Assembly (NCBI GenBank): GCA_030710605.1
Contig: CP092864.1
Span: 143,365,361 to 143,429,360 of the forward strand
Origin: Cordylochernes scorpioides
Taxonomy: Eukaryota; Arthropoda; Arachnida; Pseudoscorpiones; Chernetidae
Reading direction: 5' to 3'
DNA length: 64,000 nucleotides
In this document: positions 1 through 64,000 of the stretch, one piece after another
Position numbering within the stretch: the first letter of the stretch is position 1
Layout: each line of letters begins with the position of its first letter
The notes under the pieces: model-generated
Seen by the model: only the letters and a program-made list of their open reading frames with translations
The model's database searches: none
Told to the model about the DNA's origin: nothing
Position numbers and translations under genes: made by a program

Positions 1-36
1 TCATAAAAAGAACCTGAGAGATATATAAACAAAATA

Positions 37-304
37 CACCTATCCCCCGATTTATACGGTAGATACGTTCCTGAGAAAAACTTGTAAATCGAGGGATAGG
101 TGTATATTAAACTGTCAAATCTGAATAGGTGTTCGCCCCCTCATGAATCAGAGCCTCCCAATATTCTTTTCAACATAGGTAGTATAGAGTAGAATATCGC
201 ATTTTAGTATAGTGCGATAAAAACAAAAAACAAAAACCTATTTGGAAAACCGTGTAAAAGCGAAAACGTGTAAAACAAGTACCGTGTAAATCGGGGGATA
301 GGTG
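37..304 (+). mobile_element. MITE family M1, copy A (subfamily 2)
   Basis: Non-autonomous DNA transposon of 268 bp. It begins CACCTATCCCCCGATTTA and ends with the inverse, and is flanked by TA on both sides (35-36 and 305-306). An inverted internal copy of the terminal motif lies about 65 bp in, so the left end can fold into its own hairpin. The interior differs from most other copies and matches copy F at 41.9 kb. Sequence flanking this copy (1-36 and 305-395) recurs without the insertion near 32.5 kb, which shows the exact empty site. TA duplication points to a Tc1/mariner/pogo-type transposase supplied in trans. No coding sequence. Confidence 0.9.
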
Positions 305-1163
305 TATTTACAAATAAAATGCTGACTTAGTGTCACGTGACTAATGATGATAAACCGAGTAGCCCACCACAGATTATTCCGTAACAATATATATATAAAG
401 ATGTTAAAAGGTCAATGACCTTTCTATATTAGCGCAGGAGTCCAATATAATCTGCCATGTGGCCTAGAAATGAGTTAGAAAGAGACAGGAACATACAGTG
501 AAATTGAGATTTTCTTTTAACATCCGAAATGACCTACTGGAAAGGATTGAGAAGAAACACGTTTTGCTATTTTGTCCGACACTCAAAATGGTTAGCTGTA
601 TTACTTCAAGGATCTATGTAAAGACGGAAGTGTAAGAAGAGGATGGCAAAAAATGGAATTCATGGACAAACTTGGGAGAAGACCCCAAGATTTTCTATAT
701 CAAAAGACTAGCCATGGAAAAGAAGATCTGAGAGGATTGAAATATTGACAATAATCAATTTATGGTTTGTCACCAACTAATAACTTGTTGAGGAGACACT
801 GATAGGTGTCTTTGTAGTTGGTCTTTTCGAGTAGTTCGACATCTTGGAGAATTTCACTCCCAACTTGGCGACTTCTGATGAATATTGAGTGGACAGGTAT
901 AATCCGTGCGGATCCAGGTATCCAAATTGCAGTAAATCCTTCCATAATACCTCCAGTTACTTCAATCAGTTCTGCTCACTAGCCATTAATAGAAAAGAAG
1001 GACAATAGCATCTTATGAGTAATGTGATCACCATGTGATTTCCACAAGCTTCTAATAATTGGCTAATTTATTTGTATATAAACCTGTTTGGTAAAATGAT
1101 GTGAAAAAAACTTTAGTAAAATATGATCAACTTATCATTCAAAATAAGAAATATTTTGATATA
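305..1163. other. No gene seen; repeat flank then unique AT-rich DNA
   Basis: The first 90 bases match a dispersed repeat also present on the minus strand at about 32.45-32.6 kb (shared GTCACGTGAC palindrome). The rest shows no open reading frame with recognisable content, no RNA gene and no tandem structure. Confidence 0.5.
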
Positions 1164-1445
1164 CACCTATCCCTCGATTTACACGGTAGATACGTTCCTG
1201 AGAAAAACGTGTAAATCGAAAATTAAAAAATTTTCGCGAAATTTTTATGCGAAGAAATACAGACACAGTGTGCGTGTGCAGCAAGTCAGCACATAAGCTC
1301 GGGATTCCTCGTGGGATGTGTACACAGCGCATGTGTTCAATCACAGTAGCATTTAGTATAGTGCGATAAAAAAATAAATTATTTGGAAAACCGTGTAAAA
1401 GCGAAAACGTGTTAAACAAGTACCGCGTAAATCGGGGGATAAGTG
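1164..1445 (+). mobile_element. MITE family M1, copy B
   Basis: Full-length copy of about 282 bp with the same terminal inverted repeats and TA flanks. The internal inverted motif has decayed after its first 20 bases. The right half (GTGTACACAGCGCATGTG and onward) matches copies C, D, E, G and H. Confidence 0.88.
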
Positions 1446-2009
1446 TATTTAGAGAGAGAGAGAGAGAATCATAGATAGGGGCCTTGTTTCATTCAAGTTT
1501 CAAAATCGTAATTCATTACGAAGTTTGAAGGAAATACCTTTTATTATGCTCCAGAATTTAGAATCCTGTTTTCAGCCATTCCAGCCTAATATAGTTTAAA
1601 CCATTACGTAAAACTCTGAAAATTCCAATAATTCATCTTTTTTTAAGTCTATGTGGAGGTGAATCCTGTTTTGTGAAGATAAACAAATTAACAGGAAAAA
1701 ATATTCTATAAAAAATATCATTCCAAACCTTCTCACAATAAATTAATGGACTCAAAGAAATTGTATTAACTAATGTAAATTCAGGGTAATATATAGTATG
1801 CGCAAATATATATGGTTGTCATCAATTTATGCTTTAATAATTAGTATTTGCGCCCGTGGTAGTGGGACATCATTAATTTGTCTCAACAAGTGATTTATCA
1901 AATAGATACAAAAAGCTTTTGATGATTCAAAGCTAAGTCAAGAGCACTCTGTTCTATCCATTCAGGATGAAGTATTTCATTATACAATGGACTTTTTGTT
2001 CCCAGAAAT
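1446..2009. other. No gene seen
   Basis: A short (AG)n run follows the MITE at 1449-1468, then AT-rich DNA without recognisable coding or repeat structure. Confidence 0.45.
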
Positions 2010-2310
2010 CCAGGTCGCGTGGTAGCCTGGACTAATTAGGAAATGAGAGTGGGGTCCATGGAAGAGCCAATCCATTCAAGCTGGGGATTTAGCGGTCCAA
2101 TAGCATTTATCACATGGCCGGGGATTTACATCAGGCCCAAGTGGGAACCTGGTTTTTGTCCGTCACACGCTCAATTAGATCTTCGAGATGAATTCTCCAT
2201 CTTGGATTTTTTAACGGGGGATTACTGTGCGCAGGAAAGGAGTTGCGGGAATCATTTTTTAAACTCCGCGCTTCATTTGACGTCAATATTGGAGAGGAAT
2301 TGATTGTTTA
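2010..2310. promoter_or_regulatory. Candidate regulatory island upstream of onecut
   Basis: GC-richer, non-repetitive stretch inside AT-rich DNA, about 16 kb upstream of the onecut exon. It contains homeodomain-type cores (CTAATTAGG near 2032, CAATTAGA) and two ATTGAY-type sites that fit the Onecut binding preference (ATTGAC reverse at about 2284, ATTGATT at about 2301). The 86-codon open frame across it has no recognisable domain. Regulatory function is inferred only from composition and motifs. Confidence 0.3.
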
Positions 2311-2704
2311 ATTTTTCACGTGGTGCTATTTTAGACTTGGTTATCTCTCCAGCAGCGGTCTACTGATTGAGATGCAGAGATGCCATTAAAATGATTTACA
2401 ACATGAAATAATCTACCTCAACTTTACTTCTTGCTTTGAAGAGGATACTAACAGTGCATTGTTGAATGGAATGGATCGATATTATTCTGTGCATATCTTT
2501 TATTAATCACATTCGTATCGAAATATTATATACATAATAATAGAATGTTTATAATATTATGAAAATGACATCTCCTTATCGTGCAACTGAAAGTTTCCTG
2601 ATGGCTTGCGCCATCTATCGGAATAAATATCAACTATTCTCGTTGATTTTTAATTATTCCAGAATTGGCCAAATAACCATTATTGATTGATCAAGAAAAG
2701 CTAA

Positions 2705-2744
2705 CCACGGACGCGTTTCGGGCTGTTGGCCCTCATCAGCGTAG
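2705..2744 (-). ncRNA. Type I hammerhead ribozyme, copy H1
   Basis: Read on the minus strand: stem I strand CTACG, core CTGATGA, stem II GGGC/GCCC closing a CAACA loop, core GAAA, then ACGCGTC and the other stem I strand CGTGG. All invariant hammerhead core positions are present, with cleavage expected after the GTC triplet. Stem III is only the self-complementary ACGCGT, too short to fold alone. Such occluded stem III forms in other animals are thought to act as dimers. Stem I has one U-G wobble. Confidence 0.8.
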
Positions 2745-2934
2745 TGCAAGCTGTACTTCAACGACCAAAAAAATGATCATTCATGTATCCTTAAAAATCA
2801 TGAAACGGGTAGTTAAGGCCAGAATTGCATGAGACCGCGACACAGTGTGAAAAATAGTACAAATGTGATATTGTACTGGGATAAGATGCATAAATTATGA
2901 AAAACGTTTTTTGGTCGTTGAGGTACAGCTTGCA

Positions 2935-2974
2935 CCACGTTGATGAGGGCCAACAGCCCGAAACGCGTCCGTGG
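2935..2974 (+). ncRNA. Hammerhead ribozyme, copy H2, core mutated
   Basis: Partner of H1 in the opposite arm. Stem I CCACG/CGTGG is perfect and stem II GGGC/GCCC is intact, but the first core residue (C3) is T, giving TTGATGA. C3 is needed for catalysis in studied hammerheads, so this copy is probably inactive. Confidence 0.75.
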
Positions 2975-3172
2975 TTAGCTTTTCTTGATCAATCAATAAT
3001 GGTTATTTGGCCAATTCTGGAATAATTAAAAATCAACGAGAATAGTTGATATTTATTCCGATAGATGGCACAAGCCATCAGTAACTTTCAGTTGCACGAA
3101 AAGGAGATGCCTTTTTCATAATTTTTGCGCATTATCTCAGTACAATATCACATTTGTACTATTTTTTTTTAC

Positions 3173-3523
3173 GTTTATAATGTTTTCAATGGATTAATAT
3201 ATTTTCAGAGATTCGATATGTTTCTATCGTTTTCTCTTTGTTCTTTCATCTAAATGAGGGGTTTTTTTATAGCCAAATAAATTTCCATGTTATTCAGACG
3301 TTTGTTTTTCAACATTATCTATAGGCGCCATGTGAACGGAGGTGCTAAGTAGTACTAGAAAGACAAACTAACAATCAATAGGCATATCTAGAGGCCATGT
3401 GTTCTATGTGGATTCCATTTTGACTGACTTCAGAATTCTGACACTATAATAGTCAACTACAAGAATACTAATCACTGTTGATAACACAACGATAAACCCG
3501 ATATTCCACGCAGCAATAAAACA
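3173..3523. other. No gene seen
   Basis: Unique AT-rich DNA between element E1 and the 98-bp array. No recognisable feature. Confidence 0.4.
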
Positions 3524-5165
3524 TAAGTTGTTGTCGTGTTCAATGAAGAGCCTCAGATGTCCCCATACATATCAATCACAGCAGTCGCAATGTTCTCTAT
3601 CTTGGGTGTGTACACTGTATTGTTGTTGTTGTCATGTCCAATGAAGAGCCTCAGATGTCCCCATGCATCTCTATCACAGCAATCGCAATGTTCTCTATCT
3701 TGGGTGTGTATACTGTATTGTTGTTGTTGTCGTGTTCAATGAAGAGCCTCAGATGTCCCCATACATATCAATCACAGCAGTCGCAATGTTCTCTATCTTG
3801 GGTGTGTACACTGTATTGTTGTTGTTGTCATGTCCAATGAAGAGCCTCAGATGCCCCCATGCATCTCTATCACAGCAATCGCAATGTTCTCTATCTTGGG
3901 TGTGTACACTGTATTGTTGTTGTTGTCATGTCCAATGAAGAGCCTCAGATGTCCCCATGCATCTCTATCACAGCAATCGCAATGGCCACTATCTTGGGTG
4001 TGTACACTGTATTGTTGTTGTTGTCATGTCCAATGAAGAGCCTCAGATGTCCCCATACATATCAATCACAGCAGTCGCAATGTTCTCTATCTTGGGTGTG
4101 TACACTGTATTGTTGTTGTTGTCATGTCCAATGAAGAGCCTCAGATGTCCCCATGCATCTCTTTCACAGCAATCGCAATGTTCTCTATCTTGGGTGTGTA
4201 TACTGTATTGTTGTTGTTGTCGTGTTCAATGAAGAGCCTCAGATGTCCCCATACATATCAATCACAGCAGTCGCAATGTTCTCTATCTTGGGTGTGTACA
4301 CTGTATTGTTGTTGTTGTCATGTCCAATGAAGAGCCTCAGATGTCCCCATGCATCTCTATCACAGCAGTCGCAATGTTCTCTATCTTGGGTGTGTACACT
4401 GTATTGTTTGTGTTGTCATGTCCAATGAAGAGCCTCAGATGTCCCCATGCATCTCTATCACAGCAATCGCAATGGCCACTATCTTGGGTGTGTACACTGT
4501 ATTGTTGTTGTTGTCATGTCCAATGAAGAGCCTCAGATGTCCCCATACATATCAATCACAGCAGTCGTTCTCTATCTTGGGTGTGTATACTGTATTGTTG
4601 CTGTTGTCGTGTTCAATGAAGAGCCTCAGATGTCCCCATACATATCAATCACAGCAGTCGTTCTCTATCTTGGGTGTGTACACTGTATTGTTGTTGTTGT
4701 CGTGTTCAATGAAGAGCCTCAGATGTCCCCATACATATCAATCACAGCAGTCGTTCTCTATCTTGGGTGTGTATACTGTATTGTTGCTGTTGTCGTGTTC
4801 AATGAAGAGCCTCAGATGTCCCCATACATATCAATCACAGCAGTCGTTCTCTATCTTGGGTGTGTATACTGTATTGTTGCTGTTGTCGTGTTCAATGAAG
4901 AGCCTCAGATGTCCCCATACATATCAATCACAGCAGTCGTTCTCTATCTTGGGTGTGTATACTGTATTGTTGCTGTTGTCGTGTTCAATGAAGAGCCTCA
5001 GATGTCCCCATACATATCAATCACAGCAGTCGCAATGTTCTCTATCTTGGGTGTGTATACTGTTTTGTTGTTATTGTCGTGTCCAATGAAGAGCCTCAGA
5101 TGTCCCCATACATATCAATCACAGCAGTCGCAATGTCCACCATCTTGAGTGTGCAAAGCTGCTGC
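3524..5165. repeat. 98-bp then 93-bp satellite array derived from a SINE tail
   Basis: About 16 tandem units. The first ten or so are 98 bp. From about 4560 to 5030, five consecutive units lack the 5 bases CAATG and are 93 bp; the last ones return to 98 bp. Each unit contains a (TTG)n run followed by TCGTGTCCAATGAAGAGCC and GTACACTGTAT. The same head sequence occurs once, outside any array, at 31557-31640, as the 3' tail region of a dispersed SINE on the minus strand, which identifies the source. Because 93 is divisible by 3, open frames run through the 93-bp block; these are by-products, not genes. Alternate units share the CATACATATCAAT versus CATGCATCTCTAT variants, suggesting an earlier two-unit duplication. 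Confidence 0.92.
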
Positions 5166-5619
5166 TCTGGGTTCAAAAAAAAAATCAAAACTACTTTAAA
5201 CACGTGGAGAGAGCGATCCTTGCCAAAACTTGAGATCAGAAGAAACTGGATATTTAAGCTATGGGTCACTCTCCCCTAGTGATGGACCTATGTAAAAAGA
5301 TATTATTATTTTATCATAACATTTTTCAAAATTTTAAATCTGTTTTTGATTATATTTATGTATCCCCCTCTATGTTTATTTAATCAAATGAGTTTATTGC
5401 CAAAAATGCCATATCATCATAGCATTTATCTCTCATCGTTATATTTCTTCTTTTCACCAAGTGTTGTGTGAGGTTCAGGTAAGCTACACCGTAAACAGTG
5501 AAGTAAAAGTTGCTGTAATCCCTTAAGACTTCTTTGATCTGTCGATAATTGTCGAATATTCGTCATTGTTGTCATTTAACAAGTACCTTCTTCTATCTTC
5601 TGGACACTATATCACTTAT
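5166..5619. other. No gene seen
   Basis: AT-rich DNA with no recognisable gene or repeat. Confidence 0.4.
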
Positions 5620-6057
5620 AAAACGAAAATTGCAATTATACCGCGAATGTTTCTTTTAAACGAAAAATCGAAATTTATTTTGAAGAGAAATAGCGATTAT
5701 TTCTAACTTTAAAGATGAAGTATGATAGGATGAATTGTGAAGAGTAATGATAAACGGAAAAATAAAAGTGTCCAGGGATGGGAATCGAACCCACAGTGTT
5801 CCACTTACCGGGCAGATGCCATGTCCACTATATGTCCAGGGTAGCCTATTGGACATGGCATCTGCCCGGTAAGCGGAACACTGTGGGTTCGCTTCCCATC
5901 CCTGGACACTTTTATTTTTCCGTTTATCATTACTCTTCACAATTCATCCTATCATACTTCATCCTTAAAGTTAGAAATAATCGCTATTTCTCTTTAAAAT
6001 AAATTTCGATTTTTCGTTTAAAAGAAACATTCGCGGTATAATTGCAATTTTCGTTTT
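5620..6057. repeat. Head-to-head palindrome of two tRNA-headed SINEs
   Basis: A near-perfect palindrome of about 438 bp centred near 5838. The right half (5834-6057, + strand) starts with a complete tRNA-like head at 5834-5907: the 7-bp acceptor GTCCAGG/CCTGGAC, box A TAGCCTATTGG and box B GGGTTCGCTTCCC. The left half is the inverse, but its head lacks the first 10 or so bases (5770-5830). The body matches the single SINE at 32746-33005. The symmetry extends past the tRNA heads through the whole body, so the structure looks like an inverted duplication rather than two independent insertions. Confidence 0.85.
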
Positions 6058-6479
6058 ACAATCATAAGCCGCGTTATATTGTATTTTAAATTACTATATC
6101 ACTTCATATCTTGTCTTTACATTCTTGGCAACCAATACCAGGGATTGAAACCTGCACTAAAAACGCTTTTATGGTTCAAAATTTTAAACAAACGTACTTC
6201 TACTATTGAAGTTAAGTTCCTAAAATAAGCTATGAAACTTTACAAGTGTAATTTGTAAACTTATTCTACATGTTTAGAGACAAATGGTGAACTTTTCCTA
6301 TAAGCCATTGCAAACCAACCATAGCATGTATCGTATCTATTTTGCATATATACCATTAGGTATAACAATAAAATACTAAAATATAAAAAATGAGAAAGAG
6401 ATATTTAGATTTTAAAAAATTTATTGTTGTGTGTGAGTAGTATGTGGAGGTATATATTCCTTAGGGATTGTTATATTCA
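6058..6479. other. No gene seen
   Basis: AT-rich sequence without recognisable structure. Confidence 0.4.
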
Positions 6480-6960
6480 CACCTACTTAAGATTTTTTTA
6501 AGCGCACCAAACCATTCATTAGCGGTAAGAAAGAAAGAACGTGACAATGTGCCTAGATGGGAAGGCAATCAAATAAAGCCAATTAACTAGACAAATCAAG
6601 CAATCATCTTGCTGGGAAGAGAGACTTCCACTTCTCTAATGAGTCTCTCTGTTAATAGGATAAAATTAACCCGAAAGTTCATTAAGATTTGGGGGTAAAA
6701 AGAAAAAGAGGAAAGAGAGCCAATGGGACATATGCTATCAGTAGCTCTTTAAATGGCCATAATTATCTCTGAGGGAATATTTCTTGTGGTCCTATCTTCA
6801 GCGGCATCTACTCCAAATGTCTCCATTAGTAACCTCGTAATAGAATAGGGTATCGTCAGATCAACAAGGGGCCTAAATGACATAGGGACCATAATTTGCA
6901 TGCAGCAGACTGACGAAAATTGGAATGAGACTTGGGAAAATTCCACTTTTCAATGCTCTG
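6480..6960. promoter_or_regulatory. Candidate regulatory island
   Basis: A GC-richer, non-repetitive stretch with many homeodomain-type sites (CATTAGCGG, CCAATTAACTAG, CTAATGAG) and an octamer-like ATTTGCAT at about 6893. Open frames on the minus strand show no domain. Inferred from motif density and composition alone. Confidence 0.28.
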
Positions 6961-7770
6961 TATGCAAATTTGGCCTTCCATTAGATTACAATGGAAAGAT
7001 GGTCAATAATGTGGGAACCTCCATAAATCCTAAATCTTTCTTTCGAAAGATATGACATGGAGACTGTCTTTAGGACATAGATTGGTATTTGATCTCTTAA
7101 CATATTGAACTAACCCTGTATTTGCAATGTATTTTTAATTAGCAATATTTCATTACAGCTTCACAGGAATTCAAGTTGAACAACCACCATTATCAGATCG
7201 ATTCAAATATGGTTCAGATTGGTTCTATGTATTACTATGTATCCTTTTTGGTGTCCAGGGTATTTTACCTCTTTAAGAGTGTAATGATTCCATATGAAAA
7301 TTTTATTCTTAAAGAAAAAATGCAGCATATATGTAGATATGTATTAATTTCTGATAGAAAATAAAATATGTAAAATGATTGGATGTATATAGAGTGTAAG
7401 AGGAGAGTGAAAGTATCTTATTTATAGAAATAAATAGTTTATACCTTATAGTGTTCGTCAAGTGCTATTTTTGTTAGATAGAGAACACAACAAAGAGTAC
7501 TTTCACCTATCAGCCCAAATTGATCAAAATAACTAGAATCTTCCATATCAACATTGCAAATATAAATAAAAAGTTCTACTATAAACCAACTTTGTACCTA
7601 TATCGTTATAATAATAAGTGATTGAACAGAATTCTCCCGTTCAGGATTTAGAAATAAAATAATATCGTTATTTCCTGAACGTTGAAACTTATTAATGTTT
7701 TGTGCCATCTATCGACATGAAAAACAACTAAACGTCGCGATTTTGTTTTTATTTCTATAATTTTTATACG
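6961..7770. other. No gene seen
   Basis: AT-rich DNA. Near 7688-7715 there is a short GTGCCATCTATCG stretch resembling the arm of the hammerhead-bearing elements, but nothing more of that family. Confidence 0.4.
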
Positions 7771-7787
7771 AAAACCTATCTTTTATA

Positions 7788-8064
7788 CCCAGAATAAGTA
7801 TATTGCTACGGCGTTTTATGGTTTCCACAAGTCCATATCTCAGAAGAAGGCCAAGTGACACTCACTTCTCACTTTCTTACTGCTACTCTTCTTGTGTTGT
7901 TTTTCTTGCTTCCCTCTTTATCTTTCTTGTTTTTTTTTCTTTTTTTTCTTCTGTCTATATCGTTATTTCCTTTGTCTCACTTCTTTGTTCTTATGCATAC
8001 TTCTGGTGAATCCTGTATAGGGTCAGTGACCCTAAATGAAGGCTTTTTGTTGTTGTTGTTGTTG
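7788..8064 (+). mobile_element. (GTT)n-tailed retroposon R1, copy 1
   Basis: 5'-truncated retroposon ending in AATGAAGGCTTTTT and (GTT)n. The 17-bp target-site duplication AAAACCTATCTTTTATA lies at 7771-7787 and 8065-8081, which proves insertion by target-primed reverse transcription. Just before the tail is a short self-complementary GGGTCAGTGACCC. The family recurs at 15083, 34826, 40465, 45666 and 47557. Short open frames inside it (a conserved hydrophobic string) are not supported as protein because they vary by indels in T-runs. Confidence 0.88.
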
Positions 8065-8239
8065 AAAACCTATCTTTTATAGACATATTAGGAAAATATG
8101 TTTGACATTTTGTTTTGTCGTTGAGTTTCAGGCTGCACTACGCCGAGAAGGGTGTTTTCTTTTATTGATGTTTATTAAGAAAAAAAATAGTTTTGATATA
8201 TTTATTCTGTTAGATGGTGAGAACAATCATCAACGATAA

Positions 8240-9895
8240 TGTGGTAAGATGTGAAGAATATGGTGGAATACTTTGGTTTTCTAATCAAAGTGCGGATTAA
8301 AGAATGATATGTGTAAAGTAGAGATGTAAGATGTGAAGAATATGGTGAAATACTTCGTTTTTCTAATCAAAGTGCGAATTAAAGAATGATATGTGTGAAG
8401 TAGAGATGTAAGATGTGAAGAATATGGTGAAATACTTCGGTTTTCTAATCAAAGTGCGGATTAAAGAATGATATGTGTGAATTTGTGATGTAAGATGTGA
8501 AGAATATGGTGAAATACTTCGGTTTTCTAATCAAAGTGCGGATTAAAGAATGATATGTGTGAATTTGTGATGTAAGATGTGAAAAATATGGTGAAATACT
8601 TCGGTTTTCTAATCAAAGTGCGGATTAAAGAATGATATATGTAAAGTAGAGATGTAAGATGTGAAGAATATGGTGGGATACTTCGTTTTTCTTATCAAAG
8701 TGCGGATTAAAGAATATTGTGTGAAGTAGTGATGTAAGATGTGAAGAATATGGTGAAATACTTCGGTTTTCTAATCAAAGTGCGGATTAAAGAATGATAT
8801 GTGTGAAGTAGAGATGTAAGATGTGAAGAATATGGTGAAATACTTCGATTTTCTAATCAAAGTGCGGATTAAAGAATGATATATGTGAATTTGTGATGTA
8901 AGATGTGAAAAATATGGTGGGATACTTCGTTTTTCTAATCAAAGTGCGGATTAAAGAATATTGTGTGAAGTAGTGATGTAAGATGTGAAGAATATGGTGA
9001 AATACTTCGGTTTTCTAATCAAAGTGCGGATTAAAGAATGATATGTGTGAAGTAGAGATGTAAGATGTGAAGAATATGGTGAAATACTTCGATTTTCTAA
9101 TCAAAGTGCGGATTAAAGAATGATATATGTGAATTTGTGATGTAAGATGTGAAAAATATGGTGGGATACTTCGTTTTTCTAATCAAAGTGCGGATTAAAG
9201 AATATTGTGTGAAGTAGTGATGTAAGATGTGAAGAATATGGTGAAATACTTCGGTTTTCTAATCAAAGTGCTGATTAAAGAATGGTATGTGTGAAGTAGA
9301 GATGTAAGATGTGAAGAATATGGTGAAATACTTCGATTTTCTAATCAAAGTGCGGATTAAAGAGTGATATGTGTGAAGTAGAGATGTAAGATGTGAAGAA
9401 TATGGTGAAATACTTCGGTTTTCTAATCAAAGTGCGGATTAAAGAATGATGTGTGAATTTGTGATGTAAGATGTGAAAAATATGGTGAAATACTTCGGTT
9501 TTCTAATCAAAGTGCGGATTAAAGAATGATATGTGAATTTGTGATGTAAGATGTGAAGAATATGGTGAAACACTTCGTTTTTCTAATCAAAGTGCGGATT
9601 AAAGAATGATATGTGTGAAGTAGAGATGCAAGATGTGAAGAATATGGTGAAATACTTCGGTTTTCTAATCAAAGTGCGGATTAAAGAATTATATGTAGAG
9701 ATGTAAGATGTGAAGAATATGGGAAATACTTCGGTTTTCTAATCAAAGTGCGGATTAAAGAATTATATGTAGAGATGTAAGATGTGAAGAATATGGTGGA
9801 ATACTTCGGTTTTCTAATCAAAGTGCGAATTAAAGAATGATGTGTGAAGTAGTGATTTAAGATGTAAACAATATGGTGAAAAGGGTGAGACATAT
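8240..9895. repeat. 82-bp satellite array
   Basis: About 20 tandem units of 76-82 bp, each carrying GTAAGATGTGAAGAATATGG and a TCAAAGTGCGGATTAAAG core. Unit variants (GTGTGAAGTAGAGATG versus GTGTGAATTTGTGATG, and shorter ATTGTGTG forms) recur in a repeating order around 8700-9240, implying multi-unit duplications. The last units (9680-9890) are shortened and diverged. No function is evident. Confidence 0.93.
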
Positions 9896-10253
9896 TTCTA
9901 TACCCTCCCGATGGATGTCAAAGAAATAAAGATCTAGACCAATGGCCAGATGGTAAGAAGGTGTACTTACAGGAGGGCAGCGGCTCTCTCCAGCAGGACC
10001 TATGCCCAGATGCCACAAAGAAAGAGATTAGCCAGGTTTCCACAACACGATTCAGTCCCAGGCTTTGGTAGCCACATACTTAGGGCATTCAAATCTAGAG
10101 CAAATGGTCTCAATATCACATCACTCGATAGCTGGTTTTCTAATACTTAATATACTTTCGAAAAAGGAATCAAATCTAACGGCAATATTTGTTTATGCGG
10201 TATAATCTTGTCAATATTTCAGACTTATAGATAAAGAATTCTTCCTGGATTGA
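9896..10253. other. No supported gene; low-similarity coding-like stretch
   Basis: Slightly GC-richer than its surroundings, with a 66-codon open frame at 9950-10150 that I do not recognise. It is probably a decayed repeat. Confidence 0.3.
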
Positions 10254-10680
10254 ATTTAGACGTTAAAAACATGGCGAAGGAAGACGAGTTACTTTTATTG
10301 ATGCATTAGAGCAAGATTTCTGGCAAAAGCTCTTCAACAGGCAAGATAAAAACGACACTATGAACGATACCGATGGCTGTAGTGAATATATATATACACA
10401 TATTAATTTACATAAATATAGAAGAAAGCATGCAAATGAGCAATTTAACTATTTGTAACTAATTGAAATATTTTTTTACAAATAGTTAAATTGCTCATTT
10501 GCATGCTTTCTTCTATATTTATGTAAATTAATATGTGTATGTATATATTCACTACAGCCATCGGTATCGTTCATAGTGTCGTTTTTATCTTGCCTGTTGA
10601 AGGGCTTTTGCCTGGAAGTTTGCTCTAATGCATCAATAAAAGAAATACGTCTTCCTTCATCATGTTTTTATCGTCTAAAT
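10254..10680. repeat. 427-bp imperfect palindrome
   Basis: Left arm about 10254-10458, right arm about 10477-10680, with an 18-base AT-rich loop. Arms differ by scattered substitutions and small indels (for example ATATATATATAC versus GTATGTATATA, and GGCGAAGG versus GATGAAGG). The arm contains ATGCAAATGAGCAATTT near the loop. It is a foldback element or an old inverted duplication. No coding content or flanking duplication is recognised. Confidence 0.85.
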
Positions 10681-10904
10681 ATATTTCAGACTATGACGTC
10701 CTTTAACAGGCTATAATCTGATAGTTGATCTGTTGAAAGAGGTCATAGTCCGAATTCTTGCCAAGAATATATCGCATAGATAAAGAATAAAGAAGATTCC
10801 TTCTCTTGCAACGTAATATACTGTGTGAATATTCTGAATATATAGTAAACTATTAGATAATAAAATGGCATATATTGTATTTAATAAAATATTTATTTGA
10901 CAAT

Positions 10905-11268
10905 TTGTAAAGTATCGACAACCCCCAAATTTATTAATGATTGAGTCGATTCTAGGAAAAGGAAAAGGGTCCAAAAGGGTCTCTTTATTCAACTGTCGAT
11001 AGTCAATACAGAGTCGGTAGGACGAGTCCGTTTTAGGAACTAGAATACAAGGTGATGCGTACTCAGAAGTAGAAGGAGTAATAATATCCCCATCTAGCAT
11101 CTCCTTGATTTTTCCAGCAGTCCATGCTCTCTTGTGATCTGACATAGGGTAAGGTTTACATGCCACGATGTTATTATTGGTCTTCAATAGAAAGTCGATC
11201 TGGTGCAATGGTAATTCCTTTTTGGAGACATTGCAAAGCTTGGGGAATATAGTGATCAGGTCAAGATC
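10905..11268 (-). pseudogene. Ty3/gypsy reverse transcriptase fragment
   Basis: N-terminal part of a Ty3/gypsy reverse transcriptase, read right to left. Recognisable stretches are SPCILVPKTDSSYRLCIDYR followed by QLN, and then DPFPFPRID, the usual finger/palm motifs. The frame extends upstream of the first Met (CNVSKKELPLHQID at about 11195-11240). After the sequence GGCRYF the reading loses similarity, and the catalytic (F/Y)xDD region is absent. It is cut off at 11.27 kb by another repeat. This is a decayed, truncated retrotransposon. Its RNase H counterpart at 34.2-34.56 kb may come from the same family. Confidence 0.85.
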
Positions 11269-11302
11269 AGGTCGTTATCAAATCACTACATTTTTAACGA
11301 AT

Positions 11303-11755
11303 TAAAACATTAAAACGCGAATACTTCTTTTCACAAATATATCAAACTTCTACTGTCCTTACTGCGATGAAAAAATATTGGGAATGCTTGGCTCGTCAAT
11401 GGTGAACCCTCCCAGTGGTTTCGCAATTTTTTTTTTTTAATCTACCAGACCGCTTCTTTAGAGATCTAATACTGTATTGGATAATTCTGCTTGTATATGC
11501 TACACTGAAGGGTAGAATCTTAGAAATGGTATTTAAGAAAAATATGGACATAAGCTTTTAGGACAGAAGAATTATATTTAAATATTTGCATCAAGCAATG
11601 CTCTTCCGTAAACAATAAGGACAAGTTAGGCATAAATTAATACAAAGCAATAACGCGCCATCTATATATATAAGGAATGAAGATATTAAAACGCGAATGT
11701 TTCTTTTCACAAATAAATCAAACTTCTACTGTCCTTACTGCGATAAAACAAAATT
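11303..11755 (-). mobile_element. Direct-repeat-flanked element D1, copy 1
   Basis: About 380-bp unit bounded by two copies of a roughly 70-bp direct repeat (AACGCGAATNNTTCTTTTCAC through TACTGTCCTTACTGCGAT) at about 11310-11372 and 11687-11747. The core includes the shuffled hammerhead-like motif at 11379-11455. The same organisation occurs on the + strand at about 33575-34020, and solo or rearranged parts lie at 39765, 40140-40460, 42480-42600 and 60250-60600. A tandem or pseudo-LTR organisation with a ribozyme-like core recalls retrozymes or Penelope-like pseudo-LTRs; this is inference. Confidence 0.65.
11379..11455 (-). ncRNA. Shuffled hammerhead-like motif, copy P1 (decayed)
   Basis: On the minus strand: AGCGGTC-TGGT, then TTGCGAAACCACT, then ACCATTGACGAGCCAA. 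The pieces match the motif described at 60489-60555. However, C3 of the core is T, stem III has one mismatch, one stem II strand has lost a base, and the outer GGGAGGG/CCCTCCC stem is damaged. Confidence 0.45.
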
Positions 11756-12020
11756 ATATATTATATAGGCACATATGAAATGTGTACTGTAGGTTTTAAC
11801 TTTAGTAACTTTTATAAAATTATCGACTTTGCGTTAGAATTCAAATAACAAATTAAAACTGCAAAGATATTCTTAAATTTACCATCAAAATTTGTTATTC
11901 AGATTAGTACAAATAGTTATTTTTAAACGGGGGAATAAAATGATGTATTTTCATTTATATTATGTCATTATTTATTACCAGAATTGGGTTTTACAACAAT
12001 GATTGTTTTTTTTTTATATA
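11756..12020. other. No gene seen
   Basis: AT-rich DNA without recognisable content. Confidence 0.4.
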
Positions 12021-12298
12021 CACCTATCCCCAGATTTACACGGTAGATACGTTCCTGAGAAAAACGTGTAAATCGGGGGATAGGTGTACACAGAAATAAA
12101 AATAAAAATGCATTGACAGGTTAAAATATGTAGTCAGCACATAAGCTCGGATTCCTCGTAAGATGTGTACACAGCGCATGTGTTCAATCACAGTAGCATT
12201 TAGTATAGTGCGATAAAAACAAAAAAAAAAACTTATTTGGAAAAGGTGTAAAAGCGAAAACGTGTAAAACAAGTACCGTGTAAATCGGGGGATAGGTG
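12021..12298 (+). mobile_element. MITE family M1, copy C
   Basis: 278-bp full-length copy of subfamily 1 with TA flanks, near-perfect 5' hairpin (terminal motif followed by its inverse) and 3' terminal repeat. Confidence 0.9.
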
Positions 12299-12884
12299 TA
12301 TATCTCTCAGGAAACTTCGATATTCATAAAGTTAAAATAAATATTTTTTCTAAAAATGTGATATGATTTGAGAATTAATTTATTGATTTTTATCGGTCTC
12401 CTAAATGTTTGCAAATATTTTATGATTTCAAGATTCGATAGATAGCCAAGTGTATAGGTTTCTTCCTAACTTTGAACTAACAACAAAGTTAATTCGTCTC
12501 ATTTGGCATACATTTAAGGTACTGGCGAGTTCTCATTCAGAGACATGGTATTTTAGCACTCAGGAATCTTTGTTCCTTGATATTTACCGCTGAAAATTCA
12601 AACAACACAGAGAAGATGATCGACTAATATTCAAGAATGCTAACCATATGGTTTTTATCTCCAGCTTAGATTTCCTTCGTTCCTGAAGCTACAGACTCTA
12701 TTTATTTAACAGTTGGGAGAGACACGCCATATCCACAATTAGGATAATTGCGTGTATATTTTGAATTATATACAATTAATACAATTGAACATTGGGAATC
12801 ATGAAAATTTAACGTTCGATGTCAAATTTTGCATATAGTAATTATAAGTAGTAGCTTGAAATATGTACAGTCAACACTTTCGCC
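12299..12884. other. No gene seen
   Basis: AT-rich DNA; nothing recognised. Confidence 0.4.
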
Positions 12885-13199
12885 TCAAAATATACATCCT
12901 GCAGAATCTATTAAACTTGATGTATTGGTATTTATTGCGCAAGCAGCTTGTTTTGTATTAGTCAGGTAAAGTTGGTTTTCTTCCCTTAGATCAGAAGTTG
13001 ATGGACAGTTTATCAGAAGGTGTTCAGGGGTTTGTTGTTCGTTTTCACAAATGCATGCAGGTGAACCAATTTTGCCAATTCTAAACAAATATGTGTTGAA
13101 GTCACCATGTCCAGTAAAAAAATGAACGTTATAGAAGTTGGGTTGAACATAGTTAGGAATTCTTGATCTAGTGACATATCTTTTTTCTCTATCAACCAA
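12885..13199 (-). pseudogene. LINE ORF2 C-terminal fragment (R1/Jockey type)
   Basis: A 104-residue open frame with FTGHGDFNTYLFRIGKIGSP, then CICENEQQTPEHLLINCP. This is the terminal CxC...HxxxxC zinc-binding region after the RNase H/RT part in R1/LOA/Jockey-like non-LTR elements of arthropods. No RT domain is upstream, so it is a 5'-truncated dead copy. The same region of a related LINE is at 42694-42921 and 54776-54989. Confidence 0.75.
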
Positions 13200-13264
13200 G
13201 CATAGACTTCAAATAATATTTATGAAATTGTCACATCAACCCTTTCATACTACTCAACTTCACT

Positions 13265-13523
13265 TCATATAAGATGTTAAAAATAAATAAGGCATATCCT
13301 GACCAGGAGCATATGTGCTTTTTAGATGGCAGAGTGCCATCTAGTGGAACAGAAATCAACTAACGTGGATTTAACCTGCTCCCTGATATTTTCCCAACCC
13401 ATTTTCATGATAAATCAAGAAAAGTCATCCACGATTTCTGTTCCACTAGATGGCGCTCTGCCATCTAAAAGCACATGTACTCCTGATCAGTATATACTTT
13501 CATTATTTTTAATATCAACCCCT
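13265..13523. mobile_element. Inverted-repeat element E4 without ribozyme core
   Basis: TIR element related to E3 at 35.45 kb. The ends read AATAAGGCATATCCTGACCA, then AGCATATGTGCTTTT and AGATGGCAGAGTGCCATCTA. The middle keeps AAATCAAGAAAAG and CATCCACG next to where the hammerhead sits in E3, but the hammerhead core itself is deleted. It is a deletion derivative of the ribozyme-bearing elements. Confidence 0.7.
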
Positions 13524-13599
13524 GACATTTTTTATATTTTTTATTGTTTTTTTCACACAAGTCTCTATGTATTCTGTTTCGCCATATTACCGCGCTAGA

Positions 13600-13890
13600 C
13601 CAACGCAATGATCCACCGCCAGTGACCCTAATTAAGACATCACAGAAAGGTTAAGTGAAAGCCCCTCCATAAAAACGCCATCACCGTCAGAACGATTTCT
13701 CCCAAGAGAGCCATCGTGGTCCTGTGTCAATTTTTCAATTATTCCATGAGATTCCTAGGGAGGGGGAGAGGGGGGTAATTAAATTGACCTAGATTCTCGC
13801 AGGGGGTGGAAGGGGTGAGTCACTGAGTGGGGAAAGGGGTTTGTTTTTGTGCCTTTTTCTGGCTCTTGAGGGTTTGGAACAATTTGTGGA
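13600..13890. promoter_or_regulatory. Candidate regulatory island 5 kb upstream of onecut
   Basis: Non-repetitive, GC-richer DNA with homeodomain cores (CCTAATTAAG, GGTAATTAAATT), an AP-1-like TGAGTCACT near 13816 and G-rich runs. No coding potential. Function is inferred from composition and proximity to onecut. Confidence 0.3.
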
Positions 13891-13944
13891 GAACACATTT
13901 TTGATTACTATTACTACAGGTACATTACTACTATATCGCGACAA

Positions 13945-14290
13945 TACAACAACAACAAAAGCCTTTATTGAGAACCTCTCGTCCTATATAGGATTCGCCA
14001 GTTTACAGAGTAATTGAAGAGAACTAAGAATACAGAGAGAAACCTATATGTAGTAGGTATAGTATAGTATTTTCTACACTGTGACTATATACAACAGCAG
14101 CAACAAGCCTTTTACTGGAATCAAAGTCCCATACAGGATTCGTCATTCTAATCCTGACAAATATTATTTACATAAAATTATTTACATCAATTAGATTATG
14201 TATATATAGCTTCCTCTTCTCTTCAGCCGTCTTCCAACGCAAACGCTCCAGCTCTGTTTCTCACCATCTCATTTAACAGGAGATATTGCG
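13945..14290 (-). mobile_element. Two diverged (CAA)n-headed retroposon 3' ends
   Basis: Two minus-strand retroposon tails lie at 13947-14010 and 14094-14290. Each starts with (CAA)n/(CAG)n and AAAGCCTTTAT-like sequence followed by a TATAGGATTC-like motif. This is the same 3'-end layout as the (GTT)n-tailed retroposon R1 and as 16.82, 16.97 and 32.04 kb, but the bodies differ. Shared 3' ends suggest mobilisation by one LINE reverse transcriptase. Confidence 0.6.
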
Positions 14291-14570
14291 ATAATATAAA
14301 AGAACAAAAAGGAGCTTCTTATGTAGAACACGTTTATTCTGCTAGCTTTCGAAGGACATCGTTCTTCAACGGACGTGAAGATAAAGCATGACAAGATATA
14401 GAAGTCCAATGAGAGACAAGTGATATGTAAATTTGTAACTAGCATCATGACAGATAGAATTACGAAGTGATAAATTAAACCAGTTATGTAAATCTATAAA
14501 TTTGGGTAAGAAAACAATCTTAAAATGATATTGAGAAATAAGCAAATAGGGTGAGACTTTGGAAGAATTA

Positions 14571-14849
14571 CACCTATCCCCCGATTTACACGGTACTTGT
14601 TTTACACGTTTTCGCTTTTACACGGTTTTCCAAATAAGTTTTTTTTTTTGTTTTTAACGCACTATACTAAATGCTACTGTGATTGAACACATGCGCTGTG
14701 TACACATCTCACGAGGAATCCCGAGATTATGTGCTGACTATATATTTTAACCTGTCAATGCATTTTATTTTTATTTCTGTGTACACCTATCCCCCGATTT
14801 ACACGTATTTCTCAGGAACGTATCTACCGTGTAAATCGGGGGATAGGTG
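14571..14849 (-). mobile_element. MITE family M1, copy D
   Basis: 279-bp full-length subfamily-1 copy in inverse orientation with intact terminal repeats and TA flanks. The internal hairpin has lost about 10 bases of its loop relative to copy C. Confidence 0.9.
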
Positions 14850-15082
14850 TATTTTATTATCTTGTCTGGAAATCATTGTAATTTACTGTATTTCAGCATT
14901 CACCATTTAGCAGATCCTTACAAATGTTTCTATTATAACGACCTGTGCTATATGTTTAGTTTATCTTTTCACTATACAAGCGAGAAGGGAACTGTGTACA
15001 ATATCGTTAAAAACCAATTGCAAGGTTAGTTATTCTATTTTATTGTGGATATAAAACTGTTTTTTTTATGATTCCTTGTTTA

Positions 15083-15426
15083 ACTGCTCTGAAAGAAGAA
15101 CCCTTATGCTCAAAACTGGGCAACTCTGTGCTTCACTTCCATCAATAATTGACAATATGACCCAGAATAAGTATATTGCTACGGCGTTTTATGGTTTCCA
15201 CAAGTCCATATCTCAGAAGAATTCCAAGTGAAACTCACTCCTCACTTTCTTACTGCTACTCTTTTTGTGTTGTTTTTCTTGCTTCCCTCTTTCTCTTTAT
15301 TGTTTTTTTTTTCTGTCTATATCGTTATTTTCTTTGTCTCACTGCTTTGTTCTTATGCATACCTATGGTGAATCCTGTATAGGGTCAGTGACCCTAAATA
15401 AAGGCTTTTTGTTGTTTTGTTGTTGA
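15083..15426 (+). mobile_element. (GTT)n-tailed retroposon R1, copy 2
   Basis: Longer copy of the family, starting about 75 bp upstream of copy 1 and ending AAATAAAGGCTTTTTGTTG. The target-site duplication ATGATTCCTTGTTTA is at 15068-15082 and 15427-15441. Confidence 0.9.
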
Positions 15427-15479
15427 TGATTCCTTGTTTAGAATTTGAATCACATGAATGAATAATAGAATTTTATTTT

Positions 15480-16260
15480 TATGGTTGAATATGTACACTT
15501 TATTGTTGATGTATATTGTTGAGGATGTGAAATTCTTGTAGATGTATCATTATTTAGAATGTTTATTGACGAGTGAGTTCTTATTATTTAGGGATATACA
15601 TTGTTGTTGTTGTGGATGTGCATTGTTGTAGATTACTATTGTTGAAACTCCGCCATTGCCGGTCCCAAGCCCGGATGTAAAAGGAGGAAGGGGAGCAGTA
15701 AATAAGCTCGTTAAAAAACCAGGTTTCAGTTGGCCCGACTGATAGCACCCTGTAAGGGCTCCTACTCTTGGGTTACAGGATATTCAGCAGCGTCTGTTCT
15801 CCATGTTAGGAGCGGCTGCACAGGGCGTCTGTTCCTCATGTTAGAGGCGGCCATATAATACCAGGTCAAAGTCCAAGTTACACCTCTCTGTAGGTGACCT
15901 CGGGGAAATGTTGGATAAAACCAGCGCTCTAACGTAACTGGCATATAACCTATATGGAGTCGTGCACTATTGTTGAGGATATATATTATCGTGATTTTCC
16001 CTTATCGAGGATTACATTGTTGTGAATGTTCAAAATTGACGGAGTTTCTTGTCGGTTGGATATATATGTATATTATAGCGGGAAATCCAAAATTATTGAC
16101 GTGTTTTGTCATAGAATTACATTATTGTAAATCTATCATTTTTGAGGATGTACATTATTGTGGATGTTCCATTGTTGTAGATTAGTGAGAACGTACATTG
16201 ATGGGGATGTTCGTGTTTTTGTAGATGTACCACTGTTAAGGATGTTGACACATTATATGG
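15480..16260. repeat. Degenerate short-period repeat interrupted by a GC-rich element
   Basis: Diverged 25-40-bp units built on TTGTTGAGGATGTNCATTGTTGTAGAT run from about 15490 to 15640 and resume at 15960-16260. Between them is a GC-rich insertion (15640-15960) that has a diverged minus-strand relative at 48105-48262. The array points at the assembly gap, which may be more of the same repeat. Confidence 0.65.
15640..15962 (+). mobile_element. GC-rich dispersed element, class unknown
   Basis: About 320 bp, starting near CCGCCATTGCCGGTCCCAAG and ending near TAACTGGCATATAACC. Internally TCTGTTCTCCATGTTAGNGGCGGC is present twice in degenerate form. A diverged copy on the minus strand at 48105-48262 shares CTGTAAGGGCT and AGGAGCGGCTGCA, so it is a dispersed repeat. 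Probably a retroelement 3' region; no protein recognised. Confidence 0.5.
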
Positions 16261-16312
16261 TGAAGATAGAGGCTGCCTGGCCGGCATTAATATATCTTGA
16301 AAAAAGATACTT

Positions 16313-16412
16313 NNNNNNNNNNNNNNNNNNNNNNNNNNNNNNNNNNNNNNNNNNNNNNNNNNNNNNNNNNNNNNNNNNNNNNNNNNNNNNNNNNNNNNNN
16401 NNNNNNNNNNNN
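16313..16412. other. Assembly gap (100 N)
   Basis: Exactly 100 N, the conventional size for a gap of unknown length. Open frames crossing it are artefacts. Confidence 0.99.
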
Positions 16413-17040
16413 ATGACTGTAAGAGCAGCTTATTCTGTTCCGGGACAAATAGAAAATGATAGGAGTGGGCAGTGAAACAAGATAGCAAAGTATATTCTGA
16501 AATAACAGAAAGTCGGTAAACAGAAGACATTCCTTAAATGGGGACGCGAACGGATTGTCCGGGGTCAAACCGGTGACAGTAGAGAGACAGAAAGCAAATT
16601 TCAAGAACTTGTCATCCAGGCCGGGCATGGACTTCACGGAGCGGAAGACTTTGTGGGAATGTCAATGGGGGGGAGCAGTGGGAAAAAGTGGAGAGTCTCT
16701 TCCAGCGTGACTGATTGAATTTGCCTGCAGGGACTAGGGCATTTGAAGGAGAACGGCGGAGGATGAAGACAAATTCATTTAAAGGTATCTAGTTACTCAC
16801 ACACACACACACACACACACAAAAGCCTTTATCAAGACACACTGGTCTTATAGAGGATTCTCCCCGAGATTACAAGAGAGATAGGGCTGTGCAAGTGGGG
16901 AATATACAGAAGAAGAAAAAGAAAGATTATGTAAGTATCATATATACATACACATACACATATACAACATAACAACAAAAGCCCCCATTAAGACCCAAAG
17001 TCTTACATAAGACTCTACTGCAGGATCCATTATGTGAATA
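16413..17040. other. No gene; retroposon tails and a (CA)n microsatellite
   Basis: A (CA)n run at about 16797-16820 leads into a diverged retroposon tail (AAAGCCTTTATCAAGACACA). A second tail (ACAACAAAAGCCCCCATTAA) lies at about 16971. The remainder is not recognised. Confidence 0.5.
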
Positions 17041-17041
17041 A

Positions 17042-17143
17042 TATGTGAAGGTTATTCACATATTAAACAAAATTTTAACACGGGATTCAATCCCGGTTCA
17101 TGGCTGTCGGGAATCGAGGGAGTTACCCACCCGTCCACCGACT
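17042..17143 (-). repeat. tRNA-related SINE fragment, copy 1
   Basis: Minus-strand match to 35293-35392. The shared elements are CCCTCGATTCCCGACAG, a box-B-like GGGATTGAATCCC, and a tail AAATTTGTTTAATATGTGAA. It has the look of a degenerate tRNA-derived SINE head; the tRNA identity cannot be assigned. Confidence 0.6.
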
Positions 17144-18500
17144 TTTTTCTATAAGCATAAGAAACTTAACCCTGGAAGCATAATTTATTTTATAAAACTA
17201 CATCATTGGTTTGCATGTGCGACCGAGAAACTATCTGAACCAATATACTAAACTTTGCATTGACAGGCATTTTTAACGAAAATAGATATAGATTGACAAA
17301 AGTTACCACTTTTTCAGGTTAACACACAAAAATGGAATAAGCTAGGGCCTAAATTAAAGTACCTTAATACACAGAAAAGCGTACACTCAAGAGTACAACA
17401 CTAACAACAAAAGGGAGATAAAAACAACTCACGATTTGTTAAATAAAATAAAAAAAGTACTTAGCTTTATTGTAGCGTTGGTAGGGATCGGACTCGGGTC
17501 ACAGGGATGCGAAGAGAACAGCCAGACAGGGAAAACTTTGTGGAAAAACCACTTTAAGTGGCTCCACACAAATTATCCACGCACTCTCTGTTCTCGCCGC
17601 ATTCCCCTCGTCCCCTTTATATACAAACATGGCCACATTCGTCCAATGAGAAGGCGTGAGAGATTGGTTCACTAACAACCGAAAACAACATTCTTACCGC
17701 TAGAAAACTGATCAGAAAAAAAATGCAAATGTTTGTCAAAATAATTTGACAAGATAATCAGGGATATAGCCAATGAGGGGTAAACTGATTAAGAAATTGC
17801 TATATAGTTGATTAAATTAAAAGTACTTCGGCCAGTAAACCTTCTAATTATATCTGAGATAATGAACATATTTACTGTCGTGGTATCGTTAACTTAAAGA
17901 ACTATGAATGTCGGGCAGACAGCCTCTAGCTTTACGATAAACAGTTGGTGTCTTAATTACTCTTGTGTATTGTTAGAAGTAAGATTCATAGAGGCAAGCA
18001 GTTGAGTTTAGCCAAACCAAATTACATATTACACATCTTGAGTTTATCCCAGTTGAATATGATTGAAATATCGTCAATTTACCGTCAGACAACAATAAGA
18101 ATTTGTTCTAAATTTATTAATCGAACAATGGGTGCAAATTTCTTTTGGCTTTCGCATTGAAAGTTCTTGTAATCTAGACATCTAAGTCAATGATAATTGT
18201 GTGAGAACGATATTTGAGTTTGGGATTGTCCTAGCTATATGGTGCGATATTGTTCTATCCCTGGACGTTGGGAAGGAAACAAATTCGACGATTTCGTTCT
18301 TCGACCAGCTAGAATGACGTCAACGGAGTGTACTGTCGACAGGACAAATGATCCCGTCAATTACATAACAAAATGTCAAGAAGAAGACAGAGTACCTATC
18401 CCAGGTTGCAGGAAGAAAGAGCAGGAAAATATGACGACGTTGGGAGAGGAAGCAAAGGGGGAGGAATTATCGATAAAAAAAAAAAAAAACTAGAAGCTAT
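17144..18500. other. Region upstream of onecut; no other gene seen
   Basis: Mostly AT-rich. A GC-richer stretch at 17480-17660 contains an inverted box-B-like sequence and may be an old SINE. Open frames at 18239-18678 are interrupted, share no domain and probably belong to the onecut 5' untranslated region. Confidence 0.4.
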
Positions 18501-18514
18501 AGAAGAGGGAATCA

Positions 18515-18623
18515 GTCACGTGGGTTTGTTTTGGTCCCCTTTTATCGGGGAGTGGCCGCGCAGGCGCCCGCCCAGGTCCCCTCCCTATTCGATCGCCCCC
18601 GCCCCCTCAGAGAGTCAGTCAGC
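18515..18623 (+). promoter_or_regulatory. GC-rich onecut proximal promoter / 5' UTR
   Basis: An abrupt GC island starting about 110 bp before the start codon, containing a CACGTG E-box near 18517 and GC boxes (CCGCCC, CCCCGCCCCC near 18594). The base composition is unlike the AT-rich surroundings. The transcription start cannot be fixed; an Inr-like TCAGT lies only a few bases before the ATG. Confidence 0.45.
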
Positions 18624-19614
18624 ATGGCGACCTCGTGTTTCCGCGGCCATGCTGCCGGAGACATTTCCGGCATGCTAGACGCAGAGTTCGGCTACCCCCC
18701 ACCGTCCCGTATGTCGCCCCCCGCAGCCTTCGGGGCGAACTACGCCACACTCACCCCGCTGCAGCCACTGCCGCCCATCTCCACCATGTCCGATAAGTTC
18801 AGCCCCTACGGCCACCACCACCACCATCCCGGCCCGGGGAACGGGGGCTTCGCCCTGATGCAGAACAACCCCCTGGGTGGCATGGGGATGAACATGAACC
18901 ACAGCTATCACCACAGCCAGTACGACAAACTGGGTTCCATGGGTATGAACATGAATCCCGCTCCGCATCATGTAATGGGAGGAGGACCTTCCAACGGGCT
19001 ATCCGGACCGCACCAGTCCGGAATCCCGTCTCCGCCATACTCCCAGAACGGCGGACTCCACTCGCCAGATAAAAGCCTCTCACCCGCAGCAATAGGGTAT
19101 GATCCTTATCTTCACCATACTCGAGGGGGCGCAGGGGGACACGACAGGGGGCTGGGATCTCCCCAGAGCCCCGCGGTGACTCTGCACACCCCAGCTCGCT
19201 GTTCGGGGGGCCCGCTGCACGCGCCAGCCACCCCGCCCGAGCCTCATGACATCAAGCCCCTCGCCAGCCCCGTCCTGGCCGTACAAGCCTCTGCCGGCGG
19301 ACATCTGGGTAGCAAGATGCCCTCGGGTGCCTCGGGGGGACTGTGCAAAGGCCCCGGTGCAGGGGGCGAAGAGGTAGAGGAGATCAACACTAAAGAACTG
19401 GCCCAGCGAATCAGCGCCGAACTTAAACGGTACTCTATCCCTCAGGCCATCTTCGCCCAGCGCGTGCTTTGCCGATCACAAGGGACCCTCTCCGACCTTC
19501 TTCGCAATCCGAAGCCTTGGAGCAAGCTCAAGTCGGGGCGTGAGACGTTCCGTCGGATGTACAAGTGGCTGGAGGAGCCGGAGTTCCAACGCATGTCGGC
19601 TCTGCGACTAGCAG
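18624..19614 (+). CDS. onecut: Onecut (HNF6-type) transcription factor, first coding exon
   Basis: Encodes 330 residues plus one base. It starts at an ATG in strong context (AGCATGG) and ends at the consensus donor CAG|GTGAGT (19612-19620). Residues 42-54 are the conserved TLTPLQPLPPIST segment, followed by a His run (64-68) and a Met/Gly/Asn/Pro/Ser-rich disordered region. Residues about 253-330 form the CUT DNA-binding domain (EEINTKELAQR through RMSALRLA). In this family the exon break falls right after the CUT domain and the homeodomain lies in the next exon, matching the donor here in phase 1. Onecut proteins are nuclear and bind ATTGAY/ATCGAT sites in neuronal and endodermal regulation. 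Residue 313 is Tyr (RRMYKW) where known members usually have Trp. The homeodomain exon was not found downstream, so the intron exceeds 44 kb or the gene is incomplete. Confidence 0.95.
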
Positions 19615-21650
19615 GTGAGTGCCACACAATCCTCAGAACACCGTAAACACAAATTAATATAATAGGATGCTAAATAGAAACCAAACGATCCGGTAAAACT
19701 CATTTTCTTAAAGTGAAAACTCATTTTAAGACCAATTTCTATAGTTTTCTCACCCCAAATGTTAATTTGGCCTCATTAAACGGGAAGGGAGCCGTCAATT
19801 AAGAAAGAGGGTTGAGATAATCCCATTTACAATGGCCACAAGTCATCCGCTAATTGCCCCGACGTTATTACCTGCACTGAAACTTTCTCCTTCCCCGCTC
19901 CGCTTTTTACTCTCAAAAACTTGGGAAGTTTTAAAAGAAACTTGTTGCGAACTTTTTCTCTTGCTCCCTTATTTTAAACAAATGGAAGTCAGTTGTTTTG
20001 TGGCTTTGTTTGCCATTCTTCTCGTTACATTGTTTCATAGTGTATTTCCTTTAAGAACTATTTAAAAAGTGATTAAATTCCTATTTAAAAGTGCCTAATA
20101 TAATAATAAACAATTAAAAATACTTATAACTTACATTTATCTATAGAAACTGTTAATTTTATTGCCAAAAGACAATTAAAAATATCTGTTTTGCATCTTT
20201 TAACCTTTGAATTTGAAGAAAACGCTGAAAATCTAAAGATCTATCAAGAAATTAGCGTGGAAAACAACGTTGTACAGAATAAAATATGCAATTACCAGTT
20301 TAAAATGTTAGAAAGCAATGGTGAACTTGAATCGGAGATGTTTCTGACGTGTACCAATAGCTAGAAATATAGAAAAATGCACCAAAAGTTGGTGTTCAAT
20401 CAGAGAATCCTCAAGGTTAGCTCAATGTGAAACTTTAACTACGGCTCCTTAACTAATATAGCTATTTCTTGCGCCATTATTTACTGAAATAACAATAAAA
20501 CCAACGTTTCAACCTAGTAATTTGATACTAATATAATACTATATTTTCTTAATCAGTATTACAAATTACGATTTTCACGTTATCCAGAAATTTTGATAAT
20601 AGTAAGTTATTCTTATATCTTTATCAATAATTATATTAGTTGCCATGTGAAATTCTTATTTCAAAAGTATTAAGGTAAAAAAAATATAATAAAATGTTAT
20701 TTAAACGCCATTTCACTAAGACGGGAAATTTTCAATGTTATAAAAGATAATAGAATCCAAATTTTCAGACGATAACATCAATTTCATAGAATATAAATTA
20801 CAAAGTAGCTAAACTGCAGAAATATTTTTAAAAAATCAAGATTTAATATTCCCGATATGATAAAAAAAAACAATTATAAACTTCTAAATTTAGATCTTAA
20901 AAACAGCGTAAATAAAGGTTTGTAATTCTTAGGTGAATAGAAATTAGTAGAAATGGCGTATTTTTCAAAGTAGCCACATAAAAAAAAGAAAATTTTTGAT
21001 ATGATGACTAAAATAATATATTATATGTAAATATCAATGATTTTAATTTATGTAAAAGACGTTATATATAAAAAAACAACAGAAAAGTGTAAAAAAATGG
21101 CATGTTTACTATATATATGCGATGGAATAATGTTAAAATACCAATTTTAGATGATATAACATGGATCATTAGAATATAGAATAATACAGGAATGTAAAAT
21201 AAGTAGCAATGTGTTAGAAGCGATTTTGAACGATGTTAGATTTTTATATAATCTACATAAAAATGTTGAATTCCAAGTTTAGAAGACCTAGTGTAGAGGG
21301 GAGTGTTAAAAATGTAAAATCGTTGCGATAAAATAACTTAAACTCGAAAAAAAATCACATTGTTGAATATACATTTAAAAGTTCACATTTAATTCAACTA
21401 TAGATTGGAAGTACTAAGAGTGTTATTTGAAGAATCTAGATTTCCTAGATGGCATAAAGCATGCGAAACTAAAATTTAGAGGTGTTAACATGAATTCAAG
21501 TAAAGAAGAGATAGATTAATGCGAAATGTTAAAATTAAGAGCGCTGTTAAAGAATGTAGATTTACAATGTAATGGAAGAATGTAAAGCTCTCCATTTTAG
21601 AATGTTAACAATGGCAATATTTTGAGTTAGTGTAGCGAAGTGTTCAAGAT
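19615..21650. other. Onecut intron, start: AT-rich, no gene seen
   Basis: Begins with the splice donor. The stretch to 20050 is moderately AT-rich and includes a meaningless 77-codon open frame. From 20100 it becomes very AT-rich, with faint periodic phrases (AATGTTAAA, AATTTAGA, TTAACAT) that look like highly decayed versions of the repeat at 21.69-22.12 kb. Confidence 0.5.
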
Positions 21651-21689
21651 TGAGTGCCGCGTTTGAGAAGATTGATTTACAATATGAAA

Positions 21690-22120
21690 TAGAATAATGT
21701 AAAACCCTAAAATTTAGATATTAACATCAATGCGTATCGAATTTAAATCTTGATTTGAGAAGAAGTTAGTGTAGTGAGAACTGCTAAAAATAGAGTGATA
21801 TGTTAAAGTAAGTAGATTCAAACAGTGAAATAGAATAATGTAAAACCCTAAAATTTAGATATTAACATCAATGCGTATCGTATCTAAATCTTGATTTGAG
21901 AAGAAGCTAATGTAGTGAAGTGTTAAAAATAGAGTGCTATGTTAAAGAAAGTAGATTTAAACAGTGAAATAGAATAATGTAAAACCCTAAAATTTAGATA
22001 TTAACATCAATGCGTATCGAATTTGAATCTCGATTTGAGAAGAAGCTAGTGTACTGAAGTGCTAAAATAGAGTGCTATGTTAAAGTAAGTAGATTCAAAC
22101 AGTGAAATAGAATGATGTAA
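21690..22120. repeat. About 138-bp tandem repeat, 3 units
   Basis: Three direct units each contain AAACCCTAAAATTTAGATAT, CATCAATGCGTATCG and TTGATTTGAGAAGAAG. More diverged units appear to extend on both sides (21.2-22.4 kb). Confidence 0.8.
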
Positions 22121-22813
22121 AATTTCTTTCAAATTAAAATGGATGTAACGCGAGAAAATTTTGAGTTGAGAAAATTTAATGTAACAATATGTTAAAATAA
22201 TTAGGGGAGCGATATTTTACATTCACGTTCTAATAGAAGAATGTAAAACTAAAATTTAGATATCCATATTAATTTGTCAAATGTAAATTTGAGTTGAAAA
22301 GATATATTTAGCGGGATGTTAAACGAATGTTTTGAAAAGATAAATTTACACTGTGATAAAAAATATTATAAAAATACTAAGTATAATTATCAACATCAGT
22401 TTATCGAATATAAATTATATAAAAACACAAAACCTATAAGTGATTCATAGTTAAAAGATGATCAAATTACATAATAAAAGAAGAACTAATTTACAAAGAG
22501 TATCATTTTATTAGTTAAAACGGCAAGCTCAAAAGCGGTAGTAGTGCTTTATCAGGCCTCTGAATATGCAAAGGAGGGAAATATGTAATGTGATTTATTT
22601 GCATATATATCTATATTGACCCTCATTGCGAATTCATTGGCCGTATGAAGCGCTACTCTGTAATAAAGTTTTCCATTTAAAACAAAGAATCTCTGTATTC
22701 TTCGTTTTTTATCATCCAAGAGTATGTGGTAAAGAATTATTAGCAAAAAATATAGAACAATATACTTTCCAGGCAGTATAAAAGAGCTGTTAAACAAGTG
22801 GATAAGAGATTAT
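22121..22813. other. No gene seen
   Basis: AT-rich continuation of the intron-like DNA, with possible decayed repeat units up to about 22400. Confidence 0.4.
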
Positions 22814-24068
22814 ATATCGGTATTTGATTAGGATAGCCCAGGATTTCCAGTAGATGCGGTTACCAAGGATATGGTTGAAGATTTCCACGACATGAATTTC
22901 TCAGATCGACGAACGAAAGTGCCTGAAATATTTTTTAAATCAAAATTTTGATTTTAAACATAGTTCTCTTTGAAGGATATACACTTCTTTTAACATCCCT
23001 ATCTTATTTTTCAACCTTTCAAAAATAGGATTTGTCGAAGTCTCGAAAATACGTTACCACCTAGCGATTAGTTCCTTATTAGAGCCAAATTTCATTCCCG
23101 CAAGCCATTTCTTTTTGTTTAGGAGTAAATATAAATCACAGAAAGCGCTTAGTCAGGTGAATAAGGGGGATGCGGCAACAATTAATAACGAAGTTCATGC
23201 AGTTTAGCTGCGACCACTCTGAATGATTGTGCTGACAATTCGTTCTGGTGAAAAACACTTATTTGCTAAATTTGACCGTGTATCCTTCAAATTATTGTCG
23301 ATATGGTCTGAAACTTGTTTTAAGATTGTTCAATGATAATGTCTATTCTTCTTCCAAGAGGCCGAGAGAGACAGAGGGTTGGACATAACCCGGGTTCCTG
23401 GAGTGTCGAAAGCCAACTACCCCCGGGTAAGAGATCTATGATAATGACGCTCTTCGAATATTAGACTGAATCATTGCCATTACGGTAGATGGGACCATCT
23501 TCACCTTCTTTGGAACAGATTTCACCGAGGAAAACTATTGTTCTGCTTGTTTCTTGTTTACCGGGATATAATACTAAAACCCGGTCGTATCGACGGATAC
23601 AAAACGACGTAAAAAGTTCTTTAGGATCTTGGTATAATTGTCCCATGCATTGTTTGGATGCTGACAGGCGCTTATTGCCCATAGTGAGAAATGGTGGCAC
23701 CTATCAGGCCGATAGCATCTCAAACTTCTATGTATAAACTAGTAAATACGATTCCTCCATTGAGACATATATGGCCCATGGAGCCAGAACTTAAAGGCGT
23801 GCCCGAGGGATCACACCAAATGGCAGCTTAATGCATGAAGAATGCACCAGTCCCTTCTGGCTGGAAATTTTGATTGTAGTAGTACAACTACGGTTATAGG
23901 CGTACAAGCATATCAGCTTATGTAGCCATGACATTCATCTGTGCTACTTCAGGCACTTTCGTTAGTATATCTGAGAGATTCATGTCGTGGAAATCTTCAA
24001 CCATATCCTTGGTAACCGCATCTACTGGATATCCTGGGCGATTCTAATCAAATACTGATATACAATCT
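22814..24068 (-). mobile_element. Unknown 1.25-kb element with 110-bp inverted ends
   Basis: Inverted repeats of about 110 bp at 22814-22930 and 23945-24068 share GTAGATGCGGTTACCAAGGA and ATGGTTGAAGATTTCCACGA. Both ends translate to a matching frame (PVDAVTKDMVEDFHDMN), so the repeat was once coding. On the minus strand between them, 23461-23700 gives an open frame with FTSFCIRRYDRVLVLYPGKQ that I do not recognise. The base composition is higher in GC than the flanks. It could be a decayed transposon whose coding end was duplicated in inverse orientation. Confidence 0.5.
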
Positions 24069-24706
24069 TTTTTAAATATCAAACCAATATCTAAATGCAG
24101 TCATGGACGAAGAAATACTCTATAAGCGGTATACAGATTTGTTGATATTTCTTCGCATATTTTTTCATTCAAAATGAGAAACACTGAACAATACTGCATA
24201 TTCTCCATCTTAGACCGGGGATGACTTACTGAAATAGCTGCCAAACAGAAAAAAATCCTATAAATCAGTGCGAATATCGACACATTCACGTTTAAAGAAT
24301 GCAAAAACATCATTATAACAACAACAACTGGCTTTAACAACGCCATCTATCTCTAAAAACATGTACTAACTGAACTGACCTCGTATTCACACACAGCCAC
24401 AACGGAAAGTAATTACACACGCACACACCGAGGCGAGCGCCCACGCTTTTTCGAGCTCCGCCATTTTCCGCCTCTGGCGATGTAAAAGTGATGCCAATTG
24501 TGTCAAAATATATTGACTGAAAGCCCTTTAAAAGCTGCATGTGTGCCTGAAAGGCCCAGCTTCGAGCCTCAAGCTAATGCAGAGATTTCTGCCAAAATTG
24601 AATTTCAAAATCAAAATCACACAACGGAAAGTACATATACACATATATTAGGTTAGTGTGAATATATAAGTGACTTGTAGGAAATTAATTAATCAAAAAA
24701 ATTAAT
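24069..24706. other. No gene seen
   Basis: Mixed composition. A GC-richer patch at 24360-24480 has CACACACGCACACACCG. No recognisable gene. Confidence 0.35.
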
Positions 24707-25357
24707 AGTTAAAACTAGTATCGTTAGTAATAATAGTGAGATAGAAATATATAATGATAGGAAGTATTGAAGAAAAACACTGAAAATCAAGATGTGCGCA
24801 ACTTAAGTAGGATATAATAGTTAAAACTAGTATCGTTAGTAATAATAGTGAGATAGAAGCATATAATGATAGGAAGCATTGAAGAAAAACACTGAAAATC
24901 AAGATGTGCGCAACTTAAGTAGGATATAATAGTTAAAACTAGTATCGTTAGTAATAATAGTGAGATAGAAGTATATAATGATAGGAAGCATTAAAGAAAA
25001 ACACTGAAAATCAAGATGTGCGCAACTTAAGTTGGATATAATAGTTAAAACTAGTATCGTTAGTAATAATAGTGAGATAGAAGCATTGAAGAAAAACACT
25101 GAAAATCAAGATGTGCGCAACTTAAGTAGGATATAATAGTTAAAACTAGTATCGTTAGTAATAATAGTGAGATAGAAATATATAATGATAGGAAGCATTA
25201 AAGAAAAAACGCTGAAAATCAAGATGTGCGCAATTTAAGTAGGATATAATAGTTAAAACTAGTATCGTTAGTAATAATAGTGAGATAGAAATATATAATG
25301 ATAGAAAGCATTGAAGAAAAACACTGAAAATCAAGATGTGCGCAACTTAAGTAGGGT
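24707..25357. repeat. 112-bp tandem array, about 6 units
   Basis: Units start AGTTAAAACTAGTATCGTTA at 24707, 24819, 24931, 25043, 25138 and 25251. All are 112-113 bp except the fourth, which lacks 17 bp (the ATATAATGATAGG part). Sequence identity between units is very high, indicating recent amplification. Confidence 0.93.
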
Positions 25358-25576
25358 ATTACGATATGGCAAACGTTATTAAAAACTCCGCATGTCTAGA
25401 TTTTGCCAACGTTTCAACAAAATACATCATATTTTAAATGAATACATTGTTGTTCTAATTGAATGCTAACATCGTTTGATATAGGTGTTAGAAGTTCCAA
25501 TAGTATTGATGAATACTATCTCCGCCATATTAAATTTTACTGAATATAAATAAGATACACTAGCAGCCATATGTTA

Positions 25577-25860
25577 TCCACGAAGTTGGCTGATACGTGT
25601 GGAGTGTTGGGACTTAAGGCGACCAGGGGTTTTTCGGACTTGATCACTTCGGGCTGGAAGACTGCCGCAGGAGCAAGGGGCGGCATCTCTTCATCTTTCT
25701 CGTTCTTATTGGCTTTGACGTTTAGGTCGTGTGGCCTGAAGTCAGAATAGTGATCTGATGATGGCTTTGTTGTAAACATCGAATCATTCTCTCGATAATT
25801 TAACAAAATCCACGGTTTGGCTCCCGAATAGTTTTTCTTGATGAGGAAGACTCGAGGCAT
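25577..25860 (-). CDS. Candidate exon with SNAG-like N-terminus (Snail/Scratch/Gfi type)
   Basis: Minus-strand frame starting MPRVFLIKKNYSGAKPW at 25860. The SNAG repression motif of Snail, Scratch, Gfi and Ovo zinc-finger factors is MPRxFL(I/V)KK at the very N-terminus, and the following AKPxxxxNY spacing resembles Snail. About 90 residues follow, rich in Pro/Ser/Lys, and GC is higher than in the flanks, as expected of coding DNA. An in-frame Met six residues upstream (25875) is possible, but the SNAG motif favours 25860. The end is uncertain: a donor may lie at about 25577-25590, otherwise the frame stops at 25537. No zinc fingers are visible nearby. On the antisense strand inside the presumed onecut intron. 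It could also be a lone coding relic. Confidence 0.5.
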
Positions 25861-25875
25861 GATTGCAGACTCCAT

Positions 25876-26141
25876 ATGTTATCAGAAATTTAAACTATTT
25901 TTGACGCTTTGATTCTTTATCAAGCAGTAGAAATTTGTTTTATTTTTAAAAAGAATCATAGGCGTTAAAATAATTACTAAATATGTACGTAAATACAGAT
26001 AGTATCCAATGTAGGAATGTTGAGAGCGTTGTCATAAAAGAACCTCAACCATATTCCATTATAAAATGCCAACACCAAAGTGGTAAGAGTATAAGGCCCC
26101 ACTATTAATTCAAGAATGTCGATTCTTCGTCATTTTAAATA
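25876..26141. other. No gene seen
   Basis: Immediately upstream of the SNAG-like start on the minus strand. AT-rich with no evident promoter motif. Confidence 0.35.
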
Positions 26142-26422
26142 CACCTATCCCTCGATTTACACGGTACTTGTTTTACACGTTTTCGCTTTTACACGGTTTT
26201 TCAAATAAGTTTTTTTTTTGTTGTTTTTATCGCACTATACTAAATGCTACTGTGATTGAACACATGCGCTGTGTACACATCTCACGAGGAATCCCGAGCT
26301 TATGTGCTGACTACATATTTTAACCTGTCAATGCATTTTATTTTTATTTCAGTGTACACCTATCCCCCGATTTACACGTTTTTCTCAGGAACGTATCTAC
26401 CGTGTAAATCGGGGGATAAGTG
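26142..26422 (-). mobile_element. MITE family M1, copy E
   Basis: 281-bp full-length subfamily-1 copy, inverse orientation, TA flanks, intact terminal and internal inverted motifs. Confidence 0.9.
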
Positions 26423-26651
26423 TATTACCAAATGTAGAAACATGAAATCAAATGTAAGATTTTTATCAAAGGTTATAATTAATATAGGGTTATCATTGAA
26501 TACTAATAAAAATGAGTTATCGCTTTAAATTCCGATATTTGAATGCTGCAAAGGATTAGGCGTTGTTAAACCCTAAATTTAAGAACATTAATAATTAGGT
26601 CACGATCGAATGAGTTAATACCACTTTATTATGCCTATAGTTATCTTGCTC

Positions 26652-26683
<32 letters not shown>

Positions 26684-26740
26684 CTTTATATTTAAAAAAG
26701 ATGCATATATTGGATTTAAAATGAATTTATTGTTCCAATA
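26423..26740. other. No gene seen; (TA)n microsatellite
   Basis: A (TA)n run at about 26657-26681 within AT-rich DNA. Confidence 0.5.
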
Positions 26741-26790
26741 TTTCGAGGGGCAACTCGCCTCTCTTTATCGAGGATGTTTGTGTTTTTCAC
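26725..26790 (-). ncRNA. GAAATATTG hairpin motif, family 3, copy J1
   Basis: Minus strand reads CTCGATAAAGAG, then an AGGC/GCCCCT hairpin, then CGAAATATTGGAACAATAAA. The stem sequence differs from the copies at 27.2-27.6 kb but the flanking CGATAAAG and GAAATATTG are the same, so the base-paired form rather than the sequence is conserved. Confidence 0.45.
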
Positions 26791-26976
26791 TAAAGCATGC
26801 GCGCACGCGTACACCACTCTCGTTCCACAAGGCCAACGAAAGAATTGTATCCTTGATTTAAACATTACATTCAGTATATATACAGCTAACAATTATATAT
26901 AATATTACAGATAAATACCATTATTATTATTTTGTCTACACATTGTGCTTGAAATAGAAATATATATATATACATA

Positions 26977-27139
26977 CAGTAGAACCTCCCTTTAGCGGAC
27001 CCTTCTCCACAAAGGACAGTTTTCATTTGCAAAATTACCATTTTTACAATTTAGCAACTCTCCGGTAAGAGGACACCTCTCCCTAAAGGGCACTTTGGCT
27101 CTGCAATTAGGTGTTGTCCTTTACAGGGAGGTTATACTG
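26977..27139. mobile_element. pogo/Tigger-like MITE T1
   Basis: 163 bp with TIRs CAGTAGAACCTCCCTTTA and the inverse of CAGTATAACCTCCCTGTA, flanked by TA on each side. CAGT(A/C)GAACCTC ends are typical of the pogo/Tigger branch of Tc1/mariner. No transposase. Confidence 0.88.
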
Positions 27140-27179
27140 TATATTTATATATATTATTGAATATAGAGCAATCCATATT

Positions 27180-27570
27180 TAAATCATTTATTCAATCATA
27201 TATTGGATTGAATAAAATATATATTGCCAATATTTCGACTGGCTGAACGCCAACCTTTTTCAAGACATTACATTTTTGTATAAACAAACTCAGCGCCGCA
27301 TAGGGGCGCTTCTCTTTTAACACTATTATAACACTCAGCGCCGTTCATTTATTTATACAAAATTGTAATGCCTTGATAAAGGTTGGCGTTCAGCCAGCCG
27401 AAATATTGACGAATATATATTTTATTCAATCCAATATATGCCTTTTTATTATCTAATATATATATATAGGTTATTTAATTAAAAAGGCATATATTGGATC
27501 AAAAAATCATTTATTTTACCAATATTTCTGCTGGCTGAACGCCAACCTTTATCAAGGGGTTATAACATTT
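27180..27570. mobile_element. Inverted-repeat element with family 3 junction motifs (J2-J4)
   Basis: Contains three copies of the motif GGTTGGC-GTTCA-GCCAGCC followed by GAAATATTG: minus at about 27230-27275, plus at 27360-27405 and minus at 27520-27565. Each is next to ATATATTGGAT/ATCCAATATAT arms. In the + copy, stems AATGC/GCATT-like (I), GGTTGGC/GCCAGCC (II) and ATATTG/CAATAT (III) meet at a hammerhead-like three-way junction, but the core reads CTTGATAAA rather than CTGATGA. TCAGCGCCGC/GGGGCGC hairpins lie between. The cousin at 36.14-36.47 kb has complete terminal repeats. Confidence 0.6.
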
Positions 27571-27717
27571 TAAAGTGTGTCAACAACATAGGTTATGTTA
27601 AATCTGTTTGGTGATGACTATGATTGGAGGATTTTCTTGATTATTTTGAGAATACATAAGAATTTTGGCATCAGTTTACAGTATATGTCTGTGATATTGC
27701 AGTGGTAATAATTAATA

Positions 27718-27889
27718 CAGTAGAACTTGGATAATTCGAACTTCTTTAATTCGAAAACCTCTTTAATTCGAATATTTATCTTGGTCCCTAGAATTTCCTA
27801 TATATATAATTTCCGTTTTTAATTCGAATTTTTGGATAATTCGAATTTTTTTATGGTCCCTTGGGGTTCGAATTATCCAAGTTCGACTG
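27718..27889. mobile_element. pogo/Tigger-like MITE T2
   Basis: 172 bp with TIRs CAGTAGAACTTGGATAATTC and the inverse of CAGTCGAACTTGGATAATTC, flanked by TA. Internally, AATTCGAA phrases repeat, as in other members of this MITE type. Confidence 0.92.
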
Positions 27890-28034
27890 TAATAACAGCT
27901 TTAATCACGATTTGCTTCAATTGATACGATAACATAATTAGTGGATGAAATAATGCCTTACTTATGGCGTGCAAACAGCTATCCTGCTTGGACTGACCCA
28001 CCTTAATACCAGATCTATGACTAACCTCCCAGAC

Positions 28035-28515
28035 TCAACCTCAGCATGGAAATTTCTGGTCAACTGGTTCAAATCAGCAATCAGAACAGGACGCGAGTAA
28101 AAGCGCTCAGCAGTAGCTATACTAGTGAGCTGGACTCCCCGGGTAGTTGGTGTTCTGCGCTCCAGGAACCTGGGTTATAAATATCTCTCTCTGGCTGTAT
28201 ATAGTATTTTTGGCAGCATGGAACTTTCTAGTCAACTGGTTAAACTCAGCAATCAAAGCAGGACGCGAGTAAAAGCGCTTAACACTACTCCATACTAGTG
28301 AGCTGGACTCCCCGGGTAGTTGGCGTTCTGCGCTCCAGGAACCTGGGTTATAAATATATCTCTAGCTGTATATAGTATTTTTGGCAGCATGGAACTTTCT
28401 GGTCAACTGGTTCAACTCAGCAATCATAGCAGGACGCGAGTAAAAGCGCTCAACACTAGCTATACTAATGAGCTGGACTCCCCGGGTAGTTGGCGCTCTG
28501 CGCTCCAGAGGGTTA
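28035..28515. repeat. About 172-bp tandem repeat, 3 units
   Basis: Units start near GCATGGAA at 28043, 28215 and 28388. Each includes GCAGGACGCGAGTAAAAGCG and GAGCTGGACTCCCCGGGTAG, and the spacing is 170-173 bp. The third unit is truncated by a (CT)n stretch. Open frames across it are incidental. Confidence 0.9.
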
Positions 28516-28619
28516 TAAATCTCTCTCTCTCTCTCATCTGGTATGTACCACATATCACTAAATCGAAGCAGCTTGTTAGAATTTACCAAAGCTGGCACTG
28601 TGGCTTTATTCACTTCGCT

Positions 28620-29341
28620 GAATATAATCGTTTTGTGAAAAGAATATAAAATGTCATGCTATAGCACGTCAAATTAATATATATTTCTAAACATTTATAT
28701 TAAATAAATCAAATAGAAGTTAGATATGCTAATCAAAGTTTAATATAAAGTAGATTCCGCTTTTATTCCTTTTTTTAGATTTCCTTTATATCCATCTGCC
28801 TCTTTTGGTAAACATTCAACCAATCAGCTGCTCTATATGGAAAGAAAGACAAAAGTTATCTCTTCAATCGATATCACCATATTGCTTATGAATAATTGAT
28901 AAATTAACTCATTTCCTTGTACCCCCCCCCCCCCCTTCATTTCCCGAACAACTTACGGTTAGTCTCCTTAGGCCTTCTATATCACAACTCACACTGTATG
29001 AATTGACAAAGATTCGCCTGACAGCTAAGATCGTTTTTAGATCACAGGTTAAAAAATTCCTTGAGTTTCTAATTCCGTTAGAAACCAGAATTTATCTTTC
29101 TATCTTTTATTTGAACGATTAGTGTGGATTAAATTTGATTACTATACTTATCAATCTTCTTACAGCATATGCACAAAGTCAGAGCAGTCGAAATCCTTTA
29201 ACTAATAAGAATTATATATGGACTATACTATAAGTTCATTAATTATTGCAGGATTGCAGATTTAAACAAATTACAAAAATCATAAGACGCCGCAACTCTC
29301 TTTTTATTCGCCTGATTGAAGAAAACTTCAGCTAACTAAAA
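28620..29341. other. No gene seen
   Basis: AT-rich. A run of 14 C lies at 28922-28935. Nothing else recognised. Confidence 0.4.
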
Positions 29342-29850
29342 TCTTCAATGTGAAAAAATAGTAAAAATGTAATATTGTACTGGGATAAGGTGCATAAATT
29401 AAGAAAAAAGCATGTCCTTATCGTGCAATTAAAAGTTGCTGATGGCTTGCGCCATCTTGAGCCATCAGCAACTTTCAGTTGCACGATAAGGAGATGCCTT
29501 TTTTCTTAATTTATGCACCTTATCCTAGTACAATATTACATTTGTACTATTTTTTCACATTGTGTAGCGTTCTCACGCAATTCTGGCCTTAACTACCTGT
29601 TTCATGATTTTTCAGGATGCCTTAATGGCCAATTTTTTGGTCGTTGAGGTACAGCTTGCCTCACGCTGATGAGGGCCAACAGTCCGAAACGCGTCCGTGG
29701 TTAGCTTTTCTTGATTAATCAAGAATGGGTATTTGGCCAATTCTGGAATAATTAAAAATCAACGAGAATAGTTTATAATTATTCCGATAGATGGCGCAAG
29801 CCATCAGCAACTCTCAGTTGCACGATAAGGAGAGGCCTTTTTTCTTAATA
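29342..29850 (+). mobile_element. Hammerhead-bearing element E2
   Basis: Starts with a near-perfect palindrome (arms 29342-29455 and 29460-29568) built from the family terminus AAGGCATCTCCTTATCGTGC plus its outer flank. Then comes a spacer (TTCTGGCCTTAACTACC), hammerhead H3, the CTTGATTAATCAAG hairpin, and finally the right terminus ending GATAAGGAGAGGCC near 29836. Compared with E1, this is one arm plus an inverted duplication of its end. Confidence 0.75.
29661..29700 (+). ncRNA. Type I hammerhead ribozyme, copy H3 (intact core)
   Basis: TCACG-CTGATGA-GGGC-CAACA-GTCC-GAAA-CGCGTC-CGTGG. Stem I is 5 bp with one wobble, and stem II keeps pairing through a G-U. Every invariant core residue is present. 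Outside the inner stem I, AGCT (29654-29657) and AGCT (29703-29706) can extend helix I across an internal loop, as in natural hammerheads with peripheral contacts. Confidence 0.82.
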
Positions 29851-30729
29851 AAATCTTCAAATTTATTCAATTATGTAAATTCTTAGATTTTTCTGTCCTG
29901 TATTTATATAAATTCCTCTTTAAAAATTCTATATAATCTCTCTTCATTGCTTTGTTTATACATTTCAGTTAGTTGAAAATGGGCTTGCTTTATTCCTTAT
30001 GATTTTTGTAATTCGTACTATATGTACAATTGAAAGTGAGAAATCAGCGAAAAAAATAACATTTCTCAATAGAACCTGAACGGTATAGATTAATATTCTA
30101 TTTTACCATATGCACGCATCTTTTTCCATTCCTAAAAAAAGTGTTGAATTTATATTTAAAAAACGTATGAATAATATATTTAATCTTAAAATGGAATACA
30201 GTTGTAAAAAATGTATTTTCAAAATTTGATTTAATATATAATTGGCCCGAAATTAATTCACTTGACACAATGTTGGCTTATTTTGTGCGATAGATAGTGT
30301 GGCTTTGTATTACAATAAATAATATGATTGAATTGATAATCTTACACTAGAAGTTAACTTCTATACTAACGTATAGAGTATAGGTTAAATTATCTCACCA
30401 TGATTTGTTATTGAACTTGTTGTTGAATATGGATTGAGATGTTTACCATGGGCGTATCGACATAAAAACTTTAGACAATATAATTTCTTACTTTCTCAAT
30501 GAATTATTTATAAAAGATATCAAAACAATGCTGATATATAAAAACACGATATAATTCTGTAATTTGGGGAGTTTATGAATATTAAAGCATCCAATTTAAT
30601 AGAAGAATATCGAATTGTGTAGAAACCGCTATAGAGTTTCACTGAAGATTTTCACCTACTTACCTATTCAGGAGTTCTAAATAGATCCCATAGTGTTGAT
30701 GGCATTTAATAAAATAATGGCGAAGATAT
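29851..30729. other. No gene seen
   Basis: Very AT-rich unique sequence. Confidence 0.4.
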
Positions 30730-30734
30730 GAAAT

Positions 30735-31155
30735 ATTGATGTACAAACAGAGCCCGAACAGAGGCAAATATCTCCATGTAGCTGAGACGTTATAAAAAAT
30801 CTTGATATATTCAGCAGGGCTTGATTGACAAGGACAAAGGTCTCTATGTTTTTACGACATCATCAAGAAATCTTGATGTATCAACAGAACCCGGGTGACA
30901 AGGGTCTCAGTGTAGCTGAGACGTTGTCAAAAATCTTGATGTATTCAGAAGAGCCCGAACAGAGGCAAATATCTCCATGTAGCTGAAACGTTATAAAAAA
31001 TATATCTTCAACAGGACAAAATTGACATGGACAAAAGTCTCTATGTATTTAAGACATCATCAAGAAATATTGATATCAACAGAGCCCGGGTGACAAGGGA
31101 CTCTGTGTAGCTGAGAGACGTAATTAGGAAATAAAAAAACAAGAAATCTTGATGG
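30735..31155. repeat. Higher-order repeat: three about 67-bp monomers per 203-bp unit
   Basis: Monomers share AATCTTGATGTATTCANCAGAGC, TGACAAGG and GTAGCTGAGACGT. The phrase GCCCGAACAGAGGCAAATAT recurs at about 30750 and 30953 (203 bp apart), with two different monomer types in between in the same order, so the array is built of three-monomer units. Confidence 0.75.
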
Positions 31156-31556
31156 CAAAGCCCGAGATCCATCGACCCGATGATGACTCAAATGCCCCCC
31201 AAATCCTCCCTAAAACGAATAGAGCTGATAAGGGTTTGTTGCCGTTTAGCCATTTTTTACTTCCCCGCGGTGTGGCCTGGATGTTCGCACCTGCACCGGG
31301 GCCACCAATCCACCTACTTCTATGTAATCTTGCTTACGTTCCACATTGCACCAACATACCAAATTAAAACTGTATAGATTTATTAGCGCGTTTTAGGAGT
31401 ATATTAAATTATTTCTGTTCAGTTTTTATAAATTTATATTCGATTTTTAATACTATTTCTCTTGGGTATTGCTTGAAAAAGGGCTTAGGTGTCATTATCA
31501 TGCGATTTGAAATTGATTTTTTTCCAATTCATCTTTTTCGAACAGAGATTTAGTTG

Positions 31557-31760
31557 TTGTTGTTGTCGTGTCCAAAGAAGAGTCTCAGATGTCTCCATGC
31601 ATCTCCATCACAGCAGCAGCAATATCCACTATCTTGCTCTTCATTGGAAAATGGGTGCCGTTGCCACGTTAGTCACCCTGGAAACGAACCAGAATTTGGT
31701 CGAATATTCCAAGGGTCCAGGGGGGACCGCAGGGAGGTGTGGTCGGACTTCTCCCCCCCT
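31557..31760 (-). mobile_element. SINE with (CAA)n tail, source of the 98-bp satellite
   Basis: About 204-bp element on the minus strand, beginning in C-rich sequence (complement of GGGGGGAC and TCCCCCCCT) and ending in (CAA)n at 31557. The 13-bp target-site duplication AGAGATTTAGTTG flanks it at 31544-31556 and 31761-31773. Its last 90 bases (GTGATGGAGATGCATGGAGA and ATCTGAGACTCTTCTTTGGA) match the 98-bp satellite unit at 3.5-5.2 kb. Confidence 0.82.
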
Positions 31761-31789
31761 AGAGATTTAGTTGAAATATTATTTGTATA

Positions 31790-32080
31790 GATGAGCCAGT
31801 TAAATCTTGAAATTTTGTATTGGGATACTTTGCCACATGTTGTGGTACATTTGGATGAGGAAAGCGAAAACTAGAACGCGGCTGAATCAACACTAACCTT
31901 TTCAGTGATAGGCTAACCTTGACGTATGCACGGTGTGGCCACTGGACATGTGTCGGACCTGTAGGCTATTGTTGGGTGCTGCGCTGCCTGGAGTACAGGA
32001 GCTCCATCTATGCTTCCTTTCTTCCTGTAGTGAATCTGTATAAGCCCGGTGGTCTTAATAAAGCTGTGTTGTTGTTGTAG
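31790..32080 (+). mobile_element. (GTT)n-tailed retroposon, different body
   Basis: A GC-richer body (GCACGGTGTGGCCACTGGAC) ends in GAATCTGTATAAGCCCGG, TCTTAATAAAGCTGTG and (TTG)n. The 3' end follows the layout of family R1 (GAATCCTGTATAGGG, CCCTAAATAAAGGC, then GTT repeats), but the body is unrelated. Boundaries on the left are uncertain. Confidence 0.6.
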
Positions 32081-32226
32081 TTATATTTTTATATATAATA
32101 GTATTTTTGATTATATTTAAAGTATTATACTTCTGGCGATTTATTGTTTCCTAGTTTTTATCCTTTAAAAGGGTTTCCGTTTTCGAAAGCTAGAGAGAGA
32201 GATTTGTGAATAAAAATTTAAAAATA

Positions 32227-32293
32227 AACCTAACCCATCCACGAACGCGTTTCGGGCTGTTGGCCCTCGTCAGCGTGGAGCAGGCTAGGTTAA
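32227..32293 (-). ncRNA. Type I hammerhead ribozyme, copy H4 with long stem I
   Basis: Minus strand: CCACG-CTGACGA-GGGC-CAACA-GCCC-GAAA-CGCGTT-CGTGG. The core is intact: the variable seventh position is C, and the cleavage triplet is GTT, still NUH. Beyond the 5-bp inner stem I, AACCTA pairs with TAGGTT across an internal loop, giving a closed helix I. The flanking element is short and its ends are not clear. Confidence 0.85.
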
Positions 32294-32439
32294 GCGTATT
32301 TACGCAAGTTTGGCCTTACATACCCATTTCTTGGTTTCTCAAGAAGTCTCTTAGAAAAATAGTATTTCGGTATACGAGATCTACAAGATGGCATGGTCAA
32401 ATCTCGCAATGGCAAATATAATCGCTTTCTTATTTAGGG

Positions 32440-32605
32440 AATATTGAAGATAAATAAAAAAATAATAATAATTCGTTCATATTGTGTTCTCATTAATTAT
32501 CGCTTTACTCGGTTTTATCATCATGAGTCACGTGACGCTACGTCAGCATTTTATTTGTAAATATTTTGTTTAGATATCTCTCAGTTTTCTTTAAGATTGG
32601 GAATC
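32440..32605 (-). repeat. Dispersed repeat holding the empty site of MITE copy A
   Basis: Minus-strand relative of 1-36 plus 305-395. AACAAAATATTTACAAATAA here corresponds to AACAAAA-TA-[MITE]-TA-TTTACAAA there. Also shared: GTCACGTGACT and ATGATGATAAA. Confidence 0.8.
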
Positions 32606-32745
32606 ATTGTAAATACTTTCCTTATTTAAAAAATATATTTGTTTTATGATTACTGGTGTCATTTATAATATGGATCAATCTAACATTGACATTAAGCCTC
32701 AGGACAATGCAACAATATATGTTACAAAAAAAGACGGAAAAATAT

Positions 32746-33005
32746 GTCCAGGGTAGCCTAGTGGACATGGCATCTGCCCGGTAAGCGGAACACTGTGGGT
32801 TCGATTCCCATCCCTGGACACTTTTATTTTTCCGTTTATCATTACTCTTCACAATTCACCCTTTCATACCTCATCCAAAAGGTTAGAAATAATCGTTATT
32901 TCTCTTTAAAATAAAATTTGAATTTTCGTTTAAAAGAAACACATGCGGGATATTATTTCAAATGTCGTTTTACAATCACAAGCCGCATTATATTATATTG
33001 TAAAA
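32746..33005 (+). mobile_element. tRNA-headed SINE, full copy
   Basis: The head at 32746-32819 folds as a tRNA: 7-bp acceptor GTCCAGG/CCTGGAC, box A TAGCCTAGTGG, T arm GTGGG-TTCGATT-CCCAT, and an anticodon arm TCTGC/GCGGA with loop CCGGTAA (GGT in anticodon position, but C instead of the invariant U33). A T-run follows, then a roughly 180-bp AT-rich body ending near ACAATCACAAGCCGCATTAT. The same SINE forms the 5.6-6.06 kb palindrome. Confidence 0.82.
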
Positions 33006-33420
33006 AGATTTCTGCTGATATATAAAATTTGCTTTGGTTGTTTAAGGATACATGAGTATATTTTTATATTGCTTGATTTTTTTTTTTTTGAATAAATGAG
33101 TATTGTGGTATTGATATTGTAGTCGTGTGTGGTAATAATAAAAAAAATTAATAATAACATTTTAAATCACAATTTGCTTTAATTAATACGATAACATAAT
33201 AGTGAATGAAATACCTGTTTAAGGCGTAAGAATAAAGAAAATTAAAGATTACATATTTACATATGTACAAAAAGATTTGAGCCGGCCAACAGGAAAAAAC
33301 AACAATGGGTTTATATGGGGAAAGCCGCGACATCTGGCGAACGACTTTACAAAGTATTTTTTCTAAAAATTATAATTTTAAAATAACACTTTTATATAAG
33401 ATATATATCATAATTCTTAG
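33006..33420. other. No gene seen
   Basis: AT-rich; nothing recognised. Confidence 0.4.
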
Positions 33421-33424
33421 AATT

Positions 33425-33480
33425 AAAGATACCTCGGCCAGTATTTGACAAAAATCTTTGTCCTCGTCAGGAGCAAATAA
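33425..33480 (-). other. Degenerate hammerhead-like relic
   Basis: Minus strand contains CTCCTGACGAGGACAAA-GAT-TTTTGTC-AAA: a CTGACGA core and a good stem, but the G of GAAA is missing and no stem I or III is evident. Followed by GGCCGAGGTATC. Probably a dead repeat of the same broad class. Confidence 0.3.
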
Positions 33481-33574
33481 AAATTAATGCTTTTTTATCA
33501 CCCTACGTACTATTATTTATACAATTTTACAATGTATTTATATATATTAATGATGAGCCAAGCCCTCACAATCT

Positions 33575-34020
33575 ATTTTTTTCATCGCAATAAGGACAGT
33601 AGAGTTTTATTTATTTGTTAAAAGAAACATTCGCCCCTTTTGGTGTTTTCATTTGTATTATATAAATGGCGCGTTATTGCTATGTATTAATTTATGTTTA
33701 ACTGGCCTTGTTCTTATTGTTTGCGGAAGAGAATTGCTAGATGCAAATATTTAAATGTAATTCTACTGTCCTAAAAGCTTATGTCCATAGTTTACTCAAA
33801 TATCTAAGATTCAACCCTTCGGTGTTGCATATAAAAGCAGAATGATCCAATACAGTATTAGATCTCTAAAGAAGCGGTCTCGTAGACTAAATTGGCGAAA
33901 CCGCTGGAAGGGTTCACCACTGATGAGCCAAGCCCTCCGAATCTATTTTTTCATCGCAGTAAGGGCCGTAGAAATTTGATTTATTTGTAAAAAAAATCGC
34001 GTTTTGGTGTTTTAATTTGT
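33575..34020 (+). mobile_element. Direct-repeat-flanked element D1, copy 2
   Basis: Two direct repeats (CATCGCA(A/G)TAAGG through TTTTGGTGTTTT) lie at 33575-33650 and 33946-34013, bounding a core with ATGGCGCGTTATTGC, AGAATGATCCAATACAGTAT and the shuffled hammerhead-like motif at 33873-33939. Repeat period about 375 bp. It is the opposite-strand counterpart of the 11.3-11.75 kb element. Confidence 0.7.
33873..33939 (+). ncRNA. Shuffled hammerhead-like motif, copy P2
   Basis: AGCGGTC-TCGT, TTGGC-GAAA-CCGCT, then ACCA-CTGATGA-GCCAA. Stems III (AGCGGT/ACCGCT) and II (GCCAA/TTGGC) are perfect, the cleavage-type triplet is GTC, and stem I has one mismatch (TCGT against ACCA). The outer GGAAGGG/CCCTCCG stem is weakened. 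Confidence 0.55.
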
Positions 34021-34107
34021 ATAGTTGAAAATCGTGTCGGTACCAAAACTGGTGAATAGTTGAAAATGTATTTGAAATAAACGAGTTTTCTATTATTATA
34101 CATTTAC

Positions 34108-34195
34108 TTTAAAATAAAAAAGGCAGATTTAGATGGTAGAGCTTCATCTAGTGGAACAGAAATCAACTGAGAGTTGATTTAGCCTGTTCCTTGAT
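34108..34195. repeat. Fragment of E3/E4-type element
   Basis: Contains AGATGGTAGAGCTTCATCTAG, GTGGAACAGAAATCAACT and CTGTTCCTTGATAT, as in E4 at 13.3 kb. It abuts the gypsy RNase H fragment directly. Confidence 0.6.
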
Positions 34196-34201
34196 ATGCC
34201 T

Positions 34202-34561
34202 TTATATTGTCAAGCGGCTCCTTGACAGACAATCGGCATCCTTATGTTTGCGTCCGCTCTTGTAGATAACGGTCACGTCAAATTCTTGCAACTTCAGCGC
34301 CCATCTTGCCAAGCGGCCAGAAGGATCTTTCTGCCCTACCAACCAACATAGAGAATGATGGTCAGTGACAACCGTGAATGGTCGACCAAACAAATATGGA
34401 CGGAATTTGCTAATAGACCAGACTACAGCAAGGCATTCTTTTTCCGTTGTAGAATAGTTATTTTCAGCCTTTGTCAAGCTTCTAGATGCATAAGCTATAG
34501 GCCGCTTCTTTCCACCTTGTATTTGTAGAAGAACAGCTCCAACACCATGTCCGCTTGACAA
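34202..34561 (-). pseudogene. Ty3/gypsy RNase H fragment
   Basis: About 119 residues of the RNase H domain of a Ty3/gypsy polyprotein: [11 protein letters not shown] (the first catalytic Asp region is altered), [27 protein letters not shown] (catalytic Glu), [11 protein letters not shown] (catalytic Asp), then [20 protein letters not shown] and [10 protein letters not shown] lies beyond the truncated N-terminus and the integrase after the tether is absent. The phrase around [15 protein letters not shown] is like that of gypsy elements from chelicerates and other arthropods. A dead fragment. Confidence 0.9.
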
Positions 34562-34806
34562 TATGTTACCTGCTTCATCAATAACCTCTTTCCATTATTG
34601 TCTAATGTTTTGAAATTTAATCGAATATAATTTGTAAATAAGTGTATTTATAATTAGAAAATATTTTATAACAATCTTTTATAACAACTATATCCTGATT
34701 AAAAGTATCAATAATGGTATGTTTGTGTGAGTGTTTGTATGTATATGTTGTGTGTATTAGATTTAGGCCATAAAAAGAATATAGATTTAGGCCAGTATTA
34801 GGCCAT
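34562..34806. other. No gene seen
   Basis: AT-rich sequence between the RNase H fragment and the next retroposon. Confidence 0.4.
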
Positions 34807-34825
34807 TATAAAACATAAATACAAC

Positions 34826-35138
34826 AACAACAACAAAAAGCCTTTATTTAGGGTCACTGACCCTATACAGGATTCACCAGAGGTATGCATAAGAACAAAG
34901 CAGTGAGACAAAGGAAATAACGATATAGACAGAAGAAAAAGAAAAAAAAAACAAGAAAGAGAAAGAGGGAAGCAAGAAAAACAACACAAAAAGAGTAGCA
35001 GTAAGAAAGTGAGGAGTGAGTGTCACTTGGCCTTCTTCTGAGATATGGACTTGTGGAAACCATAAAACGCCGTAGCAATATACTTATTCTGAGTCATATT
35101 GTCAATTATTGATGGAAGTGAAGCACAGAGTTGCCCAG
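34826..35138 (-). mobile_element. (GTT)n-tailed retroposon R1, copy 3
   Basis: Minus-strand copy with (CAA)n at its left edge. The target-site duplication TTATAAAACATAAATACAA is at 34807-34825 and 35139-35157. It carries the same GGGTCAGTGACCC stem and body as copy 2. Confidence 0.9.
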
Positions 35139-35292
35139 TTATAAAACATAAATACAAATTAATAAATAGAAATGTAAACCCATATGATAATTCTCATAAT
35201 AAATCAGATAATAATAAATATGAAATTACTCTAATTAAATAAGAATTTATTCTGAATAAAACAATATGCAAAAATATCCTAATGTATATGTG

Positions 35293-35392
35293 TTAGGCGG
35301 TGGATGAGAGGGTAACACCCTCGATTCCCGACAGTCATGAACCGGGATTGAATCCCGCGTTAAAATTTGTTTAATATGTGAATAACCTTCAC
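35293..35392 (+). repeat. tRNA-related SINE fragment, copy 2
   Basis: Counterpart of 17042-17143, with GGTAACACCCTCGATTCCCG, CCGGGATTGAATCCCG and the tail TTAATATGTGAATAACCTTC. It sits directly beside element E3. Confidence 0.6.
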
Positions 35393-35450
35393 CTATTATT
35401 CATTGAAAAAAACAATAGAAAAAAATAAAAGATAAGTGGGTCAGGTGTTG

Positions 35451-35759
35451 ATATTAAAAATAAAGAAGGCATCTCCTGACCACGAGCACATGTGCTTTTC
35501 TTGATTTCTCGGGAAGCCATTGGGACCAAAAAATCTTTTTGGTCGCAGTGGTTACAACCTACTCCACGCTGACGAGCGCCAACAGCGCGAAACGCGTTCG
35601 TGGATGGCTTTTCTTGATTTATCAAGAAATTGGGTTGGCCAAATATCACGGAGCAAGCTAAATAAACGTTTAGTTTATTTTTGCTCCACTAGATGGCGCT
35701 CTGCCATCTAAAAAGCACATGTGCTCGTGGTCAGGAGATGCCTTCTTTATTTTTAATAT
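35451..35759 (+). mobile_element. Hammerhead-bearing TIR element E3
   Basis: 309 bp with perfect 49-bp terminal inverted repeats (35451-35499 and 35711-35759) that include AAGGCATCTCCTGACCACGA and the palindrome AGCACATGTGCT. Inside: TTGGTCGCAGTGG, hammerhead H5, the TTCTTGATTTATCAAGAA hairpin, GGTTGGCCAAATA, and the subterminal AGATGGCGCTCTGCCATCT hairpin on the right. The intact TIRs indicate a recent copy. E1 and E2 share the AAGGCATCTCCT end and the hammerhead-plus-hairpin middle. Confidence 0.85.
35564..35603 (+). ncRNA. Type I hammerhead ribozyme, copy H5 (stem II covaried)
   Basis: CCACG-CTGACGA-GCGC-CAACA-GCGC-GAAA-CGCGTT-CGTGG. Compared with H1-H4 (GGGC/GCCC), the second pair of stem II has flipped from G-C to C-G on both strands, a true compensatory change. 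The core is intact, stem I has five Watson-Crick pairs, and the triplet is GTT. Confidence 0.87.
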
Positions 35760-36142
35760 TATTCACTGTTTCAATTATCATGAACTAGGTTGCTCTTGCT
35801 GAGCGGTACCTATTAATGTGATTTTGAAACAGGGTATATATGTGTGTATATAGATTTATAATAGTTTGTCATCAGGCGGCGTAGATTCATTATATATGTT
35901 ATCTTGTGGAAGGACAGAGATGTCCGAAATCTTGATATGGTATTTGAAATAAAAAAACAACTCATCCCCGGAAACCTTTTTTTAATTGTTTAATTAATAA
36001 TACTTATAATTATAATTATGTTTAATTAATGTCCAGGAGATTTAAATAAATTCATATAACAATCTAGGAACGAAAGGAAAGTTAAAAAATAATATCATGA
36101 AGTTTAGATATTACAAAACAATGGTTCAACATTATGTAAAAT
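35760..36142. other. No gene seen
   Basis: AT-rich DNA; nothing recognised. Confidence 0.4.
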
Positions 36143-36475
36143 TAGATAATAAAAAATGCATATATTGGATTTAATAAAATATTTATTTTGCCATTATTTC
36201 GGCTGGCCGAACGCCAACCTTTATCGAGGCATTACATTTTTGTATACACAAACTCAGCGCCGCATAGTGTTATAATATCACAGTTGAAATCATTTAAAAT
36301 ACAAAGTAGGTGTGGGAAATTTGTGCATGAAAATATATTCAAAAATTATAACCAGAAATTTTAAATATCTTAAAATATTAAAGGAAAAATAATGAGGTCT
36401 ATCTTATATTTTAAAATATTGGCAAAATAAATATTTTATTAAATCCAATATATGCATTTTTTAATTATCTAATGA
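36143..36475. mobile_element. TIR element with family 3 junction motif (J5)
   Basis: Terminal inverted repeats of about 50 bp: TTAGATAATAAAAAATGCAT with ATATTGGATTTAATAAAATA, and the inverse at the right end. On the minus strand the left end holds AATGC-CTCGATAAA-GGTTGGC-GTTCG-GCCAGCC-GAAATAATGG and, toward the terminus, CCAATAT-AT-GCATT. This gives three stems around a junction with a hammerhead-like layout. The interior is AT-rich and non-coding. Confidence 0.65.
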
Positions 36476-36649
36476 ATTAAATATGGATTGCTCTATTTTC
36501 AAAATTATTTAAAATGTAAACTTAAATACTCTCGTGAGATTTGAGATAATAAATTACTGTAAGAAAACAAATCAGGGGTTAGTTTTGAAAACCTGTCATT
36601 TTAATCAGAGCTTGATCAAGATGTTTCAATGTGAATGATGAAATCTGTC

Positions 36650-38995
36650 ACTTGTAAACCAGCTTCAGGTCGGAATGTCGCAAGCTGTATGATGACAACT
36701 GTCACATAAACAAGAGTCAGGTCAAGATATCTGTCACGCCAACCAGTGTCAGGTCAAAATGTCGCAGGATGTGTGACAACAACTGTGACATAAACAAGAG
36801 TCAGGTCAAGATATCTGTCACGTCAACCAGAGTCAGGTCAAAATGTCGCAGGATGTGTGACAACAACTGTCACATAAACAAGAGTCAGGTCAAGATATCT
36901 GTCACGTCAACCAGAGTCAGGTCAAAATGTCGCAGGATGTGTGACAACAACTGTGACATAAACAAGAGTCAGGTCAAGATATCTGTCACGTCAACCAGAG
37001 TCAGGTCAAAATGTCGCAGGATGTGTGACAACAACTGTCACATAAACAATAGTCAGATCAAGATATCTGTCACGCCAACCAGTGTCAGGTCAAAATGTCG
37101 CAGGATGTGTGACAACAACTGTGACATAAACAAGAGTCAGGTCAAGATATCTGTCACGTCAACCAGAGTCAGGTCAAAATGTCGCAGGATGTGTGACGAC
37201 AACTGTCACATAAACAATAGTCAGATCAAGATATCTGTCATGCCAACCAGAGTCAGGTCAAAATGTCGCAGGATGTGTGGCAACAACTGTCACATCAACA
37301 AGAGTCAGGTCAAGATATCTGTCACGTCAACCAGAGTCAGGTCAAAATGTCGCAGGATGTGTGACAACAACTGTCACATAAACAATAGTCAGATCAAGAT
37401 ATCTGTCATGCCAACCAGAGTCAGGTCAAAATGTCGCAGGATGTGTGACAACAACTGTCACATAAACAAGAGTCAGATCAAGATATCTGTCACGTCAACC
37501 AGAGTCAGGTCAAAATGTCGCAGGATGTGTGACAACAACTGTCACATCAACCAGAGTCAGGTCAAGATATCTGTCATGCCAACCAGAGCCAGGTCAAATT
37601 GTCGCAGGATGTGTGACAACAACTGTGACATAAACAAGAGTCAGGTCAAGATATCTGTCATGCCAACCAGAGCCAGGTCAAATTGTCGCAGGATGTGTGA
37701 CAACAACTGTCACATAAACAAGAGTCAGGTCAAGATATCTGTCACGCCAACCAGAGTCAGGTCAAAATGTCGCAGGATGTGTGGCAACAATTGTCACATC
37801 AACGAGAGTCAGGTCAAGATATCTGTCATGCCAACCAGAGTCAGGTCAAAATGCCACAGGATGTGTGACAACAACTGTCACATAAACAAGAGTCAGATCA
37901 AGATATCTGTCACGTCAACCAGAGTCAGGTCAAAATGTCGCAGGATGTGTGACAACAACTGTCACATAAACAAGAGTCAGGTCAAGATATCTGTCACGTC
38001 AACCAGAGTCAGGTCAAAATGTCGCAGGATGTGTGGCAACAACTGTCACATCAACGAGAGTCAGGTCAAGTTATCTGTCACGCCAACCAGAGCCAGGTCA
38101 AAATGTCGCAGGATGTGTGACAACAACTGTCACATAAACAATAGTTAGATCAAGATATCTGTCATGCCAACCAGAGTCAGGTCAAAATGTCGCAGGATGT
38201 GTGACAACAACTGTCACATCAACGAGAGTCAGGTCAAGATATCTGTCACGTCAACCAGAGTCAGGTCAAAATGTCGCAGGATGTGTGACAACAACTGTGA
38301 CATAAACAAGAGTCAGGTCAAGATATCTGTCACGCCAACCAGAGCCAGGTCAAAATGTCGCAGGATGTGTGACAACAACTGTCACATAAACAAGAGTCAG
38401 ATCAAGATATCTGTCACGTCAACCAGAGTCAGGTCAAAATGTCGCAGGATGTGTGACAACAACTGTCACATCAACGAGAGTCAGGTCAAGATATCTGTCA
38501 TGCCAACCAGAGTCAGGTCAAAATGTCGCAGGATGTGTGACAACAACTGTCACATAAACAATAGTCAGATCAAGATATCTGTCACGTCAACCAGAGTCAG
38601 GTCAAAATGTCGCAGGATGTGTGACAACAACTGTCACATAAACAATAGTCAGATCAAGATATCTGTCACGCCAACCAGAGCCAGGTCAAAATGTCGCAGG
38701 ATGTGTGACGACAACTGTCACATAAACAATAGTCAGATCAAGATATCTGTCACGCCAACCAGAGCCAGGTCAAAATGTCGCAGGATGTGTGACGACAACT
38801 GTCACATCAACGAGAGTCAGGTCAAGATATCTGTCATGCCAACCAGAGTTAGGTCAAAATGTCGCAGGATGTGTGACGACAACTGTCACATCAACGAGAG
38901 TCAGGTCAAGATATCTGTCACGCCAACCAGAGCCAGGTCAAAATGTCGCTGTGATGACAAGTGTCACATCAAGGAGAGCCAGGCCGGAGTTCCGC
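36650..38995. repeat. 84-bp satellite array, about 27 units
   Basis: Each unit has two half-units that both contain GAGTCAGGTCAA, separated by ATATCTGTCACGTCAACCA and ATGTCGCAGGATGTGTGACA. Because 84 is divisible by 3, frames of 459 and 284 codons run through it, broken once by a TAG at about 38145. Repeating-unit translation is Cys/Arg/Asn/Ser-rich with no signal peptide or domain, and substitutions are not biased to third positions, so coding is unlikely. Each unit also has the inverted repeat TGTGACA/TGTCACA. Confidence 0.92.
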
Positions 38996-39205
38996 CGTTA
39001 CATCCTCCCCGTTTCTAACTCGATTTCCACCCGCAGCCCGCGAGGTACTTTCACAACTGACGGCATCTGATTCAATTACGCTACTGGCTCCAGCCGTCCT
39101 AGCTGTTTAATGAGGTTAACACGGCCGTTTCATTAGCACCTTCGATGTCATTAGGTTGTGATGTCATCATTGGGTTATGTGATAGTCATGGTTTCAGAAT
39201 GATAC
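38996..39205. promoter_or_regulatory. Candidate regulatory island after the 84-bp array
   Basis: A GC-richer unique stretch with GTTTAATGAGGTTAAC, TTTCATTAGCACC and GTCATTAGG homeodomain-type sites. No open frame of note. Confidence 0.25.
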
Positions 39206-40140
39206 GAACTTGTTTACCTTCAAAACCCCGGTAGAACGTATATCGCTTGGTTTCCATTTCGAAAATAAAGAATTGTCTTTTAGAACTAGATTTGCTTCTG
39301 GAAAACATGTGTATCTTTTGGGATTTTTATAGCTTTTAAATAAGAACTATTGAGATATATTCATTTAGATAAATAAATATATTTTAAAAGGTCTCATTTA
39401 TATTTCCACAATTTCATATCAATATTAACTTTATTACCATCCTATAACACGATATCCCAAACTCAGGGATATTTGTGTCAATACATTTCTAACATTATAA
39501 CAAATTGGCTATATACAAGAATAAAGGAGAAAAAGACAAACATACAAAAGCAATTCTCTCAAAATTTCCTTCCCTTTCTTTCCCAGTTCAAAAGATAGTT
39601 GCATATACTATATCTACAAAATGGATTAAAATTTTTATATGTTCTTTTCTCATCTACAAATTCATGTAGCTGTCCGATGCCAACAAATTTTCTTTCCCTA
39701 TAATTATATATCTAATTGTCAATATATAAAAATGATTTAATATATATTTAATAATACAAATGAAAACACCAAAACGCGAATTTTTCTTTTCATAAATAAA
39801 TCAAACTCCTACTGCCTTTACTGCGATAAAAAAATATATATATATATTGAGACGTTACAAAAAAACAATTTTCAGTTGTACATAAATTCCTTTAAAATGT
39901 TACTTTAATTTTTCATATGTTTATTTTCAATTTCTTTTTCTCATTCATTAAAAGTCAATGATGTACATGCAAAATTAGTAAAAACTCAATAAAAACGATA
40001 TGTAAAAATGGATATAAACAAATGGCTGGTAAACAAAGGCGGCAATAAAATGAGTTGAGGTAAAATGTCTATTCCATTAACAAACATTTCACTTTTAAAA
40101 TAATGAACTTTAAAATTAAAGTTTCACAAAACAGAAAATT
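39206..40140. other. No gene; solo D1 direct repeat at 39760-39835
   Basis: AT-rich. The only recognised item is a minus-strand solo copy of the D1 end repeat (AACACCAAAACGCGAATTTT through CTGCGAT). Confidence 0.5.
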
Positions 40141-40172
40141 AGCGTTTTAAAATAAAAACGTGGCAATATATT

Positions 40173-40241
40173 GGGAGGGCTTGGCTCATCAGCGGTGAAC
40201 CCTCCCAGCGGTTTCGCCAATTTAATCTACCAGACCACTTC
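40173..40241 (-). ncRNA. Shuffled hammerhead-like motif, copy P3
   Basis: Minus strand: AGTGGTC-TGGT, TTGGC-GAAA-CCGCT, GGGAGGG, ACCG-CTGATGA-GCCAA, CCCTCCC. All stems pair (stem III with one G-U, stem I with one U-G). The core and GTC triplet are intact. One of the two best-preserved copies. A part of the D1 end repeat follows at 40385-40460 in the opposite orientation. Confidence 0.6.
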
Positions 40242-40464
40242 TTTAGAGCTCTAATACTGTATTGGATCATTCTGCTTTTATGTGTTACACTGAAGGGTGG
40301 AATCTTAGAAATGGTATTTAAGCAAACTATGGACATGTGTTTTAGGACAGTAGAATTACATTTAAATATATTTTCATTTTGATCGCAGTAAGGACAGTAT
40401 AAGTTTGATTTATTTGTGAAAAGAAACATTCGCGTTTTGGTGTTTTCATTTTTATTATATAGAT

Positions 40465-40745
40465 GGCCCAGAATAAGTATATTGCTACGGCGTTTTATGG
40501 TTTCCACAAGTCCATATCTCAGAAGAAGGCCAAGTGACACTCACTCCTCACTTTCTTACTGCTACTCTTTTTGTGTTGTTTTTCTTGCTTCCCTCTTTCT
40601 CTTTCTTGTTTTTTTTTCCTTTTTTTTCTTCTGTCTATATCGTTATTTCCTTTATCTCACTGCTTTGTTCTTATGCATACCTCTGGTGAATCCTGTATAG
40701 GGTCAGTGACCCTAAATAAAGGCTTTTTGTTTTTGTTGTTGTATT
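40465..40745 (+). mobile_element. (GTT)n-tailed retroposon R1, copy 4
   Basis: 5'-truncated copy inserted into the D1 end repeat just after TTATTATATAGATGG, ending AAATAAAGGCTTTTTG and a short T/G run. The flanking duplication is short (TATTATAT-like) and not certain. Confidence 0.82.
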
Positions 40746-41339
40746 ATATGTATTGATGTATTGCTATGCATTATTTAGTAAAATAGGTATTTTACAGTAA
40801 AATTACGCTTGTATGGGAATTTATTGAGAAGCAAATTATAAAACTACAAACCCCTTTAAAATGAAATTCCAAAAGAATAGATATTTCCATTACAACGGTT
40901 ACAATGTCTGGTCCATAGTCAAATAATTCCTTAATTTATAAAAATTAGAGGGAGCGAGATAAAAACACCACTACTCTTAAAATTTGAATCTTAACTGATT
41001 TTTGGTGCTTAGTCTCTCAAATCAGTATAATTTGGGATCAAGAAAAATTGAATTAGTTTACGGATATTGAATTGTAACAAAATAGTCACCTCTTTCTTTA
41101 AAATGCATTAAAATTATACATTTTGACATATTCATAACTCCGATGGTTGGATGTTATCAAATCGAAGTTCTCTCTGTATTGTTGAAGACCATATAGCTCA
41201 AAACCATAAATGACAATTTGACAATTAAAAAGAACTTTATTGACCAACTGTCAATTGTCTACACTGACAAAGAGTCAGAATTCAACAAGAGAAGAAACAC
41301 AAAAGTTCAGATTCAATTAAATTAAAAGTATGCACACAG
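40746..41339. other. No gene seen
   Basis: AT-rich unique DNA. Confidence 0.4.
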
Positions 41340-41645
41340 ACGAAGCCCTACGAAGGGACGCCTGGATATTTTTCAAGAACCCAGATCTGCCTGGAGTGTA
41401 ATCAGGTTCTTGCGGATCACAGGATACACGTCCTCAGCAAGTTCGAGGGCTTCTTCGAGAAAATCAACGAGGATGGTCTTGTTTTTAGGGAAAATAAACT
41501 CAATGAAGGTGGCATGCTCGGGGTGTAAAAGCGCCAAGATGACTTGATGCGGGGAAATGAAGACTTGAAGACTTGTCCAGAGAAGAAGAGGATGCTCGGG
41601 ATGAGCGCAATCGGGCACAGATTTTAAAAATTTTCTACCAAAACC
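41340..41645. other. Possible coding exon(s), strand unresolved
   Basis: GC-richer than its surroundings and open on both strands. Plus strand from about 41340: KPYEGTPGYFSRTQICLECN, then a Phe/Glu/Lys-rich run, with a donor-like AAG|GTGGCA near 41508. At 41555-41650 the plus strand reads RLEDLSREEEDARDERNRAQ, then ILKIFYQ. Minus strand 41373-41849 is a 158-codon frame ending FLEEALELAEDVYPVIRKN. I recognise none of these. Two adjacent plus-strand exons or one minus-strand exon are possible. Confidence 0.3.
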
Positions 41646-41872
41646 ATAAATGGTATAGGTTGGCCATTGTCGGGATAGGTCAAAACAGGCATATTTCTTT
41701 ATCACCATCATATCTCTACTGGGGCAATACATCAAGATACATTGTTTTAATACATTTTTATGGGAAAGGTGCCACTTTTTAGTGTAGGAATACCATCCTT
41801 CAACAAAACACAATGTTGAATAGTGAACTATAGGAGAAAAAAACATCATAAATTTATTCCCTTTTATATATA

Positions 41873-42135
41873 CACCTATCCCCCGATTTACACGGTAGAT
41901 ACCTTCTTGAGAAAAACGTGTAAATTGAGGGATAGGTGTATATTAAACTGTCAAATCTGAATAGGTGTTCGCCCCCTCATGAATCAGAGCCTCCCAATAT
42001 TCTTTTCAACATAGGTAGTATAGAGTAGAATATCGCATTTTAGTATAGTGCGATACAAAAAAAAAAACTTATTTGGAAAACCGTGTAAAAGCGAAAACGT
42101 GTAAAACAAGTACCGTGTAAATCGGGGGATAGGTG
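41873..42135 (+). mobile_element. MITE family M1, copy F (subfamily 2)
   Basis: 263-bp copy with TA flanks. The interior (GTGTTCGCCCCCTCATGAATC) matches copy A, defining a second subfamily. Confidence 0.9.
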
Positions 42136-42164
42136 TATATTCTGACTTCTCATATGAACATTTT

Positions 42165-42345
42165 AGATGGCAGAGCGCCATCTAGTGGAACAAATATTAA
42201 CTAAATTTTGATTTAACTTGTTCCTTGATATTTGGCTAAACCATTTTTCTTTTAATAAATAAAGAAAAGCCAATCATATAAGCGTTTCTGGCTGTGTTGT
42301 CCTTCCTCAGCGTGGTGCAGGCTGTACTTCTAAAATAATCATGTA
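42165..42345. mobile_element. Degenerate E3/E4-type element
   Basis: TAGATGGCAGAGCGCCATCT and AGTGGAAC start, then GCCAATCATATAAGCGTTTC and CCTCAGCGTGGTGCAGGC. On the minus strand the hammerhead is recognisable but decayed: CACCACG-CTGAGGA, a disrupted stem II, and GAAACGC. Confidence 0.55.
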
Positions 42346-42533
42346 AGCGAGAGGTCAGAATTTTTTTTTTAAATATCTACACCTGAATATTTTTCTATTT
42401 TTCAGATTATTTTTTTCTTATTTCTTTCTGCATTTCTGAAAGCCTGTGTTCATAGTGTCTTTTCAAACATCCTTTCACTGTATTCATTAATAAACTTGGA
42501 CTATAAGCCAATCAGAGTTCAATATAATAGTAG

Positions 42534-42600
42534 AGCGGTTTGGAGATTAAACTGGAAAAACCATTGAAAGTATTCACTACGGATGAGCCATACCTTTCAA
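42534..42600 (+). ncRNA. Shuffled hammerhead-like motif, copy P4 (diverged)
   Basis: AGCGGTT-TGGA, ACTGG-AAAAACCATT, then CGGATGAGCCAT. The core is damaged, but the outer stem, now ATTGAAAG/CTTTCAAT, still pairs perfectly despite a sequence quite unlike GGGAGGG/CCCTCCC. That is evidence that the hairpin itself was maintained. Confidence 0.4.
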
Positions 42601-42611
42601 TTATAAGTTTC

Positions 42612-42921
42612 ATCATTTATTTATTTATTGTTACAAAAAGCACGAAGTCCAAAGGACTATTGTGCTGTGCTAGTATTATTTACATATATATGATTAATTA
42701 TTTACACGATGGATTAGTAGTGTTTTGTAAATTATTGTACAAATAGTTCTAAACTTAACAAAGTTCTCATAAGATAGAGTATATACACAAAGAAAATTTG
42801 GTAATGTTTCAAAGTATCTACATACAATTTGTTTAGTCAGAGGGCAAGTTAAAAGAAGATGCTCTGGTGATTCAACATCTAAGCGGCATTCACATGTTGG
42901 ATCATTGATAACATTCATCAT
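42612..42921 (-). pseudogene. LINE 3' fragment L1, copy 1
   Basis: 5'-truncated non-LTR element. The protein (75 residues from 42921) contains DPTCECRLDVESPEHLLLTC and PLTKQIVCRYF, the terminal Cys/His motif of R1/Jockey-type ORF2. A short 3' UTR ends in (AAAT)n, seen as ATTTATTTATTTATTG. A second copy with the same 5' end lies at 54700-54990. Confidence 0.8.
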
Positions 42922-44655
42922 GTTATTTAGGAATATTTTTCAAATACAAAAACATTACGCGTTAAAATTTCGTAGCAATTTTTTAAATACGATTTGCGAC
43001 ACTATCAATAAATTAGCATTTTTTAAATTTATTAAGGTATTTTAACTTATTATCTGCAATAACTGTCACAACACCCAATTCACTCCGGACCACATATACA
43101 GTTTACCGGCCATCCTTGCAGCTCTCTATATGGCAGACATCAATCCAGAAGAGGACATCCATACGGACAAGACACCTCAGTTGGCCGGTATTGTGATCAG
43201 GGTGCACGGACTGCTCTGATCTGCTCCATGGACAAGACACAATCACCACTTATTATCTTCTTTCAGCAATGTTTTTTTGAAAATATTTTCTAAAATATTA
43301 ACCACATTAGATACGAATGACGTAAATTTTAATTACACTTTGAAAAACTTTGTGTCAATACAAAATTCAAGAAATAATCTATGAAAGCTGATGAAATTGA
43401 AGATATTTATTATACGCTGCCATTTTTTAAATATTTGTAATGTATGATCAAAATTTATTAATTTCATTTTTTTTTTAATAAATGAATTCAAAATTAAATT
43501 AAAAATCCAAGAGAGGTGTATTTTTATTCTGTACCATGATTATACATTTGTGAAACTTCCAATATTTTAAAATCTATTCTAATGTTTTTTTTTCTATTCG
43601 AGCAAAAATACGACAAAAACCTAATTTGTATTCACTTTGTATATAAAAATATGTATTTAATCTTAAATATTTATTTAGTACTGATTAAGGTGTGAATAAT
43701 TAAATGAAATATTCTTTGAATTAATTAGATATTACTTTTTTTTACCCTGTATATCGTCCATTAATCATTCATGGGTTAACAAATTTACATTTTGTCAATA
43801 TTTTCATTATTGTATTAGAGGCTGCTGGGCTCTTCTAACTTTTCAGTAAAATATTTTGTTAATCAGAGAACAACAATTGATACTAAAAAAAACTTTACAA
43901 CAATTTTTTAAAAATTATTATAACAATTATAAGCGCGAAAAACTTCAATTTAGAATAAAGTATATTTAATTCAAAATATCAATGCTATTTTTTTTTCTTT
44001 TCCCAAGAGTTCCTATTGGATTTGATATTAAATAATTCACTCGAGTTTATACAAAATTTGTCTCCAAAAGTTTGTGGCTGAAGTTTAAACTTGACTTTTT
44101 CTAAATTCTTTTTCTTTTTTTTTTTCGGTTGCTGATTTTTATCCACAGACGAATCAAATTTTGGCTCCTTTTTTATTTCCTTATTAGACAACTTTGGTGC
44201 TTGGATATTTAAATTATGTACAGAAAGAAAGTGAAAGTTTAAAAAATATTTTGTATTGCCCTTTTTTTTACGCTCTACATTTATTTACTTTTTCTTTATA
44301 TTTTTCTGTGATTATTTCAAACAATGTTGTCTCAAAAAGGTATACAATATTTTTAATTTTGTATTTTTAACGAATAATTGAAAATAATATATATTTTTTG
44401 TTAAAAGCATAATAGTATTAAGTTTGTCTTATACATTTCATGAATAGTATTTTTAGATTCATAATTTTTCATACCAATGTTTATAATATATATAGCATAT
44501 TGAATATCGCAGTATTTACAAAATACAAAGGATCATATATTTATTTTTAAAATATATTTCAAATATTATTTTACGACTGTAAAAATAGTTTAAGATATAA
44601 TTTAAAAAAATAAATAAATATGTTAGAAAATTATTTCGCCTATTTTTGGATGGTT
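42922..44655. other. No gene seen
   Basis: Mostly very AT-rich. A GC-richer patch at 43080-43250 (CCGGACCACATATACAG, CATACGGACAAGACACC) looks like a fragment of a short tandem or dispersed repeat but has no second copy here. A lysine-rich open frame near 44.0-44.19 kb reflects A-rich sequence. Confidence 0.4.
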
Positions 44656-44960
44656 GAATTAATTTAAAGACGATTATTTTGATGGCAGACGAAACGACTT
44701 ATAGTCGTCTGTAAGAAAAATGGTTCTTGTTGAGCGCCGACGAATCTCAAGGGAGGTAATAAAGAAAGAAATGACTGGACAGTGTGTCTTAAAGTGAATC
44801 GTAAGGGTTTTGTTGAGAAGTGCGCAACAGAAAGAAACGCCTGCGAAATAAATAAAAAAATCACCTGTTCGTTTGATGGCCCAGAAATGAAAGATGATGA
44901 TGATAATGTCATTTCTTTCTGACGCGGTGACATCGTCTGGGGGAATTTTTTAAAAGTTGG
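44656..44960. promoter_or_regulatory. Candidate regulatory island
   Basis: A GC-richer, unique stretch within AT-rich DNA, with CACCTG E-box-like and ATGATGATGATAATG sequences. Open frames lack recognisable domains. Weak evidence. Confidence 0.22.
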
Positions 44961-45304
44961 GGAGAAGTTCTTTTGATCATCTTCTGCAATATTCTTTTGA
45001 GCTAACTTAGATTTACTTTTCCGAATCTTCTGACAATCAATCCACGTTGGTCTTCTGCTGCCACTGAAGAGATGTCAATTTAGTTCATTTCATTCTGAAG
45101 CTTGCTGATAAATGCTTAATTAATATATATCTTATTGTTTATTTATATATTTAATGTATATTTAAAATAATAATAACAATTATTATTATTAAATGTTCTT
45201 TCTCTAGAATTTTGTTTCTAATGTTGTATAAAAGCGTTTGAATGTTTTTTTCTTCATCTCTCTATAACTATTTTTAGATCACAGACAAAAGAGACAGATG
45301 GCGG
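44961..45304. other. No gene seen
   Basis: AT-rich DNA; nothing recognised. Confidence 0.4.
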
Positions 45305-45425
45305 TTTTACTAATTCTGGAATAATTAAAAATCAACGATTAGTTGATATTTATTCCGATAGATGGCGCAAGCCATCAGCAACTTCCAGTTGCACGATCAG
45401 GAAATGCCTTTTTTCTTAATTTATC
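45305..45425 (+). repeat. 3' end fragment of an E1/E2-type element
   Basis: Matches the right end of E1/E2 (TCTGGAATAATTAAAAATCA, GATAGATGGCGCAAGCCATC, GTTGCACGATCAGG), without the hammerhead. Confidence 0.7.
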
Positions 45426-45665
45426 CACCTGATCCAAGTACAAATTCACTTTATTATTACTATATATATATATGTGGTACTCCTGAAGAAGATACTATCC
45501 GAATATGCAAAAGAACGCCTTTTTCTATAGTGTTGTAATTTATCAATTGCACTGATTCATTTTAACGTGATTTGATTAGTTAAATAATAAAAAACAATTT
45601 TGAATCAAAAAGGAGGATTCAGATTTTTATAAATATATTTTAATGATATATTTATACCAAAAACA

Positions 45666-45840
45666 ACAACAAAAAGCCTTTATTTAGGGTCACTGACCCT
45701 ATACAGGATTCACCAGAGGTATGCATAAGAACAAAGCAGTGAGACAAAGGAAACAACGATATAGACAGAAGAAAATAAAAAAAAAGAGAAAAAAAAAAAG
45801 AAAGAGAAAGAGTGTAGCAAGAAAAACAACACAAAAGAGT
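45666..45840 (-). mobile_element. (GTT)n-tailed retroposon R1, copy 5
   Basis: Strongly 5'-truncated minus-strand copy. The 20-bp target-site duplication ATATATTTATACCAAAAACA lies at 45646-45665 and 45841-45860. Confidence 0.9.
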
Positions 45841-45860
45841 ATATATTTATACCAAAAACA

Positions 45861-47540
45861 TTCAAAAACTCTCAATAAAATAATTAAAAATAATAATAAA
45901 GCGGTCATGTCAAAAACAAATATTTTCTTAAATAAATAAAATGAATAGAAATTAAAGAATAAAATGACAAAAAGACAACAATAGAATAAATTGATGTTTA
46001 AATACTTCCAAAAGATACTGTGAGAAAAGAATAAACAATAATGATTTCTTGGTAACCCGTTCTTTTTCCCCAATTGTTCTTCAGATTCAATAGCCCTTCA
46101 AAAAAAGAAAGAAGAAAGGAAAACGTAAGCAACAAATTAGGTGTTTTAAATTAAAAACCACCAATCATACGCTTCTTACCTATTTGGGCAATCTTTTGCA
46201 GGGCAACAAAAACTAATAATTTTTATTAAATGTGATATTTCTTTTGGCAGCTTGTTAAAGTGGCCATTTTAATTAATTTTTTAGAGAGTCAAGAAATAAT
46301 TACCTAATTTTAATGTAGTTCTATAGGGATGCCCTGGGCAATTTTTAGGTTAATTATAGGAGAAGAAATTCCACATTGATATGGGGTAAAAAGTAGGGAG
46401 AGAAAATCGCTTGGGTTTAACTCCTCCTTTTCCCTAACATTTTTTACTCATCTTTAGTTATTCACATCTTTCCTTAAAAAAAGTCGTTTGTTCCAAACTT
46501 TTCAGCAAATTTTCAACATTTTTAAAGTGTCGGCAATTAATTAATGCTTTAAATCATTAAAAATTGTTTTAATTTGTTTTCGACAAAAACATAATCAGAT
46601 TTAGAAGGGTAATTAAATCTTACCTTTGAAATTACTTGGAATTATTGTTCGATTCTAAATGAGAGTTCCTCTCTCATGTCTATTACATTCCCCCCTCTCC
46701 AATCCATCTAAAATTCTTTCAAAGTTTGGGCGGCACAGATGTTAGCAAAAAATATAATTAATTAGGAAAAGATTGGTAAATTAATTGAGCAAAATGGGGA
46801 TTATAATTCGGTTGCAAATTGATATTTTTTTAATGAGTTTAAATGAGGAAATAAAAGTCTTATAAAAATTGTAATTTGTCCACACTCATAAGGTGCAATT
46901 AGGTTTTGTTCATGTCTTGTCCATGTAGATTTGTATAAAGGGAGTGTCAAGATAATTGTTGTTATTTGCCATCTTGACTTTGTCAAAAAAGAGCATTAAA
47001 GTTTCTTTGAAAAATATTTTTTTATTTAAAAATCTCTCAAGTGCACTTTTTTGATATTGGTTCAAGGGATTATTCTATCGAATCTTGACTTTGTGTTTAT
47101 TTATTTATTTCCTCTCAAATTTACAGTGTACCATTCGAGCATAAAGCTCACGAGTCACTTTGTCGTGGAGATGTTAGGCATCAAGAATTTCTAAAAAATG
47201 GCCTTCAGAACTGACTGGAAGGTCACAGTTCAGGTAGAGTGAAGTCCAGGTCTTTTATGTCTTGGATTGAGGTCTCCATCAAATTGGAACAATTCTTGTA
47301 TAACTGGATTTTGGGAAGTAGAGAGTTTTAGATATAATTTCTGGGTCGAGGATATGTATATTTCTTCTATATTAGGCTGGTTTAAGTCCTGCTTTAAAAT
47401 TGCATTAGACTTTGTGTTCCGAACTTCGTCTTGAGAACCAGAATGCTGGTGTTCGAGATCCACATTTTGAATATAATTATGAACTATTCTTATCTTCGGT
47501 GAAGTAGAATGCGTCTGCTTTTTTCTTTAAGATTGAGAGC
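45861..47540. other. No supported gene
   Basis: AT-rich unique DNA. A 77-codon minus-strand frame at 47230-47463 (HQHSGSQDEVRN) has no recognisable domain. The stretch 46300-46700 has several TTAATTA sites but no other support for function. Confidence 0.35.
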
Positions 47541-47556
47541 ACTTATATAATATGAT

Positions 47557-47925
47557 ACAACAACAACAACAAAAAGCCATTATTTAGGGTCACTGACCCT
47601 ATACAGGATTCACCAGAGGTATGCATAAGAACAAAGCAGTGAGACAAAGGAAACAACAATATAGACAGAAGAAGAAAAAAAAAAGAGAAGAAAAAAAAAC
47701 AAGAAAGAGAAAGAGGGAAGCAAGAAAAACAACACAAAAAGAGTAGCAGTAAGAAGGTGAGGAGTTAGTGTCACTTGGCCTTCTTCTGAGATATGGACTT
47801 GTGGAAACCATAAAATGCCGTAGCAATATACTTATTCTGGGTTATATTGTCAATTATTGATGGAAGTGAAGCACAGAGTTGCCCAGTTTTGAGCATAAGG
47901 GTTCTTCTTTCAGAGCAGAGCAATC
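47557..47925 (-). mobile_element. (GTT)n-tailed retroposon R1, copy 6 (longest)
   Basis: Minus-strand copy that extends furthest 5' (through GAGCATAAGGGTTCTTCTTT, also present in copy 2) and may reach about 47985. A clear target-site duplication was not found. Confidence 0.85.
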
Positions 47926-48028
47926 AAAAATATAGTGAGTGATTTCATTTTTAGTTTTGAATTACAGAAGGTACAAATCGGGTCCTATATATTATGGTGT
48001 ATTAGCGCGCCATCTGTTTTAGGAAATT

Positions 48029-48064
48029 GGTACTATTTTAGACGCGTCTAAAATAGTATCAATT
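48029..48064. repeat. 36-bp palindrome
   Basis: TTGGTACTATTTTAGACG and its inverse CGTCTAAAATAGTATCAA abut at an ACGCGT-like centre, with one mismatch. Confidence 0.8.
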
Positions 48065-48104
48065 TATTATATTGAGAAAACATCTTAATAGCAGACTGAC
48101 TTAG

Positions 48105-48262
48105 AGAAAATATAAATTGGACGCCTCTGATATGAGTAACAGATACCAAATGCAGCCGCTCCTCACAATGGAGTACATACTCTAATCATCCTGTATCCCT
48201 GGATCAAGAAGCCCTTACAGAGTACTATCAGCTAGGCCAGCTGAGCCCAGGTTTTTTTTAAC
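48105..48262 (-). mobile_element. Diverged copy of the 15.64-kb GC-rich element
   Basis: Minus strand shares TGATAGTACTCTGTAAGGGC, GATACAGGAT and GAGGAGCGGCTGCA with 15640-15962. Confidence 0.6.
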
Positions 48263-48329
48263 AACTATAAATTATCTTGAATTGATTAACGTTGGAACAT
48301 TCCATTTTACTTTGTACAATCATTAATCA

Positions 48330-48475
48330 CTAGACAGGGCCCTGGCACATTTGTAAGTGCAGAGTCGAACTGCTTTTCACATGCGTAGACATGTGGTGCA
48401 CTTACAATAAAAGCAGTCGCCTACTTCTACCCACTATGATTATTATGGCCTGTACCACGTGTACTAGGGATATTG
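48330..48475 (+). repeat. Dispersed repeat Q, copy 1
   Basis: Shares GCACATTTGTAAGTGCAGAG, TCGAACTGCTTTTCACATG and CAATAAAAGC with 61155-61285. The unit contains a potential stem (CACATGCGTAGACATGTG). Class unknown. Confidence 0.7.
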
Positions 48476-49154
48476 AAAAAACTATTTAGTAGTAAATATT
48501 TAGATTTTATATTTTCTATAGTATATACAGAATACATTTTTTAATTCACGATAAATCTATGAATATAATTTGAAATCTTCTAAAAAGTAATTTCACAGCA
48601 CACAACCTATGTGTAAAAATTCCTAGTTTTGCTGAAAAATAACAAATTTAGAAAAAGAGGAAAATATTCGATTTAATACTCAAATTCTAAATTTCCACCT
48701 TTGTTTTTCATATGAATAATTGGCAAACTATGAGGAAAAACATCTTAAATTAATTTAAAAACCAAAAATGCATTTTTAAAAAATTAATCAACACATAGAG
48801 GGGATTCAATTAATTTTTCCAGGGCAGCTAGCTCTTCTTACATGAACGGTCGAAGGTAATGAGGAAGGCTAGGGAAGGAGTCATTACCATTTTTTACATT
48901 CCATAAAAACACCATTTAAAACATTATTTTTTCAGTTCTAAATATAAGCAGTAATTAAAGCTAGAAAGTTTGTGGCTGGCTTGACTTTGTTTCCTGCCTG
49001 GTTGGTTGGTTGCCTACCAGTATTAAGAGGAAAACCCTCTACCGAGATATATTCCAAATCTGTCCTCCATTGATCTTCCATTTGTTCTTTGTTCTCATCA
49101 CCACATATATATTGTAATATATGTCAATATATACTTATATCCCCATATGTGATA
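48476..49154. other. No gene seen
   Basis: AT-rich unique DNA. Confidence 0.4.
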
Positions 49155-49434
49155 CACCTATCCCCCGATTTACACGGTAGATACGTTCCTGAGAAAAAAC
49201 GTGTAAATCGGGGGATAGGTGTACACAGAAATAAAAATAAAATGCATTGACAGGTTAAAATATGTAGTCAGCACATAAGCTCGGGATTCCTTGTGAGATG
49301 TGTACACAGCGCATGTGTTCAATCACAGTAGCATTTAATACAGTGCGATAAAAACAAAACAAAAAACTTATTTGTAAAACCGTGTAAAAGCGAAAACGCG
49401 TAAAACAAGTACCGTGTAAATCGGGGGATAGACG
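49155..49434 (+). mobile_element. MITE family M1, copy G
   Basis: 280-bp subfamily-1 copy with TA flanks. The right terminus has decayed to GGGGATAGACG. Confidence 0.88.
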
Positions 49435-50300
49435 TATAGCTATAGTATAACAACCAAAACTGTAGACACAATTCAACATGCCAATTTGGCCATCACGTAA
49501 TACAAAACGAAATAATAAAATTTTATTGAGTGACAGCCGGCGCCAGACAGGAGAAAGGTCTCCGATTACACCGTCGGTCAAAAAACATGTCGAATTACCA
49601 GTCCTTCTTTGACACTAGATCAGACCTCCTTGACAGGCGTCCGGCATCACTCACTCTGAGGTGACATCCAACCTGCCTTGTCCTTTTGTGCGATTCATTC
49701 ACGCCTGAAACCACTCTGAACATTGAGGCCATCACAACTGAATCTAACCAACCACACCACAGTCATCCGACAGGATAAACAAAGAGTTAAATCGCTCTTT
49801 GTAGCCGCTCCTATGGAGAATAGACACTACCAATTGATACCTTTATACATTAGCAGGGTGTGTAGCACAGGGTGGCCCTACCTGGAATTAAACTCCCGAC
49901 GTCCTCTACTACCTGTTTACACCCTCCCACCACTTTGAGGCTGTAGGATAGAATTTTAGGAGTATATATATATAGAATAAGTATATGTAGAAAAAATTTG
50001 GTTCATTTTGGTCAATTTTCAATGATTTATATACTTTTTTTTTAGAGGATTGGGTGGCGAGTGAGGAGAGTTGCTGGTTTGTCTGGTTTGTCCCGGCAGT
50101 TAGAGGGCAGCTGACACACGCACGCTCGCACGCACTCACGTGCCACCGTTTGCCAGCGTTTAGATGTAATTGGGGACAAAGTGACTTGTGGCGTCGTCAC
50201 ATGGGAGTTCCCAGACCAATGGCCACACGCCAGTTCCAGCTGTTCGGATCTAACTTACATAACGGCTTGGTGATATGGTGAGGGATGTTTTCTGACCGCA
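49435..50300. other. GC-richer unique region, possible SINE and regulatory island
   Basis: 49540-49930 is GC-richer with an inverted box-B-like GGAATTAAACTCCC near 49886, possibly an old tRNA-derived SINE. 50040-50290 is another GC-richer stretch with CACGTGCCACC, CAGCTG and CCAAT-type sites. No recognisable protein. Confidence 0.3.
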
Positions 50301-51560
50301 AATTGTATTGGGACACTTCTAATGTTTAGAATATTTCGGTGTGGACGTACCTTTTGGATACTTAGGAAGCCATAGTAATGTACTTATACTATGGAATTAA
50401 AGTAAAATATTGTACAAAATGGGAAGTTTCTTGTAGAAAGAATATCATCACACCAACCAAACCAAATTTATTGTTGACCTGACGATTGGGTGACTTAATA
50501 CCATAGTTATCGAGATACATTGCATTCTGAAATCATAGCTCTGTTTATGTTCCCGATGTTATAAAAACACACAAAACGTCAAATATTTGTATATATGCCG
50601 AGTAAAGTTCAAAAAGGATGTTAATAGTTGAAAAGAATTGTACTAAAGAGTGTTGGATATAAACAATCATTTATATCCAAGCCTTTTTAATAATTTCAAA
50701 GACGAGCACCTCTATGCACAACTGTAGTAAACTGGTAATAAAAAAGGTCTTGGTTTGGCAAATTTAGAAAGTAAAATTCTTTCCCGAAGAAAACATTCCC
50801 AAAAGTGTATAATCATATGATAAGAAAAAGCTGTGATGAAATAATCTCTTTCATCTGAAAGCCACAACTAACGAACATAGATACTGAAGAATTTTAAATA
50901 GCCTATATAATATTAAAGAATTGCTAACAGCGAGATCACTAAGTAATCTATGCAAAGAAAGCGAAATGATAAGACCCAAGACTTCCTACTTCCGACATAT
51001 TTCTTTGAGGCTATTACTACGAGTATATACCCTTATTGACATTTCAGGGGAGATTTGAAGGGACACATCGAAGAGAACGACGTAGTAGGTCTGATGACAA
51101 GAACTCTTCAAAAAATGTCCTCATGAAGCACGAATTGGTCACTAATATTCACTCAAAGACACGGAAGTAGAAATAGAGACCGAATACAGACAGACCTGAA
51201 AAGAGCATATGAGCGTAGATCATTATCAAAAACGTTAGTTAACCTATAATTGTATTGAACACGACAAAACCAGATAGTCTAGAATTTTCAAAATGTCTTT
51301 TTCACACTTATGAGTAATAATAACTCTTTTTTTTTAAGACATATATCTCTTTTAGATAAGAATTAAATTAAACTTTGAGATTAGTATCTTTCACATATAT
51401 TTGAACATTTTATATCCTTTCGCTTTAATATCAAGTTCCCATTAGAATACTAAGTTGCATGCAAATATATTCTATATGCATATAGACAATATGGAAGGAG
51501 TCAAAGTTTAAAATGTAAGAAGTAAAGGAAAGAAGGATGAAGTGGGAACCTAGACAATTA
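50301..51560. other. No gene seen
   Basis: AT-rich unique DNA. Confidence 0.4.
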
Positions 51561-51875
51561 GCGGTGCTGTTTGACGGCCCGCGGGCTCTTTTTCATCAAG
51601 GACTAATGAGACCGTAAAATTCTCCCAGCAATTAGCTAGGGCCTCCTAAGGGCTAATTTGGAACAGACGCTCCCGGAGAGGATTACGGCAGCCTAGGGCC
51701 CCCCTGGGTACTTTGTCCGCCGGGGCCCTCTTGATTTCTTCTGCCAGCTCGCTCGACCAATCAATGCTCGGCCTGCCACTTATGTCCACCATGTCTTCCT
51801 TAGTCTGATCCACTTGTCTTGCCTGGTAGCCTGAATTAGTGAGGTTTGAAGGATTGATCTCTGCTTGTCGACAAG
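51560..51875. promoter_or_regulatory. Candidate regulatory island, strongest by composition
   Basis: A sharp GC-rich island (CGGCCCGCGGGC, GCCGCCGGGGC-like) with clustered homeodomain cores: CAATTAGCGG, CTAATGAG, CAATTAGCTAG, GGCTAATTTG, CCAATCAATG and GAATTAGTG. There is no open reading frame of note. Such motif-dense islands in gene-poor flanks of developmental transcription factors are often enhancers; this is inference. Confidence 0.4.
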
Positions 51876-51984
51876 GCTAGGTTTGTAGGATCATGTTCGG
51901 ACGATGTAGTCATCTTTCGCAGCAGTATGTAATCAAAAGATTGTGTTTTAAACACCTAGAAGTTTATGTTCATAGTTTTCTTGA

Positions 51985-52255
51985 GCCTTATTTTCTTGAG
52001 CCTTATTATGAATACCTTTTAAACACTTATAGAATTACGTTGAACTATTTTGAATATCTTTTGAACACCTATAGAATTACGTTGAGCTATTTTTAATACC
52101 TTTTGAACACCTATAGAATTGTGTTTAACTATTTTGAATATACTTTAAAACCTATAGAATTAATTTGAGCTATTTTAAATATCTTTTGAACATCTATTGA
52201 ATTATGTTGAACTATTTTGAATATTCTCTGAGAAAATATATAGAATTACTTCATG
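51985..52255. repeat. About 42-bp tandem repeat, 6 diverged units
   Basis: Units of the form ATAGAATTACGTTGAACTA-TTTTGAATATCTTTTGAACACCT with scattered substitutions. Confidence 0.8.
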
Positions 52256-53281
52256 GCAATAAACACCAGGTAGCCGTTTAAATTTGTCAAAGCAGGTGTT
52301 GAGAGATGTTCAATAAATTGGCATATGTTTTGTTATAATAATTATATTTGTTATAGTAATTTTATGTGGAAGAGAGGTTTCCTTTTATTGAGATAACAAT
52401 ATCCCCCTCCCCCCCAGTAAAATTCTTTTTTTTTTTTTAATATATAAAAAGTTAATATTATCAGCACAAATTTGTACTCACATAGAGACACACATTGCAA
52501 CAAACTATCACAAAATATATTTAAAATCCAAAAGCAACAAGTAAACGATAATATAAAGGGCTTCTCAACTGATTAACCAAGCTTTCTAGATTATTTTTTC
52601 TAACTATAGTAAATTTGGAGAAGTAGTAATTATCTATTATAGTATATTTTAATCGTATCATAACCTTCTATCGCTGATAGTTTAAGAATTTAACGTTACT
52701 TTATATAATTGAAAATATTACTATATATATACATGTTATATGAAAATATTCTTTTATTTAAAATTATAATTTCATAGATTCAAATACTCTGCTAAATCGA
52801 CCGCCAGAGGTTACGCTTCCACTATATAAACTCATTGTTGTTCTATCCCAATGGCCGGCTCAAAACTTTTGTACATTATGTAAATAATCTTTTGTTTTCT
52901 TTATTCTACTCGCCTTAAGCCAGACATTGATCAAATTATGTTTTTCATATATATTCCTTAGCTCAATTAAAGCAACCTCTGATCAAAACCATTTTCATTA
53001 TCAATCTTTCAAGATTTTAACCACGACTGCATTACATTACCATAATCCTCAACCTGATCTGAAATCAAGCAGAAAATCAAATCTCATTTGTTTTTATAAT
53101 ATACACACAACTCTTATTTTTCCAATCCTATATAAATGCTATAAAATGTCAATGCTATCAAAAATATATTCAAGAAAAACAGTAGTAATGCGGTCTGGAG
53201 AAGGGTTCATCACTAATGAGAAATACGATTTTTAATTTTAAAAATTAGCTCAAAAATATAGTTTTAACTTTCATAAAAGTA
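52256..53281. other. No gene seen
   Basis: AT-rich. Near 53185-53215 a GCGGTCTGGAGAAGGGTTCA fragment is a remnant of a D1 element with the middle of the shuffled motif deleted. Confidence 0.45.
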
Positions 53282-53554
53282 CACCTATCCCCCGATTTAA
53301 ACGGTAGATACGTTCCTGAGAAAAACGTGTAAATCGGGGGATAGGTGTACACAGAAATAAAAATAAAATGCATTGACAGGTTAAAATATGTATTCAGCAC
53401 ATAAGCTCGGGATTCCTCGTGAGATTTGTACACAGCGCATGTGTTCAATCACAGTAGCATTTAGTATAGTGCGATAAACAAAAAAAAAATATTTGGAAAA
53501 CCGTGTAAAAGCGAAAACGTGTAAAAAAGTACAGTGTAAATCGGGGGATAGGTG
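53282..53554 (+). mobile_element. MITE family M1, copy H
   Basis: 273-bp subfamily-1 copy with TA flanks. Confidence 0.9.
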
Positions 53555-53599
53555 TAAATGAAAGATCGTCACAATAGTTTTACTATTACATATTTTTTT

Positions 53600-53825
53600 T
53601 AATCAAACGTGGATGTATAGGAACTGAAAGCAATAAAACGAAATGTCTCAGTATTTCATCTAAAGTAGATGAGGAAGCGTCACAATAAATTTACTAATCT
53701 ATAGCATATGAATAAATTTATTAACAAATCTACACGACAATGTATATTCTTCTATCATCAAACGTGGATGTATAGGAACTAAAGGCAATAAAACGAAATA
53801 TCTCAGTATTTCATCTAAAGGTATA
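53600..53825. repeat. Direct duplication of about 70 bp
   Basis: AAACGTGGATGTATAGGAAC through TCAGTATTTCATCTAAAG occurs at about 53605-53668 and 53757-53820, about 150 bp apart. Confidence 0.8.
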
Positions 53826-54699
53826 TTTTATATTCTCACAATATTCGTAATAAAATGGACTGAGATGGTATGAATTTTATTGGCATCCTCCGCCGAAATA
53901 AAAATAATAAAAAAAAACGCAGAAAATATCCTCAAAAAAACCACAATTCTTCCAGCTCATCATTTTGAACTTTTTCTTTCCTCCCATCCCTGTATTGTAC
54001 AAGAAATCGCCTCTATTTGAAGGAGAGCCTTCGGGAAAAAAAAAGCTTCTGGAAAGGGTGAGTTGTATTTTGAAGACATTTTGATATTAAAAATAAAAAG
54101 GAAACAATTTTTTAACCGGCGGCTCTTTTATTAAAGAATTTAATCAGTGAGTGAATCTTTAATTTCTCTGTGAAGAGAGATTTTTGTGTAAAAAAAGTCA
54201 TTTCTTTTTTATAAAAAGATAGAACTCTTGTAAAGTTATTGTAGTGTTATTAAATAGAGCGAGGTCTTGTTTAATTTATCCTGTAATGGTTATTTTACAT
54301 TTATTGTGTGGTTTTCTCCACCGCGAAGATGATTTTATGACATTTCTGAATCTTTTTTAACACTTTATCCATCAATTAAATTCTAATTTATACTTCACGT
54401 ACTTTCCTAAATTGATTTTCTAAACTTTTGTTTTATTTATGACTATAATATTTATGTAACACTGAACATATTAATATATTTAAAAAACCATAAGACTCCG
54501 AATATCCTTTTATTTATTTTATTAAAGAAAGCTTTTTTTTGGGTAAATTCTTCTTCTGATAACTAAAAGGTATAAACAAAACATGGGAGAGAGATTATAG
54601 AGAATTTTAAAAGAGAAATTTATATATAAAAAAATACAGGACATAGGAATTTAAGAATTTATATAATTGAATAAATTTGAAGATTTTTTTAAATTTATT
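53826..54699. other. No gene seen
   Basis: AT-rich unique DNA. Confidence 0.4.
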
Positions 54700-54990
54700 T
54701 ATTGTTACAAAAAGCACGAAGTCCAAAGGATTATTGTGCTGTGCTAGTATTATTTACATATATATGATTAATTATTTACACGATGGATTAGTAGTGCTTT
54801 GTAAATTATTGTACAAATAGTTCTAAACTTAACAAAGTTCTCATAAGATAGAGTATATACACAAAGAGAATTTGGTAATGTTTCAAAGTATCTACATACA
54901 ATTTGATTAGTCAGAGGGCAAGTTAAAAGAAGATGCTCTGGTGATTCAACATCTAAGCGGCATTCACATGTTGGATCATTGATAACATTC
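54700..54990 (-). pseudogene. LINE 3' fragment L1, copy 2
   Basis: Nearly identical to 42612-42917: the same Cys/His-motif protein tail, the same 3' UTR (GCACGAAGTCCAAAGGA) and the same AAAT-type end. Its 5' limit (GATAACATTCA) coincides with that of copy 1 to within a few bases. Confidence 0.82.
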
Positions 54991-55160
54991 AGTTTGAATA
55001 GGAAACTTAAGAAGAATTAACACTATGTAAAGGTTAACGAACTTATTGAATAAAAGAACAGAATGACTATTGTTTTATATGTATATTTATATATATCAAA
55101 AGTTTTTTTTTTTTGAAGATAAGAAGGGAACATATTTTGATGGTAATTGTACACTTTTGT

Positions 55161-55580
55161 TTATTGCTTTAGATTCTTCGTGGTTTCTATCGCTTTAAGA
55201 ATGAATCTTAGGGTTTTAGTTGTGGCATTTTTATGGAGGATTCTGGTATTATTGAAGTCTGGAGTATATCCTGCTTCTCTGAGGTGGTGAACTATTAAGG
55301 AGTTTGCTTCTGTTTAGAAATATTCTTTTGATACTCTTCAATTCTGAAGAGGTCTCTTGTGAGATTTCACCAATGTAGACACTGCTGCAGTTAAGGCAGG
55401 GGTTTTTGTAAACTATCTTTTTCTTGTTTCTGATGAATAATTTAGGTGATTAGGTTTCTTAAAAGTGAGGCTATGGAGGGTGAATTTCTAAATATAGTTA
55501 TTAAGCCAAGTTTGCGGGCTATTGTAATTGTGAAATCAGTATATGGTAATTAGCATGTAGAGATGTAGTGACCGGAGTTA
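55161..55580 (-). pseudogene. Penelope-like element fragment, GIY-YIG endonuclease
   Basis: Minus strand. The stretch IVYKNPCLNCSSVYIGE at about 55375-55428 is the start of a GIY-YIG endonuclease with the CxxC typical of Penelope-like elements. After a frameshift, IVHHLREAGYTPDFNNTRIL and TTKTLRFILKAIETTKNL follow and end at a stop (55161-55163). Upstream, ARKLGLITIFRNSPSIASLL resembles the RT-endonuclease linker of these elements, in another frame. The element is a decayed 3' half with at least two frameshifts. Penelope-like retroelements are known to carry hammerheads in their pseudo-LTRs, which makes its presence near this window's hammerheads relevant. Confidence 0.8.
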
Positions 55581-55951
55581 TTTCAGGTCTAAATATCTAT
55601 ATTTTCAATCTGGAAACCCACTTTCCTTCTTTAAAAGATAGACCTTTTTGTGGTATAGATTTCAAATATAAAGATAAATATCTTTAGTAATTATCAGCAA
55701 AAACCTTAAAATAATAGCTGCAGCCTAACTGTGTATTCCTTGCTTCCTTGGTTATTTTCTAGTGGCCTATATTTATTTATCAGTTTGTCCTCTTATTAGA
55801 GATATATATATATATATTTAAAATATTTTGTCCCAATTTGTATAATTAATATATACAGTTATCAGCGTCATAATCAAGCAACAATTCTTAATTCTGTCAC
55901 CGTTTGCTTTTGTGAATGGAATAAATATCCAAATATGGCCATTTCTCATAA
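55581..55951. other. No gene seen
   Basis: AT-rich DNA. Confidence 0.4.
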
Positions 55952-56022
55952 CCATCGGTGGTGCAGTGGTAGAATGCTCGCCTGCTACGCGTGCTGTCCG
56001 GGTTCGATTCCCGGCCGATGCA
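55952..56022 (+). tRNA. tRNA-Gly-like gene with GCT anticodon, probably a pseudogene or SINE head
   Basis: 71 nt, matching the animal tRNA-Gly(GCC) body: acceptor CCATCGG/CCGATGC, TGGTGCAGTGGTAGAAT D arm, T arm CCGGG-TTCGATT-CCCGG, discriminator A. Deviations: pair 1-72 is C-C, the D stem has a G-A mismatch, the anticodon stem CTCGC/GCGTG has a T-T mismatch, and bases 55984-55986 read GCT (serine AGC codons) instead of GCC. A long T-run (Pol III terminator) follows immediately. The mismatches favour a pseudogene. Confidence 0.75.
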
Positions 56023-56930
56023 TTTTTTTTTTTTTTTACAATTTTTAAAACTCATTTATATATTATACAAGAATGACATCCACGGCGCCAATTTATAATT
56101 GTAACGAATAGTATTTGAATAAAATCATTTAATCGGATAAAACCCGGGCGTTGCCTGGGTCATTCGGCTAGTAGTTAATATAAAAATAATATTTTTATAT
56201 CAATAGAACTTCATAAAAATATGTAAAATAGTATCCGATTATATTTAACTCGTGTTCTATTGGCGTATCATTATACCAGGTTTTCTCCTGTAGAAGGGCG
56301 TCCGTGCCCGAAAGCTAAAGAACAATAAAATGTTTTTTGAAAAGACACTTTTCCCTGAAGGAATGATTATTTTTGCTCAAAAATCTTAATATTTATTTTA
56401 TTTCGAATTGAATATTAACAAATTTTATATTTTAAATATTAATAAGTGATGTCCATCCGTCCGTAAGTCCGTGCGTATTTTTTGAAAGAACTGGTTGGAA
56501 TTAGGACTTGATATTTTTTCAGTTATAATTTATAACCACAAGGTATGCAGATCTAAATCAGAAATTCAATATTTAAAAAAAAATCTCAAACCATCTTATA
56601 TATAAAAGGAAACTTAATAAATGATGGCCGAATAATATCTTTTTACAAAACATAAATTTTCGTTACCTTTATTTTTATAAGAAAATTTAAAGGACAATTT
56701 GTACAACTTCGTTTGGTATACATATATCTATTATAAATATATATTTCTCTTTTTGATTTTTCATCGAGACTATCTGTATATAATATTCAACATATCTGTT
56801 CGTTGAAATGGCTAAAATTCTTCAAATAATAATCAAGAAATACCAACTTAATGACCTTGTTGAAATTTTCTAAGAAAAAAGTTAAAGTAAAGCGGAAACA
56901 ATTTGTCTTTTAGTGACTAAGATCATCTTC
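56023..56930. other. No gene; possible transposon end and hammerhead-like relic
   Basis: ACCCGGGCGTTGCCTGGGT at 56142-56160 is a short palindromic motif seen at the ends of some dispersed repeats. At 56288-56320, CCTGTAGAAGGGC-GTCC-GTGCCCGAAAGCTAA has a stem and GAAA next to a near-core, but no functional hammerhead. The rest is AT-rich. Confidence 0.35.
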
Positions 56931-57345
56931 AGGTGAATGAGTAGTCAATTAAACAAGTGTTAATTGATCAATTAAGGCACTTGAATATGAATGAAGTGAA
57001 GGAAGGCTGTGACGAGGCCATATCTCAATTCTCGTCCTAATTGTCGGTTGATATCATTAGCGGGATGCCCAAATTACGCCAGCTTTCCCTAATTATCAGA
57101 GCAGGACGAGCTTGCAGGCCATCGGCCTAAACATCCACAACATCCATCCCCCCCTTGAGAAGAAGAAGAAGAAGAAAAGAAGAAGAAAAGAAGGAAAAAA
57201 AAAAGATCTGGCCAGCTTGCGTCCCTCGTTATCCTTTCTACATCCCACGTAATCACATTAAGATCTCACTCTCTGTGAATTATTAATCTCACCGCAACAA
57301 ACAGCTGGCAACACTGATATAGCTAATTTTAATGGGACACTCACT
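56930..57345. promoter_or_regulatory. Candidate regulatory island
   Basis: Unique, GC-richer, with many homeodomain cores (GTCAATTAAAC, GTTAATTGATCAATTAAGG, CCTAATTGTCGG, TCATTAGCGGG, CCTAATTATC) including an ATTGATC/ATTGAT Onecut-compatible site, interrupted by a (GAA)n run at about 57160-57205. Function is inferred from motif clustering. Confidence 0.38.
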
Positions 57346-58400
57346 CTATGAATAAAAAGAGAATATATTAAGTCATTGATTAATAAATAAGTAAGGATAG
57401 GGATGAATGTTTTACCCAACTTGCCTTTTTTTTCTTTTAATTACATTTTGGCTACAAATTATAAAGAAAGAAGTCGATATGGAGTTTGTTAATTCATAAG
57501 CTTTATTTTTAAGAAGCCTGTTTTTAAAAAAAAGTGGTTGAGAAGGATTTTTTAATAGGTTACGTAAAAAAAAGAGAATTAGATAAGAGAAGAAGGCTTT
57601 CGAAGTTTTATTCCTGATAACACAGATGGCCTATCGAAAACCACAATCCAATAATCGAAGTCCAAACAGACGAAATTTGTAACTTACAAAAAGTGATCAA
57701 AACATGTTGTATGTCAGATAGAGGGCTTCTTAACTAGACAAAGAATAAAATAACGTGTTTTTTGTAACAGAATATTTTTTCTTTTACTTTTTGTTTATGA
57801 TACATCTTTGGTTTTTGCTTTTAAACTTTGAAAGAAGTGACATGCAAGGATTGTGATATCGAATATTTTTTCGGATTAATATAAGATTTTATTTTTTTGT
57901 TGAAATTTATATATATATAGTTAATAAGTATAGTTCAAATTGTATCAAGACTTTAAATAGAACTAAATAAGATTTCATTCAGTTCACCAAAACATTGAAG
58001 AAAAGCCAATGCAGAAATAATTATCATATTACCGATTAAATTATTCAGCACTATTCATGTATAACTTTATAGAATGAATTCCTACAAATGGTGATCTGAA
58101 TCTATAGAAGTTTGGAATGATTTGTTATATTTTTTGTTCACAGATTTTTATAATGTTTTACTCTAAGAATGTTTAAATATCAGTGCTTATTATAAGGTTC
58201 AAATTGCGTCAAATTATTTTATTTATTCAAAAGGAATCGTAAAATCGCTTTAATCTATATCATTACAAATAATTCAAAAGAAATATTAGAATTTAAATCA
58301 TTCGAAAGTTCGTCTGTAGAAAATGAAGCATCGTTTGCTGTTCTAGTAATGCTAGTATTGCCGCCTCAATGCTGAGATTTCTGACTATCCTTATCTATTA
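57346..58400. other. No gene seen
   Basis: AT-rich DNA. Confidence 0.4.
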
Positions 58401-58690
58401 AGAAAATGACCTGAAGTGATAAGAAGCTATCTCGGCCACTTTGTCTGAATTTATGGAAACGTCATGTTTGACTTCATTTAAAGAGCTGGCCGTGCCAGTT
58501 TTGAGCAGACTCTGGAAGCGAGGTGATATATGGAGCCGCTTTCGTTATTTTTAGAAGCTATTGCCTGGAAATTAATTTAAAAACTGCCATCGATTATCAA
58601 TTTATAATGGAAGACGGCGGTGGGGCTAACGACATTGTTCCACCTCGCCCCGGCTGCTGCCCTTTCTTCTCTTTAATGTCCACACTGTGC
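58401..58690. promoter_or_regulatory. Candidate regulatory island with a Cut/Onecut-type site
   Basis: A GC-richer unique stretch next to the 71-bp array. It includes ATCGATTATCAATTTATAAT at 58589-58608, combining the ATCGAT (Cut/Onecut) and homeodomain cores. The 100-codon open frame running into the array is not credible. Possible autoregulatory element; inference only. Confidence 0.32.
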
Positions 58691-59757
58691 ATGTCACACT
58701 GCTTCACCCCCCGTCTCCCACTGTTCTCCTTCGATGTCCACACGGCACATGTGACACTGGTAACAATGCTTCACCCCGTCTCCCGCTGTTCTTCTTTAAT
58801 GTCCACAGTACCGGCACACATGTGACATTGGTGACAATGCTTCACCCCGTCTCCCACTGTCCTCCTTTAATGTCCACAGTACCGGCACACATGTGACATG
58901 GGTGTCAATGCTTCACCCCGTCTCCCACTGTCCTCCTTTAATGTCCACAGTACCGGCACACATGTGACATTGGTGACAATGCTTCACCCCGTCTCCCACT
59001 GTCCTCCTTTAATGTCCACAGTACCGGCACACATGTGATATTAGTGACAATGCTTCACCCAGTCTCCCACTGTTCTCCTTTAATGTCCACAGTACCGGCA
59101 CACATGTGACATTGGTGACAATGCTTCACCCCGTCTCCCACTGTCCTCCTTTAATGTCCACAGTACCGGCACACATGTGATATTAGTGACAATGCTTCAC
59201 CCAGTCTCCCACTGTTCTCCTTTAATGTCCACAGTACCGGCACACATGTGACATTGGTGACAATGCTTCACCCCGTCTCCCACTGTCCTCCTTTAATGTC
59301 CACAGTACCGGCAGACATGTGGCATTGGTGACAATGCTTCATTCCGTCTTTCACTGTTCTCCTTTAATGTCGACAGTACCGGCACTCATGTGACATTGGT
59401 AACAATGCTTCACCCCGTCTCCCACTGTCCTCCTTTAATGTCCACAGTACCGGCACTCATGTGACATGGGTGACAATGCTTCATTCCGTCTTTCACTGTT
59501 CTCCTTTAATGTCCACAGTACTGGCACACATGTGACATGGGTGACAATGCTCACCCCGTCTCCCACTGTCCTCCTTTAATGTCCACAGTACCGGCACTCA
59601 TGTGACATGGGTGACAATGCTTCATTCCGTCTTTCACTGTTCTCCTTTAATGTCCACAGTACTGGCACACATGTGACATGGGTGACAATGCTCACCCCGT
59701 CTCCCACTGTTCTCTTTTAATGTCCACAGTACCAGCACACATGTGACATTGCAGGTG
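58690..59757. repeat. 71-bp minisatellite array, about 15 units
   Basis: Units contain CAATGCTTCACCCCGTCTCC, CTCCTTTAATGTCCACAGTA and CCGGCACACATGTGACATTG. Periodicity is 71 bp; two-unit variants (TGATATTAGTGACAATGC) repeat in alternation, showing multi-unit duplication. Confidence 0.93.
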
Positions 59758-60250
59758 CGATATTATATCATCCAGTCCCTCGTCGTGATTCTGGTCGGGC
59801 CAGTAGTACTTCATTCAGTGACATATACCTGATTTCTTAAAATGCATATTCTATAAGGTTCGAAATAATTTTGGAAAATCCATCGCCATTTTTCACCGTG
59901 TTCCTATGCTTTTTAATAATTTATTCATAATCTATTATAATATCAATGTTTTAACCGCTTCTTCCCAAATATTGATTGAACTTACATTGAATGTCAAACA
60001 GGATATTTTAAAATTTATTAAAGTATTATACGATAAATTTATAATTGGTTTTCTATTTGGGGAATGTGATATTACATATAGGTACATTGTAGTGAGTATC
60101 ATACACTACTTTCAGGCCCGGTTGACTTCTTTCCTTTATCTATAAACCTCGTACTTATAAATAAAAAAACTTTATGAGGCGACTTCAGAATGAGTTCTGT
60201 GCTAACGAAATCCAACATAGATAATATCAAAAAGAATCTTACGCCTTTAA
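59758..60250. other. No gene seen
   Basis: AT-rich. The 79-codon frame at 59906 is not recognised. Confidence 0.4.
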
Positions 60251-60600
60251 AATAGTTTTGAATTTTGATAACAGATGGCGCGCTAGTGCATCATATTATA
60301 AATGTTCTAATAAAAGAAACTATTTGATATTTGCGGAAGAGCGATTGCTCGAAGCATATTATATATTTATAAATGTATGTAATTCTACTGTCCTCAAAGC
60401 TTATGTCCATAGTTCTTCTAAAATACCCATTCAAAGAGTCTACCAACAGTATCACTATAAAAGGAAGTTCCAAAAAATGCAATATAACAGCGGTATGGTA
60501 GATTAAACTGGCGAAACCGCTGAGAGGGTTCACCACTGATGAGCCAGGCCCTCTCATTAATTTTTTCCATTGCAGTAAGGGCAGTAGAATTTGCTTAATA
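60250..60600 (+). mobile_element. Direct-repeat element D1, copy 3 (partial)
   Basis: Contains GATGGCGCGCTAGTGC, GATTGCTCGAAGCATATTAT, TTCTACTGTCCTCAAAGCTT, the shuffled hammerhead-like motif and the start of the end repeat (CATTGCAGTAAGGGCAGTAG). The phrase AATCTTACGCCTTTAAAATA with TTTTGAATTTTGATAA flanks it on both sides (about 60235 and 60610), consistent with a target-site or local duplication. Confidence 0.65.
60489..60555 (+). ncRNA. Shuffled hammerhead-like motif, copy P5 (best preserved, covaried)
   Basis: Order: AGCGGT-A-TGGT, AGATTAAA, CTGGC-GAAA-CCGCT, GAGAGGG-TTC, ACCA-CTGATGA-GCCAG, CCCTCTC. In hammerhead terms, stem III is AGCGGT/ACCGCT (6 bp, closing on A15.1-U16.1), the NUH triplet is GTA, stem I is TGGT/ACCA (4 bp), and stem II is GCCAG/CTGGC (5 bp), each abutting the proper core piece. 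The stem II end pair is C-G here against T-A in P2 and P3, and the outer stem is GAGAGGG/CCCTCTC against GGGAGGG/CCCTCCC: two independent compensatory changes. The linear order of the three strands differs from any circular permutation of a known hammerhead, so activity cannot be assumed. Confidence 0.6.
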
Positions 60601-60659
60601 TCAAAAAGAATCTTACGCCTTTAAAATAGTTTTGAATTTTGATAATAGATAAGGTTTCT

Positions 60660-61075
60660 CCCAGCAAATAAGTCCTTTATGGCCGAGGTTGATGCGGATT
60701 CTGAAGCACCTGTTGGTTAATAGTGTTTACTTTCGGTACTGTCGGTTACTAGTGTTTACTTTAAGTAAAAACTGTCGGTTTTCTATAGCCACGACCCGGG
60801 TTTGAATCCGGCATTGTACACCTTTTTTCCCTCTAATTAAAAAAAAAATTCTCCAATGATCCCCGATTTATGCAAAAGATCAACTCTATCAGTGATTACA
60901 AGTAATGAAAAAGAACTCTGATAACATTCTTAATTGCGCAAAATTTGAATTGCTATCCACATTTTAGGCATTTCTGCAAATCAAAAGAATTGGGGGTCGG
61001 TTGAAGGATGGTCTAAACCGTTAGTTTTCGATCGCTACGACCCGGGTTCGATTCCCGCATTTGGAATTTTTTTTC
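60660..61075 (+). repeat. Two box-B-containing tRNA-like repeats
   Basis: At about 60700-60825 and 60970-61065, sequences end in GCCACGACCCGGGTTTGAATCC and GCTACGACCCGGGTTCGATTCC (box B) followed by T-runs. The upstream halves are weak tRNA matches (GTCGGTT). They are probably degenerate SINE heads. Confidence 0.5.
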
Positions 61076-61149
61076 TGATTTAAAAAATAAATGGCTTTCT
61101 AATGGCCCCCCGATACTTGCAAAAGATCAACCCCACCATCGAGTGCAAG

Positions 61150-61290
61150 TAAACAAAACGGGGCTCTGACACATTTGTAAGTGCAAAGTCGAACTGCTTT
61201 TCACATGTGTAGACATGTGGTGCATTTGCAATAAAAGCTATAAACTACTATCCACTGTGATTATCATGGCCCATATCAGGGGTGTGCTTG
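61150..61290 (+). repeat. Dispersed repeat Q, copy 2
   Basis: Counterpart of 48330-48475. Confidence 0.7.
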
Positions 61291-62050
61291 TGATAATAAT
61301 AATTTTTAAAACTTTAAGTGAAGGTACATCAATATTTGTCATTCACCAAGTATCGTTTATGAAATTTATGGTCTATTCCAGGTAAAGTTCCACCACGGGT
61401 TGTCGAATCACATTCTGCTGATGCCTGTTGGTTCGGGGATAGATATTTGTATCTAGTCAACATGTCTGCATATCCTTCATCTGCCATACGCCTGACAGGA
61501 TTCAACTCGCCCCTATTCAAGATAGGAAATTACGGGGTACGATAGCTAAAAACAGAGAAAATACCATGATCATTCAAACGTTCATTAAGACTTAGAATTT
61601 CTGTGGATACCCTAAAGGTTACGAGTATTGGTTGTCATCTAAGAACCTTCACTGAATCATTTCTACGTTTATCCAAATCAGAAGAGTTGCATAAAATAGT
61701 TAAAAATGATATAGCACACGCGGTATGGGTACTTACTTGTATATCGTAGAAATACACGCATTCATAAATAAATATAGGAACGGTAAAAAAAAAAAAAAGT
61801 TTCATCAGATCTTTAACTGTAAGCTAAAACGTGTGTATTCAATTGGCAGGACGTCGAACAAACTAAGTATACTTAGAGCCGCTAGAAAACGTGTGTATTA
61901 AATTGCCAGAACATGGACTGACGATGTCACTGGAACAATTCGGAGGATACCTCAGAGGGGAAATGGGAGCGAGGCGGGGGTGGAAGGAAATTACGTCATC
62001 ACTTTTTTTTCCCTTCCTCCTCCACCGCGGCCGTTGAGTCAGCAGCTCTG
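61291..62050. other. No supported gene
   Basis: A 63-codon minus-strand frame at 61329-61520 has no known domain. The stretch near 61960-62045 is GC-rich (GGAGCGAGGCGGGGGTGG, CACCGCGGCCG) and directly precedes the minisatellite. Confidence 0.35.
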
Positions 62051-63660
62051 ACTGGCGGCGTATTTTGGCTCACCTGCCAGACTAGGACCGCACAGGAGTC
62101 ATTCTGGTTCACCTGCCAGACTAGGAACACACCGTAGCCATTCTGGTTCACCTACCAGACTGATTACACAGGAGCCATTCTGGTTCACCTACCAGACTGA
62201 TTACACAGGAGTCATTCTGGTTCACCTACCAGACTGATTACACAGGAGCCATTCTGGTTCACCTACCAGACTGATTACACAGGAGTCATTCTGGTTCACC
62301 TACCAGACTGATTACACAGGAGCCATTCTGGTTCACCTACCAGACTGATTACACAGGAGTCATTCTGGTTCACCTGCCAGACTAGGAACACACCGTAGCC
62401 ATTCTGGTTCACCTACCAGACTGATTACACAGGAGCCATTCTGGTTCACCTACCAGACTGATTACACAGGAGTCATTCTGGTTCACCTACCAGACTGATT
62501 ACACAGGAGCCATTCTGGTTCACCTACCAGACTGATTACACAGGAGTCATTCTGGTTCACCTACCAGACTGATTACACAGGAGCCATTCTGGTTCACCTA
62601 CCAGACTAGGAACACACCGTAGCCATTCTGGTTCACCTACCAGACTGATTACACAGGAGTCATTCTGGTTCACCTGCCAGACTAGGAACACACCGTAGCC
62701 ATTCTGGTTCACCTACCAGACTGATTACACAGGAGCCATTCTGGTTCACCTACCAGACTGATTACACAGGAGTCATTTTGGTTCACCTGCCAGACTAGGA
62801 ACACACCGTAGCCATTCTGGTTCACCTACCAGACTGATTACACAGGAGCCATTCTGGTTCACCTGCCAGACTAGGAACACACCGTAGCCATTCTGGTTCA
62901 CCTACCAGACTGATTACACAGGAGTCATTCTGGTTCACCTGCCAGACTAGGAACACACCGTAGCCATTCTGGTTCACCTACCAGACTGATTACACAGGAG
63001 TCATTCTGGTTCACCTACCAGACTGATTACACAGGAGTCATTCTGGTTCACCTGCCAGACTAGGAACACACCGTAGCCATTCTGGCTCACCTGTCAGGCT
63101 AGGACCACACAGAGGCCATTCTGGACCATCTGCCAAACTAGGACCACACACAGGAGCCATTATCGCTTACTTGCCAGACTAGAATCACATAGGAGCGAGC
63201 CATTCTGAATCACCTTCCAGTCTAAGAAGACCACACCGGGGCCATTCTAGCTCACTTACTAGGCTAAGATCACACTGCAGCCATTCTGGGTCATCTACCA
63301 ACTTCGGACCACACCGGAGCCATTCCGGCTCACCTGCCAGGCTAGGACCTCACAGGAGCCATTCTGGCTCATTTGCCTCGGTAGTACCACATCGGTACCA
63401 TTCTGACTCACCTCCCAGACTAGGATCACACAGGAGCCATTCTGGCTCATTTGCCTCGGTAGTACCACATCGGTACCATTCTGACTCACCTCCCAGACTA
63501 GGATCACACAGGAGCCATTCCGGCTCACCTGCCAGGCTAGGACCTCACAGGAGCCATTCTGGCTCATTTGCCTCGGTAGTACCACATTGGTACCATTCTG
63601 ACTCACCTGCCAGACTAGGATCACATAGGAGCCATTCTGGCCCACCTACCAGACTATGAC
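62050..63660. repeat. 37/39-bp minisatellite array, over 40 units
   Basis: Two unit types: ACTGATTACACAGGAG(C/T)CATTC (37 bp) and ACTAGGAACACACCGTAGCC (39 bp), both followed by TGGTTCACCTACCAG. From 62100 to 63090 they are nearly identical. From 63090 to 63660 units are diverged (TCGGTAGTACCACATCGGTA types), a gradient from young to old. Minus-strand open frames across it are incidental. Confidence 0.93.
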
Positions 63661-64000
63661 CACACTGGATTCGGTCACCGCTGTGTTAAAGAATACGACA
63701 GTCCCTGTATACGTTAGAACTAAAAAAAAAACCCGAAAATATTCACCCCTCAAGAAAATGCCGCAAATGATTTGTGGGCATCTATCAAGAAGCCGTGGAA
63801 ATTCAGAAAAGAAACAGGTCAAAACCCTGTCAGTAGCAAAAGGAGCTATCACTTACAGCTCCCATAGGAATTAAAACTTTTATATATTCAGGCTCCTTCA
63901 TTAAAATGCTATAAAAATATATTATGGGGTAATAAATAATCAAATCGTTAGGGGGGTTGTTGAAGGGGTAGTATATTTTCGATAGCCAACACCCTGGATC
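63661..64000. other. No gene seen
   Basis: Unique DNA to the window end; nothing recognised. Confidence 0.4.

What the first reader, a model, noticed from the sequence alone, without database searches (positions are those of the whole stretch)
60489..60555. Hammerhead core pieces in a non-canonical strand order, with compensatory changes
Five dispersed copies (11.4, 33.9, 40.2, 42.56 and 60.5 kb) contain an NUH triplet, GAAA and CTGATGA, each flanked in exact register by strands able to form stems I (TGGT/ACCA), II (GCCAA/TTGGC) and III (AGCGGT/ACCGCT). Stem II changes T-A to C-G between copies, and the outer stem pairs as GGGAGGG/CCCTCCC, GAGAGGG/CCCTCTC or ATTGAAAG/CTTTCAAT. The strand order is NUH strand, GAAA strand, CTGATGA strand, which is the reverse cyclic order of all known hammerhead types and makes the helices mutually pseudoknotted. 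Register agreement of all three stems is very unlikely by chance. It could be a new ribozyme topology, a trans- or dimer-acting form, or an unrelated RNA that converged.
Basis: partly seen in the sequence, partly recalled or inferred. Interest (0 to 1): 0.88.

Follow-up and report, generated by a model that had tools for sequence, protein, structure and literature searches.

The report
Permuted hammerhead in an animal retroelement
A self-cutting RNA motif whose three pieces are wired in an unusual order, which we found described only from environmental sequence data, appears here tens of thousands of times in one animal's chromosomes, inside a small repeated mobile element.

Summary
Three of the five window copies (33.87, 40.2, 60.5 kb) keep the catalytic nucleotides; those at 11.4 and 42.5 kb do not. 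The order NUH strand, GAAA strand, CUGAUGA strand, with an extra outer helix, is that of the "type-SGC" non-circularly permuted hammerhead (Eckert et al. 2023, PMC10085705), shown there to cleave in vitro. So the topology is not new. That paper reports no type-SGC RNA from a genome of a known organism.

What appears new is the setting. The core lies in a 368-373 bp unit repeated head-to-tail (at least five units in one locus), with clustered 3' ends, scattered 5' ends and head-to-head joints, in a 2.62 Gb assembly that I take for an animal's. An exact pattern spanning the core occurs 41,352 times (reversed-pattern control 0). Three subfamilies differ by compensated changes in stems I and II (the pseudoknotted ones) and in the outer helix. 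Stem III hardly varies and gives no support.

Best reading: a retrozyme-like element that processes its RNA with a type-SGC hammerhead and is copied by a reverse transcriptase, perhaps that of Penelope-like elements. Cleavage, expression and circular RNA are inferred, not tested.

The parts
60489..60555 (+). type-SGC hammerhead core, subfamily B variant
60489..60495 (+). block S 5' part: stem III 5' strand AGCGGT and cleavage triplet GTA; predicted cleavage after 60495
   Evidence: read; cleavage position by analogy with type SGC (PMC10085705)
60496..60499 (+). stem I strand TGGT, 3' of the predicted cleavage site
60508..60521 (+). block G: stem II strand CTGGC, GAAA (60513-60516), stem III strand ACCGCT
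60522..60528 (+). outer (fourth) helix, 5' strand GAGAGGG
60532..60547 (+). block C: stem I strand ACCA, CTGATGA (60536-60542), stem II strand GCCAG
60549..60555 (+). outer helix, 3' strand CCCTCTC
60222..60650 (+). partial dimer: direct repeats 60222-60276 and 60596-60650 (spacing 374) around the core
33873..33939 (+). core copy with intact catalytic nucleotides and a C-C mismatch in stem I
33551..34022 (+). partial dimer, spacing 370; left repeat begins at TGATGAGCC inside the core
40173..40239 (-). core copy, intact, with G-U pairs in stems I and III
40165..40470 (-). unit fragment 40165-40369(-) joined to an inverted piece 40365-40470(+)
11380..11454 (-). decayed core copy (TTGACGA, A-run insertion)
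11286..11755 (-). partial dimer around the decayed copy, spacing 376
42534..42599 (+). decayed or divergent core copy (CGGATGA, no G in GAAA) that keeps outer-helix pairing

Best explanation
The motif is a type-SGC (non-circularly permuted) hammerhead self-cleaving ribozyme. Stem III forms a local hairpin. The CUGAUGA strand is the loop of the outer hairpin and docks back into the stem III loop, forming stems I and II and the normal hammerhead core. The short linker after stem I and the outer helix hold stems I and II side by side. It would cleave after GUC (GUA in subfamily B). It sits in a 368-373 bp unit in head-to-tail arrays: a retrozyme-like non-autonomous retroelement. Arrays would be transcribed, cut to unit length, probably circularised, and copied back at new sites by a reverse transcriptase, possibly that of Penelope-like elements. 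Shown here: motif, register, genome-wide copy number, arrays, end patterns, compensated changes in stems I, II and the outer helix. Inferred: cleavage, transcription, circular RNA, and which enzyme mobilises it.
For: Exact blocks and stems. 41,352 core-spanning and 58,578 G-to-C-block exact pattern matches, reversed controls 0. Stem II outer pair genome-wide: U-A 35,311, C-G 24,728, against C-A 1,154 and U-G 895. On 39 distinct cores 93.0% of cells pair against 34-57% in slid registers; stems I and II alone 93.7% against 22-44%. Subfamily A to B: both stem changes form one compensated pair (p 0.010); A to C: four of five stem changes form two compensated pairs (p 0.0016) (simulation on one exemplar each). 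Core identity among one copy each of A, B, C 88-90% against 40-64% in three of four flanking blocks. Same order and fourth helix as type SGC, cleaved in vitro (PMC10085705). Units of 371, 373 and 368 bp in arrays, clustered 3' and scattered 5' ends, flanking duplications of 9 and 11 bp at 2 of 15 insertions.
Against: No cleavage or RNA data. Stem III shows no double change in 39 cores, so its pairing rests on invariance. The compensated changes are few founder events; for stems I and II alone the number of pairs with double changes (3) was reached by 17 of 500 shuffles. One A-to-C change at the end of stem I is uncompensated. One flanking block is also conserved (71-81% among A, B, C), and against the 42.5 kb copy the core is only 63-76% identical. 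The linker between stems I and II is 5-8 nt, not the typical 3. The 371-nt unit folds no better than shuffles (z +1.0). No Rfam family reached its gathering score there, nor a meaningful match around two copies at permissive settings. No duplication was accepted at 13 of 15 insertions.
Confidence: 0.83

Rival explanations
1. Two plain hairpins (AGCGGT/ACCGCT and GGGAGGG/CCCTCCC) of a repeat element, for instance a protein- or reverse-transcriptase-binding site; the hammerhead likeness is accidental.
For: Ordinary folding, which cannot show pseudoknots, predicts these two hairpins, and a second non-hammerhead block of the unit is conserved too.
Against: It does not explain the compensated changes in stems I and II, the conserved catalytic nucleotides, or the register (one SGC locus in 200 shuffles).
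Confidence: 0.08
2. A canonical hammerhead formed across tandem units: the CUGAUGA strand of one unit, the GAAA strand of the next and the NUH strand of the third pair in nested order, with loops of roughly 300 nt, in multimeric transcripts.
For: Arrays of at least five units exist, and the strands in this order would nest.
Against: It needs very long loops; it does not explain the conserved outer helix and short linkers; type-SGC RNAs of one core cleave in cis (PMC10085705).
Confidence: 0.05
3. A fossil: the ribozyme was active when the element spread but all present copies are inert, and the element is now only repeat DNA.
For: Many copies are decayed (2 of 5 in the window).
Against: Tens of thousands of copies match the core pattern exactly, and cores 94-100% identical to the 33.9 kb query recur on most contigs among the 40 candidates scored.
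Confidence: 0.1

Closest known systems
Type-SGC hammerhead ribozyme / HRIMA-1 motif (Eckert et al. 2023, PMC10085705)
   Same: Block order S-G-C, catalytic nucleotides, stems I-III mutually pseudoknotted, a fourth helix joining the other ends of stems I and II, and no nucleotides between stem III and that helix (0-44 nt in the paper)
   Different: The paper reports none from a genome of a known organism; here it is in an animal genome in tens of thousands of copies; linker 5-8 nt instead of typically 3. The stem I sequence that the paper calls conserved in HRIMA-1 was not seen by me
Metazoan retrozymes with type I hammerheads (Cervera and de la Pena 2020, PMC7229834)
   Same: Small units (150-450 bp) in dimers to long arrays, high copy number, hammerhead in the unit
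   Different: Those carry type I (CGS) hammerheads; this one is type SGC; circular RNA not tested here
Penelope-like elements (PMC11167929, PMC7229834)
   Same: Tandem and partial-tandem copies; inverted joints (recalled hallmark); hammerhead in the repeat
   Different: The unit is too short for the RT plus GIY-YIG protein; those elements carry atypical type I hammerheads

Membership tests
Type-SGC hammerhead | 5'-3' order NUH block, GAAA block, CUGANGA block | tested here: met
Type-SGC hammerhead | Hammerhead catalytic nucleotides and A-U pair at the core of stem III | tested here: met
   3 of 5 window copies and 41,352 genome matches to a pattern that fixes them; two window copies decayed
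Type-SGC hammerhead | Stems I and II supported by covariation | tested here: met
   one pair in I and two in II with changes on both sides; few independent events
Type-SGC hammerhead | Stem III supported by covariation | tested here: inconclusive
   no double change in 39 cores
Type-SGC hammerhead | Fourth helix linking stems I and II | tested here: met
   7 pairs, three with double changes, 90.8% of cells paired
Type-SGC hammerhead | Short linker (typically 3 nt) between stem I and stem II | tested here: inconclusive
   8 nt with a 4-bp stem I; 5 nt if stem I extends to 7 bp in subfamily A (read from the sequences)
Type-SGC hammerhead | Self-cleavage after the NUH triplet | not testable with these tools
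   needs in vitro transcription
Canonical hammerhead types I, II, III | Cyclic order CUGANGA, GAAA, NUH | tested here: not met
   the strict descriptor in the 200-kb systematic sample gave SGC 2, other orders 0
Metazoan retrozyme | Units of 150-450 bp in tandem arrays | tested here: met
   371, 373, 368 bp
Metazoan retrozyme | Type I hammerhead in the unit | tested here: not met
   the core is type SGC; a Hammerhead_1 search of the genome was uninformative
Metazoan retrozyme | Target-site duplications longer than 4 bp, when present | tested here: inconclusive
   9 and 11 bp at 2 of 15 insertions
Metazoan retrozyme | No LTR, primer-binding site or polypurine tract; low GC | not tested
   not searched for in the unit
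Metazoan retrozyme | Expressed as small circular RNA | not testable with these tools
   no RNA data
Penelope-like element | Encodes RT with GIY-YIG endonuclease | tested here: not met
   the unit is only 368-373 bp; separate GIY-YIG reading frames exist in the genome

The most novel reading that the evidence does not exclude
A non-circularly permuted (type-SGC) hammerhead is the working processing ribozyme of a very abundant animal retrozyme-like element, making about 371-nt circular RNAs: the first cellular-genome home for this ribozyme topology, and a sign that permuted hammerheads spread with retroelements and may be widespread but unseen, because Rfam models and canonical descriptors did not or would not match them.
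Probability: 0.68. Interest if true: 0.85.

Novelty: new variant of a known kind. Interest (0 to 1): 0.77.

Why it matters
In the library searched, permuted hammerheads are described in one paper, from environmental sequence data without named hosts. A host genome with 41,352 exact matches to a core-spanning pattern gives a testable organism, a likely role (unit-length processing of a retroelement RNA) and a large natural set of variants for structure-function work. It suggests that hammerhead surveys looking for types I-III have missed a class, and it shows the same block logic in a small mobile element.

Tried and rejected
Terminal-inverted-repeat MITE: a first guess from the flanking ~90-bp repeats; rejected because in three of the four elements compared the repeats are direct. 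Known RNA families: only three tRNAs in the window at gathering scores; permissive searches around two of the five copies gave only weak unrelated matches. C/D snoRNA (CTGA and TGATGA boxes) was considered from recall only, not tested separately. Viral or prokaryotic origin: a 17-base pattern found 2 viral contigs, where no other core part is seen by eye in about 200 bases around the match; a longer pattern found 0 in viral contigs and 0 in genome contigs. Canonical Hammerhead_1 in the genome: 0 of 74 scored of 285,298 candidates, no control genome rang, so uninformative. The search with the 60.5 kb core as DNA gave 0 candidates, probably because the tool skips very common words. Pattern for the 42.5 kb copy: I set a wrong gap length, so its 0 means nothing. 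A first end-mapping script was spoilt by a BLAST option and was repeated. Dropped rows: L014:2604-2670, an inverted-joint artefact, was left out before alignment A1 (40 distinct cores, 39). In one search two further 9-base AT-rich flank matches (L019, L004) were not counted as duplications.

Full report
Observation. The core at 60489-60555 reads AGCGGT-A-TGGT-AGATTAAA-CTGGC-GAAACCGCT-GAGAGGG-TTC-ACCA-CTGATGA-GCCAG-G-CCCTCTC. Stem III (AGCGGT/ACCGCT), stem I (TGGT/ACCA), stem II (CTGGC/GCCAG) and an outer helix (GAGAGGG/CCCTCTC) are in exact hammerhead register. Relatives lie at 33873-33939(+), 40173-40239(-), 11380-11454(-) and 42534-42599(+). Only three of the five keep the catalytic nucleotides; the 11.4 and 42.5 kb copies do not, and the 33.9 kb copy has a C-C mismatch in stem I. 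A strict structural descriptor, free as to block order, finds two SGC sites in the window and one AT-rich CSG site; 200 dinucleotide shuffles gave five loci in all orders together, one of them SGC.

What it is. Eckert et al. 2023 (PMC10085705; I read the abstract, sections 7, 12, 13, 14, 15, part 1 of 18, and passages) describe six possible block orders of the hammerhead and a natural non-circular permutation, type SGC, with the order seen here, the same pseudoknotting, and a fourth helix joining stems I and II. Five candidates expected to work cleaved in vitro at the predicted site; a sixth without the site did not. In one of them (SGC-3) each of the four stems was broken and rescued by compensation. 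They note cases with no nucleotides between stem III and the fourth helix, as here. [quoted passage not shown] A library search for type-SGC with hammerhead found only that paper; other wordings added two software papers that cite it, and unrelated papers (listings only). The library holds open-licence papers only.

Where it is. The window carries a CUT-domain reading frame (Pfam PF02376), which I take for an animal Onecut exon (gene name recalled); the assembly has 2.62 Gb in 24 contigs. No species name was given. Pattern counts over the whole assembly: GGCGAAACC, 8-30 nt, CACNNCTGANGAGCC: 58,578; a pattern from CGGTHT to the outer helix, which fixes the catalytic nucleotides but leaves stem I and parts of the other stems free: 41,352; reversed-pattern controls 0 in both. 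Only the first 100 places are listed by the tool. A systematic sample of twenty 10-kb stretches (200 kb, 6,454 N) held 13 core hits at E below 1e-5 (15 below 0.01), 7 of the 13 in one stretch. The strict descriptor in that sample gave SGC 2 and no other order.

The element. The cores lie in units of 371, 373 and 368 bp. L026 has at least five units on one side of a head-to-head joint and at least three in the other direction. Of 55 untruncated runs longer than 120 bases, 20 end (3') at unit positions 175-191, 18 at 145-158, 12 at 116-135 (the last largely copies divergent from the query) and 5 elsewhere, while 5' ends are scattered from 5 to 367. These runs include both arms of joints and a few duplicated loci, so they are not all independent. 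Duplicated flanks of 11 bp (L005) and 9 bp (L028) were found at 2 of 15 insertions examined. This fits reverse transcription that starts at preferred internal sites of a circular or multimeric RNA and stops anywhere. Metazoan retrozymes are small tandem elements of this build but with type I hammerheads (PMC7229834; abstract and sections 13, 14, 17 read). Penelope-like elements occur in tandem and partial tandem, and one of them cleaves both target strands (PMC11167929; abstract and section 3 part 1 read). GIY-YIG reading frames are plentiful here: 146 matches of 150 scored out of 17,015 candidates, with modest scores (best E 1.3e-5), many in long frames and some in inverted pairs. Of the four on contig C1 below 9.6 Mb, the one at 5.05 Mb lies 46 kb from the nearest core listed; the three near 9 Mb lie 12-15 kb from the nearest subfamily-B core, and the lists for the other subfamilies end before 5.4 Mb. 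So nothing shows that those elements carry this ribozyme, and the test is weak.

Structure test. Three subfamilies recur. A: GUC, UUGGC/GCCAA, GGGAGGG/CCCUCCC. B: GUA, CUGGC/GCCAG. C: GUC, stem I UAG/CUA, GAGAGGG/CCCUCUC. Between A and B the two stem changes form one compensated pair in stem II (p 0.010 by simulation). Between A and C four of five stem changes form compensated pairs in stem I and the outer helix (p 0.0016). The fifth, at the end of stem I, is not compensated. On 39 distinct cores the structure pairs in 93.0% of cells against 34-57% with partners slid, and has 6 pairs with double changes against 2.4 in shuffles. Stems I and II alone, which plain hairpins would not predict, pair in 93.7% against 22-44%; their 3 pairs with double changes were reached by 17 of 500 shuffles, the 9 cells with double changes by none. 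Genome-wide the outer pair of stem II is U-A in 35,311, C-G in 24,728, C-A in 1,154 and U-G in 895 exact matches; this shows co-segregation, but much of it reflects subfamily ancestry, not independent events. Stem III has no double change. Core identity among one copy each of A, B, C is 88-90%; one upstream block is also conserved (71-81%), the other blocks are 40-64%; against the 42.5 kb copy the core is 63-76% and the flanks 30-60%.

Mechanism. Most likely the transcript folds stem III and the outer hairpin locally (both are in the minimum-energy fold), the CUGAUGA loop then docks to form stems I and II, and the RNA cuts itself after GUC or GUA. Cutting tandem transcripts gives unit-length RNA, which may be ligated to circles and copied. 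The cut, the circle and the enzyme are inferred. Against: the unit shows no excess folding stability (z +1.0), the linker between stems I and II is longer than typical, and there are no RNA data.

Verdict. The ribozyme topology is known (type SGC). Its presence in an animal genome, in tens of thousands of copies and inside a retrozyme-like element, I found nowhere in the library searches named above. I rate it a new variant of a known kind.

Noticed in passing
window 33551, L004:1887, L008:1891: Insertions begin at TGATGAGCC, inside the ribozyme's CUGAUGA. L004 shares its flank with the window copy, L008 does not. A preferred stop of reverse transcription there is possible.
   Followed up: partly
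L030 unit, window 60.5 kb copy and L023 unit, -150 to -71 upstream of the core: A second block (around CTATAAGCTTATGTCCATAGTTTACT) is conserved 71-81% between subfamilies while its neighbours are not; perhaps a promoter or reverse-transcriptase recognition site.
   Followed up: partly
G000, e.g. C1:8987892(-)/8990875(+), C14:2435506(-)/2439230(+): GIY-YIG reading frames in inverted pairs a few kb apart, as expected of Penelope-like elements.
   Followed up: no
window 58720-59749: Tandem array with a period of about 71 bp.
   Followed up: no
window 36658-39018: Tandemly repetitive stretch that is open as long reading frames.
   Followed up: no
window 12010-12303, 14569-14852, 26139-26425, 49152-49438, 53268-53559 and others: A dispersed family of about 285 bp with internal inverted repeats, many copies in the window.
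   Followed up: no
window 34205-34594(-): RNase H fragment of a reverse transcriptase (Pfam RT_RNaseH), gypsy-like by recall; the frame at 10714-11274(-) looks gypsy-like by eye but matched no Pfam family.
   Followed up: partly
G000:C1:4424386-4424449(-): A divergent core with ATGGC/GCCAT in stem II, a third pair type at the outer position, but with broken pairs in stem I.
   Followed up: no
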